Assembly (NCBI RefSeq): GCF_008087665.1
Contig: NZ_CP042912.1
Coordinates: forward strand, 5,394,001 to 5,458,000
Direction of reading: 5' to 3'
DNA: 64,000 bases
From: Mariniblastus fucicola
GTDB lineage: Bacteria > Planctomycetota > Planctomycetia > Pirellulales > Pirellulaceae
Shown: positions 1-64,000 of the stretch, in pieces
Numbering within the stretch: the stretch's first letter is position 1
How the letters are laid out: the number at the start of each line of letters is the position of its first letter
Translations under genes and position numbers: made by a program
Notes under the pieces: generated by a model
Seen by the model: the letters and a program-made list of their open reading frames with translations, nothing else
Database searches by the model: none
Told to the model about the DNA's origin: nothing

Positions 1-1534
1 CGTGCAGCAGATGATCAAGAATGACGCGGTTCAGCCGAGTGACTTCGTCGAGTTTTTCGCGAAACGCGTGCAGCGTCCCGGAAGTGGAGCTTTTGCGGAT
101 CCCCATTCGTTTTGCAAACGCATCAAGCGACGCATCGTCTGTCGGGAGCGAGTGAGTTTGTTGGTTGTGCATGATTTGCAAACGATGTTCGAGCTTCCGC
201 AGCCAGCGATAGTTGCCGGCCAAAAGCTCAGCTTCTTCGTGAGTCAAACATTGCGCCCGCTCCAGCCGTCCGATCGCTCGCAGCGTATTTGCGGTTCGCA
301 GGCTGGCAAGATTCCAACCGTTTAGCAGTTGCATGAACTGGATCACAAACTCAACATCCCGGATGCCGCCATAACCAGTTTTGATGTCGACTCGGTCCTC
401 TCCCTGTTGCTGAGTCCGCCGTTCCATTTGCCGTTTAAGAGATTTGATTCCGGCGATGTCGGTGCGACTGAGGCTGGGGCGAAAGATCCAGGGCTGCAAT
501 CGATCGAGCAGGACGTTTCCCAGCGAACGATCTCCTGCCAGTGGACGCGCTTTGATCATCGCCTGACGCTCCCACGTTCGGCCCTGCAAGTCGTAGTACT
601 GCAACGTTGAGTCAATGCTTTTGCAGATCGGACCTCGCGATCCTGATGGCCGCAATCGCATGTCGACTCGATAGGCGGACCCAAGTTCTGTCGGTTCGCC
701 GACCATGCGAACAAAGTCCCGTGTCAGTTGTGCGAAGTATTCCTGATTCGAAGAAACTGCTTTGTCGTGAATCTTTCCTTCGATCTCGTAGACTGCGATC
801 AAGTCGATGTCGCTGGAATAGTTGAGCTCGTTGCCGCCAAGTTTTCCGAGCGCGAGAATCACGTAGCGGCAGGTGTCGGCATTTTGGGAATATGGCGATC
901 CAAACTTTTCGACCAGGCGTCGCCGGCACCAGAACAACGCTGCTTCGCAAACCGCAGCGGCTACCGCCGAAATCTGTTCGGTGACTTGTTCAATCCGATA
1001 GTTCAACACCAGATCGCACCACGCCGTACGTAGCGTTTCCCTTTGCCGAAACTTCCTCAGACGCCGCATCGCTTCGGCGGCGTCCTTGGCATCGTCCACC
1101 ATCGCGACGGCAGTGCTAACTATCAGCTTTCGCGACAGCGGCTGAAATCTGCCGACAGCGACAACATCAAAGTTCTCTTCGTCTCGCAGCAGGTCCGACA
1201 GATACTGGCTGTCGGACACCAAGGTCAACAGCCCTCGAAAAGGAGTGGCCAGCGAAGAAAGCGTGCAGACTTTCTGGGCCAGCGAATCAGAAACGGAAAT
1301 CAACCGCTCAAGATTGTTGAGCGCTTGGTCAGGATCAGAAAGCTCCGGCAGCACCTTTGCCAAAACCGACACAAAGCGGGAAATCTCCGCGTCGGACCAG
1401 TCAAGTCCGGCGATCGTTTGAAGATTCGCGACGCCACGTTCGACGTTTCGCAGCCCGCAACCACGCAGCCAACGCCCCAGAGTTTCGGGCGAAGAAATCG
1501 ATTGGCGAATGTCGGGAATCAAGTGACGGGCCAA
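1..1534 (-). CDS. glnE: Glutamate-ammonia-ligase adenylyltransferase, N-terminal part (runs off left edge)
   Basis: The minus strand is open from about 1570 to the window edge. Translated, it contains the GlnE signature LGKLGGNELNYSSDIDLI (around 800-850), then RLRPSGSRGP, then GYGGIRDVEFVIQF, which is the nucleotidyltransferase core of the adenylyl-removing half. GlnE adds or removes AMP on glutamine synthetase in response to PII and so links its activity to nitrogen status. Only about 510 residues are inside the window; the second catalytic half lies to the left. An in-frame TGA is at 1573-1571 and there is no ATG near the 5' end, so I chose the TTG at 1534. The stretch before the signature (about 225 residues) is longer than in E. 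coli GlnE, so a later start is possible. The family call is secure; the start is not. Confidence 0.9.
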   Translation of the reverse strand, partial: MARHLIPDIRQSISSPETLGRWLRGCGLRNVERGVANLQTIAGLDWSDAEISRFVSVLAKVLPELSDPDQALNNLERLISVSDSLAQKVCTLSSLATPFRGLLTLVSDSQYLSDLLRDEENFDVVAVGRFQPLSRKLIVSTAVAMVDDAKDAAEAMRRLRKFRQRETLRTAWCDLVLNYRIEQVTEQISAVAAAVCEAALFWCRRRLVEKFGSPYSQNADTCRYVILALGKLGGNELNYSSDIDLIAVYEIEGKIHDKAVSSNQEYFAQLTRDFVRMVGEPTELGSAYRVDMRLRPSGSRGPICKSIDSTLQYYDLQGRTWERQAMIKARPLAGDRSLGNVLLDRLQPWIFRPSLSRTDIAGIKSLKRQMERRTQQQGEDRVDIKTGYGGIRDVEFVIQFMQLLNGWNLASLRTANTLRAIGRLERAQCLTHEEAELLAGNYRWLRKLEHRLQIMHNQQTHSLPTDDASLDAFAKRMGIRKSSTSGTLHAFREKLDEVTRLNRVILDHLLH

Positions 1535-1581
1535 TGCAAACCAACTGGAGTTTTGTTCAACGAACCATACTCAGAAAGATG

Positions 1582-2898
1582 CTACAGACCGCGCCGGTAT
1601 TTGGATTTCGACTTCTTACGCTTTTCAGCGGCCACCTGATGCGGATACAAAATCGCTCGCCGTTCATCGACAAACTCCTGCATCGGATCGCTTTCGAGCT
1701 GTTTGTTGATCGTACGCTCGATCGCGTTGAGCTCACTTCCCTGATCGGGGCACACGAACGAAAACGCAACGCCCGTCTTACCCATTCGTCCCGTCCGGCC
1801 AACACGGTGCACGTAGTCTTCACTGAGTGTTGGAATGTCGAAGTTCACAATGTGTGAAACGTTGGTGATATCGATACCGCGACCCACAACGTCTGTCGCC
1901 ACGAGGTAGCGAACTTTTCCGGACCGGAATCCTTTCATCATTCGATCACGAGCCGACTGGTTCATGTCACCATGAATCGTTCCGACATCCTGAAAGTCCG
2001 TTTGTTTGAGCAATTTGCGATACAGTCTCTCGGTCCCAAGTTTCGTGCGGCAGAAAATGATCGCCTGATCCGGGTCCTCGCGTTGCAGCAGCTTTTCCAG
2101 AACCTCAAACTTCATTTCCGTAGGCACGGTCATGAAATATTGATCAATCGTTTCGGCAGAAACATTGTTCTTCGAAAAGTTGATTACTTTGGGGCGATAC
2201 ATATAACGCCGTGCCAGCTCCAGAATTGCTGGCGGCAACGTCGCGCTCAGCAGCAGCGTCTGTCGCTCTTTCGGACAACGCCGCAAGATTCGTTCGATGT
2301 CGGGACGAAATCCGATGTCCAACATTCGGTCGGCTTCATCAAGCACAATGAACCACAACTGATCGATGTTCAGCGTTCCACGATTCAGATGATCGATCAC
2401 GCGTCCTGGCGTTCCGACGACAACATGACAGCCCTCGTTAAGCCGGTTGATCTGTCCGCGAATCGGCTTGCCGCCGTAGAGGCAAACGGATCGAACATCA
2501 TCGGGAGCCAATCGTCGCAACTCGTTTTCGACCTGAACGGCCAATTCACGAGTCGGCGCAAGGATCAACGCCTGCGGTTTAGGCTTTCTGACATCCATGT
2601 CCAACTGTTCGAGAATCGGAATCGAAAACGCAGCCGTTTTGCCGGTTCCTGTTCGAGCCTGTCCGATGACGTCGAACTCTTCCATCACAAGCGGAATGAC
2701 GCCGGCCTGGACGGGAGAAGGTTTTTCATAGCCAATTCGGTCGAGCGTTTTCAGCATCGATTTCGAAAGGCCAAGGGTATCAAAAGAAAGTCGCTGTTTA
2801 CGTTTTTGGGCAGTCTTGGTCACTGAGGTCTGTTTCTGGAAAAGATGTGGCGTCTCCCCACCCCGGGTCTGGGACGCAAATGCTATTGTTATTTTCAC
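1582..2898 (-). CDS. DEAD-box ATP-dependent RNA helicase
   Basis: An RNA helicase of the RhlE/CshA type that unwinds short duplexes in ribosome assembly or mRNA decay. All core motifs can be read: motif I ARTGTGKT, Ia PTRELA, Ib TPGR, motif II DEAD (VLDEADRMLD), motif III SAT, motif V ATDVVGRGID and motif VI HRVGRTGR. The tail is short and basic (KRKKSKSKYRRGL), as in cold-shock and ribosome-biogenesis helicases. The protein is up to 438 residues from a GTG at 2898. The first 25 residues do not resemble the family, and a second GTG near 2823 (VTKTAQKRKQ) is a plausible alternative start. It is followed by glnE on the same strand after about 50 bp, with no obvious functional link. Confidence 0.93.
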   Translation of the reverse strand: MKITIAFASQTRGGETPHLFQKQTSVTKTAQKRKQRLSFDTLGLSKSMLKTLDRIGYEKPSPVQAGVIPLVMEEFDVIGQARTGTGKTAAFSIPILEQLDMDVRKPKPQALILAPTRELAVQVENELRRLAPDDVRSVCLYGGKPIRGQINRLNEGCHVVVGTPGRVIDHLNRGTLNIDQLWFIVLDEADRMLDIGFRPDIERILRRCPKERQTLLLSATLPPAILELARRYMYRPKVINFSKNNVSAETIDQYFMTVPTEMKFEVLEKLLQREDPDQAIIFCRTKLGTERLYRKLLKQTDFQDVGTIHGDMNQSARDRMMKGFRSGKVRYLVATDVVGRGIDITNVSHIVNFDIPTLSEDYVHRVGRTGRMGKTGVAFSFVCPDQGSELNAIERTINKQLESDPMQEFVDERRAILYPHQVAAEKRKKSKSKYRRGL

Positions 2899-3331
2899 TC
2901 GTTATTCGCTTACAGGCTATCTCTGGAGCATCTTTCGGTCAACGCGAGTTTGCATTTGAGGCCGAAAACATCGACGTTTTCGCCCGTTACGGGCTTGCTT
3001 GGCCCGAATCCCGGTCCTCATCGGGGCTTACTGGTCCTGACCGCTCAACGCGACCTGACGAATCCTGTACGCGACATCACTCGCCAATGGACTCAGCCTC
3101 GCGTCCCGGGAACGGAAAACTGCCGTTATTTTCGTTCGGACCAATCTGCATCGATTTCAGATCAACGCTAAAGTTTCAGTAGATAATGTCTCGATGCACC
3201 GAATCCGCTTCGGCGAGAGATGGTTAGTATTTTAGTAGCAAGCACAGCGATTTTGAAAAACGCGGTGGCAGCGAATCTGCAACCGCTCAAGACAAACCAG
3301 GCGTGGCGACTTTCGATCGTCCGTATTAACC
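2899..3331. other. Intergenic region, 433 bp, no gene seen
   Basis: This gap separates the divergently transcribed helicase and PSCyt1 genes and should carry both promoters. Two overlapping open frames of about 110 codons on the plus strand (2845-3182) have no recognisable domain and no ribosome binding site, and start inside the helicase. I found no tRNA, no strong hairpin with a T-run and no convincing -35/-10 pair. Confidence 0.5.
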
Positions 3332-5821
3332 ATGATGAAATCTGTCCTTTCGACATTGTCCTTTTCTCTGGTCACGATGTTCTCGGCGTGTGCACTGTTC
3401 GCGCAGGACGACGGCGCGGATTTCTTCTCTGCCAAAGTAAAACCGATCCTTGAACAGCACTGCTTCGAGTGTCACCGAGACGATCCTGACGACCTTGGCG
3501 GCGACCTTGCGTTGGCGTCGCGCGAAAGCATGCTGACCGGTGGAGACTCAGGTTCACTGATTGATGAAGACTCACCGGGCGACAGCCTGCTGCTACGCAC
3601 GATCTCCTATGAAGACGACGCCTACCAGATGCCTCCGGAAGGCAAGTTGAGCGACGAAGAAATTTCCGTGTTGACGAAGTGGGTTGAGCTCGGACTGCCG
3701 TGGAATCCGGACGACGAAATTCAGCTGGAGCAGGATCATGCCGACGGGCCTCCACAAGTCAACGACGAGACCAAAAGCTGGTGGTCGTTTCAAAAAGTCG
3801 AGCGACCTGCTGTGCCGAAAGTTACAGATTCGACCTGGTGCCGAAACGAGATCGATGCCTTCCTGCTGGCCGGGCTGGAAAATGAAAACCTGCAACCGGC
3901 TCCTGACGCGACCAAACGAACGCTGGTCCGACGAGCCTGGTACGACCTGGTGGGACTTCCGCCGACTCCTGAACAGGTCGAAGCATTCGTTAAAGACGAT
4001 TCGCCAGACGCGTGGGAAAGTTTGATCGACGAGCTTCTGGCCAGTCCTCACTACGGAGAAAAATGGGGACGACACTGGATGGATCTGGTCGGATACGCAG
4101 AGAGCAACAGTTTCGAACGGGACGACACCAAGCCTTTTGTTTGGGGCTATCGCGACTACGTGATTCGTTCGCTCAACGAAGACAAACCGTATGACCAGTT
4201 TCTGACCGAACAACTTGCCGGCGATGAACTGCCCGAAGTTTCGATCGACACGGTAACCGCGACAGGGTTCTATCGGCTTGGTTCCTGGGACGATGAACCT
4301 GCCGACCGAGAGCTTGCGAAATACGACGAACTGGATCGCATGGTGGCGGTCGTCGGCCAATCAATGATGGGACTGACGGTAGATTGTGCACGCTGCCATG
4401 ACCACAAAATTGACCCCATTCCACAAGCCGATTACTACCAGATGGTTTCGTTCTTTCAGAACGTTCGCAGTTATGGCGTCCGCGACCACAATTCGGTTTT
4501 GGCCGCATCTGTGACCCAGATGGACGAGCGAAAAATCGACGACGCAACACGACTCGCTCATGAAAAAGAAGTCGCTGCCGTTGAAGCCAGAATGGATGCG
4601 ATTGCAACTCCGGTCAAAGAAGACTTTGAGCCAGTCGATCACGAAGAGTTCAAACATCTCATTAATCGTGAACGTGTTCTGAAGAAGTACGTTGGCAAAT
4701 CGCTGACCGAAGAATTGTTCGCAGAGTACAAAAAGCTGCGCGAACAGTGGCGTCAACTGACACAGAACCCGCCGCAGGGCATTCGCAAGATTCTTTGCGT
4801 AAAAGAACATGGTGCTGAACCGCCGGAGTCTTTCGTCATGATCCGCGGCAACCCGCACGCGCCGGGCAAATCCGTTTCGCCAAAATTTCTCAGCGTCCTG
4901 TCACCGCCGGAACCGGAAATCGTGCCTCCCGCGGACGGAGAAACCACGGGACGACGTTTGGCGTTTGCAAAATGGCTGACCAGTCCGGAGCATCCTCTGA
5001 CGGCTCGCGTGATGGCGAATCGACTTTGGCAGTATCACTTCGGACGCGGCATTGTTCGCACAAGCAGCGACTTTGGGTTCCAGGGAATGGCCCCAACTCA
5101 ACCAGAGCTGCTGGATTGGCTGGCGTCGGAACTGGTTGATGGCGGCTGGCGCCTCAAATCGATGCATAGAAAAATTATGTTGAGTCGTGCCTATCAGATG
5201 AGCACAACGTTTAGCGACGACTCGTATGCCGTCGACCCGGAGAACGATCATTTCTGGCGATTCAATCCACGGCGGCTGACGGCCGAGGAGATTCGCGACT
5301 CGATTTTGTTCGTCAGTGGACAGCTGAATCTTGATACGGTTTACGGGCCAAGCGTTTATCCGCCGATGCCGCAGGAAGTTCTCGACGGGCAATCGATGCC
5401 AGGCAAGAACTGGCACACTTCGAACGACGTCGATTCCCGCCGCCGCAGCCTCTACATTCACATCAAACGCTCGATGGGTGTGCCAATTCTGGAGTCCAAC
5501 GACGCGGCCACCAACGATAGCCCATGCCCGGTTCGCTTCGTCACCACACAGCCCACGCAGGCGATCGGTTTGATCAACAGCGAATTCACCAACCGTCAGG
5601 CCAGGTTGTTTGCTGATTCGATTCGCGCAGAACACACCGATGCGAAGGATCAGGTTGCGGCCGTGTTGCGGCGTGTATTCCAACGGGAACCAACTGCTGT
5701 CGAAATTGATCGCGGGGTTGCCTTGATGAACGAATCCTCTTTGAAGAAAAAGCCTGAAGAAGCATTGAACATCTTTTGCCTGCTGGCCCTGAACCTCAAC
5801 GAGTTCGTCTACCTCCAGTAG
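3332..5821 (+). CDS. PSCyt1 / DUF1549 / DUF1553 secreted cytochrome protein
   Basis: A planctomycete-type exported protein of 829 residues. Residues 1-24 form a signal peptide ending ALFA. A single c-type haem site, CFECH, lies at residues 44-48 in the PSCyt1 domain, followed by the MPPEGKLSDEE loop typical of that domain. The DUF1549 domain occupies roughly 170-375 and includes ARCHDHKIDP, a second CxxCH-like motif that is highly conserved in this family. DUF1553 covers the C-terminal third (NPLTARVMANRLW-type block, here HPLTARVMANRLWQYHFG). Members are usually paired with DUF1501 proteins and sulfatases and are thought to take part in breakdown of complex polysaccharides, though the reaction is unknown. 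Here the gene stands alone, with no DUF1501 partner next to it. Tandem ATG codons at 3332 and 3335 make the exact start trivial. Confidence 0.93.
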   Translation: MMKSVLSTLSFSLVTMFSACALFAQDDGADFFSAKVKPILEQHCFECHRDDPDDLGGDLALASRESMLTGGDSGSLIDEDSPGDSLLLRTISYEDDAYQMPPEGKLSDEEISVLTKWVELGLPWNPDDEIQLEQDHADGPPQVNDETKSWWSFQKVERPAVPKVTDSTWCRNEIDAFLLAGLENENLQPAPDATKRTLVRRAWYDLVGLPPTPEQVEAFVKDDSPDAWESLIDELLASPHYGEKWGRHWMDLVGYAESNSFERDDTKPFVWGYRDYVIRSLNEDKPYDQFLTEQLAGDELPEVSIDTVTATGFYRLGSWDDEPADRELAKYDELDRMVAVVGQSMMGLTVDCARCHDHKIDPIPQADYYQMVSFFQNVRSYGVRDHNSVLAASVTQMDERKIDDATRLAHEKEVAAVEARMDAIATPVKEDFEPVDHEEFKHLINRERVLKKYVGKSLTEELFAEYKKLREQWRQLTQNPPQGIRKILCVKEHGAEPPESFVMIRGNPHAPGKSVSPKFLSVLSPPEPEIVPPADGETTGRRLAFAKWLTSPEHPLTARVMANRLWQYHFGRGIVRTSSDFGFQGMAPTQPELLDWLASELVDGGWRLKSMHRKIMLSRAYQMSTTFSDDSYAVDPENDHFWRFNPRRLTAEEIRDSILFVSGQLNLDTVYGPSVYPPMPQEVLDGQSMPGKNWHTSNDVDSRRRSLYIHIKRSMGVPILESNDAATNDSPCPVRFVTTQPTQAIGLINSEFTNRQARLFADSIRAEHTDAKDQVAAVLRRVFQREPTAVEIDRGVALMNESSLKKKPEEALNIFCLLALNLNEFVYLQ

Positions 5822-6051
5822 TTCGTCGTCCTTCAGAGCTCGTACGCCAGCACTTTTCGCCGGGTCGGCGCAGTATCAAACCGATGTATGATCTGCGTCT
5901 CTGCCCCGAGGCTGCGCACCGCGATCGCTTCCATCGGAAAGACTTCCAACCTGTGTTTGCATCCGCTCATGCAACCAGATACGCCCTAACAACAGCCTGA
6001 CTACGCCGAATTCGCCACGGCAAGTCATTCCCGACACCCAACGAATCCACC

Positions 6052-7395
6052 TTGTATTTCACCGAATTCAAAAAGTTGATCTGGCTGGCCACTCCTCTGG
6101 TGATGGCTCAACTTGCCCAGAACACGATGTCGTTGATCGACACGATCATGGTCGGAAAGCTTGGTGACGAAGAACTTGCCGGCATGGCGATCGGCAGCAC
6201 CACGTTCTTCTTCGTCCTGATGACATTTTCCGGTGTGCTCTACGCGGTCAACCCGCTGGTTGCCAACGCGGTCGGAGCAAACCAACAGGATCGCATTCCG
6301 CGGATTGTCAGACAGGGGTTTTGGATCGGAGCAATCGCTTTCATTCCGGCATTCATTCTGTTTTGGAATTCGGAATCGATTCTGAGATTACTCGGGCAAA
6401 AGGAAAACGTCGTCCGACTGAGCAGCCAGTATCTGCGCGCGATCTCATTCGGCCTACTCCCGGCACTGCTGTCGGTATCGCTGCGTGGATTCCTCGAAGG
6501 CATCGCACACGTTCGCCCGATCCTGTTCATTAGCCTCGCCGGCGTCGGCATGAACATCTTCACCAACGACGCCTTGATGTTCGGCCGATATGGATTGCCG
6601 GCTCTGGGATTAGTCGGAACCGGAATCGCCAGCTCGATTGTGTATACGCTGATCTGCCTGATCACCGCGGGTTATGTTTGGTATTGCCGCCGCGAGCACA
6701 AAATTTTTAGCGAACTGCATCGTCCGGACTCGGCGATGATTTCCGAGCTGATGCGAGTCGGAATCCCGATTTGCCTGACCGTCGTATTCGAAGGCTGCAT
6801 GTTCATCCTGGCAACGTACGCAATGGGCATGTTCCCGGACGACGGCCAACAGCTGGCGGCACATCAGATCGCGCTCCAGTCGGCTTCCTTTACATTCATG
6901 ATTCCGCTGGGGATCGCGCTGGCGATTTGCGTTCGCGTGGGAAATTTCGCAGGCGCGGGAGATCGCGAAGGAGCGCGCAGGGCAGGGCGGGTCGGCATGA
7001 TCCTTTCCGTACTGGCAATGTTACCTGGAATAATCGTCTTCACGCTTTTCGGGAAGCAGGTTGTCGGGCTTTACATTGACCTGAGTTTGCCGGAACATCA
7101 AGCGGTCATGAATCTGGCAATTTCGTTCCTGCTGATCGCGGCTCTGTTCCAGATCGCGGACGGCCTGCAAGTCGCAGCTTCAAATGCCCTTCGTGGACTC
7201 AAACAAACTCGCCCGGCCATGATTTTGACACTGATCGCGTATTGGCTGATCGGAATTCCGGCCTGTCTGCTACTGGGATTTTTGATCGGGCTTGAAGGTC
7301 GCGGAATTTGGTTCGGCTTGACCATTGGCCTCGCGGCAGCAGCGGTTATGTTAACGGTCAGATTCGAAATAGACTTTCGCCCGAAACGCGACTAG
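6052..7395 (+). CDS. MATE family efflux transporter (NorM-like)
   Basis: A 447-residue inner-membrane protein with about twelve hydrophobic segments in two similar halves, the normal size for multidrug and toxin extrusion transporters. The N-terminus (LIWLATPLVMAQLAQNTMSL, then IDTIMVGKLG) is the usual first-helix block, and the motif is partly repeated in the second half at AAHQIALQSASFTFMIPLG. Family members export cationic drugs or metabolites using Na+ or H+. The start is a TTG at 6052; no good ATG lies nearby and no strong Shine-Dalgarno is visible. The gene is followed by dusA on the same strand after about 80 bp, which could be an operon or just proximity. The substrate cannot be told from sequence. 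Confidence 0.93.
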   Translation: MYFTEFKKLIWLATPLVMAQLAQNTMSLIDTIMVGKLGDEELAGMAIGSTTFFFVLMTFSGVLYAVNPLVANAVGANQQDRIPRIVRQGFWIGAIAFIPAFILFWNSESILRLLGQKENVVRLSSQYLRAISFGLLPALLSVSLRGFLEGIAHVRPILFISLAGVGMNIFTNDALMFGRYGLPALGLVGTGIASSIVYTLICLITAGYVWYCRREHKIFSELHRPDSAMISELMRVGIPICLTVVFEGCMFILATYAMGMFPDDGQQLAAHQIALQSASFTFMIPLGIALAICVRVGNFAGAGDREGARRAGRVGMILSVLAMLPGIIVFTLFGKQVVGLYIDLSLPEHQAVMNLAISFLLIAALFQIADGLQVAASNALRGLKQTRPAMILTLIAYWLIGIPACLLLGFLIGLEGRGIWFGLTIGLAAAAVMLTVRFEIDFRPKRD

Positions 7396-7476
7396 CCGAC
7401 TGGTGACCGCGGGGCAGATGCCTTCAATCTGGAACGTTTCGGCTACCGAACTCAATAACTCAGATCCGATTTCTCA

Positions 7477-8559
7477 ATGTCAATTTTCCCGTTAAGCATT
7501 GCGCCGATGATGGACTGCACGGACCGGCATTACCGGTTCATGCTGCGGTTCCTCACGCGCGAAACGTTGCTGTACACGGAAATGGTGACCACCGGAGCAA
7601 TCATTCACGGCGACAAGAATCGCCATCTTGATTTCTCAACCGACGAGCTGCCGCTGGCATTGCAACTTGGCGGAGACGATCCGCAGGCACTTGCTCAATG
7701 TGCCGAACTGGCACAGCAATGGGGTTACACAGAAGTCAACATTAACGTCGGCTGTCCCAGCGATCGGGTCAAGAACGGTCAGTTCGGTGCCTGTTTGATG
7801 GCGCGACCTGAGCGTGTTGCCGAGTGCGTCGAGGCGATGAAGATAGTCGTCGACATTCCGGTAACCGTCAAGCATCGAATCGGTATCGATGATCTTGATC
7901 GCTACGAAGACATGAAGAATTTTGTGACAGTGGTTTCGCAGGCCAAAGCCGATCGCTTTTCCGTTCACGCACGAAAGGCATGGCTCGAAGGTCTCAGCCC
8001 GAAGCAAAATCGAAACGTACCGCCGCTGCGATACGAAGAAGTTTATCGGCTTAAAGCTGAGCTTTCTGATCTGGAGATCGAGATCAATGGTGGCGTCAGG
8101 ACGTTTGACGAAGCGGAAGAGCATCTGCGGCACGTCGATGCCGTCATGATCGGCCGCGCGGCGTATGACAATCCGTTTCTGTTTGCAACTGCCGACGAGC
8201 AGTTCTTTGCGAAACAACACGATACACTGAAGACACGTCGGGAGCTGGTCGAAGCCATGTTCCCCTACATTGAGCACGTTCTTTCGACGACCGATCAGTG
8301 GCTTTCGCGCGTCACGAGGCACATGCACGGCCTGTTCAACGGCATGAAGGGTACCAAAGCGTGGAAGCGATTTTTGGCGGAAAATTCCTACGGGCCCGAC
8401 GCCAATGTGGAAACGCTAAAAAGGGCGTTGGAGGTGGTGCCCACCGAAACGCTCGACGCGACTTTCGACGCGACTTTCGACGCGACTTTCGACGCGAGAA
8501 GCGAAAAAGCCGCCAGAGCCGAATCGAAACAGACACAAACGGAGACCAAAGTTGACTGA
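7477..8559 (+). CDS. dusA: tRNA-dihydrouridine synthase A
   Basis: A flavoenzyme that reduces uridine to dihydrouridine in tRNA, DusA type (U20/U20a). The FMN-binding TIM barrel starts at once (LSIAPMMDCTDRHYR); the active-site cysteine sits in NINVGCPSDRV followed by GACLMARPE; the phosphate-binding block is INGGVRTFDEAEEHL and then VMIGRAAYDNP. The helical C-terminal domain is present (TRHMHGLFNGMKGTKAWKRF). The protein is 360 residues, about 25-30 longer than usual, because of a low-complexity tail containing four TFDA/LDA repeats encoded by a 12-bp tandem repeat. Its TGA overlaps the TTG start of the next gene by 8 bp, suggesting translational coupling. Confidence 0.95.
   Translation: MSIFPLSIAPMMDCTDRHYRFMLRFLTRETLLYTEMVTTGAIIHGDKNRHLDFSTDELPLALQLGGDDPQALAQCAELAQQWGYTEVNINVGCPSDRVKNGQFGACLMARPERVAECVEAMKIVVDIPVTVKHRIGIDDLDRYEDMKNFVTVVSQAKADRFSVHARKAWLEGLSPKQNRNVPPLRYEEVYRLKAELSDLEIEINGGVRTFDEAEEHLRHVDAVMIGRAAYDNPFLFATADEQFFAKQHDTLKTRRELVEAMFPYIEHVLSTTDQWLSRVTRHMHGLFNGMKGTKAWKRFLAENSYGPDANVETLKRALEVVPTETLDATFDATFDATFDARSEKAARAESKQTQTETKVD
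8455..8496 (+). repeat. 12-bp tandem repeat inside dusA
   Basis: Three and a half perfect copies of GACGCGACTTTC run from 8455 to 8496. The unit length is a multiple of three, so changes in copy number keep the dusA frame open and only lengthen or shorten the (T/L)(F/D)A-type tail outside the catalytic fold. Confidence 0.9.
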
Positions 8560-10093
8560 ACTGCTCGACATCGTTCTGAATTCTCGCGACCCGAGGCAAA
8601 CACAATGGCAACTGGAGAACCGATCTGCGCAGATTGCCGAACTTGATCCTCAAGGCGTTGACAGCCTGCTTGTTGCGTTGGTGGAAACGCTTGGTGACGC
8701 ACCGCAGGCCAATGCCGATACGGCGGCTTCCATTCAGATCCTGATCCACCGACTTTCTGCCAAGCCATCCGGACAAGCGTGGACCAACGCGAGGCTCAAC
8801 GCTGTCGAATCGCTGTATCGCAACGCCCCGATCGAAGCGGATTTGCGGAATCAACTGCTGCACTGGATAGCAGCCAGTGGTGACGTGGACGCGATGAAAC
8901 TGTGGGCCGAGTTGATCACGACGGAGCCTCCCGAACATCGCCTTGGCTTGGTGATGGCTTTTGCTCCATTGATGCACAAGGATTTTGATCCACCGCCCTG
9001 GCTGCAGGAAAAGTTGCTGGTCGAGGGTACGAGCCACATGCAGATCGCTCCGCTGGTTTTCGACGTGTTCAACTTTTGGTTTCGTTCTGAGAAAGTTTCA
9101 AAGCACCCTGCCGAACCGCGGCTGGACCATTTACTGACGTTGTTTGGTCAGCTGATCGGGCAGCTTGGCAAGATCGAAGAAGGCAACATTCGCAAGGACG
9201 TCGATTTGCTGACGCTAAATTTGCAGATCTCCGACAGCGTTTCTCTCGTCGTCAGTTTGTGCGATTTCTTCGGACTGCTGGAATCCGATTTGGCCAAACC
9301 GAAACTTCACCAGGCGATGGCGCTCAAGCATCGTCGCGTGCAAACAGAAGCGTCCGCGGCGCTGGCGAGATTGGGCGAAGAAGAAGGCAAAGAAATGCTG
9401 ATCAGTCTGGCAGAGGAACCGGTTGCGCGGCTTCGCGTGTTGAATTACGCGGAAGAACTGGGTTTCCTGAAAGACGTTTCGCTTGAGTGGCAGGGTGAGA
9501 TCGCGACGGCCGAAAGCCATCTGGCGATTTGGCTTTCCGATCCGCGACAAGTCGGTTTCGCGCCGGCGGAGATCAAACTGATTGACAATCGCGAACTGAA
9601 TTGGCCCAGCTACGACCATCCGGTTCAGTGCTACCTGTTCGACTATCGATACGGACTCAAAGACGACGCTCCCGGAAACGTTGGCATCTGCGGTCCGATG
9701 ACTCATGCGTTTCCCGCCGACCTTCGCGGGCTCAGCCAGGACGACATGTATGCCGCGTTTGCGGGTTGGCAAACCGTTCACGAAGAAATCTTTGTCACCA
9801 CGATCGATCGGGCGAAGGCAGCCGCTCCGGATGACATCTCCGCATTGGAGAATCGGATGCAAGGGATCGAAGACGGTGTCGTAGAAAAAGTCGAACTCGT
9901 CGGCAACTTTTTTGGGCAATGGATTCTGCTTGCATCCGGTGAAACTGAAGGCAGTTCGGCAACGCTGGTGGTCGACGAAGAAGACGAATTCTGGATTGGC
10001 TGCGGCAACCCAAATGCACCGATCGATGCCGAAACGGTTTGGTCGATCGTACAAGGCCGCAAGCTTCTGGCGCACTTCAATGACGATGTTTGA
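8552..10093 (+). CDS. HEAT-repeat-like protein of unknown function
   Basis: I do not recognise a named family. The 513-residue protein is soluble, acidic and without a signal peptide. Its first two thirds are helical and look like degenerate HEAT/armadillo repeats (for example the block LKHRRVQTEASAALARLGEE and its neighbour LISLAEEPVARLRVLNYAEE). The last third (after about residue 330, from QVGFAPAEIKLIDNREL) is a mixed domain rich in aromatic residues (WPSYDHPVQCYLFDYRYG) that resembles planctomycete proteins of unknown role. The TTG start overlaps the dusA stop by 8 bp, so it is probably co-translated with dusA, hinting at a link with tRNA or simply co-transcription. It is convergent with the retron reverse transcriptase. 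Confidence 0.75.
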   Translation: MTELLDIVLNSRDPRQTQWQLENRSAQIAELDPQGVDSLLVALVETLGDAPQANADTAASIQILIHRLSAKPSGQAWTNARLNAVESLYRNAPIEADLRNQLLHWIAASGDVDAMKLWAELITTEPPEHRLGLVMAFAPLMHKDFDPPPWLQEKLLVEGTSHMQIAPLVFDVFNFWFRSEKVSKHPAEPRLDHLLTLFGQLIGQLGKIEEGNIRKDVDLLTLNLQISDSVSLVVSLCDFFGLLESDLAKPKLHQAMALKHRRVQTEASAALARLGEEEGKEMLISLAEEPVARLRVLNYAEELGFLKDVSLEWQGEIATAESHLAIWLSDPRQVGFAPAEIKLIDNRELNWPSYDHPVQCYLFDYRYGLKDDAPGNVGICGPMTHAFPADLRGLSQDDMYAAFAGWQTVHEEIFVTTIDRAKAAAPDDISALENRMQGIEDGVVEKVELVGNFFGQWILLASGETEGSSATLVVDEEDEFWIGCGNPNAPIDAETVWSIVQGRKLLAHFNDDV

Positions 10094-10187
10094 TCGTATC
10101 AGTTCAAGCTTCGAAAATTGACGTGCGAGATGAGTTTCGATTGCCTGCGCATGCTTCTGTGCATCGCCTTGTCATCGAAAATTTCGC

Positions 10188-11204
10188 TTACCACTCAATT
10201 CGCTCCAACAGCTTTCGAAGCTTCTCGCCACGCCCGCGGTTCAGCATCTCCACCCACTGAACGCGTCCTTCGAGATGCTGCCGAAAGGCCGGATGGTTAT
10301 CCCGGTTTTGGGATGTTGGCCCGCTCCGAACGCAGTTGTGCAAAATGGCCTTGAGCCTGTCAAAATTCTCCCGCGGAACATTCAGTTTCTCGTTGAGCAC
10401 GATTCCGGCTGCGAATTGCCGCTGGCTTGCCCGTGCCAGTCGGGTTTTTCGATAGTTGATTTCAAAGCCCTCTTCAATCGCGATCGCGCCGACGTGAGCC
10501 CGAAGCCGACCTGATTGACGCGCCAAATCCGAATCGCCGGAAAACAGAATGTCATCCGCATATCGTGAGTAGCAAACTCCGCCGACAGATCTGGCCAAAC
10601 CTGAAAGCCGTGCGTCAAGTCGATAGGCGCACAGGTTCGCGATCGCCGGAGACGTCGGAGCACCTTGCGGCAAATGCCGACGAAGATGCTTCGGAGACTG
10701 CACGCTAAAGGTCGCCCGAGGATGCTCGACAGAAAGGATACGAGGGCTCGTTTGAACCGTCGTCAACATGGCAATACTGTTCGCAACATCGCAAGGATAG
10801 CCAGAATTCCGCAGCAACCCTGCCACCCGTCCAGTGGTTACCGAAGTAAAGAAATCGGTCAGATCAAAGCGCCAACATACATCTTTGCCGACATGCGGTT
10901 TCACAAAATCGATCACACTTCGGTTCCGGCAAAACCCGAACGCGAGAACATGCGGAGGCATTGCGTTGAAGATCGTGTCGAGCAGAATCCGTTGCACATA
11001 TCGCAGTCTGGATCGAGGCGCTTCAATCAGCCGCCATCCGCCAGAGCGTTTCCGGATCCAGTGACTTCGATAGTGCCTGGACCAGGAATCGGGAGCGCTT
11101 CGTCGACCGCAAGGGTTGGCCAGCCAACGCAGCTGCTCCGGTTCGATTTCCAGAAGGTTGGCCAGTTGCAGAAGAGTTCTGATTTTGGGGACTGGAAACT
11201 TCAT
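10188..11204 (-). CDS. Retron-type reverse transcriptase
   Basis: A 338-residue RNA-directed DNA polymerase. Fingers and palm motifs: KRSGGWRLIEAP near residue 52 (RT1), GFCRNRSVIDFVKPHV (region X equivalent, the His kept but NAxxH replaced by FVKPH), DLTDFFTSV 114-122 with the first catalytic Asp, LPQGAPTSPAIANL from 178, and YADD at 215-218 with the catalytic Asp pair. The retron thumb block is present, with AAG in place of the usual VTG followed by NEKLNVPR (about 265-278). There is no maturase domain and no fused effector, which argues against a group II intron. The gene lies 25 nt after the a2 arm of a predicted msr-msd RNA on the same strand, the classical retron order. The ATG at 11204 is chosen; an in-frame TTG is at 11210 and an in-frame TGA lies just upstream. 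Confidence 0.93.
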   Translation of the reverse strand: MKFPVPKIRTLLQLANLLEIEPEQLRWLANPCGRRSAPDSWSRHYRSHWIRKRSGGWRLIEAPRSRLRYVQRILLDTIFNAMPPHVLAFGFCRNRSVIDFVKPHVGKDVCWRFDLTDFFTSVTTGRVAGLLRNSGYPCDVANSIAMLTTVQTSPRILSVEHPRATFSVQSPKHLRRHLPQGAPTSPAIANLCAYRLDARLSGLARSVGGVCYSRYADDILFSGDSDLARQSGRLRAHVGAIAIEEGFEINYRKTRLARASQRQFAAGIVLNEKLNVPRENFDRLKAILHNCVRSGPTSQNRDNHPAFRQHLEGRVQWVEMLNRGRGEKLRKLLERIEW

Positions 11205-11228
11205 CGACAATTCGAAGCATTGGAAAAC

Positions 11229-11383
11229 CCTTTCCGATTCAACGTGTCATGCCAGCAGTGAAATCAGGGGCGTCGGTAGGCGCCCGGTCTTTCACGCAAA
11301 CGCGTTTGCAACGTCCAGTTAAACCACGGGGTAACCCCGCAGAGGATCTTTCGAAATGAAACATCCAGCTTGAATCGGAAAGG
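11229..11383 (-). ncRNA. Predicted retron msr-msd non-coding RNA
   Basis: The 155-nt region directly upstream of the reverse transcriptase has the layout of a retron RNA. The a1 arm, CCTTTCCGATTCAA (minus strand, 11383 to 11370), is perfectly complementary to the a2 arm TTGAATCGGAAAGG (11242 to 11229), and three G-U pairs extend it. A1 is followed at once by GC, giving AAGC, with G11369 as candidate branching guanosine. Next comes a 9-bp hairpin with one mismatch (11366 to 11344; loop ATTTC), similar to the GGATG...ATCC hairpin with a TTTCG loop in msr of retron Ec86. Then a GC-rich hairpin CGGGGTTACCCCG (11339-11327), a palindrome GCAAACGCGTTTGC (11309-11296) and a long hairpin (11297-11255; arms GCGTGAAA and TTTCACTGC around GGGCG/CGCCC) that would lie in msd. 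The msr/msd border cannot be fixed by eye. Confidence 0.85.
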
Positions 11384-11389
11384 ACCAGT

Positions 11390-11418
11390 ATTTGAGAGTG
11401 GCTTCTGGCCTGTGTCAA
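11390..11418 (-). promoter_or_regulatory. Sigma70-like promoter of the retron RNA
   Basis: On the minus strand a perfect -35 box TTGACA (11418-11413) is followed after exactly 17 bp by TCAAAT (11395-11390; four of six matches to TATAAT). Transcription would start about 7 nt further on, at 11383, the first base of the a1 arm. It sits between the HTTM gene stop and the retron RNA, so the retron appears to have its own promoter. Confidence 0.75.
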
Positions 11419-11471
11419 ACAACTTCGCGTTGAAGTTAGCGAAACGCAAGCCGGCCGGTCGACAGCTCGTG

Positions 11472-12350
11472 TCAGTCGCGTTGCCCGACGAAAGCAAGGT
11501 TTGCGACCAACATGATCAAGCCAAATTCCAACATCCCCATGCACAGGCCGATTCCCAGATGCAGCGGAACGGCGAGGGCCAGCATGACGGGGCGTGTTAG
11601 TTTCGGCCAGATCAAGGCAACGTAGCCGATTTCAAAAACGAGCGTTACCAACGTCATCAAACTGATAAACCACATGTGATCGGCCAACCAGGTCATGTCG
11701 AGAGTTTGATACTCGTAGCTGGCGACCGCTCCCCAGATGGCTTCTCCGTTCCACCAGGTTTCTCCCTGGCATTTCCCCAGCCCGGCAAACAGATAAACGA
11801 TGCACAAGTGAATTTGCATCAGACGAATCGCGATGTTGTTGCCAACGGAAGTGTTTGCTTTCTGTCCACCGATCCCCAGTTTACGAGCCAGCGAAAACGA
11901 GCCGCCACAATTGCTGATCGCCAGATACAAGGTTAGAAATCCAGTGATCTGATCCAGCCCAAACAGAGCTCCTGTCGCGCGGTTGGCGTACGAGATAACC
12001 AGCAAAGCGGTGGCAATGCCCGTGACCCGCGTCCAGAATCCAAGGGCGAACAAAAGCATCACAATCAGTGCCGCGATGTGAACGACAAACAGAATCGAGG
12101 GCGACGAGATCCAGTCGAAGTGACTCCATGCGAAAACGGATTCAAAGAACCGGCTTCGATAGGCCAGCGGCAACATGCCTTCGGATCCCAAAAACTGGCT
12201 CAACAGCGGCGTCCAAACCAGGTGCGTGTAGAACGCGATCAAGCCAGTCAACAGCCGAATCAACCCCAGCATCTTTCCATCGCGAGGCGTGAACCAAAAG
12301 GAATCCCAAGCGTCGCAGACTGAACGAATCCATTTTGAAAGTCCGATCAT
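11472..12350 (-). CDS. HTTM-domain integral membrane protein
   Basis: A 292-residue membrane protein of the HTTM type, the family that includes the membrane part of vitamin K-dependent gamma-glutamyl carboxylase. About seven to eight hydrophobic segments are visible. Family-typical features include the N-terminal LGLIRLLTGLIAFYTHLVW segment, the YANRATGALFGLDQITGFL loop and the WWNGEAIWGA motif after a helix containing YLFAGLGKCQGE. The C-terminal beta-sandwich of true carboxylases is missing, so carboxylase activity should not be assumed. Its ATG overlaps the stop of the upstream gene by 4 bp (ATGA), a strong sign of translational coupling with that 267-residue protein. Confidence 0.87.
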   Translation of the reverse strand: MIGLSKWIRSVCDAWDSFWFTPRDGKMLGLIRLLTGLIAFYTHLVWTPLLSQFLGSEGMLPLAYRSRFFESVFAWSHFDWISSPSILFVVHIAALIVMLLFALGFWTRVTGIATALLVISYANRATGALFGLDQITGFLTLYLAISNCGGSFSLARKLGIGGQKANTSVGNNIAIRLMQIHLCIVYLFAGLGKCQGETWWNGEAIWGAVASYEYQTLDMTWLADHMWFISLMTLVTLVFEIGYVALIWPKLTRPVMLALAVPLHLGIGLCMGMLEFGLIMLVANLAFVGQRD

Positions 12351-13150
12351 GGCGAACCTCGCTCACCGCGTGCAGGCAAAGGTTCGGTCACGACCTGTTC
12401 CGCATCTGGCAGCTGCTCGTTGGAGGAAGCAAGCCCGAGTTCTTTCGCTGTGAACGATCCGATCATCGGAGGCTGATCCGGTTTGAGAAACCGGGCGTCA
12501 CCCAGTTTGGCGCCTTCCTGAACCTCGACCGGGTGCGGAATCTCACGCTCGCGAACGTACAGTTCTATTTTCGTGCCGCCATGAACCTGCAGCAGCTTTC
12601 TGGCAACAGACTGGACCAGATCGTCGATTCGCTGACGAACGTTCTTGTAGGACTTTTTCTGAACTTCTATGTCGGCCCGAATTTGCGACGCGATTTCGTG
12701 ATGTCCAGCGATCTGCTTTTCGGTCGCAAGTCGTTCCAGTTGCCTGATTCGATCCTGAAAATCGGCCTCAGGCGGAGTCATCAGATGCTCAGTCCAAATG
12801 GTTTCGCTAAGCATGAACCAACGATGGTACTCCAATCGCGGAAACCCGGTCGTCGCGTCGTCGCGATCGGGAATGCGACCTTTGGTGACACTTCCATCTG
12901 CCATTGTGATTTGAAATTCAACCAGGTGGGACGGTCCAGGATTGGGGGCGAAGAATCGATATCCGTGGCCAAGAAAAAGTGCCCGGTGGATTGGCCCAAC
13001 GGTCTTTGCCAACGGCCGAGTCAGTGACTCAGACCCAACCGGGTTCGAGAGCGGACCAAGGATCAGCACAAACAGATAGAACCCAAGCGTGCAAGACAGC
13101 ACTCGCTTCAGCGGCTTCGAAATTGCGTTCTCACTCGACGATGTGCCCAT
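12347..13150 (-). CDS. HTTM-partner membrane-anchored protein, unknown function
   Basis: I do not recognise a characterised family. The 267-residue protein has one N-terminal hydrophobic segment (about residues 17-35, LSCTLGFYLFVLILGPLSN) and then a soluble domain presumably outside the cytoplasm. This contains HRALFLGHGYRFFAPNPGPS, a beta-rich stretch (HLVEFQITMADGSVTKGRIP) and a helical region around residues 120-190, followed by a strand-rich IELYVREREIP. Proteins of this kind, with the FFAPNPGPSHLVEF block, are encoded next to HTTM proteins in planctomycetes. The coupled overlap with the downstream HTTM gene suggests that the two form a membrane complex. The C-terminus is Pro/Glu-rich and probably disordered. 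Confidence 0.72.
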   Translation of the reverse strand: MGTSSSENAISKPLKRVLSCTLGFYLFVLILGPLSNPVGSESLTRPLAKTVGPIHRALFLGHGYRFFAPNPGPSHLVEFQITMADGSVTKGRIPDRDDATTGFPRLEYHRWFMLSETIWTEHLMTPPEADFQDRIRQLERLATEKQIAGHHEIASQIRADIEVQKKSYKNVRQRIDDLVQSVARKLLQVHGGTKIELYVREREIPHPVEVQEGAKLGDARFLKPDQPPMIGSFTAKELGLASSNEQLPDAEQVVTEPLPARGERGSP

Positions 13151-13282
13151 CCAAACAGTCTAGTTGGGAGCCACACGCCGCAATGAGATTCGACGTTCCT
13201 CTGAGCCGTAGACGAAAGGTAGCTGCGTCAATGGCAGGACTATGCCGATTCTGACGGTTGAACCAGCGACGCGGTCGGCAGC

Positions 13283-14107
13283 CTAGCCAGCTTCGGCACG
13301 CGGCGGATGGAAGTTGTGGTGGCGACGAGAACAGCGTTCCTTGAATTCCGCCAGAGCTGACTCCCGATCGTCGTCGGAGCGAAACGCACGAGCCAAAGTT
13401 TGGTCCAGGAACTGATGCGATCGTTTGAAAACCACGTCGTCGGCTTTGAGGTAACGGCGAACGAATTGCCGATCGTTCTCCGAAATTTCGGCGTCCTTCT
13501 TGGATACGTTTGCCCGCACGTAGCTCAGGTCCGAAAACACGGTCGGAAAAAGTCGTTCCATGCAGATGCACGATTCATCGAAACGCTCAATCGGAAACAG
13601 GAACGCGCGGCCTGTCGCAAGCGCGTTTTCGATCACGGACATGTCGTCGTTTCCGCGACCACAATTGAGAAAGTAAATCTGGCTGTTTGTCTGAGGGTGG
13701 ACGTATTGGTCTACCAGTTCCGCGTTGGCAAATTCACGAAAGCTCATCCGCTGCGCAATGCAATTGACTTCTTCGAAGTGACGATGGAAGAAGTATCGCG
13801 AAATGAATCGTTCGACCGGTTCGCGAACGTAGCTGATCGCGTGAACGTTGGCTTCTTCATGATTCCATGGAAGGTCGAGCGAAAGTTTGTGGTCGCTCAT
13901 GCATCGCACCCACGGGTGGCAGCGCACGATTTCGCTGACGTCTTCGCGAGTGTACTGCTTTGTCTCCAATAGCGAGTTGGAGTTATAGAATCCGTCGCCA
14001 AAGTTGCGGTTCATCAACTGTCGCAGCGTCGAACCTCCGGCTTTGGGGACGTGCACGTGCAGCCATGCCTGGCGCAAAGGAGGCGATTTGGGTTGGGTTT
14101 CGGTCAT
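13283..14107 (-). CDS. Sulfotransferase family protein
   Basis: A 274-residue soluble protein with the PAPS-binding P-loop of sulfotransferases near the N-terminus (HVHVPKAGGSTLRQLMNRNF; the KxGxS/T loop matches Sulfotransfer_2-type carbohydrate sulfotransferases). The 3'-phosphate-binding segment ISYVREPVERFISRYFF follows at about residues 90-107. It would move sulfate from PAPS to a sugar or other hydroxyl acceptor, probably in exopolysaccharide or surface glycans. Length and the order of the two motifs fit the family. The gene stands alone between the HTTM pair and the FloA operon; no glycosyltransferase is nearby to name the acceptor. Confidence 0.87.
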   Translation of the reverse strand: MTETQPKSPPLRQAWLHVHVPKAGGSTLRQLMNRNFGDGFYNSNSLLETKQYTREDVSEIVRCHPWVRCMSDHKLSLDLPWNHEEANVHAISYVREPVERFISRYFFHRHFEEVNCIAQRMSFREFANAELVDQYVHPQTNSQIYFLNCGRGNDDMSVIENALATGRAFLFPIERFDESCICMERLFPTVFSDLSYVRANVSKKDAEISENDRQFVRRYLKADDVVFKRSHQFLDQTLARAFRSDDDRESALAEFKERCSRRHHNFHPPRAEAG

Positions 14108-14282
14108 GTTTGCATTCTAGAGGAGGCGTCCCGTGAGTCCAATATCAACCGAAATCCATAACCGACCGAAGATGATCATCGAGAGAGAAATTCTGGCTCA
14201 CGAAAATGGCGGCGTCACTTTGTGCGATCAACATTTCGGATCGCGGCCGGATTGGATCAGAAGATGAACGCTTGCTGGAGGC

Positions 14283-14942
14283 CTACGCTGCTTCAATGGC
14301 GTCTTGAACCTGCCGTCGCTCAGCGGTTTGCGAATCGCAAAGTGACAGCTGATAATTGACCACGGCCAACATCACTGGCGTCCGCTTTACGGCTTTGAAC
14401 TTCAGTAACAGATTGGCAATTTTGCTGGCTTCCTCGAATCTTTCGGCGCGACGCAACACATCGACCAGCGTGGTGGCCAAGGTTGCCTGTTCTTCGCTGT
14501 CTTCGAAAGGCTGCATCTTCACCAGCAGGTCAGCTGACTGATTGCGAAACGATTTCGCCAACTCGTCAGCATCGGCATCGTCGCAACTCCAGGCAGCCCG
14601 AAGCAGAGCCGTCGCAGCGATCTCCCGATCGTGGGCGTTGAGCAGTGCACAGAGCGCGAACCGACGAGCAATTTCAGGAATCTCGGAACGGGAAATCATT
14701 GCCTGATAGGGCTCGGAATCCACGATCGACTTCGCATTTTCGCTTTCCTGGGCCAGGTCGACACTGACGTAGTGACAGGAATGACACTCCTGAAACCAGA
14801 CGTGCATCGTTTCACGTTCCATGGGTGGCGGGCGCAAGTCGAGGTCGGGGCTGCCCATCGTGTTGGTACTGCCGAGCATCGAGCATTCGTTCTCGCTACC
14901 GCAGATACAGCAAATTTGCGTTTCCGAAAAGTAGGTCGTCAT
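14283..14942 (-). CDS. Zinc-ribbon / helical-repeat protein of the FloA operon, unknown function
   Basis: A 219-residue soluble protein. The N-terminus carries cysteine pairs, CCICGS and CHSCHY, about 40 residues apart, which look like a zinc ribbon (similar in outline to DUF2225 proteins). The remainder is helical with TPR-like spacing (ALCALLNAHDREIAATALLR; then VDVLRRAERFEEASKIANLL). No catalytic motif is seen. Its ATG overlaps the stop of the upstream 173-residue gene by 4 bp (ATGA), and both lie downstream of floA on the same strand, so all three are probably one operon. A role in sensing or scaffolding at FloA membrane domains is only a guess from position. Confidence 0.75.
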   Translation of the reverse strand: MTTYFSETQICCICGSENECSMLGSTNTMGSPDLDLRPPPMERETMHVWFQECHSCHYVSVDLAQESENAKSIVDSEPYQAMISRSEIPEIARRFALCALLNAHDREIAATALLRAAWSCDDADADELAKSFRNQSADLLVKMQPFEDSEEQATLATTLVDVLRRAERFEEASKIANLLLKFKAVKRTPVMLAVVNYQLSLCDSQTAERRQVQDAIEAA

Positions 14943-15460
14943 TCGTCATCATCTTCAAAATCGGGACGCTTGAGAATTTCGGCAATCAGAATCGATTGAC
15001 GAACGGAACTGGGATCCTGCAACATCCGAAACAGCCCCGAGGCGACTGAGTTATTGTTCGCATCACGAATCAGCTCGTCGGTGGCTCCCTTGCCCGATCC
15101 CAACAGCCCCACATCGTGATCGAACACCTGATCCAGATGGGCTTCCAACCGCTCATCTGCCTGTTCAATATTTTCGGCCAGATAATCGCCGTGGTCGGCA
15201 ACGTCTGATACATCGATGTGCCGACGAACGTGGTCAGCAACCGACTCTTCGCCGATCGAATGGGGCTGCTGTTCAGGAAAAGCCATTCGCTCCGGAACGA
15301 TATCACGTTCGGAAATCGTATGCCGCGGAGCAGGCTTGGGAGGCTGACGCTGTGCCGGAGGCCGCTGAGCAGGCGGGCGTTGTTGACCGCCACCGCCTTG
15401 TTGGGCTTGCTTGCGCCGTTCGGCCGCGCGTCGCAAGAATTCTTCGATGTCTCGGGCCAT
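14939..15460 (-). CDS. Proline/glutamine-rich hypothetical protein of the FloA operon
   Basis: A 173-residue protein with no transmembrane segment. Residues 1-20 are a charged helix (MARDIEEFLRRAAERRKQAQ); residues 21-45 are a Gly/Gln/Pro-rich linker with repeated QRPPAQRPPAQ; the remainder is acidic and helical, ending in DFEDDDE. It resembles conserved planctomycete proteins found just downstream of floA. It lies 87 bp after floA and is translationally coupled to the next gene. The disordered linker and charged N-terminal helix would suit a tethering or assembly role, but no function is known. Confidence 0.75.
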   Translation of the reverse strand: MARDIEEFLRRAAERRKQAQQGGGGQQRPPAQRPPAQRQPPKPAPRHTISERDIVPERMAFPEQQPHSIGEESVADHVRRHIDVSDVADHGDYLAENIEQADERLEAHLDQVFDHDVGLLGSGKGATDELIRDANNNSVASGLFRMLQDPSSVRQSILIAEILKRPDFEDDDE

Positions 15461-15547
15461 GGAATTTCCTGCCAGTTCGAAAAGCGGCTACAGGGCTACA
15501 GAATAGCGAATCGCCTGGTGACCAACGTTAATTTTCGGGTTCAGAGT

Positions 15548-16642
15548 TTAGCTGCCTGGTTGCGAAGTACGTTTCTCACCAGCGGTCGAGATCGATTTTC
15601 GCATGTCTGTATCGGCCTGAACGTTTCGCAATTTGTAGTAGTCCAGGATCGCCAACTTGCCGGCCCGGAAACTGTCAGCCATCGCCTTGGGGACGTCCGC
15701 TTCAGCCTCCACAAGTTTCGCCCGCATCTCTTCGATACCGGCGATATTTTCCTGTTCTTGGGCAACCGCCATCGCGCGGCGACCTTCTGCACGTGCACGA
15801 GCCACGCGTGTATCAGCTTCCGCCTGGTCCGCTTCCAGTCGAGCACCGATATTGTCACCGACATCAATGTCCGCGATGTCAATCGATACGATCTCGAAAG
15901 CTGTCTGCGAATCGAGTCGCCGAGCGAGTACCGTTTTGGAGATAACGTCCGGGTTTTCCAGAACCGAGGTGTGTTTCTCTGATCCGATCGCACTCACGAT
16001 ACCTTCGCCAACGCGAGCGATGATGGTTTCTTCTTTGGCACCACCGATCAGTTGTTGCAGGTTTGAGCGAACCGTCACGCGAGCTCGCACTTTCAGCTGA
16101 ATTCCATCCTGAGCCACCGCATCGAGCGACTTCTTTGCTGACCCGCGAGCCGGACAATCGATGACGCGAGGATAAACGCTCGTTTGGACCGCTTCGAGAA
16201 CGTTCCGTCCCGCCAGATCAATCGCTGACGCTTCCCGAAAGCTCAGCTGAATCGTTTTGGCCTTGTTGGCCGCAATCAGAGATCGGATTACGAGCGGAAC
16301 ATTGCCGCCGGCCATATAGTGAGCTTCGAGGCTCTTGGTCGTTATTTCCGGATCATCCAGTCCGGCCTGCACAGCCATGATTTTGCTGGGCACGATGACG
16401 CTGGCTTTGACCTTTCGAAAATACATCCCGACCAGGTCACCAAGCGACACACCGGCGCCCGTGAACACAGACTGAATCCACCACCGAAGCATGCTCAACA
16501 GGAAGAACCCGATGATCATCATGACGAAGATCACGACGAGGGTTCCAACGAAGATCGCAATTTGGACGGGCTTGCTCATTTGAGCCAGCAAGGTCGTCGC
16601 AAAAACGTCGGCTTGCGCAAAACCGATTGGCATCAATTGCAT
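15548..16642 (-). CDS. floA: Flotillin-like protein FloA
   Basis: A 364-residue SPFH-family scaffold of functional membrane microdomains. The N-terminus has the hydrophobic hairpin typical of FloA (about residues 25-52, [20 protein letters not shown] and on). It is followed by the FloA signature [23 protein letters not shown] region, the SPFH domain with [20 protein letters not shown] and [13 protein letters not shown], and a C-terminal Glu/Ala/Arg-rich helix ([20 protein letters not shown]) used for oligomerisation. Length matches B. subtilis FloA (331 residues) with a short N-terminal extension. FloA organises signalling and secretion complexes in the inner membrane. It heads a probable three-gene operon on the minus strand. 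Confidence 0.95.
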
Positions 16643-16673
16643 ATTGTTGTCCAGAATCAGAGGTGAGTATTGG

Positions 16674-17870
16674 TTACCGGCGAGCCAGATCGTGCTTCAT
16701 CGGCAGCCACTTGCCGCCGTCCTGGCTGCTGGCGACCGATTGTTGAATGAAGTACATCCCTTCAACGCCATCGAACACGTTCGGGAAGATCGTATCCTTC
16801 TTTTCAAAGTTCTTACCCGAAATCCGCAGACACATGTTATCAAACGCGCTGCGATAAATGTTGGCAAAGGCCTCAAAAAACGCTTCCGGGTGCCCGGAAG
16901 GCAAACGACAGGACTCGGCCGCAACCGGCTTGGTGAACGGAGCATTGGGATCACGGGTGTACAATTGATGAGGCGAACCGTTTTTGCGGACCCACATCTC
17001 GTTCGGATTCTCCTGCCGCCACGACAGCGAACCTTTCGTGCCGTCGACTTCCAGTGTCACATCGTTTTCGCGACCGTGAGTGATCTGAGAGGCCGTTACG
17101 GTCCCGAATGCTCCATTTTCGTAAGTCACCATCGCGTGTCCGTAGTCATCCAGTGCCCGGCCGTCGACAAAAGTTTTCAGGTGACAACTGATTTGCTCGG
17201 GCAGCAAGCCGGTTACGTAGCGGCCAAGGTTATAGGCGTGAGTCGCGATGTCTCCGAAACAGCCCGCGGCACCGGACTTTTTGGGATCGGTTCGCCAGGC
17301 AGCCTGCTTTTGGTCTGAATCTTCCAGTTTGTCGACCAACCAACCCTGAATGTAAGTCGACCGGATTGCCATGATCTCACCCAACTCTCCGTCGGCAATC
17401 ATCTGTCTTGCCTGGCGAATCAGCGGATAGCCCGTGTAGTTGTGCGACACGGCGAACACGACGCCAGACTCTTCGACGACTTTGGCCAGCTCTTCCGCCT
17501 GAGCAAAATCAAACGTCATCGGCTTGTCACAGATTACGTTGAAGCCAGCTTCCGCGGCGGCTTTGGCGATTTCAAAGTGCGTGTGGTTGGGCGTCGCGAC
17601 CGAAACAAAGTCGATTCGCTGATCTTCCGGAAGCGCCAACTCTTTTTCGATCAGCTCCTGGTAAGACGTGTAGGCTCGATCGGGCGAGATGTCATAGTCT
17701 TCGGCTGAATCTTTGGCTCGCTGTGGATCAGAAGAAAGTGCACCTGCGACCAAGGCACAACGATTGTCCAAAACCGCCGCCGTTGCGTGAACGCGCCCGA
17801 TAAAAGATCCGCGTCCTCCGCCGATCAGTGCCATTCGAAGTTTGCGGTTGAGTGGTTCGTTGGTTGGCAT
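16674..17870 (-). CDS. Gfo/Idh/MocA family oxidoreductase
   Basis: A 398-residue NAD(P)-dependent dehydrogenase. The N-terminal Rossmann fold starts [20 protein letters not shown]. The nucleotide-binding and catalytic segment [19 protein letters not shown] is followed by CDKPMTFD, where Lys is the conserved catalytic residue of the EKP motif. The C-terminal substrate domain includes [20 protein letters not shown], with the conserved Asp and His, and a [19 protein letters not shown] block. The family oxidises or epimerises sugars and inositols; the substrate cannot be told. The N-terminal residues lack a Tat signal, so the protein is cytoplasmic. The gap to floA is 31 bp, so they may share a transcript. 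Confidence 0.92.
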
Positions 17871-17952
17871 CGAGACTCCAGAGCGAAAAACAGCTAAATT
17901 TGACTGTCTGTTTTAGCAAATGTCGCCGCTCTGGCCAGACCGTGGACACCAA

Positions 17953-17984
17953 CAAAAATAGCCTCCCCGGAAAAGGGAGGCTAT
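17953..17984 (-). terminator. Intrinsic terminator of the cyclophilin gene
   Basis: A perfect 10-bp stem, ATAGCCTCCC (17958-17967) paired with GGGAGGCTAT (17975-17984) around a CGGAAAA loop. Read on the minus strand it is followed by TTTTTGTT. It lies 26 bp beyond the stop of the cyclophilin gene, as expected for a Rho-independent terminator. Confidence 0.9.
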
Positions 17985-18009
17985 CATTGAGCGGGCACTC
18001 AAATGTGAG

Positions 18010-18801
18010 TTACTTTTTGTCTGCTTCGGTTTCTTTTTCTTCCGCAGCAGCATCTTCAGACGACTCGGTCGTTTCGGCTTTGGTTCCTTCGCCGCCTTCG
18101 GCCTTGCCGTCTTCAACCTTGATTTCGCCACAGTCAGCGATTCTGATTATCGCCGAAGTGCGGCCAGTGCGACTTCCACGAGCTTCGATTTTCTTCACAA
18201 GATCCATGCCGTCGGTGACGCGACCGAACACGACATGCTTTCCGTTAAGCCACGCAGTCGGAACGGTGGTGATAAAGAACTGTGATCCGTTTGTGTTCGG
18301 TCCGGCGTTAGCCATGCTCAAAATACCTGGAACATCGTGCACGATACCGAACTTTTCGTCATTGAACTTCTCGCCGTAAATGCTCTCGCCACCCGTACCG
18401 TTGGCATTGGTGAAGTCGCCGCCCTGGAGCATGAACTGAGGAATGACGCGATGGAAAATCGAGTCTTTGTAGTGCAGTGGCTTGCCAGATTTGCCTTTGC
18501 CCTTTTCGCCCGTGCACAAGGCACGAAAGTTCTCAACAGTCTTTGGCACATCGTCACCAAAGAGGCCCATCGTGATCCGTCCAGCCGCTTTGCCGTTGAT
18601 CTCGATATCGAAATAGACTTTGTGAGTCACCTTTGCATCTGCGGCGCTAACCGGATCCTGCAGGGCACCTCTTGCGGAAGTCGAAGAAGTTGAAGTTGCT
18701 GTCGAAGACCCGGAAGATGCTGTCGACGAAGCGATGAACATGGACCCGATCGCCAACGAAGCGATGATGCCGACAAGAAGCAGTTGAATACGAAACGACA
18801 T
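18010..18801 (-). CDS. Secreted eukaryote-type cyclophilin (peptidyl-prolyl isomerase)
   Basis: A 263-residue protein that catalyses cis-trans isomerisation of prolyl bonds. ATG 18801 is preceded by GGAG at good spacing, so longer readings are unlikely. Residues 1-25 are a signal peptide or membrane anchor, followed by a Ser/Thr/Ala-rich linker, the cyclophilin domain (about 60-220) and an acidic low-complexity tail ([10 protein letters not shown]...). The domain is strikingly like eukaryotic cyclophilin [40 protein letters not shown] and [10 protein letters not shown], with Arg in FHR, Gln in LQGG, Trp and His of the cyclosporin/active site all kept. It also carries the seven-residue KSGKPLH insertion (about 104-110) typical of plant divergent-loop cyclophilins. 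It is a single-gene unit with its own terminator. Confidence 0.93.
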
Positions 18802-18968
18802 GAAAGTCTCCATTGGAAAACTGGTAACGAACACAAACACGGTGTCTGGCGTTGGACCATAAAGTTGAACCGTATTTTTTCTGAATCAAGCCTAAAGTCA
18901 AGCTGCATTCACGCTCTGATTCCGGCTCAAACGGTTTTATGCGAAAACGTATCGATTAGGGCGATCTT

Positions 18969-20003
18969 TCAATCTGTCTTGCCCGAGATTTCCGCAGATT
19001 CGTAGGCTTTCTCGACCAAGGCAACCGTTTTTAAATAGTCGTCAATGGTGCTTTCAAACGGCGTTCCGCGATGCATGCAGTCTGCAAAATGCTGCTGCAA
19101 CGCAAACACACAATCTCCGGCGAAACCGGTTCTGGATGGCTGATAGTCGACCTGCTGTGCGGCCTGGCCAAGCGGCTTGAGCGTGATCGATCCGTCGAAG
19201 CCCAACTCGAGATGCCCTTTGCTGCCTTCAATGCGAACGGTGCCAAACGTATAGCGAGCATCCGCCGCGGAACTTTCGTTGTAGCGATTTGCATCGAGCA
19301 CCGCCGTCGCGCCGGATTCCATTTCGCAAACGATCAGAGCACTGTCTTCCCCCTTGATCACAGGGTTCCGCCTCGCGGTTCGGGCGAACAACGATTCGAC
19401 TTCGCCGAACAGAAATCGGAACGTATCCAAAAAGTGAACTCCGGTTTCAAAAATGAACAGCCGTTCGTAGTCGCGAAAAAATGGTTGCCGAGCAAGGTAA
19501 GCGTCCTCGCCCCAGCCATCGCCCATCCGACAGTGAACGTTGCAGTGGAACACGTCGCCGATCTGGCCGGCGTCGAGCATCTTTTTGATCTGCCGATACC
19601 AGGGCTGCCAGCGCCAATTTTCATGCACCATGAATCGTGCGTTTGAGCCACGAATTAAATCTGCCAAGGCAAGCGTTTGCCCCCAATCTGGAGCCAGCGG
19701 TTTCTGGCAGATGATCGCGCAACCGGAATCAATGGCTTTCTGGCAAAGCTCAAAGTGCGTCCCTGGCGGCGTGACGATGTCGATGAAGTCCGGCTTTTCT
19801 TCGGCGAGCACTTGATCCAGTTCTTCCGTCGCGACGCTGCGAGGGATTTCAAACTCTTCCGCGTAAGTTCTCGCTTTGCCAATGTCACTGTCGCAGTTCG
19901 CAATTATCTCCACGCCTTCGACCCGATTCCAGGCTTCATGGTGAAAGCGACTGAAATAGCCCGCGCCGACAATCACGCCTCTGAGCTTTTCTGTCTTGCT
20001 CAT
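18969..20003 (-). CDS. Gfo/Idh/MocA family oxidoreductase
   Basis: A 344-residue NAD(P)-dependent dehydrogenase. The Rossmann fold begins GVIVGAGYFSRFHHEAWNRV. The segment IVTPPGTHFELCQKAIDSGC is followed by CQKPLAPD with the catalytic Lys. The C-terminal domain has FIFETGVHFLDTFRFLFGEV. It differs clearly from the other oxidoreductase in this window. It overlaps the stop-start junction of the four-carbon acid sugar kinase gene by 4 bp, and that gene overlaps the cyclase by 4 bp, so the three are one translationally coupled operon. A role in oxidising a sugar acid or its lactone precursor fits the neighbours but is inferred. Confidence 0.92.
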   Translation of the reverse strand: MSKTEKLRGVIVGAGYFSRFHHEAWNRVEGVEIIANCDSDIGKARTYAEEFEIPRSVATEELDQVLAEEKPDFIDIVTPPGTHFELCQKAIDSGCAIICQKPLAPDWGQTLALADLIRGSNARFMVHENWRWQPWYRQIKKMLDAGQIGDVFHCNVHCRMGDGWGEDAYLARQPFFRDYERLFIFETGVHFLDTFRFLFGEVESLFARTARRNPVIKGEDSALIVCEMESGATAVLDANRYNESSAADARYTFGTVRIEGSKGHLELGFDGSITLKPLGQAAQQVDYQPSRTGFAGDCVFALQQHFADCMHRGTPFESTIDDYLKTVALVEKAYESAEISGKTD

Positions 20004-21385
20004 TCGTTCTCTCCGCTGAGCTTTTCGACGGCCGCCGTCAGAGCATCATCGCCGCCGACGTTGCCAGGAAAGATCACGTAGTGCATGCCGGGGAATTTTG
20101 CTTCGTCGCCGATTCGCCAAACGGGAATGCCAGGCAAAATCGAACCGGCAACGGTCGCCAGTTTCACGCCCAATGACTTGGTGGCAATGTCGCTCGACGT
20201 GATGCCTCCTTTGGCAATCAGGTAGCGCGGCCGCACTTCGAGTTTGGCGACAATGTCGGAAACGCATTTGGAGATGATGTTCGAAATCTCCAAATTCTCG
20301 TCGTCGGAGTCCGCAGTGAAAAGTTCGCGACTGGTGAACACGACCGCGTTTTTGCCGGACTGCAGAACGTTATTTAGTTCGTCCACGATTTCTGCAACGA
20401 CGTCGTCCGGCGCCTGCAAAACGTCTTCGATCGAAATAGCAATCGAGTGCAACGAAGGCACGTGCTCCATCAAGTGCTCCAACTGCGCCGTCGTTTTGGG
20501 GACGTGCGAGCCGACCATGACCAGCCCGCCGTTGGGATTGTCGTCGCATAATTGCTTGGCCGTCAGCAAAGGTTGCTTCGATAGCCCAGCCCGTGCCCGG
20601 ACGTAGGATGCCGCGACTCTCGCCATAATTCGCCGTGATGATTGGCCCACCGCGGCGGCCACAACGGCAGCATCTCGATCGGTTGCTGAATCGGCAACAC
20701 AAACGGTTTTGGGCGGAGCTTCGTCGAGCAACTTTTGCACGCCGGCCGGTCCTTCGTCGCGAATCAGCTCCAGCGGAATCACGATTACGTCGTCAGCTTT
20801 AACGCGGCCTTTCGTTTTCTCTTCGACCCAGTCGGGCAGGCAGGAAGTTTGAAATCCGAAAACGGGATCTTTCGCAAACGGCGTCTCGTGAGCCGCAACC
20901 ATGCTCTCGCCGTCGCAGACATAGTGCTGTCCGTCGATCGTTAACCGCCCGCCTTCGGCAAAGAACGGCATCACCAAAGTCAAATCGGCTTGCTCGGGCC
21001 AGACACCGGCGATCGTATCGGTTTCAGCCGGATAGTGGCCTCGCAACGTCGAATCACTACGGCTGATCAGCTCCAGACGCCGACCGGTTTTCTTTGCGAC
21101 GTCACGAAGCCGCTGAGCCAGTTGCACGTGCAGTTCATGAGTCTGCAGTTCGGTCATCGATCGCGAGTTGGTCAAAATGTACAGCACCGGCGGAGCCGCT
21201 TCGATGGCTTCGGTCAGGCTGGGCTCGTCAAACACGGTCAGCACCGGAACGTCGTAGACCGTTTGCGTTCCAGTCGGATCGTCGTCGAGTACGACCAGCG
21301 TTCGATTGCTGCTAACGAGAGCCTGGCGGATGCCTTCGGTCAGATCGTCGGGCCATTCGGGAATCGTTTGATGTTTGTCGGTCAT
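20000..21385 (-). CDS. Four-carbon acid sugar kinase family protein (DUF1537)
   Basis: A 461-residue ATP-dependent kinase of the OtnK/DtnK/DUF1537 family, which phosphorylates four-carbon sugar acids such as erythronate, threonate or 3-oxo derivatives. The N-terminal substrate domain has the conserved LDDDPTGTQTV motif and LISRSDSTLRGHYPAET, another family hallmark. The C-terminal nucleotide domain shows MVGSHVPKTTAQLEHLMEHV, then IAKGGITSSDIATKSLGV and FPGNVGGDDALTAAVEKL. Length is normal (about 420-470). Known catabolic operons pair this kinase with PdxA2 and an aldolase or isomerase; here the neighbours are an oxidoreductase, a cyclase and an isopropylmalate-type dehydrogenase. Confidence 0.93.
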   Translation of the reverse strand: MTDKHQTIPEWPDDLTEGIRQALVSSNRTLVVLDDDPTGTQTVYDVPVLTVFDEPSLTEAIEAAPPVLYILTNSRSMTELQTHELHVQLAQRLRDVAKKTGRRLELISRSDSTLRGHYPAETDTIAGVWPEQADLTLVMPFFAEGGRLTIDGQHYVCDGESMVAAHETPFAKDPVFGFQTSCLPDWVEEKTKGRVKADDVIVIPLELIRDEGPAGVQKLLDEAPPKTVCVADSATDRDAAVVAAAVGQSSRRIMARVAASYVRARAGLSKQPLLTAKQLCDDNPNGGLVMVGSHVPKTTAQLEHLMEHVPSLHSIAISIEDVLQAPDDVVAEIVDELNNVLQSGKNAVVFTSRELFTADSDDENLEISNIISKCVSDIVAKLEVRPRYLIAKGGITSSDIATKSLGVKLATVAGSILPGIPVWRIGDEAKFPGMHYVIFPGNVGGDDALTAAVEKLSGENE

Positions 21386-22041
21386 GCGATCTTCAAATCT
21401 TTCAGGCTGGCAAACGCACGGCAGGGAGAACCGTCGCCACCAAGGACCTTAAGCGGTAGTGCGCCAAAGAGAAATGGCGCGGTCGTGGGGAGCTGATCGA
21501 GATTCGTCAGCCCTTCAACGATCGTGACGCCGCCGCCGAGCAAAATTTCGTGGATCTGAGTGACCTCGTCGAGGTTGTTCACGTCAGCCACCGAAGGAGG
21601 TTCGACTCCGAGGATTTTAATCTGTCGCTCAACGCACCATTGAGCCAGCTCTACAGAGATCCGCGGCAACTGGTTTCGAAACTTCTCAGCGTCGCAGGCG
21701 AACTGGCTCCAGCCAGTTTTCAACAGCAACGACTGACCGGGCTGGATTTGGTTCGCCACATTGCCAAGGTCGTTGACTTCGATCAGACATGAAGGTTCGG
21801 CATCGATCTCGGCCATCCACGCCGTTGACAGACAGACATTGAGCGGCGTTTGGTCGATGGTCGCCTGGTCGCCGCAACCGAAGTGCAGCGGCGCGTCCAT
21901 GTGCGTGCCGCTGTGGGAATAGAGATGCAGCGTTCCCGCGTTCCAGCCGTCGTCTTCGAGAGTCCGAGCACTTTCCCATGAAACGCCGGGCATTTCGGGC
22001 GTGATGGTTTGAGTTAAGTCGATCAATTGGTTGTCGATCAC
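21382..22041 (-). CDS. Cyclase family protein (kynurenine formamidase-like hydrolase)
   Basis: A metal-dependent hydrolase of the KynB/cyclase family, which opens amide or lactone bonds. The metal-binding signature HSGTHMDAPLHFG (HxGTHxDxPxH) is intact, and a second conserved block is LLKTGWSQF. The last His/Glu ligands are probably in the GVEPPSVADVNN and IVEGLTNLDQLP regions. I place the start at GTG 22041, preceded by AAAAAGGA, giving 219 residues. The frame is open to an ATG at 22170, but that extension would read through a genomic repeat (22057-22080), which encodes LEAYAT, and has no family resemblance. In this operon lactone hydrolysis of an oxidised sugar would be a sensible step. Confidence 0.85.
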   Translation of the reverse strand: MIDNQLIDLTQTITPEMPGVSWESARTLEDDGWNAGTLHLYSHSGTHMDAPLHFGCGDQATIDQTPLNVCLSTAWMAEIDAEPSCLIEVNDLGNVANQIQPGQSLLLKTGWSQFACDAEKFRNQLPRISVELAQWCVERQIKILGVEPPSVADVNNLDEVTQIHEILLGGGVTIVEGLTNLDQLPTTAPFLFGALPLKVLGGDGSPCRAFASLKDLKIA

Positions 22042-22056
22042 CGATTCCTTTTTATT

Positions 22057-22259
22057 GGTGGCATAGGCTTCCAGCCTGTGTTTGAGTTCGTTTCCGGTTA
22101 AATTCATTCCAGGCTGAATAATTCTTCCCAGCGGCGATTCCGTTGCATTGATGTGTTTGGCATTGCACAAAGCTGCTTCTTTTCATGCGTTCACAGGCTG
22201 GAAGCCTATGCCACCGAGAAGCTCGACCACGCGATCACAGGCTGGAAGCCTATGTCACC
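22057..22259. repeat. Three copies of family A palindromic repeat
   Basis: The 24-bp family A repeat, core ACAGGCTGGAAGCCTATGCC followed by ACC, occurs inverted at 22057-22080 and direct at 22192-22215 and 22236-22259 (one mismatch). AGGCT-GGA-AGCCT inside it is a small hairpin. Other copies lie at 38754-38777, 59150-59173 and 59220-59242. The cluster fills the gap between the dehydrogenase and cyclase genes. Confidence 0.9.
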
Positions 22260-22262
22260 CTC

Positions 22263-23321
22263 CTACAGACACTTCAAAATCGCATCGCCCATTTCCGTCG
22301 TCGACAGCGAACCACCGACATCACCCGTTCGAACTGCCGGATCCGCAAGCGCCTTCTTCACCGCCGAATCCAGCTTCACACCGGCCTCCTTCGCCGACGG
22401 ATGGTCCAACCACTGCAGCAACATCGCCGCAGACAAAATCGTCGCCACGGGATTCGCCTTGTTCTGCCCTGCAATATCCGGAGCCGTTCCGTGCGAAGGC
22501 TGAAACACCGCACAATCCTCGCCGATGTCGCCCGACGGAGCCATGCCCATGCCTCCAACCAAACCGGCTGCCAAATCCGAGAGAATATCGCCAAACATGT
22601 TCTCGGTCACGATCACGTCAAAGCTCTGCGGACGCTGCACCAGAAACAAAGCCGCCGCGTCAACGTAGACGACTTCCGTTTCCACTTCCGGATACTCAGC
22701 CGCGATCTCTTCGAAGACTTCCCGAAACAACACCATCGACGGAAGCACATTGGCTTTGTCGACCAGCGTGACTTTCTTGCGACGCTGCATTGCCTGATCG
22801 AACGCGGCCCGAAAAATTCGTAGCGAACCTTTGCGAGTAATCAACATGATGTCGCGGGCTTCTTCTCGTGTCTGATCCTGCGGGTCGGTCCGGGCCGCAA
22901 ACAGGCCTTCGGTGTTCTCACGCACGATCACGAAATCAATTTCGCCCGCCTGATATTTCTTCAGCGGAGAATCCTCGGCGGCATACAGATAGATCGGTCG
23001 CAAGCCGTTGTACAGATCTAGCCTCTCACGCAGGTCAATCTGCGGCGTCATCTCGCGACCATCGGGCCAACGCACCGAAGGCATGCCCATCGCGCCGAGC
23101 AACACTGCATCAGACTCGCGACAAACGTCGAAAGCGGAATCGGGAAGCGGATCGCCGTTCTTCAGGTACTCCTGAGCCCCGACGGAAACTTCCTGCAATG
23201 ACAGGTCGATGTCTTCAAACGGTTCACAAGCAGCGGACATCAAACGGACGGCTTGCTGAGTGACTTCGGGTCCAATTCCATCGCCAGAGAGCACGGCGAT
23301 CTGGAAAGTTTGCTTCGACAT
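22263..23321 (-). CDS. Isocitrate/isopropylmalate dehydrogenase family protein
   Basis: A 352-residue NAD(P)-linked beta-decarboxylating dehydrogenase. The N-terminus [20 protein letters not shown] is the family signature. The substrate arginines lie in [13 protein letters not shown], the loop [11 protein letters not shown] is conserved, Lys is in [11 protein letters not shown], the metal Asps are in [20 protein letters not shown], and the cofactor loop is [15 protein letters not shown]. The family covers LeuB, Icd, tartrate and homoisocitrate dehydrogenases, and PdxA belongs to the same superfamily. Position upstream of the kinase and cyclase genes suggests a sugar-acid substrate rather than leucine synthesis, but LeuB is a fair alternative. 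The stop lies only 3 bp from a family A repeat. Confidence 0.92.
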
Positions 23322-23461
23322 GAATTGCTACTGTCTTCAATGAGTGGTTTGCGTAAAGTGGTACAACAGGAAAACCGGCAGCGGTGAAACCGATGCGACG
23401 TCGGGTTCTGGCAATGAGCCACCGTCTCCCAATCATCAACGGATTCCAATCGGAAATCGCC

Positions 23462-23869
23462 ATGTTCAAGAAGCTCGATCATATCGCGATCGCGGTGCGA
23501 AACACAGAAGACGCACTTTCTTTTTATCGCGACAAGCTGCGTTTACCGGTCGTCAAACGGGAAGTCCTCGACGGGCCCGGCGTCGAACTGACTCATTTGG
23601 ATATGGGCAACGTGGAACTGCAATTAGTGCAACCGCTTTCCGACGACCATCCGATTGCGGCGTTCATTGACGAGCGTGGCGAAGGCTTGCACCATCTTTG
23701 TTGGGACGAAGGCGACGACATCGAAGCCGCGATGAATGGACTGGCGGAATACGGTTTGTCGGCGAAAGCCAATGAGCCTCATCCGGCGCCGCTGGGCGGT
23801 TCGGCTGCGTTTATCGAACCCAGCCAAACGCGCGGCGTGCTGTGGGAGATGACGACGAAGAAGCAATAA
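23462..23869 (+). CDS. Methylmalonyl-CoA epimerase-like VOC protein
   Basis: A 135-residue glyoxalase/VOC-fold protein. The N-terminus FKKLDHIAIAVRNTEDALSF carries the first metal His; VELTHLDMGNVELQLVQPL carries a central Glu; and GEGLHHLCWDEGDDIEAAM has the second His pair. The closing segment AFIEPSQTRGVLWEM supplies the last Glu and is typical of methylmalonyl-CoA epimerases, which interconvert the (R) and (S) forms between propionyl-CoA carboxylase and mutase. ATG 23462 gives the normal family length; 26 upstream codons are also open but unlike the family. No mutase or carboxylase is in the window, so the substrate is inferred from similarity alone. Confidence 0.85.
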   Translation: MFKKLDHIAIAVRNTEDALSFYRDKLRLPVVKREVLDGPGVELTHLDMGNVELQLVQPLSDDHPIAAFIDERGEGLHHLCWDEGDDIEAAMNGLAEYGLSAKANEPHPAPLGGSAAFIEPSQTRGVLWEMTTKKQ

Positions 23870-24059
23870 GCCGACTTTTGCAGCCCGCACCGCCAACGTC
23901 AACCTCGCGAAATTTCCGGTGCATCTGTGCGGTTTTGGCAGGGCTTTCTGCGAGAGCTGTGAAGTCAGGAATCGCAAACAGGGCGGCTTTTGAGCGATCC
24001 TGGAAGATACAATTCAGGGTTGAATACTTATTCATTGAATCGAGCTTGAGTTGAGAGGC

Positions 24060-26672
24060 ATGACTATCCGTTTGCTACAAAACGTCTGCAGCGTCGCTCT
24101 TGCGGCAACCGTGTTCCTGTGTGGCAACCCGTTCGCGATGGCACAGGAGACGATCGATTTCAGTTCGCAGGTTCGTCCGATCCTTTCGGACCGCTGCTTT
24201 CATTGCCACGGTCCCGACGCGGACAACCAGGAATCAGATTTCCGCGCGGACTCACAGGAAGGACTGCTTGAAGCCGTCGAGCCGGGCGATCTTGACTCGA
24301 GCGAGCTTCACGCTCGCATTCATAGCGACGATCCGGGTTCGTTGATGCCGCCGCCGGACAGCAACCGTTCGCTTTCCGATGAAGAGAAACGCATTCTTGA
24401 TCTGTGGATCGAACAGGGGGCTCCTTACGAAGGCCATTGGGCGTTCGAAGTTCCGCAGAAGCCAGAACTGCCAACGATCGACGCGGACGATGTGAAAGAT
24501 CTTGGCTGGGACGAGCAACGGGTATCGCAATGGTCAAAGAATCCGATCGACCGTTTTGTGGCCGCGCGTTTGATCAAAGAAGGACTCTCTCCGTCGCCGC
24601 CAGCCGATCATGCCACGCTGGTTCGACGCGCCGCGATGACCTTGACCGGACTTCTTCCTGATCGCGATTTGCAATCGAAAAAGTACAGCGACGCGGTGGA
24701 AGCCTTGCTCGATTCCGACGCCTACGCGGAACGCCAGGCTTTGCGTTGGCTGGACGCAGCACGCTACGCCGACACCGATGGTTACCAAAACGACAACCAT
24801 CGCGAGAACTGGCCGTGGCGCGATTGGGTGATCAAGGCCTTTCGTGACAACATGCCGTTCGATCAGTTCACGATCGAGCAAATCGCGGGCGACATGCTGC
24901 CTGAGGCAACGGTTTCGCAACGACTGGCTTCGGCTTTTAATCGCAATCATCGTCAAAACGGAGAAGGCGGCGCACTTGCGGAAGAGTTTCGGGTCGAAAA
25001 CGTGATTGACCGAGTCGAAACGACGTCGACGGTTTTCCTTGGGCTGACGTTTGGATGTGCTCGATGTCACGATCACAAATACGATCCGCTGTCGCAGCGC
25101 GAATTTTTCCAGATGTATGCTTACTTCAACAACATCGGCGAAAAAGGAATCGGACGAGGGCTCAACGCGAACCCGACGATGAAGGCGATTTCTCCGTTGC
25201 TCGAAATCGATCCAAAATTCGTCCAGGCGGTTGAGAAAGCAGAAAGCGAACTGGCCAAAGCCAAACCCGAGTTCGAAAAACGGCTCAAAGCATGGACACA
25301 ACAGACCACCGAACTGATTTCGCGAATCGATGCGGCCAGCTCAAAGGTCATCGACTCAGACGAAGTTTCGGACTCGGATGAACTCGAGGATTCGGACCGC
25401 GAAGCTTTCGAGTCGCTGGACAAAAAGCTGGTGGAACTGTTGCGAAACAAGAAACGAAACAACGGACAGAATCAGCAAGTCCGATATCACTTTACAAAAA
25501 TCGATCCGCAGCAGAACGGCCTTCAAACGGCGTTAAACGTCGCGAAAAAGGAACTGAAGGATCGCGGCGGCGTCCGGGCAACCGTGATGGTGATGCGGGA
25601 ACGCAGCGGCGATCCACAGCCAGCCTATTTGCTCAATCGCGGCCAGTACAACGAGCCCGTTAAGTCGGATCCGCTGCCGCGAACGGTGCCAGAAGTCTTG
25701 CTTGCGGAGGAAGCTGAGCCTCCGGGTGACCGGCTTGAGTTTGCGAAGTGGCTGGTTTCGAAATCCAATCCGCTGACGGCTCGCGTGATCGTGAATCGCA
25801 TCTGGCAGGATCACTTTGGTATCGGCTTGGTGAAAACGTCGGCTGACTTTGGCGTGCAGGGCGAAGCACCCAGCCATCCCGAATTGCTGGACTGTTTGGC
25901 CGTTGAGTTCATCGATTCCGGTTGGGATGTCAAGGCAATGCATCGGTTGATTGTGACCAGTGAAACGTATCGCCAAGACTCCAAACAGACGCCTCAGTTG
26001 AAATCGAAAGATCCGCAAAACCGATTATTGGCTCGCGGCCCGAGATATCGAGCCGACGGTTTTGCGATTCGCGACGTGGCGCTGCAAGCGGCTGGTTTAC
26101 TGAGCGATCAAGTCGGCGGTCCGGCGGTGAAGCCGTACCAACCCAGCGGTTTGTGGGAAGTCGTCGCAGCGAACAAGGGGACGCGATACGTTGCCGACAA
26201 AGGCGAAAACCTGTACCGACGCAGCATGTATTCGTATTGGAAACGTGCCGTCAATCCGCCGCGGCAAACGATCTTTGACGCGGGTGGTCGCGAGATCTGC
26301 AACGTCGAAGTGCGCCGAACGAACACGCCGTTGCAAGCTTTGGTGCTGATGAACGATCCAACGTTTGTGGAGAGCGCACGAGCCCTTGCCCAGCAAGTCA
26401 TCCACTCGGAACAGGGCGACGACAAGCAGAAAGTCGCCGAACTTTACCGACGGGCCATCGCAAAAGACGCCAGCGATTCGACGATCGGCGTTTTAACCGA
26501 AAGCGTGTCTTACTTTCGCGAGCACTACGCGGCGAAACCGGAAGAAGCAAAAGCATTGTTGGCGACGGGCGAATCGAAGCGTGACAAACAGATTGATGCA
26601 ACGGAACACGCGGCTCTGGCGGCGGTGGCTCATGTGATTCTGAACCTGGACGAATTTTTGACGATTGAATAG
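24060..26672 (+). CDS. PSCyt1 / DUF1549 / DUF1553 secreted cytochrome protein
   Basis: An 870-residue exported protein. Residues 1-29 are a signal peptide ending FAMAQE. The PSCyt1 haem motif CFHCH is at 46-50, with SLMPPPDSNRSLSDEEKRI downstream. DUF1549 includes RWLDAARYADTDGYQNDNHR and ARCHDHKYDPLS, and DUF1553 includes NPLTARVIVNRIWQDHFG and RRTNTPLQALVLMNDPTFVE. Between them is a charged helical stretch with an acidic Asp/Ser run (around 430-455) that is probably a coiled linker. DUF1501 follows after 2 bp, the usual two-gene unit in planctomycetes that is linked to degradation of complex, often sulfated, polysaccharides. A TTG at 24051 is also in frame, but ATG 24060 gives the better signal peptide. 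Confidence 0.93.
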   Translation: MTIRLLQNVCSVALAATVFLCGNPFAMAQETIDFSSQVRPILSDRCFHCHGPDADNQESDFRADSQEGLLEAVEPGDLDSSELHARIHSDDPGSLMPPPDSNRSLSDEEKRILDLWIEQGAPYEGHWAFEVPQKPELPTIDADDVKDLGWDEQRVSQWSKNPIDRFVAARLIKEGLSPSPPADHATLVRRAAMTLTGLLPDRDLQSKKYSDAVEALLDSDAYAERQALRWLDAARYADTDGYQNDNHRENWPWRDWVIKAFRDNMPFDQFTIEQIAGDMLPEATVSQRLASAFNRNHRQNGEGGALAEEFRVENVIDRVETTSTVFLGLTFGCARCHDHKYDPLSQREFFQMYAYFNNIGEKGIGRGLNANPTMKAISPLLEIDPKFVQAVEKAESELAKAKPEFEKRLKAWTQQTTELISRIDAASSKVIDSDEVSDSDELEDSDREAFESLDKKLVELLRNKKRNNGQNQQVRYHFTKIDPQQNGLQTALNVAKKELKDRGGVRATVMVMRERSGDPQPAYLLNRGQYNEPVKSDPLPRTVPEVLLAEEAEPPGDRLEFAKWLVSKSNPLTARVIVNRIWQDHFGIGLVKTSADFGVQGEAPSHPELLDCLAVEFIDSGWDVKAMHRLIVTSETYRQDSKQTPQLKSKDPQNRLLARGPRYRADGFAIRDVALQAAGLLSDQVGGPAVKPYQPSGLWEVVAANKGTRYVADKGENLYRRSMYSYWKRAVNPPRQTIFDAGGREICNVEVRRTNTPLQALVLMNDPTFVESARALAQQVIHSEQGDDKQKVAELYRRAIAKDASDSTIGVLTESVSYFREHYAAKPEEAKALLATGESKRDKQIDATEHAALAAVAHVILNLDEFLTIE

Positions 26673-26674
26673 CA

Positions 26675-28138
26675 ATGAATCAGAACGAAATCACCAACGA
26701 ACACAAACTTCAGCAGACACGACGCCACTTTTTCGGAAAAGCAGCCACCGGAATCGGTGTCGCGGCGTTGGCTTCGATGCTGGGTCCGAAAGCAGTTGCC
26801 GATGAGAAACCTGACGGCGGCGTGCTGAAGAACTTTCACAACCCGCCCAAAGCCAAGCGGGTGATTTACATGTTCCAAAGCGGTGCGCCATCGCAACAGG
26901 AACTGTTTGACTACAAACCACAACTGCAGAAAAACGAAAAGAAAGAACTGCGGGACTTCGTTGAAATGACGCAGCGGGTCACCGGCATGACGGCCAATCA
27001 GAAGTCCTTTCCTCTCGCCGGAACGCGATACAAGTTCGAAAAGATGGGCAGCAGCGGCATGGAAATGTGTAGCGAGTTGCTGCCGCACATTTCCGGACTG
27101 GCCGACGACATCTGCCTGATTCGCTCGATGCATACCGAAGCCATCAACCACGATCCGGCAATCACGTTTTTCCAAACCGGTCATCAATTGGCGGGCCGAC
27201 CAAGCATCGGTTCGTGGTTGCATTACGGTTTGGGATCGATGAACGACAACTTGCCGACCTTCATTGCGATGGTCTCCCGCGGGACGGGCCGACCGAACTG
27301 TCAGCCGCTTTACGATCGACTGTGGGGAAGCGGTTTTCTTCCTTCCACGCACGCCGGCGTGAAACTGATGAGCATCGGAGATCCGGTGCTGTATCTGGGC
27401 AACCCGCAAGGCATCGATGCGAAGGCTCGCCGCAGGATGCTGGATGATCTGGCGAAGCTGAACCAGGAGAAACTTGACGAAGTCGGTGACCCGGAAATCA
27501 ACACGCGGATTCAGCAATACGAACTGGCCTATCGGATGCAGACTTCGGTTCCCGAGCTGATCGATTTCTCAGACGAACCGCAACACGTGCTTGATGCCTA
27601 CGGTCCGGACGTGATGAAACGCGGGACTTACGCGTATAACTGCCTGTTGGCCCGAAGGTTGGCTGAACGCGACGTGCGCTTCATTCAACTGTTCCATATG
27701 GGTTGGGACCAGCATTTCACTTTGCCGAAACAGCTTCCTGGCCAATGCCGCGATACTGATCAGGCGTCAGCGGCACTGGTGAACGACTTGAAGCAGCGAG
27801 GCATGCTCGACGATACGCTGATCGTTTGGGGCGGAGAGTTTGGCAGAACATCCTACTGCCAGGGAACGCTCAACGCGGAAACCTATGGCCGCGACCATCA
27901 CCCCAAGTGTTTTTCACTGTGGATGGCTGGAGCCGGCATCAAGCCAGGATTGACTTACGGTGCGACGGACGAGTTTTGCTACAACATCACGGAGAACCCG
28001 GTGCATGTGCATGATTTGCACGCCACGATCCTGCACCAGTTGGGCATCGACCACGAGAAGCTGACCTATCGGCATCAGGGGCGATACTATCGGCTGACCG
28101 ATGTTCACGGCCACGTCGTGCGGGATATTCTGGCGTAG
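26675..28138 (+). CDS. DUF1501 Tat-exported protein (sulfatase-like fold)
   Basis: A 487-residue protein with a twin-arginine signal (TRRHFFGKAATGIGVAALAS, residues 15-34). DUF1501 proteins share the alkaline phosphatase/sulfatase fold. Family motifs here are RVIYMFQSGAPSQQELFDYK, CLIRSMHTEAINHDPAITFF, FIQLFHMGWDQHF, DTLIVWGGEFGRT and GRDHHPKCFSLWMAG, which hold likely metal-binding Asp and His residues. The gene starts 2 bp after the stop of the PSCyt1 gene and is surely co-transcribed with it. The activity of this family is not established; hydrolysis of sulfate or phosphate esters outside the cytoplasm is the usual proposal. Confidence 0.95.
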   Translation: MNQNEITNEHKLQQTRRHFFGKAATGIGVAALASMLGPKAVADEKPDGGVLKNFHNPPKAKRVIYMFQSGAPSQQELFDYKPQLQKNEKKELRDFVEMTQRVTGMTANQKSFPLAGTRYKFEKMGSSGMEMCSELLPHISGLADDICLIRSMHTEAINHDPAITFFQTGHQLAGRPSIGSWLHYGLGSMNDNLPTFIAMVSRGTGRPNCQPLYDRLWGSGFLPSTHAGVKLMSIGDPVLYLGNPQGIDAKARRRMLDDLAKLNQEKLDEVGDPEINTRIQQYELAYRMQTSVPELIDFSDEPQHVLDAYGPDVMKRGTYAYNCLLARRLAERDVRFIQLFHMGWDQHFTLPKQLPGQCRDTDQASAALVNDLKQRGMLDDTLIVWGGEFGRTSYCQGTLNAETYGRDHHPKCFSLWMAGAGIKPGLTYGATDEFCYNITENPVHVHDLHATILHQLGIDHEKLTYRHQGRYYRLTDVHGHVVRDILA

Positions 28139-28164
28139 CGATTGGGGAACTATGGCTGCCACAA

Positions 28165-28225
28165 ACGTGGCTGCGGCTTCCAGCCGCAGTTGTTGTGCAA
28201 ATTGCTGCGGCTGGAAGCCGCGGAA
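28165..28225. repeat. Family B inverted repeat
   Basis: Two 19-bp arms face each other, CTGCGGCTTCCAGCCGCAG (28171-28189) and CTGCGGCTGGAAGCCGCGG (28205-28223), complementary except for one base. Each arm is itself a small hairpin (CTGCGGC...GCCGCAG). It lies just after the DUF1501 gene and could also help end transcription, though no T-run follows. Confidence 0.9.
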
Positions 28226-28294
28226 GTCCTTCAGCTATCCCCGACAACCTTTGATAGAATGAATGCGACCCAGACATAAAATTGGGAGCGTTCA

Positions 28295-29965
28295 ATGGAT
28301 GCCAAAAAGAGTAGCCGCCGAGCCATTACGAAATCTTTCAGCCGGCGTACCGTGAGCCCATCGTACCTGCCCGGCATCGCAACCGCTGCACTCTTGGGTT
28401 GCTTGCTTGTTCAATCTTCGACAATTGAACCATTGCTCGCGCAGGTAAAACCTCACGACACACAATTGCAGAATCTCATTGCCAGGCAGGAGCGGTTTCT
28501 GCATTTCCCATCGACGCACGGTGGGGGCGTTACGATACGCCAGGAGTCTGCGGGAATCGTCTCCCCCTTGGAGTTCTTCACTCACCCTGAGATCGTCGAC
28601 GAGCTGAAATTGGATGACAAAAACGTGAAAGCGATCGAAGGCCATTTTAAAACGGCCTTTCAGGAAGAATTAGCTGGCCCGAAAATATCAGAAACTGGTC
28701 AGTCAGATTCTCAAGACTTGCGATCGCCGCGCACTTCCGATGAACCAGGAAATTCGACTGATGCAATCCAGAAACGGCTTCACAAGTTTTTCGACAATGC
28801 GAATTCCATTCTGTCTGACACTGAAAGACATCGGCTCAAACAACTTCAATTGCAATTCTTGCTCTATCGCAATGGCCCACTGAGGTTTCTGAGGACTGCG
28901 GCAATTTCAAAGGAATTTGGATTGTCCCACATTCCAACTGGGAAGCTGAAACGCCTTCAGAAACGTTTGTCGAAATCGCTTTTGCAGACAGAACAAAAAC
29001 TGGTTTCGGAAGCCTTGAATATCTGGCTAAAGAATCTTGACAAACAGCAGCGAGAGCTATTTGATCGCAACTGGAAACACGCATTGGAGAAACCTGGCTC
29101 GCTCGGGCGGCTTGTCTGCTATCTGCAATCCGATGCTTCATTCGATGCGAAAGACCTGGAGTCAACAGACGAACTGCAGCTTGTTTGGAAACGGCCGTTC
29201 TTTCGCCACTCCGCAAACGGCAACGCGGAGCTTCAACGTCGACTTCGGAAGAATGTGGGCGTTGAAAGCCCTGCGGTTTCGGTCGGCAATTCTAACGCAG
29301 ATGACGTTTCTGAACTAAGCAGGCTTTACGCGCTGCAGCATTTATACCTCTCCGGTTTCATCGGCAAAATGGTTGAACTAATTCCGACACAAAGCCTTGA
29401 GATTGTCGAGATCAATCGTGAATTTGAAAAGGAGAAACGTGAGGTCGTATTGGTTCTTGCAGGTGAACTTGATGTTCCGATCAAGAACATAGTCCAGATG
29501 AAGCAAAGCGACGGAACGTTCAAAGAGCTTTTGATTTATGATTGGCCAGACGACATGTCGCTCGTTGAAGCCAAGCAGGAAGAACGCCTGGGAGATGTCG
29601 CAAAGCAAACATTTGATCGATTGCTAAAAGTTCTGCTACCGCACCAGTTGAAATTGCTAAAACAGACCGTCTCAGGGCTCCAGATCCGAAGTCATGGACC
29701 AATGGCAGACTTAAAATTTGGCGAGCTCAAAGAAGAGCTTGAACTCTCCACGAAAGATATCGAAAAGCTTGAAAAAGCCGCCAATGAAGCGGCGGAGTAC
29801 CTCAGCAAGGAATCGCTCTTGGCAAGAGACAACGCAATCGAATCTATTTTGAAAGGGCTTGATCCGCAGGATTACCAGAAAGTCAAACGCAGACTGGGAG
29901 CTCCGAACTCCGCTGGCCACTGCGACCTCGCGACGCTGGCAATTGCACTTTCCATGTCCGATTGA
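28295..29965 (+). CDS. Secreted helical protein with LTxxQ-like repeats, unknown function
   Basis: A 556-residue protein. A basic N-terminus is followed by a hydrophobic segment (about residues 27-42, IATAALLGCLLVQSS) and a probable cleavage site near LLAQV. The mature part is almost wholly helical and charged, with repeated blocks of the kind ILSDTERHRLKQLQLQFLL and KVLLPHQLKLLKQTVSGL. These look like the L(T/S)xxQ/ERxRLxQL motif of Spy/CpxP-type proteins that is common in large planctomycete secreted proteins. No catalytic residues can be named. The upstream leader has GGGAGCG before ATG 28295. Codon use is slightly more AT-rich than in the neighbours. Confidence 0.72.
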   Translation: MDAKKSSRRAITKSFSRRTVSPSYLPGIATAALLGCLLVQSSTIEPLLAQVKPHDTQLQNLIARQERFLHFPSTHGGGVTIRQESAGIVSPLEFFTHPEIVDELKLDDKNVKAIEGHFKTAFQEELAGPKISETGQSDSQDLRSPRTSDEPGNSTDAIQKRLHKFFDNANSILSDTERHRLKQLQLQFLLYRNGPLRFLRTAAISKEFGLSHIPTGKLKRLQKRLSKSLLQTEQKLVSEALNIWLKNLDKQQRELFDRNWKHALEKPGSLGRLVCYLQSDASFDAKDLESTDELQLVWKRPFFRHSANGNAELQRRLRKNVGVESPAVSVGNSNADDVSELSRLYALQHLYLSGFIGKMVELIPTQSLEIVEINREFEKEKREVVLVLAGELDVPIKNIVQMKQSDGTFKELLIYDWPDDMSLVEAKQEERLGDVAKQTFDRLLKVLLPHQLKLLKQTVSGLQIRSHGPMADLKFGELKEELELSTKDIEKLEKAANEAAEYLSKESLLARDNAIESILKGLDPQDYQKVKRRLGAPNSAGHCDLATLAIALSMSD

Positions 29966-29990
29966 CGTACATAATTCGCAACGTCAGCAT

Positions 29991-31034
29991 TCAAATTTTC
30001 TTTTTAGGAAACGGTCGCAACCCCAACAGCATCTCTGCTCGCTCGCTTAAGGGTTTGGACGCAGCTTCCACGTCGGTGTATTCGGCAAGACTGTCTTTTA
30101 CGATCGAGTAAACCGCTTGCCGATCCTGGCTGCTGTCGATCTCTGTCACCCTGTTCTTGCTGCGAAAAAACTCGACGGTTGGCAACGTCTGTTGCTTGAA
30201 CGTATCGAAACGCAATTTCACGCTTTCGATATTGTCGTCGTGACGTCCGGTGTATTTTGCACGGCCAAGAATTCGCTTTTCCAATACGTCGTAGGGGCAT
30301 TCGAAATACAGCATCCGCGGCAGATCCGCATCGCGACCAAAGACTTCGTACCAGCCCTCCATGTTGTCCAGCGATCTCGGGAAGCCGTCGAGCAAAAAAT
30401 TCCGACTGCCGGTGGTGCGGGTAATCAGCTCCATTCGATTCCGCATCAGCTCAACGACGATTTTCGTGGGAGCCAGTTTTCCGTCAGCCAACAAGTCCGT
30501 GATCAGTTTCGCGTTCGGCCCACCGGATTCCATTTCTTCGCGGCAAAGTTCTCCGACCGAAAGGTGCGACCAGCCAAGCTGCAGAGCTGCCAACTCGCAC
30601 ATCGTGCCTTTTCCGCTGCCCGGGCCGCCGATCACAAAGACCACGTTTGGAGCAGGGCAGGGCAGACGCGGGTCGAAGTGATGCAACACGACTTTGGGCG
30701 CCGGATCGACTCCTTTTTTGTAGACGTTCCACTGGACATCGGTCGGCGGCAAATCGTCTTCGCTGTCGTAGTGATAGGCCAGGTGCCCGTCGAGCCGAGC
30801 GATCCGCCATGACTTGTAAGTTTGCGACCACGAAATCGACGGGTTGCGATCGCATTTTCCATCGGCGCGATCCCAAGCCATCTTTCCGTTCCAGTATCCG
30901 ATCGTCGACAGCGTCCCGGATTCGGATTCCTTTGGCGGTTCGGTGGACGGCACGAACAGGCCGTCGACTTCCGGTAGGCCGGCGCCGGATACTTCGATGA
31001 AATATGTGTTGGGTTTGAGGTCGTTGGAGGACAT
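29991..31034 (-). CDS. UMP-CMP/adenylate kinase-like protein with extra N-terminal domain
   Basis: A 347-residue two-domain protein. Residues 130-320 are a nucleoside monophosphate kinase: P-loop GGPGSGKGT (136-144), GWSHLSVGELCREEM, the LLDGFPRSLDNMEGW block (214-228), and a short LID region around GRAKYTGRHDDN rather than the long zinc LID of bacterial Adk. GFPR-x-xDN-x-x-GW is the mark of eukaryotic UMP-CMP kinases. Residues 8-118 form a separate domain (YFIEVSGAGLPEVDGLFVPS, then YWNGKMAWDR, ISWSQTYKSWRIAR, LPPTDVQWNVYKKG) that recalls a small beta-rich domain seen in many protist and algal proteins. It is probably not the housekeeping kinase. Convergent with the upstream secreted protein gene. 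Confidence 0.87.
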   Translation of the reverse strand: MSSNDLKPNTYFIEVSGAGLPEVDGLFVPSTEPPKESESGTLSTIGYWNGKMAWDRADGKCDRNPSISWSQTYKSWRIARLDGHLAYHYDSEDDLPPTDVQWNVYKKGVDPAPKVVLHHFDPRLPCPAPNVVFVIGGPGSGKGTMCELAALQLGWSHLSVGELCREEMESGGPNAKLITDLLADGKLAPTKIVVELMRNRMELITRTTGSRNFLLDGFPRSLDNMEGWYEVFGRDADLPRMLYFECPYDVLEKRILGRAKYTGRHDDNIESVKLRFDTFKQQTLPTVEFFRSKNRVTEIDSSQDRQAVYSIVKDSLAEYTDVEAASKPLSERAEMLLGLRPFPKKKI

Positions 31035-31110
31035 GACTGGCTTTCGAAACGGAATCGGATCGCTCAGTCTATCGCAGACTCCAGGTCCATGGCTACGGGA
31101 GAGCAGACTT

Positions 31111-31377
31111 CTACGAGGCGTCGCGGTTGTGCAAGCTCAAGGCGATCCTTGCCGCTGCCGACATGCGGACCAACCCAATCCCGGCTCGAAAAACAATCGC
31201 TGCCGGAAACGAAAGGGCCATGGCCTCGAACACCGAACGATTCAACGCCAGCAGCAAAACCATCGCGATCAGAGCCAGTCCGACCAACACGATGACCCAC
31301 CCAAGAAACTCTCTAAAACCAATCCACATTTTCGATTCCTGATTCAGAAACGGATTCAACTGAACTGCCAACCACAT
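31111..31377 (-). CDS. Small membrane protein ending the MoxR/DUF58 operon
   Basis: An 88-residue protein with one or two hydrophobic segments (FLGWVIVLVGLALIAMVLLL and a weaker one after it). ATG 31377 shares one base with the stop of the upstream gene (TGATG), a classic termination-reinitiation junction, so I prefer it to an ATG at 31437 inside that gene. No family is recognised. Position makes it the last gene of the six-gene operon. Confidence 0.65.
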   Translation of the reverse strand: MWLAVQLNPFLNQESKMWIGFREFLGWVIVLVGLALIAMVLLLALNRSVFEAMALSFPAAIVFRAGIGLVRMSAAARIALSLHNRDAS

Positions 31378-32126
31378 CAGCCATCTTTCGACTTCAATTT
31401 CGCCCGGCGTCTCTCGAAGCCTGATATGTCTCGCCAAAATTCCTTGGCGACCAGACTCCGGCAGTGCACATCAGCCTGCGCCGGTTTCATTCTCCACCGG
31501 ACGAGCATACCAATCGCAGATCGACACACGAACCAGGCGAAGAACAGCATCAGCGTGATAAAAATCAAACGCGCCTCTCGCGGTCGAATCCGAAACTGAC
31601 GCAGCGGATGTCTCTCGAGCGGAAACCACTCCAGAAACAAAGCGGCCAGCAGCAAAGCCAATGGAATTGCCCACCAGCGACCTCCCAGCAAAGACGGAAA
31701 CTCAAACCGAATGCCGCTCTGTGGCTTCTTCCCGATCTTCGCATCCGGATAGAAAGCGTTTCGGAAACGATGCGATTCCAAAAACCGTAGACTTGCCGCA
31801 GCAAACAGCATCAACGTCAACGCCTTGACAACATCGTCAGGACGGAAGCTCCGCAATCCGGAATAGGTTCGAGCCGTGAAGTAAGTCAGAAAGACAAGAA
31901 TGCCGATCGTCATCCAGATCAACCAGGCTCGTTTAGACCAGACGCCACCAATGAACAGCACGCTCAGCATCAGCATTGGGTACAGGCCAAAGTCGCCGGA
32001 TCGCATCGCGAATAGCCCTAGCAAACCGGCCAGCAAAGCCAGCACCGTACTCGATTCCGCAGGCGGCAATCGCAAGCGAAACTTCGGCGAACTTCCCGCG
32101 CCACCGGTTAACATTTTCGCCATCAA
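31377..32126 (-). CDS. Polytopic membrane protein of the MoxR/DUF58 operon
   Basis: A 249-residue inner-membrane protein with about six hydrophobic segments (for example TVLALLAGLLGLFAMRSGDF, AWLIWMTIGILVFLTYFTA, WWAIPLALLLAALFLEWFPL and LIFITLMLFFAWFVC). No named domain is recognised. Its ATG overlaps the DUF58 stop by 4 bp, so it is translationally coupled to that gene and probably belongs to the same membrane complex. The C-terminal 50 residues are basic and cytoplasmic. Confidence 0.8.
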   Translation of the reverse strand: MMAKMLTGGAGSSPKFRLRLPPAESSTVLALLAGLLGLFAMRSGDFGLYPMLMLSVLFIGGVWSKRAWLIWMTIGILVFLTYFTARTYSGLRSFRPDDVVKALTLMLFAAASLRFLESHRFRNAFYPDAKIGKKPQSGIRFEFPSLLGGRWWAIPLALLLAALFLEWFPLERHPLRQFRIRPREARLIFITLMLFFAWFVCRSAIGMLVRWRMKPAQADVHCRSLVAKEFWRDISGFERRRAKLKSKDG

Positions 32127-33844
32127 CGAGCCCTCAACACGCGACGTCGTCCACTGGCCGATTGCAGCACGCCGACTTCCATCGCAACGAGCTTCATCAA
32201 TTCCGGATTGTCGATTCTGGAAAACGCAACGCCAAGCTGACTGACTCGATCACGAAATCGACTGTCGCGGTTTCGCATGTCTTCTGTTTTGGCTTCGCTG
32301 AGAATCTCTGCCGCCAGCGGATCATGGATTCTGGCTTGAACCGGCGGAACCATGGGAGCAACAAAGATGACTCGATGCCCCGCAGCCACCACGGTCCGCA
32401 ACGTGTTGACGAACAAGTCTTCGCACTCAAAATCGAAAGGTTCCGGAGCCACCACGACGAAAAGTTCGTTGTCTTTCGCTTGCGTGTTGGCCTGCAGCAG
32501 CGTTTGCGTCAGCTTCGTCGTCATCTCGCGGCTTTCCCGCTGCCAGCTGCCCGGATCCGACCAGGGAGGATTCACCGTCACGTTGGTTGCACTGGCCACG
32601 ACCGAGAATTTGTCGACGTATTTCAGGCATGCAGTGCGTATCAGGTCATCGTCAACCTGCATCCGAGTTGACGTTCCGGGAGCCCATTTCAGCAGATGTT
32701 CCAAAACGACCGCCAACGAGCGACGGCTGCGATCCGCTCGACTGGCACCAAGCCGAAACAGGTTGCGACGGACCGGACCATAGTTGAAGAACTCGTCGAA
32801 CAGTTCCGGGAAACGTCGCGACCCGTTTTCGTAAACCAGCTTGATCAAGTCGTCGATCTTCATGTGATCCAGCGGCGGATTTGGATTCGAGGCCGCCAAA
32901 AGATACTGCAGAATCCTGGTCAGTTGACGCTCACCGCCGCCATGTTTGATTCGCTCAACGGAATCCGACCGAAGTAGAATCGCCGCGACCGGATCGCGAT
33001 CGGCCAGCAACAATTTCGCGATCGCGGCACAGGACATGATCGCCCGATCGGCTGCCGACGGTCTGGGACGGCCCTGAAACTGATACACGGCAAGGTCGAC
33101 CAAAATCGTGGCTCGAATCGGAACCTCGTTTTCGTATTCGCAAGTCATGACTTTGCCCAGCCGAGCCGTTGGCTTCCAGGCGATCGTCCGCGGCGGATCA
33201 CCGATGCGATAATCGCGGATGCCGAGCAGTTCCGAGCTCAGCCCGGAGCTCATGTTGCGATGGTGACCGATGTGTCGTTGCAAGTTGTTGTGCTTCAAAA
33301 CCGAAACGGTGGTCTGCGGCCGAATCAAGTAAGGAAGCACGGTCGGTTCCTGAGCGATCGGCACAAAATGCTCGGTACGGAAGAAGCCCCAGTAATCAGA
33401 AACTTCGATGCAGATTCCCGGAAAGGCAACTTTCCCGCAGAGCGCCGTCGTGGCGGTGTAGGCGAGTTCAAACTGCGAGCCGATTCCGGAATCGATGACC
33501 GAATACGGCAGTCCGTTGGTGACCTGAAACGTGTCGGGAAGCATGTCGTGCACCAGAAATCGATAGCCCCGCGAAGCCATTGGCAGCGTTCCGGAAACGC
33601 GAACTTTGACGTCGCGATCTGCCACCATCGTGACGCGCGAATCGGACTGGCCGTCGATCGTTCGGGTGCAACCTTGCAGGACTGGATTGGCAAGCTTGAA
33701 ACGCTGAAACGATAGCCACTCAATCCAGATCCAGAACAGAATCGCCAGCGAAATCAGCGAAAGCGGTTCGTGTCGCCCCAGCATTCCGACCAACAGCCCA
33801 GTGGCAGCGGCTCCAAGAATCAGACTGGTTCGAATCGTTAACAT
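32123..33844 (-). CDS. DUF58 domain protein (MoxR-associated)
   Basis: A 573-residue membrane-anchored protein. Two N-terminal helices (TSLILGAAATGLLVGMLGRH and LSLISLAILFWIWIEWLSF) precede a beta-rich region. The DUF58 signature then follows: SSELLGIRDYRIGDPPRTIAW, followed by KPTARLGKVMTCEYENE, the block where a von Willebrand-A-like fold starts (ATILVDLAVYQFQ). DUF58 proteins act with MoxR AAA+ ATPases in assembling or activating periplasmic or membrane complexes. I prefer ATG 33844, which begins at the first helix; a TTG at 33898, 1 bp after the MoxR stop, would add 18 residues. It is followed by a coupled membrane protein gene. Confidence 0.9.
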   Translation of the reverse strand: MLTIRTSLILGAAATGLLVGMLGRHEPLSLISLAILFWIWIEWLSFQRFKLANPVLQGCTRTIDGQSDSRVTMVADRDVKVRVSGTLPMASRGYRFLVHDMLPDTFQVTNGLPYSVIDSGIGSQFELAYTATTALCGKVAFPGICIEVSDYWGFFRTEHFVPIAQEPTVLPYLIRPQTTVSVLKHNNLQRHIGHHRNMSSGLSSELLGIRDYRIGDPPRTIAWKPTARLGKVMTCEYENEVPIRATILVDLAVYQFQGRPRPSAADRAIMSCAAIAKLLLADRDPVAAILLRSDSVERIKHGGGERQLTRILQYLLAASNPNPPLDHMKIDDLIKLVYENGSRRFPELFDEFFNYGPVRRNLFRLGASRADRSRRSLAVVLEHLLKWAPGTSTRMQVDDDLIRTACLKYVDKFSVVASATNVTVNPPWSDPGSWQRESREMTTKLTQTLLQANTQAKDNELFVVVAPEPFDFECEDLFVNTLRTVVAAGHRVIFVAPMVPPVQARIHDPLAAEILSEAKTEDMRNRDSRFRDRVSQLGVAFSRIDNPELMKLVAMEVGVLQSASGRRRVLRAR

Positions 33845-33899
33845 TGTGTTCCGGGTAGTGCTTGGGTCAGTTCGTTTGAGAGGCGTGAAGTTCGCCAAT

Positions 33900-34862
33900 T
33901 CAGTCTTCGCGAATGGCCACGTTTTGAATCACTTCGTCGACAACTTCGGCCACCGAGCGACCGGAAAGTTCTGCTTCAGGACGCAGGATCACGCGGTGCT
34001 GCAACACCGAATGCGAAATTGCCTGAACGTCTTCGTGCGAAAAGAAATCTTTCCCGTTGAGCAACGCCCGTGCCCGCGCCGCTCGCAGCAAATAAATCCC
34101 CGCCCGCGGACTCGCTCCCAGCAAAACGTCTCGATGTTGACGCGTTTCGCGAATCAAATCGACCACGTACTCTTTCATCTCGCGTTTGCCAAACACCGTC
34201 GGCACCGCATTTTGAAGTCGTTGAATCAGCCCGGCATCGCAAATTTGCGGCGGCGTTTCGGGAGGAGCTTCTTGCATCTCCAACAAATCGATTTCACTGC
34301 CTCGATCCGGATAGCCGACTTTGACGCGAAACAGAAAACGATCCAACTGCGCTTCCGGCAAACGATAGACGCCTTCCTGCTCGACCGGATTCTGCGTCGC
34401 AAGCACAATGAAGGGCTGAGGCAGCGGCAGGGTCTCGCCTTCGATTGTGACTTGATTTTCCTGCATCGCTTCGAGCAACGCCGATTGCGTTCGCGCGGGG
34501 GCTCGGTTGAGTTCATCCGCCAGCAACAGCTGACAGAAAATCGGTCCGGTCTGCAGCACGAATTTCGATTGCGCCTGATCGAGAATTCGCGTACCGGTAA
34601 CGTCCGACGGCAGCAGGTCAGGAGTGAATTGAATTCGTTTGAAGTCCAGCCCCATCGCAGTCGCCAGCGTTCGGCAAAGCGTCGTTTTCGCGGTTCCGGG
34701 GACGCCTTCGAGCAGCACGTGGCCGCGGGCGATCGTCGCGATCAGGACTTGTTCGATCACCTCGTCCAAATCGATCAGGGTTCGACCCAAACTGGAGATG
34801 GCGTTGTCGCGAAGCTGTTTGGCTTCCTCTGCCGTAGATTGGAGATTGATTGTGTTGCTCAC
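33900..34862 (-). CDS. MoxR family AAA+ ATPase
   Basis: A 320-residue AAA+ chaperone-like ATPase. Walker A is GVPGTAKTT (53-61), followed by the MoxR block RIQFTPDLLPSDVTGTRI. Walker B is LLLADELNRAPARTQSALLE, then sensor 1 in VLATQNPVEQEGVYRLPEAQ, the Arg finger region LDRFLFRVKVGYPDR and sensor 2 in LGASPRAGIYLLRAARARAL. Length and motif order are typical. MoxR ATPases remodel or load cofactors into partner proteins, often via DUF58/VWA proteins, and the gene order here (DUF4129-like, DUF4350, MoxR, DUF58) is the standard one. Confidence 0.96.
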   Translation of the reverse strand: MSNTINLQSTAEEAKQLRDNAISSLGRTLIDLDEVIEQVLIATIARGHVLLEGVPGTAKTTLCRTLATAMGLDFKRIQFTPDLLPSDVTGTRILDQAQSKFVLQTGPIFCQLLLADELNRAPARTQSALLEAMQENQVTIEGETLPLPQPFIVLATQNPVEQEGVYRLPEAQLDRFLFRVKVGYPDRGSEIDLLEMQEAPPETPPQICDAGLIQRLQNAVPTVFGKREMKEYVVDLIRETRQHRDVLLGASPRAGIYLLRAARARALLNGKDFFSHEDVQAISHSVLQHRVILRPEAELSGRSVAEVVDEVIQNVAIRED

Positions 34863-36407
34863 TCAGTCCTCTTTTTTCGCATTTGCAAAATACTCTCGCC
34901 ATCGCTCAACTTCGTTCTTCAGTTTTGCAAGTTTGTTGCGAGTCCAAAAGCTGGTCGGTTTCGATTTGTAGAGAATGCTCATCCTGGTCATCGATTCAAA
35001 AACGCTCTTCGATTCACGATCCTTGCCCGAAACCATTTCCGTTGGAAAACTGGGCCAGTCGTTGAATCGCCTGCCGGCCTGATGGACGCAAAATTTGTCC
35101 AGCAGAAAATGCGCCGCCTGTTGTCGTTCGTGAAACTGAATTTTCTTGATGTCGTTCTGTTCGTTGCGTGATCGTTTAAAGGCAACGACACTGGCCGTTT
35201 TGTTTTGCAGTTTCCTCTGACACACGAACGCGACCACCAGCGCAAGGCAGGCAATTCCAAACATCAAAAAGATGTAAAAACGGTTCATTGCCGATTCGGG
35301 AACTCGATCCAGGCTGTCGTGTATGAAATCGTTGATCATGTTTTCGTCTTCGACAACGGTGGCGACCGAGTTAGCGAATTCGAGCATGGCTGCGGGCGGC
35401 AGTTCCTGCAACGCGTCCATGACTTCACGCTGGGAGGGTGGCGGAACGTCGACGATGACGTCGGCCGGATCAAGCGACGTTGATTCTTCTCCGTCAACAA
35501 GAATCAACAATTTGGTTCGCTTGCCATCCTTGAGCCACTTGATCGTCTGGTCCGCAAAGCGAGCGTTGTCGCCGTAGACGATCATCTGGTTGGTGAAAAT
35601 CGACTGGTCCGCCAACGCAACGAATCGGCCACTGTTTCGGTTTTGGTTTGCGGCAGCGAAGGCGTAAGTTTGACGGCGGTTTCGATAAATGGGCAACCAG
35701 GCAATGGTTTCCTGACGACCTGCCATCAGGTAGCCTGGCTGATTAGTAACGATCTCGTCGACGCCGGAAACGATGGGATGGTTTTGAATGTCGCGAACGA
35801 TGGGGCAGTCCTGCATCTCGCCGAAAGCATCGGCTGGCCGAGTCCGGTAGCCTTGCAATTTGCCGAATCGCACGCCCGAGAAGGTGGCTTCGCTGAAGGG
35901 CCGCGTGCTGTCGCTGGCAACCATCGCGGAGCCACCGTTGTTGACGTGCTTGATGACGTTGAGCGGCAAGCCCCGAAGACGTCCGATGACGATCAGCAAA
36001 ACGTCAGCGGAATCGGAGGATTGAAATTCGCGAAGCGTGATTCGTTGCAGGTCATTGCCTTCAGCGATCATATTGAAGCCGTGAAAGCCACGACTCCATT
36101 GCGATTCAGAAATCCGTTGCTGGTTGAGGCCAAACTGCGCGTTGGCGGTTGCCGGAGATAAAACGCAGGCGAACAGAAAGACAATCGCAAGTTTTAAACG
36201 CAGAGTTTGCAGGACCGGCTGTAGTCTTGCAATTGTCAGCGACAAGGCGCTAGCCGTCGGTTCGATTGCCCTTCGAGACCGGCGGCTAGCGCCTTGCCGC
36301 TCAACGGAGCGTGCAGTTGCAGTATTAGAATTTAGCCGGAAACCCACCAATCTCCACAAACCCAACCGCGGCCTTTCGCCGATCGCTGCACCAAACTTTG
36401 ACAACAC
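34863..36407 (-). CDS. DUF4350 domain membrane protein
   Basis: A 514-residue protein whose central part has the DUF4350 layout: a Rossmann-like domain (ITLREFQSSDSADVLLIVIG, GLPLNVIKHVNNGGSAMVAS, GRFVALADQSIFTNQMI with the conserved D-x-S/G-x-F-x-N loop), then one transmembrane helix (FYIFLMFGIACLALVVAFVC) and a cytoplasmic helical tail. A signal-like segment LKLAIVFLFACVLSPATANA ends near residue 90. The GTG start at 36407 shares a base with the upstream stop (TAGTG) and follows a strong GGAGGGA site, so the long N-terminus seems real, although it reads through a family C palindromic repeat. If so, the first 70 residues are a cytoplasmic extension. Confidence 0.87.
   Translation of the reverse strand: MLSKFGAAIGERPRLGLWRLVGFRLNSNTATARSVERQGASRRSRRAIEPTASALSLTIARLQPVLQTLRLKLAIVFLFACVLSPATANAQFGLNQQRISESQWSRGFHGFNMIAEGNDLQRITLREFQSSDSADVLLIVIGRLRGLPLNVIKHVNNGGSAMVASDSTRPFSEATFSGVRFGKLQGYRTRPADAFGEMQDCPIVRDIQNHPIVSGVDEIVTNQPGYLMAGRQETIAWLPIYRNRRQTYAFAAANQNRNSGRFVALADQSIFTNQMIVYGDNARFADQTIKWLKDGKRTKLLILVDGEESTSLDPADVIVDVPPPSQREVMDALQELPPAAMLEFANSVATVVEDENMINDFIHDSLDRVPESAMNRFYIFLMFGIACLALVVAFVCQRKLQNKTASVVAFKRSRNEQNDIKKIQFHERQQAAHFLLDKFCVHQAGRRFNDWPSFPTEMVSGKDRESKSVFESMTRMSILYKSKPTSFWTRNKLAKLKNEVERWREYFANAKKED
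36237..36301. repeat. Family C inverted repeat within the 5' end of the DUF4350 gene
   Basis: Arms at 36237-36261 and 36278-36301 contain AAGGCGCTAGCCG and CGGCTAGCGCCTT and match along about 21 of 24 positions around a 16-nt loop. The element lies inside the predicted coding region, where it is read as ERQGASRRSRRAIEPTASAL, just before the signal segment. Confidence 0.88.
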
Positions 36408-38560
36408 TATCCCTCCAGTGACACGGCCGGATCTGCGGCGGGTGGCTTCGGGACGATGGGAAGTTTTACATTCGGTCGAATGTCAAGCTTCGACAGCGCC
36501 TCCAGAGTCTCGCGGTATCGCTGTTGATCCGTGTCGGGAATCTGAATGTCACGACGCATGTAACGTGCTCGAACGTAGTCACGAAAGAGATCATCCACCT
36601 GACCTTGAAGCTCGGGAGAACTGGAATGCAAAATCCGCCGAGCCAGTTTCGCGTTCCACCAACTGGACTTGATGCCGAACTTGGCCAACAAAAACATATC
36701 CACGGTTTCAACCAGATCTTTCGGAGAACGCATCGTCGTGTTGCGAACGCGCCGAATCACTTCACGAGTTTTTCTTTTCGTATTCACGCCATCGCCAACG
36801 AAAGACTGCGTTGCCAGATAGACGACAAACAGCACGACACCAACGATCGCGAAAAACGTGAACACATGCGTTGGATCGACTCCCGAAAGATCAGGAATCA
36901 GGTCTCCCACATCACCCGTTTCAAATCGCGGCGGCTTGAAGTTTGAAGACTGGGAACTCGACCCGTTGGAGCCCAGGGAATCCGAGTTGCGATTAGCCTG
37001 ATTGACAATGCTGTTCGCGATCGAGTCATCGTTCTGCCTGTCGTCGCCCGCGTTTTGACCATTACGACTGGCTTGATCGCGAGAACCTCGCCGCTGTGAA
37101 TCGGAGGCCTGTTCTTCACTTTCCGACTCACGGTTTTGAAATCGCTCGATTAGGCTCCCCAGCATTCCGCTGACGCCTTCGGAAACTCCGTCCTCGTCCT
37201 GCGCAGCAAGCGTTCGGTCAACGGCTTTGACCAGCAAACGGTCGAAGCGGCTTCCAACTCGCTCGTTCGACTGAGTTCCATTGGTCGCCTTGCCGGAAGA
37301 GTCACCTTCTGCGGATCCCTTCTTGCCGTTAAACGCGTTGGAGATCAATTCCTGAGCCCGGCCGAGCATGTTCTTGCGGGGCGTGGCATCGGAGTCAGAG
37401 TTCCGCCCGTTGTTGCCTGGCTGACCGTTTTGATCTGAGTCAGCATTGCCAGTTCGATTCTCTGCGAGATTTTCGATCAGCTTTTCCCACTCGAGATCGG
37501 AGTCCGGTGACGAGCCGCGAGCTCGACGCTGGCTGCCAGGGCCGCCTTGGTTAACCTTCTGCTTCTTCAGTCCATCTAGTTGTTTCAGCAGCTGATCGAG
37601 TTGAGCTTCATCGCCAGAAGTCGCCTTCTCCCTATTTTGTTGGCCCGAGCGATTTGATTCGTCCTCGCCATTCCGTTTGCTGCTGCGGTTGGATTTGGGC
37701 CGACCGTTCGGGTCCAGGCCTTGCCTTTCTGGACCCTCTTCTCCCGCCGCCGTTTCTGGCTGACCAAACGGAGACTCAGGCGCGACTTCCGGAGGTTGAC
37801 TTTCAGCTTTCTTTCGTGATGCATTTGAGGGCGCTGACTCGCCGTCGCGGTCTCCCTCATCACCACGAGCATCCTCCTTGGCCGCTCGCGTCCCTTGCTC
37901 ATTGCCCTCGCGATCGCCATCGCCTTCACCGTCGCTTTGAGGCAACTCGGCAGAATCAGGACTGCGTCTCGCTGGATTGGCCCCAAGAGTTCCCGCATCG
38001 ACTTCTGCCGCAGGACGAACCTTTCCTGTTTCAGATTTCTCGCTTTCTCCTTGCCGTCCTCCACCGGCTTGTCGTTCGAATTGCTCACGAGCCTTTCGCA
38101 ACAACTCACCGATTTCATCATCGCGATCGCCAGCCCGCGTCGCATCAGGATCCGTCCGCCGGTTGCCGAACTTGCGAAACTGCTTGGTCAATTCGTTCTG
38201 CATCTCGGGCGGCAAACCGAATTCCTGCAACAGCTTCTGAGACGACGCCGCATCGACACCGTTCTTGCGGAGATACTTTTCGGCGAACTCCCAGGCTTTG
38301 TCCTGCTGCTCTGGCGAGAGCTTGGAAAGAAAGTCACGGCCAGCTTTTTCGATGTCCTTCAATCGCTGCGGATCGATCGGAGCCCGTTGCTTTTGCGGAT
38401 GCAGCCAGGACAGGGCATCGTAAAGCTCCGCTGGCGTCGCGACCAGCTTGCGATCGAACTCGCGAAAGCTGTCTTGCGCGATGGCAGGGCGGGTTGCGAG
38501 AACAGTCAACGCTGTCAGCAAAACGCCCAGGCAGATTTTCTTCCAGATGCCGCTTTTCAT
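36407..38560 (-). CDS. Large disordered membrane protein with C-terminal DUF4129-like domain
   Basis: A 717-residue protein that starts the MoxR/DUF58 operon. Residues 1-28 are a signal peptide (LLTALTVLATRPAIA). A small helical domain follows (about 35-150: LSPEQQDKAWEFAEKYLRKN and FGLPPEMQNELTKQFRKFG). Residues 150-540 are extremely rich in Gly, Asp, Asn, Ser, Arg, Glu and Gln with no hydrophobic core, that is, long intrinsic disorder. A transmembrane helix at about 575-595 (VFTFFAIVGVVLFVVYLATQ) leads to a C-terminal helical domain that resembles DUF4129 (SSSPELQGQVDDLFRDYVRARYM). ATG 38560 is preferred to the GTG three codons upstream. The role in the complex is unknown. Confidence 0.82.
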   Translation of the reverse strand: MKSGIWKKICLGVLLTALTVLATRPAIAQDSFREFDRKLVATPAELYDALSWLHPQKQRAPIDPQRLKDIEKAGRDFLSKLSPEQQDKAWEFAEKYLRKNGVDAASSQKLLQEFGLPPEMQNELTKQFRKFGNRRTDPDATRAGDRDDEIGELLRKAREQFERQAGGGRQGESEKSETGKVRPAAEVDAGTLGANPARRSPDSAELPQSDGEGDGDREGNEQGTRAAKEDARGDEGDRDGESAPSNASRKKAESQPPEVAPESPFGQPETAAGEEGPERQGLDPNGRPKSNRSSKRNGEDESNRSGQQNREKATSGDEAQLDQLLKQLDGLKKQKVNQGGPGSQRRARGSSPDSDLEWEKLIENLAENRTGNADSDQNGQPGNNGRNSDSDATPRKNMLGRAQELISNAFNGKKGSAEGDSSGKATNGTQSNERVGSRFDRLLVKAVDRTLAAQDEDGVSEGVSGMLGSLIERFQNRESESEEQASDSQRRGSRDQASRNGQNAGDDRQNDDSIANSIVNQANRNSDSLGSNGSSSQSSNFKPPRFETGDVGDLIPDLSGVDPTHVFTFFAIVGVVLFVVYLATQSFVGDGVNTKRKTREVIRRVRNTTMRSPKDLVETVDMFLLAKFGIKSSWWNAKLARRILHSSSPELQGQVDDLFRDYVRARYMRRDIQIPDTDQQRYRETLEALSKLDIRPNVKLPIVPKPPAADPAVSLEG

Positions 38561-38753
38561 GATGTTCACTTTACCCGTGAAGCGTCGTGAATACCAACCA
38601 CGGAAACTGTCAGGTTGCGTTTTGTGGCGTTTTTAACCAGGACACGTGGCAAAGGTGGGATAGGCCTCTGGTCTGTCATTGCATTGAAATTGCTGCGAAG
38701 AAGTTTGTGCGTTGCCTTCGGTGCCGAACTGTTTCGTACTTCCCCAGCGCGAT

Positions 38754-38777
38754 CACAGGCTGGAAGCCTATGCCACC
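38754..38777. repeat. Family A repeat, single copy
   Basis: A perfect 24-bp copy of the family A repeat (ACAGGCTGGAAGCCTATGCC core), 15 bp beyond the stop of the outer-membrane barrel gene, in the 230-bp gap before the DUF4129-like gene. It forms a short hairpin, but no T-run follows on the minus strand. Confidence 0.9.
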
Positions 38778-38792
38778 TGAGCCCTCACCGCA

Positions 38793-41018
38793 TCAAAACT
38801 TCTTGCGAATTTCCATCCGCCCACCGTTGATGTCTTCGTCGTCGCGAAGAAAACCGACCATCGCGTCGGCACGGAAGATCACACTGTTGGTCAGCGGCAA
38901 CTGATAGCGAACGCCGACTCCATATTGATCGCCACGAGCGTTTCGATTCGCATCGTCACCCATCACACCCAGCATCGCCATCTCGACGATCAACTGTTGA
39001 GCAAACTCGTCGGCGAGCAAGTTCAATCCCATCGCCATGCCAAAGGTATCGTTGGCTGTCGCATCGAGCGTTGGATAGCCCGTCAGGTTATCGGACTCAA
39101 ACAGGATCCCGGTGTTCCGAAGAATACCACCCGCCGCGGCATTGCGACCAACCGATTGAGGATTGTCGAAACCGGCAAACATGTTCAGGTAAGGAACCAC
39201 TGTCGACGGGTGTCCTGTGATCAAACTGTTTTCCGACAGCAACAGCACACCATCGGCTGAATCCGTCGTACCGTTTTGCTGACCCGCATTTACGATCACA
39301 CGCGTCGAATTCGAAAGGAACCGGCCGTAGCGACGCGTGTAGCCGATGCCGATGTTGTGGTAGCTACGATCCTGAAAAGTACGGTCGTCAAGAAACGCAT
39401 AGTCGATCTCAAAGTGCCCATTGAGAGCATCCAGAAACGTGGCGATGCCCATCACACGAGCCGCGCTGTCGTCGCCGACGAAGGCTGGACTGTCGAGTTT
39501 GTCGTAGCCCGCGAAGAACGTGATGTCCATGTTGGAAATGTCAAAGCGAGGGCTGTTGCGAGCCGGAATCGTGACAGCAAATCCGAGGATTTCGTCCTCC
39601 ATCCAGATTCCATTCTGAAACACCAGCGGCATGATACCCATGGCGAACGGCAAATCGAAAGGCAGCGTTTCGCCCATCGCTCCGCCAGCAATCGCGCCGA
39701 GGTCGCCTTCGAAGTAGGCGAAGTTAATGTTCGCGTTGGCTTCCGATTCGAACTCGTCATCATCGAAAATATAACGCGTGTTGTTTCCGCCTCGCGTCAG
39801 CGGCGAAGTGAAGGCCACGAAACGCTCGGTCGATGTGAACTTAAAATGGTGAAACATGTTCAGCTGGCTCGCAACCAGCGAACTGGACTCGCCGCCGTTG
39901 TTGTTTGACGCAAACGCAGACCGGGCGTCGCCGAAAATCAAATACTGCGGATTGACGTTGTTGTGAAACCCGAGAATTGAGGAGCCCTCGCTGATCGGCC
40001 CCAGCTGATACCACGGCCGCCCCAACTCCAACAATGGGCGCTGATTCGCGTAAAGTTGCTTGCCTTCGTAGACGTTCATCTGCCCGTACGGATCGTAGGG
40101 GATTTCGGGCATCGTTGGTGTTGGCGAGAAGTTTCCGTGCGCGTCTTCAATGAATACCGAGCAATCGTCGGTCAGCGGCGTGTCGTCTTTGTAGCGGTCT
40201 CCTTTTTTCGGTGCACCGGCCAGTTTCCAACGGTTCGAAGCCGAAAGAACGACGGGCTGTTTGGTCGGAGGATCATCTTCGTCGTCATCGTCATGATCAT
40301 GGTCATCTTCGTCACCGCTGGCGGATTTGCTCTTGGACTTGGCCGCGCCGAACTTCTTGAACTTCGGCTTGTCGTTCTCAGTCGGCAATGCAGCGATTCG
40401 GAGCTCAGACTCGGGCTCCGGGGTCGCGAAAACGCCAGCATTCTCAGGGCTCGAGCTGGTTTCTGATTCGAATCCATTTTCGAAATTGCTCCAGTCCTCA
40501 AGCACTGACTCCTGGCTTGTAGGCACAACCGATTCGCTTTCCCAGGAAGTCACCTTGGTGGGGATCGCCGCTGCCCATGTTTCGGTTTCGACTTCCGTCA
40601 GCGTTGCGACAACCTTCTCTGCTCTCGCGATTTCGGACGCCGCAGATTCGGTTGCGACCACCTGTGCAACCTCTTTCGATTCATGCAACGTTTGCGACGA
40701 AGCGATCTGACTGGCTTGCGGAAAGCCCTCGGCCTCCGTCGAGGCGTACGAACCGGGAATCTGAATTTCCTCTTCGGCATCGAAGGTCAGATCGGCCTCC
40801 GCTTCAACGACTGAATTCGTCGGTAGCGAGGGCGAGTCAAACGCTGCGATGACTTGCGGTTCGCTCCAATCCTGAACGTCGTCCGCTGCGACGCTCCATC
40901 CGACCGCTTGCTGTTCCGGTCGATCTGCCTCGCGGCTAAAGCGCAACGCGACCATCGTCACCAGCAAACAGGCTGCGACAAACAGATAGTATCGAGTTGT
41001 CTGGCTCTTGTTGTTCAA
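38793..41018 (-). CDS. Predicted outer-membrane beta-barrel protein with acidic linker
   Basis: A 741-residue protein. It starts with a TTG that overlaps the stop of the cytochrome gene (TTGA). Residues 10-27 are a signal or anchor segment (YYLFVAACLLVTMVALRFS). Residues 35-250 are acidic, Ser/Glu/Thr-rich and probably disordered, ending in an Asp/His run (DEDDHDHDDDDEDD). From about residue 270 the sequence is a string of alternating polar and hydrophobic strands with many aromatic residues, and it ends in Phe (GGRMEIRKKF), as outer-membrane barrels do. No family is named; planctomycete porin-like proteins have this look. Coupling with a pentaheme cytochrome suggests that the two work together at the cell envelope. 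Confidence 0.78.
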   Translation of the reverse strand: MNNKSQTTRYYLFVAACLLVTMVALRFSREADRPEQQAVGWSVAADDVQDWSEPQVIAAFDSPSLPTNSVVEAEADLTFDAEEEIQIPGSYASTEAEGFPQASQIASSQTLHESKEVAQVVATESAASEIARAEKVVATLTEVETETWAAAIPTKVTSWESESVVPTSQESVLEDWSNFENGFESETSSSPENAGVFATPEPESELRIAALPTENDKPKFKKFGAAKSKSKSASGDEDDHDHDDDDEDDPPTKQPVVLSASNRWKLAGAPKKGDRYKDDTPLTDDCSVFIEDAHGNFSPTPTMPEIPYDPYGQMNVYEGKQLYANQRPLLELGRPWYQLGPISEGSSILGFHNNVNPQYLIFGDARSAFASNNNGGESSSLVASQLNMFHHFKFTSTERFVAFTSPLTRGGNNTRYIFDDDEFESEANANINFAYFEGDLGAIAGGAMGETLPFDLPFAMGIMPLVFQNGIWMEDEILGFAVTIPARNSPRFDISNMDITFFAGYDKLDSPAFVGDDSAARVMGIATFLDALNGHFEIDYAFLDDRTFQDRSYHNIGIGYTRRYGRFLSNSTRVIVNAGQQNGTTDSADGVLLLSENSLITGHPSTVVPYLNMFAGFDNPQSVGRNAAAGGILRNTGILFESDNLTGYPTLDATANDTFGMAMGLNLLADEFAQQLIVEMAMLGVMGDDANRNARGDQYGVGVRYQLPLTNSVIFRADAMVGFLRDDEDINGGRMEIRKKF

Positions 41019-43405
41019 CGTACTTCGAAAACAACTGTTTGCTCGTGAAAGTCAGCGATCCACTCGTTCATCATTCGAATCATCTCGGGAGTCGCATTGC
41101 AAAATCGCATGAAGTAGATCGGTTCAGCGCGGCTACGCAGCCGAACGCTCAGCGTGTAAGTTCCTGGCTGGGTCATCAAGCGGCTGGGCACGGAGTACTT
41201 GATATTTCGCGATCCCAGTGGTGGCAAAGAGTGGCCTTCCATGCGAATCCCGACAGGATGATTGAGCACGGTAACCGGCTGCGGAGCCGGGCGAATGAAC
41301 GGCAATTGGTCAAGCTCAAACGGGACCGGCAAGTACATTTCGCGTTCCGTCCCTTTGACATTCGTCACCAGAAATTTGGTTTGCAGATTCATCAGCTGTG
41401 TATCGAAAGGCGCTTTGCGTGCAAGCACATCAAGCGAATGGTTGTCGCAAAGGTCGCCATTGGAATCGAGGTAGCCGGTCTCCCAAAGTCGCTGCCCAGA
41501 CGGCCCGGTCAGCACTGCATTCATCCAGATCTGCGGTTGGGCTCCGAGCGATCCACTGGGCATGTTGTGGCCCGGATTGATATTCGTCAGGCAATAGCGA
41601 AAGCTCAGCGGCTCTCCCGTTCGCGGCGTATCAGCAAAGAACGGCCCGTCCAGCTTCGAACCGTTTTCCAACAGTTGAACGCGTAGGTCTTTTTTGTAAT
41701 CCAGCTTCTCAAGGTTCGCGTCCACGATCTCCCGAGCGTCCATCCGCGTGTCCGCATCGTTCCAAGGCTCAGGGAAATGAACGTTTCCAAACTCAGCCAT
41801 CTGTTTTTCAAACGCCTCGGTTCCCCAACCGGCGCGCCAGTCAAACGCCAGCCATTCATTAAACGACCAGCGATCTGCCTTGACGTTTTGCGGAAAGATT
41901 CCAGGGTGAGCAATCGAGTAGCCCGGTCCATAGAACATGTGATTCGAATGTTTGCGTTCCGGATTGACGACTTTGCCATCAACCACCGCGGCGGGCCCGT
42001 AAGTGTAGCCGCTGTCGACGCCCGGGATCGCGCCCATGTGGCACTGCTGACAGGTGATGCCTTCGCGGTACGCCGGCGATGCACGGTACTGATCCCAAAC
42101 GACTTCCAGTTTGATCCCCGGCTCGACGGCAACCTGATGACAGGAAACGCAGTAGGTCGACTTGGAGAGTTCTTCAAACTGAATCGAACGCCGGTGAATC
42201 AGTTGCCCGGGCTTTTTTGAACTCGGGTCCGTTTTGGTTTTGAAATAGTCCGCGTACTTCTCAGCCACCTGATGCACGCCCTTGCCGTCGCTGCCTCCGA
42301 CGATCGGATCTTCCGCACCGCCAGGAATCATGTGGCGCTCGCCGTTGGTTTTGCCGTAGGGCGTTTTGACTCGATGACAGGCAACACAAGTTACACCTTC
42401 GCGAAAGACACGTGGTCCGTCCCAGATCGCCTGGTCACGTCGCAAACCCATCGTCGTGGCAACGGGAGCGTGGCATCGCATGCAGAAGTATCCAATCGTT
42501 CCGGATGCAAGTTTGTTGATTCGATTTTCAAAGACGTGGAACATCGGCGAGACCGCGGCATAAGCGTGGCTCGACGACGCCCATTCGTCAAAGATCTGCT
42601 CATGGCATTTTGCGCACTCGACGGCCGACGGAAACGCGGTTCGCGAGAAAGCTTCGAGGTGCGGATCGACGTCGAGCGCCTCGAGCTGCTCTTTGGCACC
42701 TGCTTTGAGCGAGTCCCGATGGTTGGCCGTTGCTTTGGCGTGTGGGTTGTAATTTGCAAAGTCCGTAGACTCAAACGAAGCCGGATGGACGTGTGGGTCA
42801 GCAGTCGGCGATGTGTTTTGCGAAGCCGGTGGAGTCCAGGTTTGAGTTCCGAGCGGCATGTCCGAAGTCGCAGCATAGCCAGGAAACGTATGGCTTTCGT
42901 TAGACGAGTTCGTGGGGCCGTTTTGAGATGGCGAGTCCACTGAGAAAGTTGCTGGCGCCGAATGTTTTTTCATCTCTGCGTAGGCGGGAAGCTGAGCCAT
43001 CGCATCAGTCGCCGGGCAGCCAGGTTTTTCTTCTTCCTTGAGGCCGGGGATCTCAGCAACGCAAATCGAAGGCAAATTCTGCAGCGTCGCGACATCGTCC
43101 GGTGTGAGCGAATCGAGCTGGGCATCCGGGTTGGGCAGTCCTGATGCGGAGGTGGCGTAAAACGGATCGTGATTCGTGGAATTTTGAACCGGCGCAGCGA
43201 CAATGAGCGTATCGTCAGGTATGTTTGCCGTAACCGCTTCGCCGGACGGCGCGTTGAGTTTGTAAAACGCAACACACGCGAACGCGATAAACGCGAACCA
43301 GGCGTAAACTTTGAAATGTTTGGAGCTTCCAGTGCTCATGGCAGAACAGTCGCCGTAACCGTAAAATTTTACCTGATCGTTATCGGCTTCATGAGCTTCC
43401 GGCAT
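41015..43405 (-). CDS. Membrane-anchored pentaheme cytochrome c
   Basis: A 796-residue electron-transfer protein with five CxxCH haem sites: CAKCH, CMRCH, CVACH, CVSCH and CQQCH (about residues 263, 309, 341, 420 and 453). One N-terminal hydrophobic helix (VYAWFAFIAFACVAFYKL, about 33-50) anchors it, and a Ser/Pro/Asn-rich linker of some 200 residues precedes the haem domain, which resembles cytochrome c554-type multihaem domains. After the haems comes a beta-rich domain (LRVQLLENGSKLDGPFF, MPSGSLGAQPQIWMNAVLTG). ATG 43405 has a good AGGAAAAGG site 3 nt upstream. It is coupled to the barrel gene. The electron donor and acceptor are unknown. Confidence 0.9.
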   Translation of the reverse strand: MPEAHEADNDQVKFYGYGDCSAMSTGSSKHFKVYAWFAFIAFACVAFYKLNAPSGEAVTANIPDDTLIVAAPVQNSTNHDPFYATSASGLPNPDAQLDSLTPDDVATLQNLPSICVAEIPGLKEEEKPGCPATDAMAQLPAYAEMKKHSAPATFSVDSPSQNGPTNSSNESHTFPGYAATSDMPLGTQTWTPPASQNTSPTADPHVHPASFESTDFANYNPHAKATANHRDSLKAGAKEQLEALDVDPHLEAFSRTAFPSAVECAKCHEQIFDEWASSSHAYAAVSPMFHVFENRINKLASGTIGYFCMRCHAPVATTMGLRRDQAIWDGPRVFREGVTCVACHRVKTPYGKTNGERHMIPGGAEDPIVGGSDGKGVHQVAEKYADYFKTKTDPSSKKPGQLIHRRSIQFEELSKSTYCVSCHQVAVEPGIKLEVVWDQYRASPAYREGITCQQCHMGAIPGVDSGYTYGPAAVVDGKVVNPERKHSNHMFYGPGYSIAHPGIFPQNVKADRWSFNEWLAFDWRAGWGTEAFEKQMAEFGNVHFPEPWNDADTRMDAREIVDANLEKLDYKKDLRVQLLENGSKLDGPFFADTPRTGEPLSFRYCLTNINPGHNMPSGSLGAQPQIWMNAVLTGPSGQRLWETGYLDSNGDLCDNHSLDVLARKAPFDTQLMNLQTKFLVTNVKGTEREMYLPVPFELDQLPFIRPAPQPVTVLNHPVGIRMEGHSLPPLGSRNIKYSVPSRLMTQPGTYTLSVRLRSRAEPIYFMRFCNATPEMIRMMNEWIADFHEQTVVFEVR

Positions 43406-43473
43406 TAGCCTTTTCCTAACCGGAATCTTTTAACAAGATCTGATAGCAGTTTTCTCTCCGCCGCCAAAGCAAC

Positions 43474-44868
43474 ATGCCGCCTCAGCTCCTGATCCAGATT
43501 CTCTTGCTTGCAGTTTTGGGGGCGTTGACCGGTTCGCTGATCAACTGGGCGATTTACCGATGGGCAATCACGCGTTATTTGCCAGTCAGCCCGTTTATGA
43601 AACGGGTGCCGGACCAATTGCGTGAACAGCATCCGGACTATGTCGCGGAGAACCGACTGGATGAAGTACAGCCGCGAGCGGCGTTGGATTTCGTTCCGAT
43701 CGTCGGCTGGTTCCGGCTTCGTCGCGATGCCAGCGTTTTTGGAAAAGCCTGCTGGCTTCGTCCACTGCTAATCGAACTAACCTGGATGATTGGCCTACCG
43801 CTGTTTTTCCTTTGGCAGCACAACGGCGGACTGATCGGATTCGACCCGGCGGTTGGTTTGACCCCGGCTGATGCAGACCAATTTGCTTCGCTGGCCAACG
43901 GGTGGTTTTGGTTGCATTCGATTTTGATCGCGCTGATGTTCATCGCAACCTTCATTGATTTCGACGAACAGATGATTCCTGACCAGGTAACAGTTCCGGG
44001 AACGCTTGTCGCCTTGATCGCCTCCGCGATTTTCATAAACGTTCGCTTGCCACTGACGGTACCAACGCCAGCAGCATTGCGCTCACTCAGCAGCATTGAC
44101 TTTGCTTCGCCGGATGTGCCCGGAGCGTGGGTCACCAGCACGACCGGCCTGTTAGCCTGTGTGGCGATATTCGTGATCTGGGTTTTGGCTTTGCTTCCAA
44201 AGATCTATCCGCCGCGTGAGTTCGGTTTGGGGCATTGGGGCTCGCTGAAGATCATGCTGGCCTCCACCTTTCGGCCGAGACGTAAAAACGAGTGTGAGCT
44301 TCGTGTCAGACCGCGGACCACGTCGTTGATGACCCGGATTTATCTGCTGATGCTGTTCGTTGGCGTGATCCTGCTTCCGATCGCCTGGTTTTCCTGGCTG
44401 GGGATGGCCGCAAAAATCAGCCTGGTTTCTTCTTTTATTGGCTTGGGAGTCGCTGGTGGTCTGATTTGGGGCATCCGCATCGTCGGTGGCGTGGCGCTTG
44501 GTCAGGAAGCAATGGGTTTTGGCGACGTGACGCTTATGTGCATGATCGGAGCGTTTCTTGGCTGGCAGGCGTCGATGGCGGGGTTCGTGTATTCGATCTT
44601 CTTTGCGGTGGTGCTGGCGATAATTTTGTTCGTGATGACCAAGAAGAGCTATCTGGCGTTTGGCCCGTATTTGTGCATGGGCTCGTTACTCGCAATGTTC
44701 CGCTGGCCATCGGTCTGGAGCGATTTTGAGCACATTTTCTGGATGGGGCCGTGGCTGCTGGCGGCGTTCGGTGGCTCTTTGGTGCTGATGGCGATTCTGC
44801 TGCCCTTGGTTCGGTGGCTGAAGGAGAGCCTGCTGGGGGTGGACCTGAATGCGGACGAAACGGCCTAG
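43474..44868 (+). CDS. Prepilin peptidase / type IV prepilin leader peptidase (A24)
   Basis: A 464-residue polytopic membrane aspartyl protease that cleaves leader peptides of type IV prepilins and type II secretion pseudopilins. The two catalytic aspartates are in FIDFDEQMIPDQ (about residues 160-171) and MGFGDVTLMCMIGAFLGW, where GFGD (about 348) is the GxGD motif. The N-terminal Cys-rich zinc site of PilD is missing, as in many planctomycete enzymes, and the loop between the two aspartates is unusually long, containing a cytoplasmic insert (about 250-285). The pilin genes it serves are not in this window. It is divergent from the cytochrome operon, with a 68-bp gap. Confidence 0.9.
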   Translation: MPPQLLIQILLLAVLGALTGSLINWAIYRWAITRYLPVSPFMKRVPDQLREQHPDYVAENRLDEVQPRAALDFVPIVGWFRLRRDASVFGKACWLRPLLIELTWMIGLPLFFLWQHNGGLIGFDPAVGLTPADADQFASLANGWFWLHSILIALMFIATFIDFDEQMIPDQVTVPGTLVALIASAIFINVRLPLTVPTPAALRSLSSIDFASPDVPGAWVTSTTGLLACVAIFVIWVLALLPKIYPPREFGLGHWGSLKIMLASTFRPRRKNECELRVRPRTTSLMTRIYLLMLFVGVILLPIAWFSWLGMAAKISLVSSFIGLGVAGGLIWGIRIVGGVALGQEAMGFGDVTLMCMIGAFLGWQASMAGFVYSIFFAVVLAIILFVMTKKSYLAFGPYLCMGSLLAMFRWPSVWSDFEHIFWMGPWLLAAFGGSLVLMAILLPLVRWLKESLLGVDLNADETA

Positions 44869-45015
44869 GATTTTCGCATTCGGACGCCAAAGTCTGGATA
44901 ATCCCTGCCTTTGTTCGCTTGCCAAAGCCCGGCTGGGAGGTCACGTCGCCATTTTTACTGAGTCGCCCAAGCCCCGACAATCTCCCCGATCAGCCAAAAA
45001 CACCCGCTTTTTCGG

Positions 45016-45043
45016 TTGCCTCTTGCCCGCGATTTTGCATAAT
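45016..45043 (+). promoter_or_regulatory. Putative promoter of rpsR
   Basis: TTGCCT (45016-45021) and CATAAT (45038-45043; five of six matches to TATAAT) are separated by 16 bp. Transcription would begin near 45050, leaving a leader of about 110 nt before rpsR. This lies in the 294-bp gap after the prepilin peptidase gene; nothing else was recognised there. Confidence 0.5.
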
Positions 45044-45162
45044 ACGCAGTCCGAATCGAATTTAGCCGCAGAATGGAAGGTCCTCTGACGATCTTCCCAC
45101 TTTGGCCTCGATGCCTCTGCCGTTTGAAACTGAATTTAAACCCTGCTTTTTGAGTCGATCCC

Positions 45163-45432
45163 TTGGCATTCCAAAAACGAAGAAACACACGTCGCAAACC
45201 GAAACTCAAGACGAAAACAGTTCGCAAGGATCCTCTTTTCGTGGACGGCGAACGCCCGCGTCCGACTTACGTGGACTACAAAGACGTTGAGCTGTTGAAA
45301 AAGCTGACGAATCGCCACGGAAAAATTGTCGGCCGTCGTAAGACTGGCTGCACCGCAATCAGCCAACATGCCGTTACCGCGTCGATCAAGCGAGCTCGCT
45401 TCATGGCGTTGATGCCATACAAAGGCGACTGA
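45163..45432 (+). CDS. rpsR: 30S ribosomal protein bS18
   Basis: An 89-residue ribosomal protein. The body YVDYKDVELLKKLTNRHGKI is the conserved S18 core, followed by RRKTGCTAISQHAVTASIKR and ARFMALMPY. S18 binds S6 on the platform of the 30S subunit. The N-terminus is longer and more basic than in E. coli S18 (AFQKRRNTRRKPKLKTKTVR). The start is a TTG at 45163. Usually rpsR sits in an rpsF-ssb-rpsR-rplI cluster; here it stands alone with a likely promoter and a strong terminator. Confidence 0.95.
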   Translation: MAFQKRRNTRRKPKLKTKTVRKDPLFVDGERPRPTYVDYKDVELLKKLTNRHGKIVGRRKTGCTAISQHAVTASIKRARFMALMPYKGD

Positions 45433-45485
45433 TACGATCCGCCACCACGATCAGTGGTGATGATGCAATTGCATTGGATACATTT

Positions 45486-45516
45486 AAAAAGCCTGCCGAA
45501 ATCGGCAGGCTTTTTT
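45486..45516. terminator. Bidirectional intrinsic terminator between rpsR and thioredoxin gene
   Basis: A perfect 13-bp stem AAAAAGCCTGCCG (45486-45498) and CGGCAGGCTTTTT (45503-45515) with an AAAT loop, followed by T on the plus strand and preceded by A's that serve as a T-run on the minus strand. It ends both rpsR and the convergent thioredoxin transcript. Confidence 0.93.
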
Positions 45517-45577
45517 CGTTGTGCGACTGGGACTAAAAATCCCAATCTCAATCTTTCAGTAAGCCCTCAAACCGGGC

Positions 45578-45895
45578 TTACGCGTGTTGTTCGATCAGTG
45601 CCTGGAGTTGATCCTTGGGCAGTGCTCCTGTCTTTCGCTCAACCACTTCACCGGCTTTGAAGACCAGAATGGTTGGCACGACGGAAATCCCGTACTTCAT
45701 CGCCAAATCCATATCGTTGCCAACATTGACCTTACCGACGGTAGCGGTATCGCCAAGCTCATCAGACAGTTCATCAATCAGCGGCGCCAGTGCACGGCAC
45801 GGTGGGCAGCCATCAGAATAGAAATCAACCAAGGCAACCTTCGCGGAATTGATAACTTCCGCCTCAAAGTTTTCGCCACTAAATTCTGCAGCCAT
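45578..45895 (-). CDS. Thioredoxin-like protein with CPPC active site
   Basis: A 105-residue thioredoxin fold. The active site is YSDGCPPCRALAPLI with CPPC at residues 30-33 instead of the usual CGPC. The cis-Pro loop is ISVVPTILVFKAGEVV and the C-terminal helix is normal. It is a cytoplasmic thiol-disulfide reductase; the second Pro in the active site is expected to alter redox potential and partner choice. ATG 45895 follows a clear GAGGAAACG site, so the 24 upstream in-frame codons are not used. Confidence 0.93.
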   Translation of the reverse strand: MAAEFSGENFEAEVINSAKVALVDFYSDGCPPCRALAPLIDELSDELGDTATVGKVNVGNDMDLAMKYGISVVPTILVFKAGEVVERKTGALPKDQLQALIEQHA

Positions 45896-46153
45896 CGTTT
45901 CCTCAAAAATTAAATCTACTGGTTTGCGTCCGCTCACCCATTGGGGCGTCGCTTGTTTTTGACGCATTGCGAGCTTCGATCCTACCTTACACCAGGGAAT
46001 TTTCGAGAGGGCAGGGGCCCGAGCGACGCGTTTTACCGGCTATATCTGACTTACGCTCGCAACAGACACCTACGATTTTGGCGTTTGCCCGAAACCTTCA
46101 CGGACGACCTGACCAATGGGCGAATCAGCGAACCAGAGGCCATGGATCCGCGT

Positions 46154-46363
46154 CTAATCGAACTTCTTTTTGCGAAACATCATCGCCACCATCGCGACCT
46201 GAACCGCCGCCAGAGCCAAAAAGAAGATTCCGATGCCCAGCCAACTGGAATACTCCGTCGTCGCCAGATCGGGTTTTCGCAGACTCCATATGCAGAATCC
46301 GCCGACCAGCAGCGAAACCGCGATGGAGATCGCAAGTTTTCCAAGAAGTAATGAACGCCACAT
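46154..46363 (-). CDS. Small two-helix membrane protein, unknown
   Basis: A 69-residue protein with two hydrophobic helices (LLGKLAISIAVSLLVGGFC and WLGIGIFFLALAAVQVAMVA) and a basic C-terminus, MFRKKKFD. No family is recognised. It lies 60 bp after the next gene on the same strand and may share its transcript. The clean two-helix pattern and sensible charge at the ends support a real gene. Confidence 0.5.
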   Translation of the reverse strand: MWRSLLLGKLAISIAVSLLVGGFCIWSLRKPDLATTEYSSWLGIGIFFLALAAVQVAMVAMMFRKKKFD

Positions 46364-46423
46364 GTTGGCAACCGATTGAGTACGAGAAAGTCCTTCAATT
46401 GTAACTGGTCCGGCACAAAGCGT

Positions 46424-47458
46424 TTAACGTAACAGAGTCGTGTCGAATCCTTCATGAAACGTAGCTTGCAGGACCTCAGTGAACAACTCGGTTTGCTGCG
46501 ACACCGCGCGTCGATACTGCAGCGGATTGGGCATCTCCCGATAAAGACCGTTCTCGAACGCAATCGCGGCTTTCCCCACCGTCCACTGCGAGTCCTCCAA
46601 CTCCAAACCATTCACGAAGATGGCAGTTGCCTTCCGCAAGTCCGCTTCGACACCAGCGACGTTTGGCAGCTGGATGCCAACAAAGCTGCCTGTCAGCTCA
46701 CACTGCACACCACGGTCACTCGAATCGATGCTCGCGACACCAGAGAAATGAGCGTCTGCACCAAGCTTGGTCTCCAATTCCGGAAACCAGTAACTGGCCA
46801 GCCAGCAGGGCACTTTTCCTTTGTTGGTAGTATCGAAAGCCACACTGAATGTACCGGTGTCTGGGTTCTTCGCCATCCGCAACACGCCGCGATCTTCGGC
46901 TTGCCCGCTCTCTTCGCTGTCCAGAGGAGCCTCGATGGTGACGACCCGTCCGTCGCGACCGTTGTGCCACGTGACGTACAACCGATTCATGTGAAAGCTG
47001 TCGTACTCGAACTCGGACTCGCGACGGGAAATGACTTCGATATCCCGAAACTCAATTTCCCAGGGCTTCAGATCCGACTGGGATTTGACCAACCGCTCGG
47101 CAGCCTCCTCGAGGAAGTGACTGAGTCCTTCCCGTTTTACCTGGATTGGGTTTCGAAATTCGACGCGATTGATGTTCCCCAGTGTGACCTTGGCGCTCAT
47201 GAAAGTTTCGACGATTGGCTGGCCATCGTTTCCAAACAGCTTCACATCATGAAACCATATTTCGCCAGGTCGCGGCGTCTCGACGATTCCGATCGAGGTC
47301 TCGACGCCAAGTTCGGCCTGTAACAATTTCGCCCACTGATCGGGCGTGCGCTGATGGGTCGCAAAATAGACGGTGGTGAATGTTGGAAGCGCGCAGAACA
47401 ACAGAAACAGCAATCGGCAGATCGTTCGTTTCTGGTTGTCGCTCAAGTCATTCTTCAT
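46424..47458 (-). CDS. Membrane-anchored hypothetical protein
   Basis: A 344-residue protein with one N-terminal hydrophobic helix (ICRLLFLLFCALPTFTTVYF) and a long strand-rich domain behind it. Blocks such as GEIWFHDVKLFGNDGQPIVE, VTLGNINRVEFRNPIQVKRE and KPWEIEFRDIEVISRRES have the alternating pattern of AsmA/TamB-like envelope proteins, but the likeness is weak and I do not assign the family. It probably faces the periplasm. It is divergent from the SBF-like transporter gene. Confidence 0.65.
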   Translation of the reverse strand: MKNDLSDNQKRTICRLLFLLFCALPTFTTVYFATHQRTPDQWAKLLQAELGVETSIGIVETPRPGEIWFHDVKLFGNDGQPIVETFMSAKVTLGNINRVEFRNPIQVKREGLSHFLEEAAERLVKSQSDLKPWEIEFRDIEVISRRESEFEYDSFHMNRLYVTWHNGRDGRVVTIEAPLDSEESGQAEDRGVLRMAKNPDTGTFSVAFDTTNKGKVPCWLASYWFPELETKLGADAHFSGVASIDSSDRGVQCELTGSFVGIQLPNVAGVEADLRKATAIFVNGLELEDSQWTVGKAAIAFENGLYREMPNPLQYRRAVSQQTELFTEVLQATFHEGFDTTLLR

Positions 47459-47479
47459 ACTGACTTCCGTGTCAGAATA

Positions 47480-47498
47480 GCGCGGCGCATCGCCGCGC
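47480..47498. repeat. Perfect GC-rich palindrome in divergent promoter region
   Basis: GCGCGGCG-CAT-CGCCGCGC, an 8-bp perfect stem with a 3-nt loop, followed by GGCCTTTTAT. It lies between two divergent genes, so it may be an operator, a leader hairpin or a repeat remnant rather than a terminator. Confidence 0.7.
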
Positions 47499-47573
47499 GG
47501 CCTTTTATCGTACGATTGTCCGCTGGTGGCTCAAAGCCGGGTTCTGGGTTTGCTAGCGTGACGACGATTGCTT

Positions 47574-48563
47574 ATGTTCAAAAAGCACTGGTTTCTGTTC
47601 GGTTTGATGGTGATGCTGAGCGTCGGCATGGGGTTTGCGCCTGCGCTGGAGCCGCTTTCAAAGATCTCGGCCCTCAAATGGGGCATCGTGGCGACGACAA
47701 TGTTTCTGATGGTCTGGAAGTTTTCTTTCGGTGACATCACTGATGTGTTGCGCCGCCCCCAGGCAGCTTTGCTCGCCGCGGCCATCAATACGATTCTGAT
47801 GCCGCTCGCGATCTGGCCGTTCAGCAATCTGGTCGGCCCCGAAATCGGCGCCGGAATGATTGTGGCTTTTGCGGCGCCTTGCACGCTGGTTTCGGCCGCA
47901 GTGTGGACTCGCCGAGCCGGCGGAGACGATCGCGTCGCGATTCTGGTGACCTTGATCACCAACTTGCTGTGTTTTGTCTCATCGCCGTTTTGGGTCTGGT
48001 TGCAGGTCGGCGGACAGAGTGACACGGCGGTCAGTTTCAGCGACACGGTGGTCAAGCTGCTGATGTTTGTCGTCACTCCAATCGCGATCGCTCAACTGGT
48101 TCGAATGCATTCACGATCAGCGAAATGGGCTTCTGAGAACAAAAAGCAGCTGGGCATCGCGTCCCAGTTCGGGCTGCTGTCGATCGTTTTTCTGGGCTCG
48201 ATTCCGTCAGGCATTCGGTTGCGTGAAAGCGACAGCAACTTTCCGCTTGCCGAGCTGGCGATTGGCATCGCGTGCTTGCTGCTGGTCCACGTCATTGTCC
48301 TGTATGTCGGACGCCATATCGCCAAAGTCTGCGGTATGAGCCGCGAGGAACAGATCGCAGTTGCGTTCTCCGGTAGCCAAAAAACGCTTATGATCGGGCT
48401 TTCAATCGCAGTTGGGTTACAGATCTCGATTCTGCCACTGCTCGCATTTCACTCACTTCAACTGGTAATCGACACGGTAATCGCTGATCGCATGGTCGCG
48501 ACAAAATCCGGCGTGAATTCCGAACAAGCCGCGAGTGGCACGCATCAGGCGACCGGCCGCTAA
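47574..48563 (+). CDS. SBF-like (bile acid:sodium symporter family) transporter
   Basis: A 329-residue membrane protein with about nine to ten hydrophobic segments. The first half has FAAPCTLVSAAVWTRRAGGD, matching the P-x-T-x-x-S/T-x-x-x-x-T-x-x-A-G/R-G-N/D motif of the family, and the second half has VAFSGSQKTLMIGLSIAVGL, the matching crossover motif. Length fits SBF_like proteins such as YfeH. The substrate is unknown; family members move bile acids, sulfated compounds or organic anions with Na+. ATG 47574 is chosen; a TTG two codons upstream is also in frame. Confidence 0.85.
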   Translation: MFKKHWFLFGLMVMLSVGMGFAPALEPLSKISALKWGIVATTMFLMVWKFSFGDITDVLRRPQAALLAAAINTILMPLAIWPFSNLVGPEIGAGMIVAFAAPCTLVSAAVWTRRAGGDDRVAILVTLITNLLCFVSSPFWVWLQVGGQSDTAVSFSDTVVKLLMFVVTPIAIAQLVRMHSRSAKWASENKKQLGIASQFGLLSIVFLGSIPSGIRLRESDSNFPLAELAIGIACLLLVHVIVLYVGRHIAKVCGMSREEQIAVAFSGSQKTLMIGLSIAVGLQISILPLLAFHSLQLVIDTVIADRMVATKSGVNSEQAASGTHQATGR

Positions 48564-48599
48564 CTGAGCGAACCATCTCACGTTGGCGAATCGACACCG

Positions 48600-48980
48600 C
48601 TATTCCTGGGAGCTGTTATTGCTTCGGCGCAATTCAACGTTATCTCTGACCGCGTCCGGGTTGCTCTGCGTTGTGAACTTGAGCCCCATGATGCCAACAA
48701 TGATCAGCATGACAAAGAACAGTCGCGAAAAACTGGCGGGTTCGCCAAACAATGCGATCCCAAAAGCAACCGTGCCCACCGTTCCGATTCCAACCCACAC
48801 TCCGTAGGCCGTCCCCACAGGCAGCGTTCGAAGTGCGATGCCTAGCAGCGTCATGCTGATGACCATCGCCGCAATGGTCCAAATCGAGGCGATCGGTTTT
48901 GTGAAACCGTCTGAGTACTTCAGGCCAATCGCCCATCCAATTTCAAACAGGCCCGCTACGATCAATATCAACCATGCCAT
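48600..48980 (-). CDS. sugE: SMR-family guanidinium exporter (SugE/Gdx)
   Basis: A 126-residue four-helix small multidrug resistance protein. The N-terminus LILIVAGLFEIGWAIGLKYS, then DGFTKP, carries the essential membrane Glu and the Gdx-type WAIGLKYS-GFT signature that separates guanidinium exporters from EmrE-type drug exporters. Further conserved blocks are LPVGTAYGVWVGIGTVGT and FGEPASFSRLFFVMLIIVGI. It works as an antiparallel dimer that exchanges guanidinium for protons. The C-terminal 20 residues are polar. A guanidine-II riboswitch lies directly upstream, which strongly supports the substrate. ATG 48980 begins at the first helix; the frame is open further upstream into the riboswitch. 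Confidence 0.95.
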   Translation of the reverse strand: MAWLILIVAGLFEIGWAIGLKYSDGFTKPIASIWTIAAMVISMTLLGIALRTLPVGTAYGVWVGIGTVGTVAFGIALFGEPASFSRLFFVMLIIVGIMGLKFTTQSNPDAVRDNVELRRSNNSSQE

Positions 48981-49000
48981 GACGGTGTTTCCATTTTGGA

Positions 49001-49047
49001 TCAGGGCCGTCCCTGGATGAGAATAGAGCGGTGAGGTCGTCCTCACT
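49001..49047 (-). promoter_or_regulatory. Guanidine-II (mini-ykkC) riboswitch
   Basis: On the minus strand two hairpins with ACGR tetraloops lie just before sugE: GTGAGG-ACGA-CCTCAC (49046-49031) and CAGGG-ACGG-CCCTG (49015-49002), joined by a 15-nt linker. Paired stem-loops with ACGR loops are the defining feature of the mini-ykkC/guanidine-II class, each loop binding one guanidinium. The second hairpin ends 21 nt before the ATG, so ligand binding probably frees the ribosome site. Confidence 0.92.
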
Positions 49048-49147
49048 TCTGGTGATTGTTTGCCAGCGAGTGCCGACTAGCTTGAGTCCACAAACGGCCG
49101 GCCTTTCAATGAACCCAACAGGACGAATTCATACTCTTCGAAATCGA

Positions 49148-51538
49148 CTACTTTTGATTCGACTCAAGGTAGTGCACCAGATCCAGAATCTCTTCCTTGC
49201 TGAAATTGTCCAGCAAGGCTTTTGGCATGATCGATTTTTTCGATTCGGCCATTTCTTCAACTTCGTCCTTCAGAATCTTCGTCGTTTCGGAAACCGAACC
49301 GCTCTCAAGAAGCTCGATGCTTTCGTCGTCCTGGCTGACGATCAATCCGCTACGAGTTTGCCCGTCATCGGTCGCGACGATGAACATTTTGTATTGCGGA
49401 TCAATGTGGCTGGACGGATCAAAGACCTGCTTCAACGCTGCACCACGTTCGAACTCCCATCGCTTGTAAAGCTCGTCGAGCGCAGGACCAACGTTGGCTC
49501 CGGCCCCGCCGAATTCGCCAAGCCGATGACACTGAGCGCAAGTCGCCTCTGTGAAAATTCGTTTGCCGGCTTCGATTGAATGCTCGCTCAGATCCATCTC
49601 CAGTTCGGCTTTGAAGTCATCAATCGTCCAGTTCTTGACCAGCTGACGAGTGTTGCCGATCGGATCTTCGGGCTTGATTGGGTTCTTTTCCCATGCCGCC
49701 AAATCATCGACCACGACCATCACACCGTACATGCGCGACCAGTGCTGCGGGAAAGTGCAAACGAAAGGGTAGGCCCCCGGTTTTGTCGGTACGGTGAAAG
49801 TCAGCCGTTCCTGTTGGTGAGCCTGAACCATGTCGGTGGCGAACAGCACGTCATTCGTTTTCGGAACGTACTGCTTGCCGTCTTTGCCACCGGTCGGTCC
49901 GGCCCTGAGTCCATCAGCCGCAACCTGTTTCAGTTTTCCCGGCTGGCAAACCAGCAAGTTGTGAGGCATCAGGTCTTCATTTTGCAAAACGATTTGAATC
50001 GGACGGCCGGCCTGAGCTGCGAAGTAAGGCACGTCATAACGCATCTCTTCCTTCACGGTTTTGATGCGAACAACACGAACGGAAACTTTGCTCATCCGGT
50101 CGCGGAAAGCGGCAGCCGAATCGTCATCCATCGTGGCCAAGAGCTCGTCAACCAACTCCATCGCCAGGAGCGCTTTCTCACCAGTTCGTTTCGCGGCCGG
50201 CATGGCTTCGGCTCGTTTGAGCAATCTTTCCACCAGCTTCGTCGCCTGCTGTGCATTCGCAGACTCCATCGGCAACGCCAGCAACGTTTTGATCGCGGCG
50301 TCGCGGAGTTTGCCATCCTTGACTTTCGACGCAACCAGCGACCATGTTTCGGCTTGATCGGTAGAAAAATGCTTCATCGCCGAAAGGGCGGCTTGGCGAA
50401 TTGCGATGTCGTCGGCGCTGCCGATTTTCGAGACAACTTGCTCACGAAATCCGTTTCGAGTGTCGCGATCGCGAATCATGCCGATCGAGTTCAACCAGTG
50501 AATCGTGTGGTCAGCATCGATTTGGCTGGTCGAAATCGCTTTGTCCGAAAGACCTGCTGTGGCGAGTGCCGCGAAGCTGGCCGTGGCCAGAACCGTATTG
50601 CCGGAGGAGGTCGATTCGACCAGTTGATCGGCAGCAGCTTTGAGCTTTTCCGCGTCCAGCCGCAACAACATATTGGCCAACTCGCGAGAGCTTTCCTTTT
50701 CGGAATCCGAGCTCGATTTCATCGCATCGAGGGCGGCAATCAGTTCCGTTGCCGAGTCCGATTCATTCAGCTTCACCAAAGCCGCAAGCGATTCCTTGCG
50801 ATACTGACGATCCATACCATCTCGAGTCAAAATCGCTGACCAGACGGGCGCGTATTTTTTGTCGTCGGTCTTGCGGCTGACCATCAACAGTCGCTCGTTG
50901 TCGAGACGCTTAAGCTGATAGGCGACGACGCGAGCAGGTTTGTCCAGAAAGATCTTCGGGCGATCCGGATTGTCGTCTTCCTGAGTCGTCGTGGCTCCGG
51001 TGCTGACGAGGGATGCTTCGGCGAGCAGTTGATCGATCTTCATGAAAGGATGATCGCCAATGCTCGACCAGCGGACCCGGCCAGCGGCATCGACAAGGAT
51101 CGTGCCATGCAATGGTTTGTTGGTGGCTTTGTCGAAGGCACCTGTTTGGCGAAACAGATTCAGTTCGTGATCCGAACAGAGATTCTCAAGCGCAAACGTT
51201 CCGCCCAGATCTGCAAGCTGCTGAGTCAACGTTTCCGAATCGTCTGTGCTGACGCCGATAACTTCGACGCCGATATCGCGAAACGAACTCGAACGGTTCC
51301 CAAAAGCCTGCAGTTGTTCGGCGCAGTGCAGACAGCCTTTGCCGAGATGCAGAACCATCACGTAGGGCCGTCCGGAAAACTGATCGCTGGAAATTATTTT
51401 TCGGTTTGCGCCTGCGAGATTCCACGAGGGCAGGGCAGCGGGGGACGCCGAAACCGTGTGAGAATGGTTGTGATTATTGTTGGCGTGAAGCGAACTGCAA
51501 GCCGCGATCGCAACGATGAGTGAAAGAGCAAACTTCAT
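49148..51538 (-). CDS. Redoxin - HEAT - cupredoxin - cytochrome c fusion protein
   Basis: A 796-residue exported protein. Residues 1-20 are a signal peptide (ALSLIVAIAACSSLHA), followed by a His/Asn-rich stretch. A redoxin domain (about 40-190) has GKGCLHCAEQLQAF with a CxxC pair. A helical HEAT-like region follows. The cupredoxin domain (about 505-620) holds a type 1 copper site: His in LMPHNLLV, then Cys, His and Met in FVCTFPQHWSRMYG. The C-terminal cytochrome c has CAQCH (about 667) and the Met-ligand region near the end (KSIMPKALLDNFSKEEILDL). It is an electron-transfer protein of the cell envelope. It lies 130 bp downstream of the ThuA/dehydrogenase gene on the same strand. ATG 51538 is set by the signal peptide. 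Confidence 0.9.
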   Translation of the reverse strand: MKFALSLIVAIAACSSLHANNNHNHSHTVSASPAALPSWNLAGANRKIISSDQFSGRPYVMVLHLGKGCLHCAEQLQAFGNRSSSFRDIGVEVIGVSTDDSETLTQQLADLGGTFALENLCSDHELNLFRQTGAFDKATNKPLHGTILVDAAGRVRWSSIGDHPFMKIDQLLAEASLVSTGATTTQEDDNPDRPKIFLDKPARVVAYQLKRLDNERLLMVSRKTDDKKYAPVWSAILTRDGMDRQYRKESLAALVKLNESDSATELIAALDAMKSSSDSEKESSRELANMLLRLDAEKLKAAADQLVESTSSGNTVLATASFAALATAGLSDKAISTSQIDADHTIHWLNSIGMIRDRDTRNGFREQVVSKIGSADDIAIRQAALSAMKHFSTDQAETWSLVASKVKDGKLRDAAIKTLLALPMESANAQQATKLVERLLKRAEAMPAAKRTGEKALLAMELVDELLATMDDDSAAAFRDRMSKVSVRVVRIKTVKEEMRYDVPYFAAQAGRPIQIVLQNEDLMPHNLLVCQPGKLKQVAADGLRAGPTGGKDGKQYVPKTNDVLFATDMVQAHQQERLTFTVPTKPGAYPFVCTFPQHWSRMYGVMVVVDDLAAWEKNPIKPEDPIGNTRQLVKNWTIDDFKAELEMDLSEHSIEAGKRIFTEATCAQCHRLGEFGGAGANVGPALDELYKRWEFERGAALKQVFDPSSHIDPQYKMFIVATDDGQTRSGLIVSQDDESIELLESGSVSETTKILKDEVEEMAESKKSIMPKALLDNFSKEEILDLVHYLESNQK

Positions 51539-51598
51539 GGTTTTGTGATTTGATCTTTGAGGTTGAGATGTGTTTAGCTGACAGTCGCGGGACAAAAA

Positions 51599-51661
51599 CG
51601 TGGTTGCGGCGTCCAGTCGCAGCAGATACCAAAAAAGCTGCGGCTGGAAACCACAACCACG
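51599..51661. repeat. Family B-like inverted repeat
   Basis: Arms at 51599-51623 and 51637-51661 pair at 21 of 25 positions and contain TGCGGCGTCCAGTCGCAGC and GCTGCGGCTGGAAACCACA. It is related to the element at 28165-28225. It sits 8 bp beyond the stop of the ThuA/dehydrogenase gene. Confidence 0.85.
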
Positions 51662-51669
51662 CCATGACT

Positions 51670-54600
51670 CTACTGCTCCAGAACTCGCATCGTTTCGTCG
51701 AGCGTGTATTCGAGATAGTAATCCATCTCGTGATTCAACACTTCAAGAGCGACTTCGATTGCGTCGTCGCCGGGCTCCAAAAAGCTCAGCGCCCGCACTG
51801 ACTCCAGTCGCACGCGAGGATGCTCATCGCCGATCATGTTCTTCAAACGCTCTAGCGGTTTCTCGATCTGGTCAAGCCAGAACGACAGCACGCGAACACC
51901 TGCGGCACGAGCCCGATGGTCTTTCGAGGACAGGACTTTATCAAGCAAGTCCTCATTGATGCGGTTGTGCATTTGGTGAACCCAAAGAGCTTCCAATTGA
52001 CGGTGCTCAAACTCCGGATCGGTCGCATCGAGCCCTTTCACCCAATCTGCGACCGCAGCGATGACTTCATCGGAATCGCGTTGGGCAAGTTCACGTTTGG
52101 CACGGTTCCGTGTGCGGTCTTCGTAAACTTTCAACAACTCCAGCAGCGCCGGAATCGGCTCACCCGCGATCTTCGCAGGCTTCACCAACGGACGATCCGG
52201 GTAGGTGACCCGCCAGATACGTCCGTGACTGTGATCGCGGCTTGGGTCACGAAGGTTGTGCTGCAGGTGACCGATCAAAGCGTTGTGCCAATCCACGATG
52301 TACAGCGAACCGTCCGGGGCAAACTCAACGTCGACCGGTCGAAAGTTTCCGTCGGTGCAGGACACGATCGCCGGAGCTTCGGTGCCCCAGAACCCGGATT
52401 CTTTCTCTTCGATTTTATGATTCAGCACCGTTCGCTCGCCGATGCAATTCGTCACCAGCCAGTTGCCTTGCACGTCGTCGGGAAAATGACTGCTGGAAAC
52501 GATCTCGCAACCCGCCAACGGACGGATGCGTTTCTTGTACAGCGTCTTGAAGCGATAACCTTTCGGTTTGCCGACTTCTTTCTGAACTCGACGATCGTGA
52601 GAACCGCCGGGATGTTTTAAGGGGTACTCGATGTGCCCGCTAATAGGCGCCGCCCAATAGCTCAAACCGCCGGAAGCGTCACCGATAAAATCCTGCCCCC
52701 AGCGATCAAAGATGTGTCCCCATGGATTCGAAAATGTAAACGAAGTATGCACGCCGAATTTTTCAGTCCGCGTGTCGTACTTCCAGATCCCGGCTTCACC
52801 AAGTCGCGACAAACCGTACGGGCTTTCGACTTGCGAGAACTTGAACGTGCCCTCTTGAAAGTACAGTGTGCCACCGGGTCCCCATTGGAACGCAGCGATT
52901 CCATGATGCGAGTCCGCCGAATCGAAACCGACCAAACGTCGCTCGCTGTGATCGGCTTTGTCATCCCCGTCGGTGTCTTTCATGAACAGCACGTCTGGCT
53001 GTTGAGCGATGTAGGCTCCGCCGTCGCCGATTTCGAAACCAGTTGGTTGATGCAAACCGTCGGCGAACACTTTGCAGTTGTCCGCTTTGCCGTCGGCGTC
53101 GTTGTCTTCGAGGATCAGAATTTTGTCATCGAGTTTCGATTTCGGTTTCCAATGCGGGTAGCTGGCCATCGTCGCCACCCACAGGCGTCCTTTGTTGTCA
53201 AAGTTGATCGCCACCGGATTGGCGAGTTCCGGAAACTGTTCTTCGGAAGCCACCAGATTGATCTCATAGCCGGGAGCAAGCTCGAATTTTTCCAGCTGCT
53301 CTTCAGCCGTCAAATATTTCAGCGTTCCAAGCTTGCCGCGTTTTGCGTTTGGATCATCAGGAATACCAACGTTCGTCGTCGGCTCGTAGAAAGGTAGGGT
53401 GTTGTCGTCAGAAACGGGGCCCTTAAATCGTTCGCCGCGAGCCAAAGCCCAAATGCGCTCGTCGCGATTTGCCGTCATTTGATCAAGGATCGCACGTTCG
53501 CGTTCCATCACCATCCGATTGTTGAATTTTCCGGAACCGTCCTGCCCGGCGCCACCGCGGATACCGTAGATTGAGAACCCGTTGACCGCGCGATAGCGAT
53601 GCCACCAGTGAAAATTTTTGTCGTCGACAACGGATTTGATCGAATCGTCAAAACTGACTTTCGCGTTCGATTCTCCAAACAGAGCCGTCATCAAAATCGG
53701 GGCGAAGGCTGTGTAGCCGGCGTCGTTCAGGTGAGCTCCATTGAGCGTCAATTGTGCATCGGTCTTCTCAAACAAAGCTTTCGTTGGATTGAAAACGTCC
53801 GCAAAACCAACATCGTGCTGACCGCAAATCGACTTCAACGCGTCAACATAAAGCTCGATGTTTTTGTTCTGTTCCGTCCCGTCGGGCAAGTTTGGATTGC
53901 CCGTGTTTTCGAACGCGATCGGCGATACGAAAACGATTCGCGGCGCTTCGTCTTTCGATTCGTCGTAGCGTTTGGCTTTGGTTTCTTCGATCAGCTTGCC
54001 GATGTCGGAAACAAACGACTCGACTCCATCCTTGCCGTCGAAGGATTCGTTGAAGCCAAAGAAGTACAAAATGACGTTGGCGTTGCTGAGATGATCATCC
54101 GGCGAACCGAAATTCAGCGAACGAATTCGCTCTTGAGGTTCGTCGCCAGGAAAGCACAGGTTGCGAACAGCCAGGTTCATTTCGGGAAACTGACTGTGCA
54201 GTGCCGTCTCCCACCAGTTGTGATGCTGCATCCGCTCGCCCAGAGCGTTGCCGACCAGGCAGATGTGGTCTCCTTTTTTAAGCTGCAGGACACCTGAACT
54301 TTCACCCTGCTCAACATTCTTTTTGCTTCGGTCGCGTTTCGGTCGCGGCTGTCCCCATTTCACCGCAGGCTGAATCGGTTTTTCAGGATCCATGATCGGC
54401 GTGTCCCAACCCGCCATGTCCTGCGGCTTGACGTCCAAACGATAGCCGAGATTGCTGAACGTCGTCGGATGGTAAGGACCGACCAGGCTCATTTCCGCGT
54501 CGGCCGTAATTTTGTCTTCCAGCCCAACTGCCCAGATAGCACCGTTGACGATCATGCGACGAAAGTCATCATCAAGGATGTCTTCGGAGCAACCTGAAGT

Positions 54601-55497
54601 CGTGGTGAAGACGCGGCCTTCGGTGCCGGATTTGCTTTTGTAAGTCCGAGTCCAAACTCCGGGGCAAGGCTTCTTGCCTTCGGCGGGCTCGGCATCTTTC
54701 TCCATCGACTCCAGCGGTTGAGCATGAGTCAGCACAACGCTGTCGGGCATCGGATCGGCCCAATAGCCACCGGCCTGTCCCCACGGATCGGTGACGCCAC
54801 GCATGATCGGATGGTCTTTGGCAGAATCCAAAATGATGTGCCGCGTCGACATCTTGTGGTTCTTGCCGTAGTGACTGACCCACGTTTCGCCAAGGATCTG
54901 ACGGCCGAAACCTTTTTCGAATTCCTTGCCTTCGTAGTTGGTGTCGAAGCGAGCGAACTTTTTGTCTTTCGGGATCTGGAACGCGTGCGTTGACGTTCGC
55001 AGTCCAACGACGGGGCCGCCGCGATCAAGGTAGTCGACGAAGTGCTGCATCTGGTCGTCCGGAAAATCCTGGAAACGTAGGAAGACGAAAGCCAAGTCCG
55101 CCGTTTTGAGTGCTTCCAGCCCCGGCATATTGTTGTTGCCGGGCTCGATGTAGCCTTCCGAATCCAGGTTGAACAGAACGGTGCACTTAAACCCAAAGTG
55201 CTTCGCCATCAGCCGCGCGATCGCCGGGCAGGTCTCCTCACTGCGATACTCGTGGTCGCCAGCGAGGAAGACGATGTGCTTTCCAGCTCCGATGCCCGTG
55301 GATTCCGCATCGTGGTAGACCAGCGGCTGATAGGCTTCGCTCGCGTCCTGAGCGTACGCAAAACTTGCCAGCACAAGCCAGGCAAATGGGAGCACCGTTC
55401 GTAGTACCGGCTTTAGCCGGAATGAGTTCAATGTCCGCCTGAACGCGGTACTACAAACATTCGAAACAGGCATTGTCATACGTCTTGTTCGTTTCAT
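51670..55497 (-). CDS. ThuA - SGNH hydrolase - PVC-type dehydrogenase - HEAT protein
   Basis: A 1275-residue exported multidomain protein. Domain order: signal segment (VLPFAWLVLASFAYAQ, about 36-51); ThuA-like domain (IVFLAGDHEYRSEETCPAIA, GLRTSTHAFQ); SGNH/GDSL-type domain (HICLVGNALGERMQHHNWWE, DDHLSNANVILYFFGFNESF, LTLNGAHLNDAGYTAFAPIL); PVC-type membrane-bound dehydrogenase propeller (ANPVAINFDNKGRLWVATMA, GLHQPTGFEIGDGGAYIAQ, FAPDGSLYIVDWHNALIG) and a C-terminal HEAT region. Such proteins are thought to oxidise sugars or alcohols in the envelope. Most relatives continue into a cytochrome c; this one stops after HEAT. ATG 55497 is one of several possible starts, all of which read through a family D repeat. 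Confidence 0.88.
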   Translation of the reverse strand: MKRTRRMTMPVSNVCSTAFRRTLNSFRLKPVLRTVLPFAWLVLASFAYAQDASEAYQPLVYHDAESTGIGAGKHIVFLAGDHEYRSEETCPAIARLMAKHFGFKCTVLFNLDSEGYIEPGNNNMPGLEALKTADLAFVFLRFQDFPDDQMQHFVDYLDRGGPVVGLRTSTHAFQIPKDKKFARFDTNYEGKEFEKGFGRQILGETWVSHYGKNHKMSTRHIILDSAKDHPIMRGVTDPWGQAGGYWADPMPDSVVLTHAQPLESMEKDAEPAEGKKPCPGVWTRTYKSKSGTEGRVFTTTSGCSEDILDDDFRRMIVNGAIWAVGLEDKITADAEMSLVGPYHPTTFSNLGYRLDVKPQDMAGWDTPIMDPEKPIQPAVKWGQPRPKRDRSKKNVEQGESSGVLQLKKGDHICLVGNALGERMQHHNWWETALHSQFPEMNLAVRNLCFPGDEPQERIRSLNFGSPDDHLSNANVILYFFGFNESFDGKDGVESFVSDIGKLIEETKAKRYDESKDEAPRIVFVSPIAFENTGNPNLPDGTEQNKNIELYVDALKSICGQHDVGFADVFNPTKALFEKTDAQLTLNGAHLNDAGYTAFAPILMTALFGESNAKVSFDDSIKSVVDDKNFHWWHRYRAVNGFSIYGIRGGAGQDGSGKFNNRMVMERERAILDQMTANRDERIWALARGERFKGPVSDDNTLPFYEPTTNVGIPDDPNAKRGKLGTLKYLTAEEQLEKFELAPGYEINLVASEEQFPELANPVAINFDNKGRLWVATMASYPHWKPKSKLDDKILILEDNDADGKADNCKVFADGLHQPTGFEIGDGGAYIAQQPDVLFMKDTDGDDKADHSERRLVGFDSADSHHGIAAFQWGPGGTLYFQEGTFKFSQVESPYGLSRLGEAGIWKYDTRTEKFGVHTSFTFSNPWGHIFDRWGQDFIGDASGGLSYWAAPISGHIEYPLKHPGGSHDRRVQKEVGKPKGYRFKTLYKKRIRPLAGCEIVSSSHFPDDVQGNWLVTNCIGERTVLNHKIEEKESGFWGTEAPAIVSCTDGNFRPVDVEFAPDGSLYIVDWHNALIGHLQHNLRDPSRDHSHGRIWRVTYPDRPLVKPAKIAGEPIPALLELLKVYEDRTRNRAKRELAQRDSDEVIAAVADWVKGLDATDPEFEHRQLEALWVHQMHNRINEDLLDKVLSSKDHRARAAGVRVLSFWLDQIEKPLERLKNMIGDEHPRVRLESVRALSFLEPGDDAIEVALEVLNHEMDYYLEYTLDETMRVLEQ
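55401..55454. repeat. Family D inverted repeat within the 5' end of the ThuA/dehydrogenase gene
   Basis: Arms GTAGTACCGGCTTTAGCCGG (from 55401) and CCGCCTGAACGCGGTACTAC (to 55454) pair at about 17 of 21 positions. The element lies in the predicted coding region immediately before the signal-peptide core, where it is read as ...AFRRTLNSFRLKPVLR. Confidence 0.8.
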
Positions 55498-55647
55498 TTC
55501 GACTTTGGTGGTTGCTGTGAGTCGGTCGCGAGAAAGCATCTTAGCAATGATAGTTGTAAACGTCATTCGTGTTGCTGAAATGTGATTTGGCACTCGAGTG
55601 TTTTTTCTGCCTAAAAATCTGACATCACTAGCGAAACTTCATCTCTG

Positions 55648-55676
55648 TTGACTCACGTACACATGTACGTTAAAAC
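55648..55676 (+). promoter_or_regulatory. BlaI-type operator inside the blaI promoter
   Basis: A palindrome ACGTACA-CA-TGTACGT (55655-55670) contains TACAnnTGTA, the recognition core of BlaI/MecI/CopY repressors. It lies exactly between a -35 box TTGACT (55648-55653) and a -10 box TAAAAC (55671-55676) with 17-bp spacing. A bound repressor would block RNA polymerase, so the blaI-M56 pair should be self-repressed; the divergent ThuA gene could be affected as well. Confidence 0.8.
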
Positions 55677-55721
55677 AAAAATTCGACGGGTGACATGCCC
55701 GCGTTTTGATCAAGGAGGCGA

Positions 55722-56114
55722 ATGGTGGTTGATCGAAGACCATTATCCAAAGGCGAAATGGAAATCGCGCGTGCTCTGTGGGCCATTGGGCCCGCCACCG
55801 TTCGTGAAATTCACGAATATCTATCTGAGAGCAAACCAATCGATTTCTCGACGGTGCAAACCTATCTTCGCCGCATCGAATCGAAGGGCTATGCCAGTTC
55901 GAAACTAAAAGGTCGTGTTCGGACTTATTCTTCAAAGACGAAGCCCGGAACGGTGATTCGCGAAACGGTTGACGATCTGGTCGACCGTCTTTTTGGTGGC
56001 GAGGCAATGCCATTGGTTCGGCATCTGGTCGAAGATCGTGGCATCGATGCTGAGCAACTGGCGGAATTGCGTGAACTGATTGATCGACTCGAGAAGGGCG
56101 ATAAGAATAAATGA
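55722..56114 (+). CDS. BlaI/MecI/CopY family transcriptional repressor
   Basis: A 130-residue repressor with an N-terminal winged helix (LSKGEMEIARALWAIGPATV, then REIHEYLSES, FSTVQTYLRRIESKGYASSK) and a C-terminal dimerisation helix region (LVEDRGIDAEQLAELRELID). In known systems the membrane sensor peptidase triggers cleavage of the repressor, usually in an Asn-Phe pair; I see no obvious NF site, so the release mechanism may differ. ATG 55722 has a perfect AAGGAGG site 4 nt upstream. The stop overlaps the M56 gene start by 4 bp (ATGA). Confidence 0.95.
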   Translation: MVVDRRPLSKGEMEIARALWAIGPATVREIHEYLSESKPIDFSTVQTYLRRIESKGYASSKLKGRVRTYSSKTKPGTVIRETVDDLVDRLFGGEAMPLVRHLVEDRGIDAEQLAELRELIDRLEKGDKNK

Positions 56115-59100
56115 TGCACGAATTTTTCCCAATGTTCATCACGCAAGTTTGGCAAGTCACCTTGCTGGCGGTCGCGGTTTGGATCGTGACGAAATTGTTC
56201 TGTAAACGTCGACCGCATCTGGGACACGCGTTGTGGCTGCTGGTATTGATCAAGTGCGTGGTGCCGCCGGTTTTTAGTAGCCAAGCCGGAGTCTACAGCT
56301 GGTTATTGACGAAAGACGCCCCGGTCGCCATCGCGGATCGCATAGTGGAGCCCCGACAAAACGAACCGGTACTTCTGCAGAGCAAGCTCAAGCCATCGTT
56401 GATTGATCGGTCGGTGACTCCTCCAATTGTTGCGACGAAAAAGACGTTGCCACCGCCTGCAACGACATTCCGACCATCCACTAGTGCTCCGTTGCCAAAA
56501 GTCACAGTTCTTTCTCCCGTTCCCAAAGCTCCTTCAGCCAGACTCAAACCAGCCCGACCAGCCCAGCGTCCTGTCGTGGCATCCATGCCCACGATGAGAC
56601 TGACGTCAAAGCGAACTGTGTCTACAATCTCGTTTTGGCATTCATGGATCGTGAAAATTTGGCTTGGCGGAGCCGCACTGTTTCTGGCGATCACGATCCT
56701 GCGAGTGCTGAGATTCCAATCCTGGCTTCGCCGCCAATCGGTTGTCGAAGCCACCGACATTGAATCGCAAGTCCAGACTCTCGCCAAACAGCTTGGACTG
56801 CGCCGCAAAGTTCGCATCAAGGTTGTCGACGCCGAATTCGGTCCGGCGGCGATTGGCCTGCTGCGGCCGACCATCGTTTTGCCGCAATCCATCGTTGCTG
56901 ACAAAACAGCCGAGCAACTTGAACCGGTGCTTGGTCACGAACTGGTTCATCTTCGCCGTGGCGACATCTATTGGTCCGTGTTGCAGACACTCGCTTGCAG
57001 CTTGATGTGGTTTCATCCGCTGGTTTGGCTGGCGTCGCGAAACGTGACTCGCGAATCAGAAAAATGCTGCGACGAAGAAACCATCGCCAACTTCCAGTGC
57101 GACCGAGCCAACTACGCTCGCGTGCTGGTTGACATCCTCGAACAAAAAAGCCGCTTGAGAATCGCTCCGGTCGTCCCCGGCGTTCGTCCTGCGGACATTA
57201 CTTCTTCCCGACTGGAGCGAATTATGCAAACGAATAACGGAACTTGCCGCCGCACGCCTCGTTGGGTTTGGGCGATTACTTTACTAATTGCGGTTACGGT
57301 CATTCCCGGCGCCGCGATCGTTCAGTCGCAAGAGAGTGATCGGCAATCGAGTCATCCCGTGGCAAAGACAGCACCTCCAGTCAAACGGGCTTTCCAAAGC
57401 AATGATGCCAGGTGGCAGTTGGCAAGCGAAGCTGACAAGGCCGAAAACACAACGATCCAGGAACGAGCCCGGGCAGCCTTTGGTAGGCAAAACGATACGT
57501 TTAGTTCTGGCTTCAACAGTTTCGATTCTCCCGCGCGTCAGGCGCGGTTCGAAGCCAACGTTGCTGAGCTGACCAAGGACAAAGACGAACTCAAAAAGAT
57601 CCTGGAAGAACTGAAAGAAGACAAATTCTGGCAGTCAATCAACACATGGCAACGCTTGCAGAATTGCAAAAAGCCCTCAATCGATCTCGAGGTTCGGTTT
57701 GCGAAATTACCCGCAACGGTAGCCGATAAACTTTTTGATTCAGCAGAAATGATTCAGTCGCCGTATCAGCCAGAATGCAAATTTGGCGAGCAACAAATTT
57801 CTCCGGATCAACTGGAGGAGCTAGTCGCTGGGATTTCCAAAACGGACGATGCGAGCATCTCAGCCGCAAAGCATCTATCGCTCTATGGGCAGAATCAGAG
57901 CTTCCGAACTCCTTCAGCTCAAATCGCCAGAATGATTAACTCTGGACTGGGAAACATGTCGATACTTGATCCGGAAAATGTCAATTTTGGAAAGACCGAG
58001 CATTTCGACGGAGCTTTTCTCTTTGGTAAATTCAGCGACGTCGAAGAAGACTCAATTGCGTTTTCAGGAAACTGTAATTTTCAATCACTCGAAGTTTCGC
58101 ATTCAAGAAAACTGCCACTGAAGTTAGGCAAACGCGACATGCGAATTGAAACGCCAAACGTGCGATCGTTCCAAAACGAATGCTCATGGACTTTGCCATT
58201 GGATCAGGTTCAGGTGGTTCGATTGGCGATTGATAACGCCGCGCTGCAGATGCTCATGACGATCAAAGTTTCAACCAAACCAGCCTTGGTTGCCAAGGAC
58301 AAGGGCTTGACGCTGGAGCACGTGTTAAAGATCAAGGAAAACCTGAAAGAGAAACTGGAGGCTGATCGGGAACCGTTGCCAACGCCGGAATCTGAGGTCG
58401 CCGTTTCGGACGATTCGACCACAAAGCCGAAGCCACAAGCTTTGGATCCTCTTTCGCTGCTGCTCCAATGTGGCGAGTCAGAAAAGAAGCGATCGCTGAA
58501 CACAAAAATTGGACTCGCCGACGACGCGACGCTGACCATCGAAGGCGAAGTGGAATCGCAACAGATCTCGGTCCAATCGGTTAAGGTCAACGGAAAGAAT
58601 TTTGTTTTCAAGAACGAGAAAGCTGATTCGTTCAGTTGCAAAGCGGACAGCGGATCGCTTTCGTTCAATCGCACTGGGCCGCTGGAGGATACGCTGCGGT
58701 TGTCACTTCGAACCAACGCGACGCTTCAGTTCGCTGGTGTTGAGTTTGCTGCGAATTCGATTGAGTGTTTCCCGGATCGAATCGAAGCCAATGGAAACGT
58801 GAAGGTCAGCATTCCGGAGATCTCGTCCAAGGTCACGGCGGGACGAGTGATCATGAATTTGAAGTCGCTGGCATTTGACTTTGATGAAAACGTCAAAGTT
58901 GAGCGAAGCATCGACGGTGATTCGTTTCCGTTTCTGGTGAAAGGGAATCACGTTGGCTGGAGCCTGGTGACCGGGGAGATGCAGACCGATGTCAGGCATA
59001 GCTCGCCAAATCGCAATGCGGGTGGGGCTGGCGGGTTCGGATCGTTTCCTAACCGAGGTTCTTCAGCCTTTGTGGCACCTGCGGTAAGTATGCCGCAACG

Positions 59101-59146
59101 CGTTCCGCCATCGAATCGATTTGGTTCGAGTTCGGGGACGCGTTGA
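56111..59146 (+). CDS. BlaR1-like M56 membrane metallopeptidase with large C-terminal extension
   Basis: A 1011-residue sensor peptidase. Two N-terminal helices and a Pro-rich linker (residues 70-165) precede a further helix and the M56 zinc peptidase domain, with GHELVHLRRGD (HExxH, about 276-280) and the distal ligand region ESEKCCDEETIA. A last helix (VWAITLLIAVTVIPGAAIV, about 385-403) is followed by some 600 extracytoplasmic residues. These are not a penicillin-binding sensor: there is no SxxK block. Their last third (LQFAGVEFAANSIECFPDRI, ANGNVKVSIPEISSKV, TAGRVIMNLKSLAFDFDENV) resembles LptA/OstA beta-jellyroll repeats. The ligand is therefore probably not a beta-lactam. It is translationally coupled to the repressor. 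Confidence 0.93.
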   Translation: MMHEFFPMFITQVWQVTLLAVAVWIVTKLFCKRRPHLGHALWLLVLIKCVVPPVFSSQAGVYSWLLTKDAPVAIADRIVEPRQNEPVLLQSKLKPSLIDRSVTPPIVATKKTLPPPATTFRPSTSAPLPKVTVLSPVPKAPSARLKPARPAQRPVVASMPTMRLTSKRTVSTISFWHSWIVKIWLGGAALFLAITILRVLRFQSWLRRQSVVEATDIESQVQTLAKQLGLRRKVRIKVVDAEFGPAAIGLLRPTIVLPQSIVADKTAEQLEPVLGHELVHLRRGDIYWSVLQTLACSLMWFHPLVWLASRNVTRESEKCCDEETIANFQCDRANYARVLVDILEQKSRLRIAPVVPGVRPADITSSRLERIMQTNNGTCRRTPRWVWAITLLIAVTVIPGAAIVQSQESDRQSSHPVAKTAPPVKRAFQSNDARWQLASEADKAENTTIQERARAAFGRQNDTFSSGFNSFDSPARQARFEANVAELTKDKDELKKILEELKEDKFWQSINTWQRLQNCKKPSIDLEVRFAKLPATVADKLFDSAEMIQSPYQPECKFGEQQISPDQLEELVAGISKTDDASISAAKHLSLYGQNQSFRTPSAQIARMINSGLGNMSILDPENVNFGKTEHFDGAFLFGKFSDVEEDSIAFSGNCNFQSLEVSHSRKLPLKLGKRDMRIETPNVRSFQNECSWTLPLDQVQVVRLAIDNAALQMLMTIKVSTKPALVAKDKGLTLEHVLKIKENLKEKLEADREPLPTPESEVAVSDDSTTKPKPQALDPLSLLLQCGESEKKRSLNTKIGLADDATLTIEGEVESQQISVQSVKVNGKNFVFKNEKADSFSCKADSGSLSFNRTGPLEDTLRLSLRTNATLQFAGVEFAANSIECFPDRIEANGNVKVSIPEISSKVTAGRVIMNLKSLAFDFDENVKVERSIDGDSFPFLVKGNHVGWSLVTGEMQTDVRHSSPNRNAGGAGGFGSFPNRGSSAFVAPAVSMPQRVPPSNRFGSSSGTR

Positions 59147-59149
59147 ACA

Positions 59150-59242
59150 GGTGGCATAGGCTTCCAGCCTGTGAACGCGCTGGTCATTGCCGAATCGAAG
59201 ATGCTGCCAATATGCAAAGACAGGCTGGAAGCCTATCCCACC
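59150..59242. repeat. Inverted pair of family A repeats
   Basis: Family A copies at 59150-59173 (inverted) and 59220-59242 (direct, one mismatch) face each other across 46 bp, making a long inverted repeat just after the M56 gene stop. It could fold as a large hairpin in the transcript. Confidence 0.9.
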
Positions 59243-59330
59243 TTGCCACACACGGTGGAGACCACTGTGCCACGTATCATCACTTCGGCCGACCTCGAGC
59301 TCATGGCAACTGAACTCGGAGCCGAAGGCT

Positions 59331-59411
59331 CGTTTAACGGCAAGCCGTAGGCGACTGCGTCTGCAAGGCTGCAAATTCGTGGCACCGTCGCCTGCGGCTT
59401 GCCGTTAAACG
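59331..59411. repeat. Family E inverted repeat
   Basis: Two 25-bp arms (59331-59355 and 59387-59411) contain GTTTAACGGCAAGCCGTAGG and CCTGCGGCTTGCCGTTAAAC and differ at one position. It fills the rest of the 302-bp gap between the convergent M56 and sortilin-like genes; no gene was seen there. Confidence 0.92.
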
Positions 59412-59448
59412 ACCACTGCCAACAACCAACCACAGCCACGTTCCGAAA

Positions 59449-62400
59449 CTACTCCGGCAAGTCACGTCCTGGAGTCCATGGAATGCCGGCTTCATCGACT
59501 TCATCCTCGAAGGCTTCCAGTTCTTCATCAAGCAACTTGAACAGATCTTCTTCGATCTCTTCGAACTGCTCGACGCCGATCTCGTACTGCTCTTTCGCGG
59601 CTTTGGTGATGCCGTAAGTTCCACGCATGCCGCCGAACAAACCGCTGCTCACCCGAGAACGAATTCCCGGCTCGGCCATCATCCATAGCTCGGACTTGAT
59701 GTCGTCGCCGTTGATCTTCAATCGATAATCCGCCAAACGTTCCTTGAACTCGGTCGCTTTCTTGACCAGATCAGGCGTGCCTTTCGGATGATTGCGGATC
59801 GTGGAAATCAAGCTTCCGATCTGATCATCACGCTCGCTCAAAACCGAAGACGCCGCTGAAACTTTGTTGGACATCAAACCGGCTTCTTGCAGGAAAGCAA
59901 TCAACTCGCCGCGGTCCTGCATTTCAAGCGTTGGATCGACGATCGATTCGACTTCGAACTCAACCGCATCGCCCAACGATTCTTCTTCGCCATCGGCAAC
60001 GCGAAATGCTTCGGCCGAATAAGTTCCAGGAGCCACCATCGGTCCGCCGCGACGCGAAAATCCCTGGTAGCGGAGATTCCACGACGTGCGATGAATTCCG
60101 GTGGAACTCGAAAGGTCACGTTTTGCAACCAGAGTACCCGCTGCGTCGCTGATCTTGACGATGTAGCGAGGTGCCTGTTCTTCGTCTTCTTCACGCAGTT
60201 CTTCGACGGAAGGAATTGGAATGTCCTTGCCGGCTTTTTTTAGCTCAGCTTCTTTTTTCTTCCGCTTCGACTTCTTCGATTTGAAATCGTTCTTGATGTA
60301 GTAATTGAAAACCGCACCGTATTCAGGATTCGAAGCGACATACACGGAATCACCCATGTAGCCTTTGGAACCGCCGATTGTGTCCTTCGGCGAATACCAG
60401 AACGTGCGGCGAATCGGGAACATGTGAAACTTGCTGTCGAACAATTCCGGCGTCGCGTCACGCAGCAGGCTGTAATCGTCCAGCACGTAGAAGCTACGAC
60501 CGAACGAAGCACCCACCAAATCGTTTTCGCGTTTCTGAATCTCGAGGTCACGGAAGGAAATCGTTGGCAAGCCACCACGTAGCTTGAACCACTGCTCACC
60601 GGCGTCGAGCGTGCAGAAAATGCCGAACTCGGTCGCCAGGAAGAACAGGTCAGCTCGCTCGTGATCCTGAACGATCCTCCAGCAAATATGTTTCTCAGGC
60701 AGGTTGCCAGTCATCAGCGACCAGGTCTTGCCGCGGTCCGTACTTTTGACAACGTATGGCTTGTAGTCGCCTGTTTTGTGATCGTCCAGACATGCATATA
60801 CGGTATCCGGATCGTGCAAGTCAGCCTTGATGTCGTTAACGAAGAAGTACTCTGGCACGTCGAAAATACGATCGACTTTTCGCCAGTTTTCCCCGCCGTC
60901 TTCCGACACCTGAATCAGTCCGTCATCGGTTCCGACGTACAGCAGACCTTCGACCAGTGGAGATTCCGCGACCGAAGTAATGTTGCCGTGCTGCGACATC
61001 GCGTAAAGATCGTAAGCCGCATCGATGCTCCACACGCGACCCATTGTCGGCAGTTCGTAACGGTTGCGGTTGCGAGAGAGATCCGGAGAAATGGTCTTCC
61101 ATGAATCGCCTCGATCATCGCTACGGTGCAGATGCTGCGAAGCAAAATACAAACGCTTGTGATCGTGCGGGCTGATCAAAATCGGCGAGTCCCAGTTGAA
61201 GCGAAAACTCTCTTGGCCCTTGCCAGGTTTTGGCTGAATCGAAACTGACTCGCCTGTTTTGCGATCGTAGCGATTCAGATTACCCTGCTGCGATTCTGCG
61301 TAGATAATGTTTGGATCTTCCGGGTCGATGGCCGTATCGTGACCGTCGCCGCCGATCGTTTTGATCCAGTCCCAGTTGCGAATGCCGCCGCGATCCGCCG
61401 TCCGTGATGGACCGTACTGCGAGTTATTATCCTGAGTACCGCCAGCGATATTGTAAAACGGATAGTCGTTGTCGACGCTGACTTTGTAGAACTGAGTGAT
61501 CGGCAAGTTCGGACAGAACAACCACGTTTCGGCAAAGTCATAGCTGCGGTAGACGCCGCCGTCACAGCCAACGCAAACAAAGTCCTTGTCGGTCGGGTGG
61601 AAGGCAACGGCATGGTTATCCACATGCTTGTAGCGTCCTTCGATGCTATTCCATGTCTTGCCGTTGTCCGTTGAGCGAACGAGGCTGTTGTTCGCCTGGT
61701 AGAGCACACCGAAGCGATGCGGATCTGCCCACAGTTCCTGATAGTAGTGCGGCCCGGTTCCGCCAGAAACGAAATCGCTCGTCTTCGACCAACTGGCTCC
61801 TTTGTTGCTGCTGACCCAGAAGCCACCCTTGCGGTTCGGCAATTCGATCGTGGCGTAAACGTAGTTCGAATCCTGTGGCGAAACCTGCAGCGAGATCTTG
61901 CCCAAGTCGCCGCCAGGCAATCCGCCGCCAAGCTGCTTCCAGGTTTTGCCGCCGTCGGTTGATTTGTGGATTGCCGTTTCCGGACCGCAGTTGATGATGG
62001 CCCACACGTTGCGATGCCGCTGATGCGTTGCGGCATAAAGGATGTCCGGGTTCTTCGGATCCATCACGACATCAGTCACACCCGTGTATTCGCCTTTCGA
62101 CAGAACCAAATCCCAGCTGTCGCCGCCGTCTTCGGACCGATACAGCCCACGTTCTCCGCCGGGCGACCACAGCGGTCCTTGCGACGCAGCGAACACGACA
62201 TTGGAATCGCGTGGATCGACAAGGATTTTGCTGATGTGCTCGGACTTTTCCAGCCCTTTTGACTTCCACGATTTACCCGAATCATGGCTAACGTAAACTC
62301 CGTCACCAAATCCGATATGACGTCCGCCGTTGTTTTCTCCTGTGCCGACCCAAACGGTATTGCTTGAGTTTGGATCAACCGTCACGCAGCCGATCGAATA

Positions 62401-62859
62401 CGATTTCTGTCCGTCGAAAATTGGCTTGAATGTTGTTCCTGCGTTGGTTGTTTTCCAAACGCCACCCGAGGCAACGGCAACGTACCACGTGTTCGGATTC
62501 TTTTGGTCGATGGCGATGTCGCCGATACGCCCCGACATGAAAGCGGGTCCAACGCTGCGGAATTTAAGGGCTCCTGCGAGCATTCCTGTGTCGAGTGGCT
62601 TTTCCTTTTTCGATTTGGCGTCTTTGTCGCCTTTTCCATTTTCTGCTTCGCCGTCTTTGTCCTCATCAGTTTTGTCGGACTTTTTGTCGTCGGCTTTGGC
62701 TTTGGCTTTCTTCGGCTTCTTCTTTTGCTTGGTCTCTTTCGAGTCGTCTTGTTTTGTCTTGGCCGCAACAGGTTTTGATTTCTTGCTCTTTTTCTTTTCT
62801 TCCTGAGCAACGAGTGGTGTCGCGAGGCAGAGAAGCAGAATCAGGATCAGACGAATCAT
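59449..62859 (-). CDS. Secreted sortilin/VPS10-like beta-propeller protein
   Basis: A 1136-residue exported protein. Residues 1-18 are a signal peptide (LILILLLCLATPLVAQ), followed by about 65 residues that are nearly all Lys, Asp, Glu and Ser. The main part is a large propeller with many BNR/Asp-box repeats of the kind SxDxGxTW: KTTNAGTTF, YVSHDSGKSWKS, YRSEDGGDSWD, HKSTDGGKTWKQ, VRSTDNGKTWN, HRSDDRGDSWKT, VSEDGGENW, VKSTDRGKTWS. A C-terminal region has a second Lys-rich patch (KSKKSKRKKKEAELKKAGKD) and a beta domain, then acidic helices. Proteins like this are often called glycosyl hydrolases, but no catalytic residues support that; binding or scaffolding outside the cell is more likely. 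Confidence 0.9.
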   Translation of the reverse strand: MIRLILILLLCLATPLVAQEEKKKSKKSKPVAAKTKQDDSKETKQKKKPKKAKAKADDKKSDKTDEDKDGEAENGKGDKDAKSKKEKPLDTGMLAGALKFRSVGPAFMSGRIGDIAIDQKNPNTWYVAVASGGVWKTTNAGTTFKPIFDGQKSYSIGCVTVDPNSSNTVWVGTGENNGGRHIGFGDGVYVSHDSGKSWKSKGLEKSEHISKILVDPRDSNVVFAASQGPLWSPGGERGLYRSEDGGDSWDLVLSKGEYTGVTDVVMDPKNPDILYAATHQRHRNVWAIINCGPETAIHKSTDGGKTWKQLGGGLPGGDLGKISLQVSPQDSNYVYATIELPNRKGGFWVSSNKGASWSKTSDFVSGGTGPHYYQELWADPHRFGVLYQANNSLVRSTDNGKTWNSIEGRYKHVDNHAVAFHPTDKDFVCVGCDGGVYRSYDFAETWLFCPNLPITQFYKVSVDNDYPFYNIAGGTQDNNSQYGPSRTADRGGIRNWDWIKTIGGDGHDTAIDPEDPNIIYAESQQGNLNRYDRKTGESVSIQPKPGKGQESFRFNWDSPILISPHDHKRLYFASQHLHRSDDRGDSWKTISPDLSRNRNRYELPTMGRVWSIDAAYDLYAMSQHGNITSVAESPLVEGLLYVGTDDGLIQVSEDGGENWRKVDRIFDVPEYFFVNDIKADLHDPDTVYACLDDHKTGDYKPYVVKSTDRGKTWSLMTGNLPEKHICWRIVQDHERADLFFLATEFGIFCTLDAGEQWFKLRGGLPTISFRDLEIQKRENDLVGASFGRSFYVLDDYSLLRDATPELFDSKFHMFPIRRTFWYSPKDTIGGSKGYMGDSVYVASNPEYGAVFNYYIKNDFKSKKSKRKKKEAELKKAGKDIPIPSVEELREEDEEQAPRYIVKISDAAGTLVAKRDLSSSTGIHRTSWNLRYQGFSRRGGPMVAPGTYSAEAFRVADGEEESLGDAVEFEVESIVDPTLEMQDRGELIAFLQEAGLMSNKVSAASSVLSERDDQIGSLISTIRNHPKGTPDLVKKATEFKERLADYRLKINGDDIKSELWMMAEPGIRSRVSSGLFGGMRGTYGITKAAKEQYEIGVEQFEEIEEDLFKLLDEELEAFEDEVDEAGIPWTPGRDLPE

Positions 62860-63145
62860 GGCGTTAGCTCAATCGGTGAAAATTCTAAGTTCAAACTATC
62901 TATAGCCCGAGTTTGCGTCATGAGAGTTCTTTCGTCAAACAGAAAACACGTTGTGCGAATTGAATGACTGAATTAGCTGGCCGATCGGTCACAATTGCCG
63001 CAACCCAAACGGGGTGTCACGGTTCAGTTACGGATGGGCTGTTAGCGATTAAACAAAGGCTGGGTTAAAATGAACCTCGCTGGTGAAAATCATCTGACTT
63101 AGCTCAGCAAAATTACCGAACTCATTGCCCTCGTCAGGTTCTCGC

Positions 63146-64000
63146 ATGCTTCTGTCCCAGATTTTCAGTTTGGCATTTGCCGCCGCAACAACGCTCTTAC
63201 AAAGCGGCGGCGACACAACCATTCACACGTTCGAGCGGCAACAGCTTTCAGATATCTATTTCTCCGAAGGAGCCGACGCTGCCGACATCAATGGCGATGG
63301 CATTACGGACGTTGTTTACGGTCCCTACTGGTTTGCCGGTCCGGACTTCAAAACCCAACGCGAGATTTACAAACCCGTGCCGCAGAATCGCGACCAGTAC
63401 GCGGACAATTTTTTTAGCTGGCTCTACGATTTTAACGGCGACGGACGCAAAGATGTTTTCGTCGTCGGATTTCCAGGCACGCCTGCCTATGTCTACGAGA
63501 ATCCTGGCAAAGGAGGTTTCGGCGAGCACTGGCCCAAGCACGAAGTTTTCGATTGGGTTTCGAACGAGTCGCCTCAACTGATCAACATCGTCGGCGACGA
63601 AAGGCCGGAACTGGTTTGCACCCGCGACGGCTTTTTCGGTTTCGCGACGATCGATTGGGAGCAGCCTTTCGAAACCTGGGAGTTCCATCGAATCTCCGGC
63701 CGCATCACGGCAGGCAAATTCGGACACGGTTTGGGAATCGGAGACGTCAACGGCGACGGACGGATGGACTTGATCCATTCGAGGGGCTGGTTCGAGCAAC
63801 CGCTGACGCACGAACTGACATCAATGTGGATCGCGCACGATGTGAAGCTCAGCGAGGGCTACGGCGGCGCGGAAATGTACGCTTACGATGTCGACGGCGA
63901 CGGCGACAACGACATCATCACCAGCCACAACGCTCATGATTTTGGACTGGGTTGGTACGAGCAAATTCCTGGTGATAAAAAAGAAGAGCCGAATTTCAAG
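63146..64000 (+). CDS. FG-GAP/VCBS repeat secreted protein (runs off right edge)
   Basis: The plus strand is open from ATG 63146 to the window end (285 residues). A short signal peptide (MLLSQIFSLAFAAATTLL) is followed by propeller repeats with calcium-binding loops DINGDGITD, DFNGDGRKD, DVNGDGRMD and DVDGDGDND, and FG-GAP-type strands (YGPYWFAGPDF, YVYENPGKGGFGEHWPKHEV). Such proteins are usually exported and bind ligands or cell surfaces; in planctomycetes the C-terminus often carries a cytochrome or ThuA-like domain, which would lie outside the window. The 286-bp gap before it holds no recognised element. Confidence 0.88.
   Translation, partial: MLLSQIFSLAFAAATTLLQSGGDTTIHTFERQQLSDIYFSEGADAADINGDGITDVVYGPYWFAGPDFKTQREIYKPVPQNRDQYADNFFSWLYDFNGDGRKDVFVVGFPGTPAYVYENPGKGGFGEHWPKHEVFDWVSNESPQLINIVGDERPELVCTRDGFFGFATIDWEQPFETWEFHRISGRITAGKFGHGLGIGDVNGDGRMDLIHSRGWFEQPLTHELTSMWIAHDVKLSEGYGGAEMYAYDVDGDGDNDIITSHNAHDFGLGWYEQIPGDKKEEPNFK

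What the first reader, a model, noticed from the sequence alone, without database searches (positions are those of the whole stretch)
10188..11418. Complete retron in a planctomycete: RT gene plus msr-msd RNA with perfect a1/a2 arms
Seen: an RT with YADD, LPQGAPTSP and a retron-type thumb (NEKLNVPR), preceded on the same strand by a 155-nt element bounded by perfectly complementary 14-nt arms (11383-11370 and 11242-11229). A1 is followed by AAGC with a candidate branching G at 11369, then an msr-like hairpin with a TTTC-containing loop and a long msd-like hairpin (11297-11255). Known: retrons have exactly this order (a1, branch G, msr, msd, a2, RT). Inferred: the locus makes msDNA. The RT departs from the norm (FVKPH at region X and AAG for VTG), which suggests a divergent, perhaps undescribed, retron clade.
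Basis: partly seen in the sequence, partly recalled or inferred. Interest (0 to 1): 0.92.

Follow-up and report, generated by a model that had tools for sequence, protein, structure and literature searches.

The report
Planctomycete retron without an effector gene
This is a genuine retron, a small bacterial gene unit predicted to copy part of its own RNA into DNA; it belongs to a widespread but little-studied branch for which no partner gene was found here, so its job is an open and testable question.

Summary
The 338-340-aa reverse transcriptase (RT) is retron-type: PADLOC's best profiles are RT_other and RT_outgroup. The arms (11383-11370, 11242-11229) and G11369 are exact. The RNA is real. 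A covariance model built without the window's clade finds it at 11225-11387 (52.4 bits, E 1.5e-13). It lies upstream of the RT in 66 of 81 loci and 78 of 80 named loci from several phyla. In 67 matches 95% of helix cells pair, covariation 0.52 against 0.16 shuffled; the arms covary.

Corrections. The RT clade is not undescribed: PADLOC holds it, as untyped 'outgroup/other'. The window's sub-clade lacks a ~100-aa helical N-terminal domain that most relatives carry. No effector was found nearby, and no neighbour gene recurs consistently in 121 loci except through conserved gene order in one family. There 98 of 120 genomes carry such an RT, in four genera in the same gene order.

Best reading: a functional, effector-less retron making a short msDNA branched at G11369; output unknown, msDNA not tested. 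Known kind, unusual variant.

The parts
11370..11383 (-). a1 arm (14 nt, perfectly complementary to a2; 17 bp with G-U pairs, 11386-11370)
   Evidence: sequence; inverted repeat; covariation
11369..11369 (-). candidate priming/branching G (AAGC context), first base after a1; column invariant in the 27-row alignment A2
   Evidence: the branch itself is inferred from retron biochemistry (PMC6868368, passages)
11344..11366 (-). msr hairpin 1 (variable in sequence; 76% of cells paired in the 67-row alignment)
   Evidence: fold; helix 2
11324..11342 (-). msr hairpin 2, GGGG-TTA-CCCC core, the best conserved element of the RNA family
   Evidence: 99.8% of cells paired in helix 3
11255..11297 (-). 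msd hairpin, inner stem GGGCG/CGCCC with loop CCTACCGA (11285-11268)
   Evidence: helices 4 and 5
11229..11242 (-). a2 arm
11225..11387 (-). whole msr-msd RNA as matched by the leave-clade-out covariance model R2
   Evidence: 52.4 bits, E 1.5e-13
10188..11204 (-). retron reverse transcriptase, 338 aa from ATG 11204 (340 aa from TTG 11210); no N-terminal extension

Best explanation
A functional retron. One minus-strand transcript carries the msr-msd RNA and, 24 nt behind a2, the RT start codon. The a1/a2 stem presents G11369 to the RT, which primes on its 2'-OH, copies the msd hairpin region beginning just inside a2 and stops in the linker near 11298-11305, giving an msDNA of roughly 55-65 nt of DNA branched to an msr of about 70 nt that keeps the two msr hairpins. 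Shown by computation: the RNA, its arms, its conservation and covariation, and a retron-type RT with its catalytic motifs and a pattern of change that fits purifying selection. Inferred from retron biochemistry: one transcript, 2'-5' priming, trimming by host RNase H, and the product length. No dedicated effector was found. The RT-msDNA particle probably acts alone or with an unlinked host protein, as a sensor (of phage proteins or of some state of the cell's DNA), rather than as the antitoxin of a neighbouring toxin. That last step is a guess.
For: RT profiles: RT_other 419.7 bits, RT_outgroup 401.3, RT_XIII 309.9; the one group II model reported, 41.4 bits. Solved relatives by sequence: retron RTs hold the first 14 of 16 rows. 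AF2 model of the relative L119 (core 47-49% identical to the window; pLDDT 93): Foldseek ranks 1-18 are retron RTs, led by Ec86 at E 2.3e-20; first group II RT at 1.7e-9. RNA: R1 finds it in 66 of 81 loci, in all 27 used to build it and in 39 of the other 54, and in 78 of 80 genome-contig loci at E<=0.01, 76 at E<=0.001; R2, without the window clade, finds the window. Covariation in 67 R2 matches: cells paired 95.0% vs 75.6% shuffled and 40-48% slid; score 0.524 vs 0.156 and 0.06-0.10. Arms: 55 motif-anchored loci pair at 0.821 vs 0.588 with partners shuffled, maximum 0.657 in 5000; mean duplex energy of 94 loci -39.4 vs -25.9 kcal/mol. Selection: window vs L002 and L083 differ at 0.37/0.25/0.61-0.67 of codon positions 1/2/3.
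Against: No msDNA or transcript data. The msd end, product length and branch are by analogy. The RT lacks NAXXH (FVKPH) and VTG (AAG), both named as retron marks. 15 of 81 loci gave no R1 hit (some cut by contig ends, some of other clades). Own arms were the best partner in only 38 of 94 loci, in the top 5% in 73. msr hairpin 1 pairs in only 76% of cells, and the alignment was fitted to the model's structure. In the window's genus 3 of the 6 genomes sampled (own included) had a strong match, so it is not essential there.
Confidence: 0.85

Rival explanations
1. Ordinary tripartite anti-phage retron whose effector is encoded elsewhere in the genome or is a host protein; in most relatives the RT's own N-terminal helical domain is the effector or the effector's docking site.
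For: Retrons whose mechanism is worked out are described as defence systems with an effector (start of abstract and passages of PMC12548924, passages of PMC8989520). 56 of 65 RTs tabulated (of 80 loci) have an N-terminal region of 85-128 aa, starts chosen by script; in L119 it is predicted as five helices (pLDDT 90).
Against: None of 6 neighbours of the window RT matches PADLOC. No neighbour cluster recurs consistently: outside family f4 the commonest is in 8 of 121 loci in mixed positions; five Burkholderia loci share a 129-aa ORF just downstream. The N-domain is absent from the window clade, where the RT is kept, and has no PDB match (best E 5.7). A colonisation role has been reported for another msDNA (PMC4569332, start of abstract in a listing).
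Confidence: 0.35
2. A resident, non-defence cellular element: in the related family f4 the retron is present in most genomes and in several genera keeps one chromosomal site, so this lineage may serve a housekeeping role for msDNA.
For: 98 of 120 f4 genomes carry the RT at E<=1e-30 (79 of 94 high-quality ones), 88 of 120 with my cut of 226 bits, and 90 of these 105 RTs have the RNA directly upstream. The order 'gene 3 < RT > gene 2' is intact in 11 of 20 f4 loci that I chose (7 of 8 of genus g73, and 4 loci of three other genera); in an eighth g73 locus two genes lie between RT and gene 2.
Against: In the window's own family only 26 of 149 genomes have a strong match (my cut of 234 bits), and in the window's genus the flanking genes are not kept side by side. 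The 98 genomes include other RT clades (10 of them have only weak matches). Defence genes can be core too. The f4 clade has a different N-terminus.
Confidence: 0.25
3. A decaying relic: loss of the N-terminal domain has left an RT and RNA without function.
For: Domain missing in the window, L002 and L083; no effector found; patchy in the genus.
Against: Three genomes of the clade at 59-61% identity keep an intact frame, the catalytic motifs and paired arms of different sequence.
Confidence: 0.1
4. Not a retron: an RT of another class (group II, DGR, UG/Abi) with a structured leader RNA.
For: Region X and VTG deviate from the textbook motifs.
Against: Profiles, solved relatives and the fold of a relative favour retron RTs by a wide margin; the RNA has the retron order a1-G-msr-msd-a2-RT with covarying arms.
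Confidence: 0.02

Closest known systems
PADLOC-DB RT_outgroup (PDLC03740, 'retron') and RT_other (PDLC02949)
   Same: Match of the relative L119 over nearly the whole profile, N-terminal domain included (positions 7-407 of 407 and 68-470 of 481); the window matches from position 80 or 143 on.
   Different: The window lacks the part of the profile that holds the N-terminal domain. The table returned gives no named type or effector for these profiles.
Retron-Mxa2 (Mx65), validated myxobacterial retron
   Same: Per PMC6868368 (passages): RT with an extended N-terminus, asparagine of NAXXH substituted, priming G within or directly after the stem. Relatives of the window family occur in the family of the Pyxidicoccus genome (L204, L218-L224) with this RNA (L222 and L221 weakly).
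   Different: I could not obtain the Mx65 sequence, so kinship with this clade is not tested. Mx65 has GAGC, while L218, L220 and L223 have CAGC and the window AAGC. By the review Mx65 keeps VTG.
Retron-Mxa1 (Mx162) and kin (L237, L239, L028, L029, L226)
   Same: Among the next RT groups outside the window family; the review calls Mx162 N-extended and probably vertically inherited.
   Different: L028 is 42% and L029 40% identical to the window RT; longer N-terminal region. R2 does not find the RNA in L237, L028, L029 or L226. L237 was recognised as Mx162-like from a recalled sequence, no call.
Retron-Eco1 (Ec86)
   Same: Best solved relative: phmmer E 7.2e-27 for the window RT; Foldseek E 2.3e-20 for the relative L119.
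   Different: Ec86 has an accessory protein with a predicted NDT-like domain (PMC8989520, passages); none found here.

Membership tests
Retron | RT of the retron class | tested here: met
   fold of the relative L119
Retron | Region X NAXXH | tested here: not met
   FVKPH in the window; in 22 aligned rows (window included) the H is invariant, the N is not. Not a strict feature: two of 16 validated retrons also lack the N (PMC6868368, passages).
Retron | Region Y beginning with VTG | tested here: not met
   AAG in the window; the 22 rows show LAG, VAG, LTG, ATG, VCG and others, only the G being invariant; VTG occurs in more distant members such as L205 and L224. Two of 16 validated retrons also deviate.
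Retron | Inverted a1/a2 arms enclosing msr-msd directly upstream of the RT | tested here: met
Retron | Priming guanosine at the end of a1, usually in AGC | tested here: met
   AAGC, G11369; G invariant in 27 rows. Priming itself not testable.
Retron | msr hairpins and an msd hairpin conserved by covariation | tested here: met
   helices 2-5 (helix 2 weakest, 76% paired)
Retron | Branched msDNA in cells | not testable with these tools
   -
Tripartite retron defence system | Effector gene or effector domain with the RT | tested here: not met
   No PADLOC hit among 6 neighbours, no consistently recurrent neighbour, no Pfam domain but RVT_1 in the RT and no room for a fused domain. An unlinked effector is not excluded.
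PADLOC RT_outgroup / RT_other clade | Best profile match over the RT core | tested here: met
PADLOC RT_outgroup / RT_other clade | N-terminal helical domain | tested here: not met
   Absent in the window and L002, L083 and L101; present in most of the 65 RTs
Mx65 (Retron-Mxa2) type | Sequence and RNA kinship with Mx65 | not tested
   Mx65 sequence not obtained
Group II intron RT | Maturase/RT profile at its cut-off | tested here: not met
   TIGR04416 41.4 bits against a cut-off of 300

The most novel reading that the evidence does not exclude
An effector-free lineage of retrons, resident in most genomes of one planctomycete family, in which the RT-msDNA particle itself is the working unit: its output is set by an exchangeable N-terminal module (five-helix domain, an amphipathic-looking segment, or nothing, as in the window), and in some genomes the RNA is supplied in trans from another locus.
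Probability: 0.25. Interest if true: 0.8.

Novelty: new variant of a known kind. Interest (0 to 1): 0.5.

Why it matters
Retrons whose mechanism is worked out guard an effector. For this branch no effector could be seen, yet it is spread over Planctomycetota, Verrucomicrobiota, Acidobacteriota, Myxococcota and Pseudomonadota (record titles and tree labels) with one RNA design, and is present in most genomes of one planctomycete family. The window's version is the smallest form, RNA plus RT only. It is therefore a clean system for asking what msDNA does without a toxin, and the RNA family and the N-terminal domain are concrete handles. The RNA was not found in Rfam; whether PADLOC's msr-msd models or Mestre et al. 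2020 already contain it could not be checked.

Tried and rejected
Viral contigs: no relative. Phages: only distant RTs, at most 31% identity. Plasmids: Burkholderia records at 45-47% identity, on replicons of 0.88-1.26 Mb, and lower ones. Gene 2 of f4 (membrane-protein-like by my reading) as an effector: rejected as an obligatory partner, because it occurs in 100 of 120 f4 genomes, among them 9 of the 20 RT-less genomes listed, and often far from the RT; it is still commoner where the RT is. Empty-site comparison for the window: both flanking genes are kept in the genus (20 of 21 and 19 of 21 genomes) but lie on different contigs or far apart in the genomes compared, so no boundary could be read. 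First motif-anchored arm search was too strict and was replaced by covariance models. Myxococcaceae L218 as Mx65: not claimed, CAGC instead of GAGC. N-terminal domain: no Pfam match in L119 or L084, no PDB match. Mestre et al. 2020 not held. Literature searches: no title or abstract start listed describes a planctomycete retron; the one 'planctomycet' in PMC8867640 is in its reference list. Most subscription papers are not in that library.

Rows left out: A2 used 21 of the first 30 loci plus six more, picked by me. One search was given 118 of 157 RNA hits (near-duplicates, truncated, partial and same-genome hits omitted by me), 94 stayed after redundancy filtering, and one search used the 55 of these with unique anchors. 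One search was given 71 sources (window, L002 and 69 of the 80 named loci; those used to build R2 and some same-genome copies omitted) and 67 matched at E<=1e-5; these are the rows. One search tabulated 65 of the 80. Neighbourhood genes are crude ORF calls within 6 kb. The 20 f4 neighbourhoods were picked by me and 8 are of one genus. The tree is a quick one with a long outgroup.

Full report
The observation. The sequence at 10188-11418 was read on the minus strand. The likelier RT start is ATG 11204, which gives 338 aa and leaves 24 nt between a2 and the start codon. The stretch folds better than all 200 shuffles (z -3.7), and the genome gives one match each for RT and RNA.

The RT. The best PADLOC profiles are RT_other (5e-126) and RT_outgroup (1.4e-120), ahead of typed retrons such as XIII and III-A. 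NCBIfam retron models match below their cut-offs and the group II model at 41 bits. Solved relatives are retron RTs in the first 14 of 16 rows, then two rows of a group II-like RT. Both structure predictions were made on a relative, L119 (440 aa, core 47-49% identical to the window): full length gave pLDDT 93, and Foldseek's first 18 matches are retron RTs. Region X reads FVKPH and region Y AAG. In 22 aligned rows, window included, the H of region X is invariant but the N is not, and of VTG only the G is invariant; a 2019 review reports a substituted N in the validated Retron-Mxa2/Mx65 (PMC6868368, passages seen). These departures are therefore common in this branch and no sign of an undescribed one.

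The RNA in relatives. A search upstream of the RT in 30 loci showed, in 21 that I selected, an inverted repeat of different letters spanning 154-198 nt in front of the reading frame. These and six more gave alignment A2 and model R1. R1 finds the RNA in 66 of 81 loci: in all 27 used for building and in 39 of the other 54. In the 80 named loci of the genome collection it finds 78 at E<=0.01 and 76 at E<=0.001; nine of these genomes were already among the earlier loci. Record titles and tree labels name Planctomycetota, Verrucomicrobiota, Acidobacteriota, Myxococcota, Pseudomonadota and a few others. A second model R2 was built from 22 sequences of which none belongs to the window's clade. It finds the window at 11225-11387 with 52.4 bits and E 1.5e-13.

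Covariation. On 67 R2 matches, 95.0% of 1987 cells form standard pairs (75.6% shuffled, 40-48% slid), 25 of 30 pairs show changes on both sides, and the covariation score is 0.524 against 0.156 shuffled and 0.06-0.10 slid. The first msr hairpin is the weakest (76% paired). That alignment is fitted to the model structure, which favours it; the arms were therefore also tested without it. In 55 of 94 non-redundant loci the arms could be located by sequence motif alone, and they pair in 0.821 of positions against 0.588 when a1 and a2 are taken from different loci (maximum 0.657 in 5000 shuffles). Duplex energies in all 94 loci average -39.4 kcal/mol for own arms and -25.9 for shuffled ones (minimum -28.3 in 10000). 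Own arms were the best of the row in 38 of 94 and in the top 5% in 73 of 94, so many arms are not exclusive to their partner.

The missing domain. Most relatives start with a region of about 100 aa before the RT core (56 of 65 tabulated have 85-128 aa). In L119 it is predicted as five helices (pLDDT 90), with no Pfam match and no PDB match (best E 5.7). The window, L002 (same genus) and L083 (uncultured Pirellulaceae) lack it and form a clade (SH-aLRT 99); in the set of six that joins them next (97), L003/L084 (a Mariniblastus, same genus as the window) has it. The simplest history is one loss in this lineage. L101 (Aeoliella) also lacks it and lies elsewhere in the tree. Differences of the window RT to L002 and L083 are 0.37, 0.25 and 0.61-0.67 at codon positions 1, 2 and 3, which fits purifying selection.

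No effector found. None of six neighbours of the window RT matches PADLOC; those with a Pfam name are an HTTM protein, a sulfotransferase, a Dus and a MatE protein. In 121 neighbourhoods (crude ORF calls, 6 kb each side) the only strongly recurrent genes are those of family f4's gene order; elsewhere the commonest cluster is in 8 loci in mixed positions, and five Burkholderia loci share a 129-aa ORF just downstream. Of 20 f4 loci that I chose, 11 keep 'gene 3 < RT > gene 2' (7 of the 8 of genus g73, and 4 of three other genera); one more g73 locus has two genes between RT and gene 2, and two loci of two further genera keep RT > gene 2 alone. Gene 3 looks like an M50-type protease and gene 2 like a membrane protein, by my reading of the sequences, not by a search. 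Gene 2 occurs in 100 of 120 f4 genomes, among them 9 of 20 listed genomes without the RT, and is often far from it.

Distribution. In the window's family, 62 of 149 genomes have some match at E<=0.001, 26 a strong one (my cut of 234 bits); in the phylum sample 80 of 392 at E<=1e-20; in f4 98 of 120 at E<=1e-30, 88 with my cut of 226 bits. R1 finds the RNA in 85 of 120 f4 genomes, 93 of 102 hits within 1.5 kb upstream of an RT on the same strand; of 105 strong RTs 90 have it. Of the nine other hits, three lie in one genus (G403, G575, G597) at a place with no RT in the stretch fetched, with intact arms and quite different but paired msd stems, while the RT found in these genomes has no R1 or R2 match next to it. 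G543:C1008 is a similar case. The remaining five lie at contig ends, beside an RT fragment, or overlap another hit. In the window's genus the flanking genes are kept but not side by side.

How it works. Established by computation: RNA, arms, RT class and signs of selection. Inferred from retron biochemistry: priming at G11369, copying of the msd hairpin, RNase H trimming. Unknown: the output. The lack of any partner found makes a neighbour toxin unlikely; an unlinked host partner, a sensor role or a housekeeping role remain.

Novelty. The kind is known, the RT branch is in PADLOC, and myxobacterial retrons that may be related have been studied for decades. New here, as far as the searches could tell, are the covarying RNA family (not found in Rfam), the effector-less and domain-less minimal form, and the presence in most genomes of one family. 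Whether Mestre et al. 2020 or PADLOC's RNA models, which exist (PMC9252829, passages), already hold this RNA could not be checked, so no claim of priority is made.

Noticed in passing
L241 5627-5786(+), L242 5173-5333(-), L243 5262-5421(+): In three genomes of one f4 genus the retron RNA lies at a locus without an RT, between what looks like a sulfotransferase gene and a transporter gene (my reading of the ORFs), while the RT sits elsewhere without an adjacent RNA hit: apparently a retron whose RNA is supplied in trans. The msd stems differ strongly but stay paired. G543 may be a further case (L247).
   Followed up: partly
L245 (G556:C274:3940-4079 and 4259-4398): Two tandem copies of the retron RNA upstream of one RT.
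   Followed up: no
L031, L035, L038, L039, L041, L053, L076, L024, L051: RTs of the f4 clade and its kin begin with MGLFDxLxRLLFG-like sequences and a low-complexity linker in place of the five-helix domain; by eye an amphipathic, possibly membrane-binding segment. Mx162-like L028 starts alike.
   Followed up: no
window 49002-49048 (-): Guanidine-II riboswitch (mini-ykkC), 46.7 bits against a gathering score of 32.
   Followed up: no
window 8552-10093 (+): A 513-aa protein with no Pfam match, found in 20 of 21 genomes of the genus, convergent with the retron.
   Followed up: partly
L087, L118: N-terminal domain and RT core lie in one frame but are separated by a stop codon; split genes or assembly errors.
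   Followed up: no
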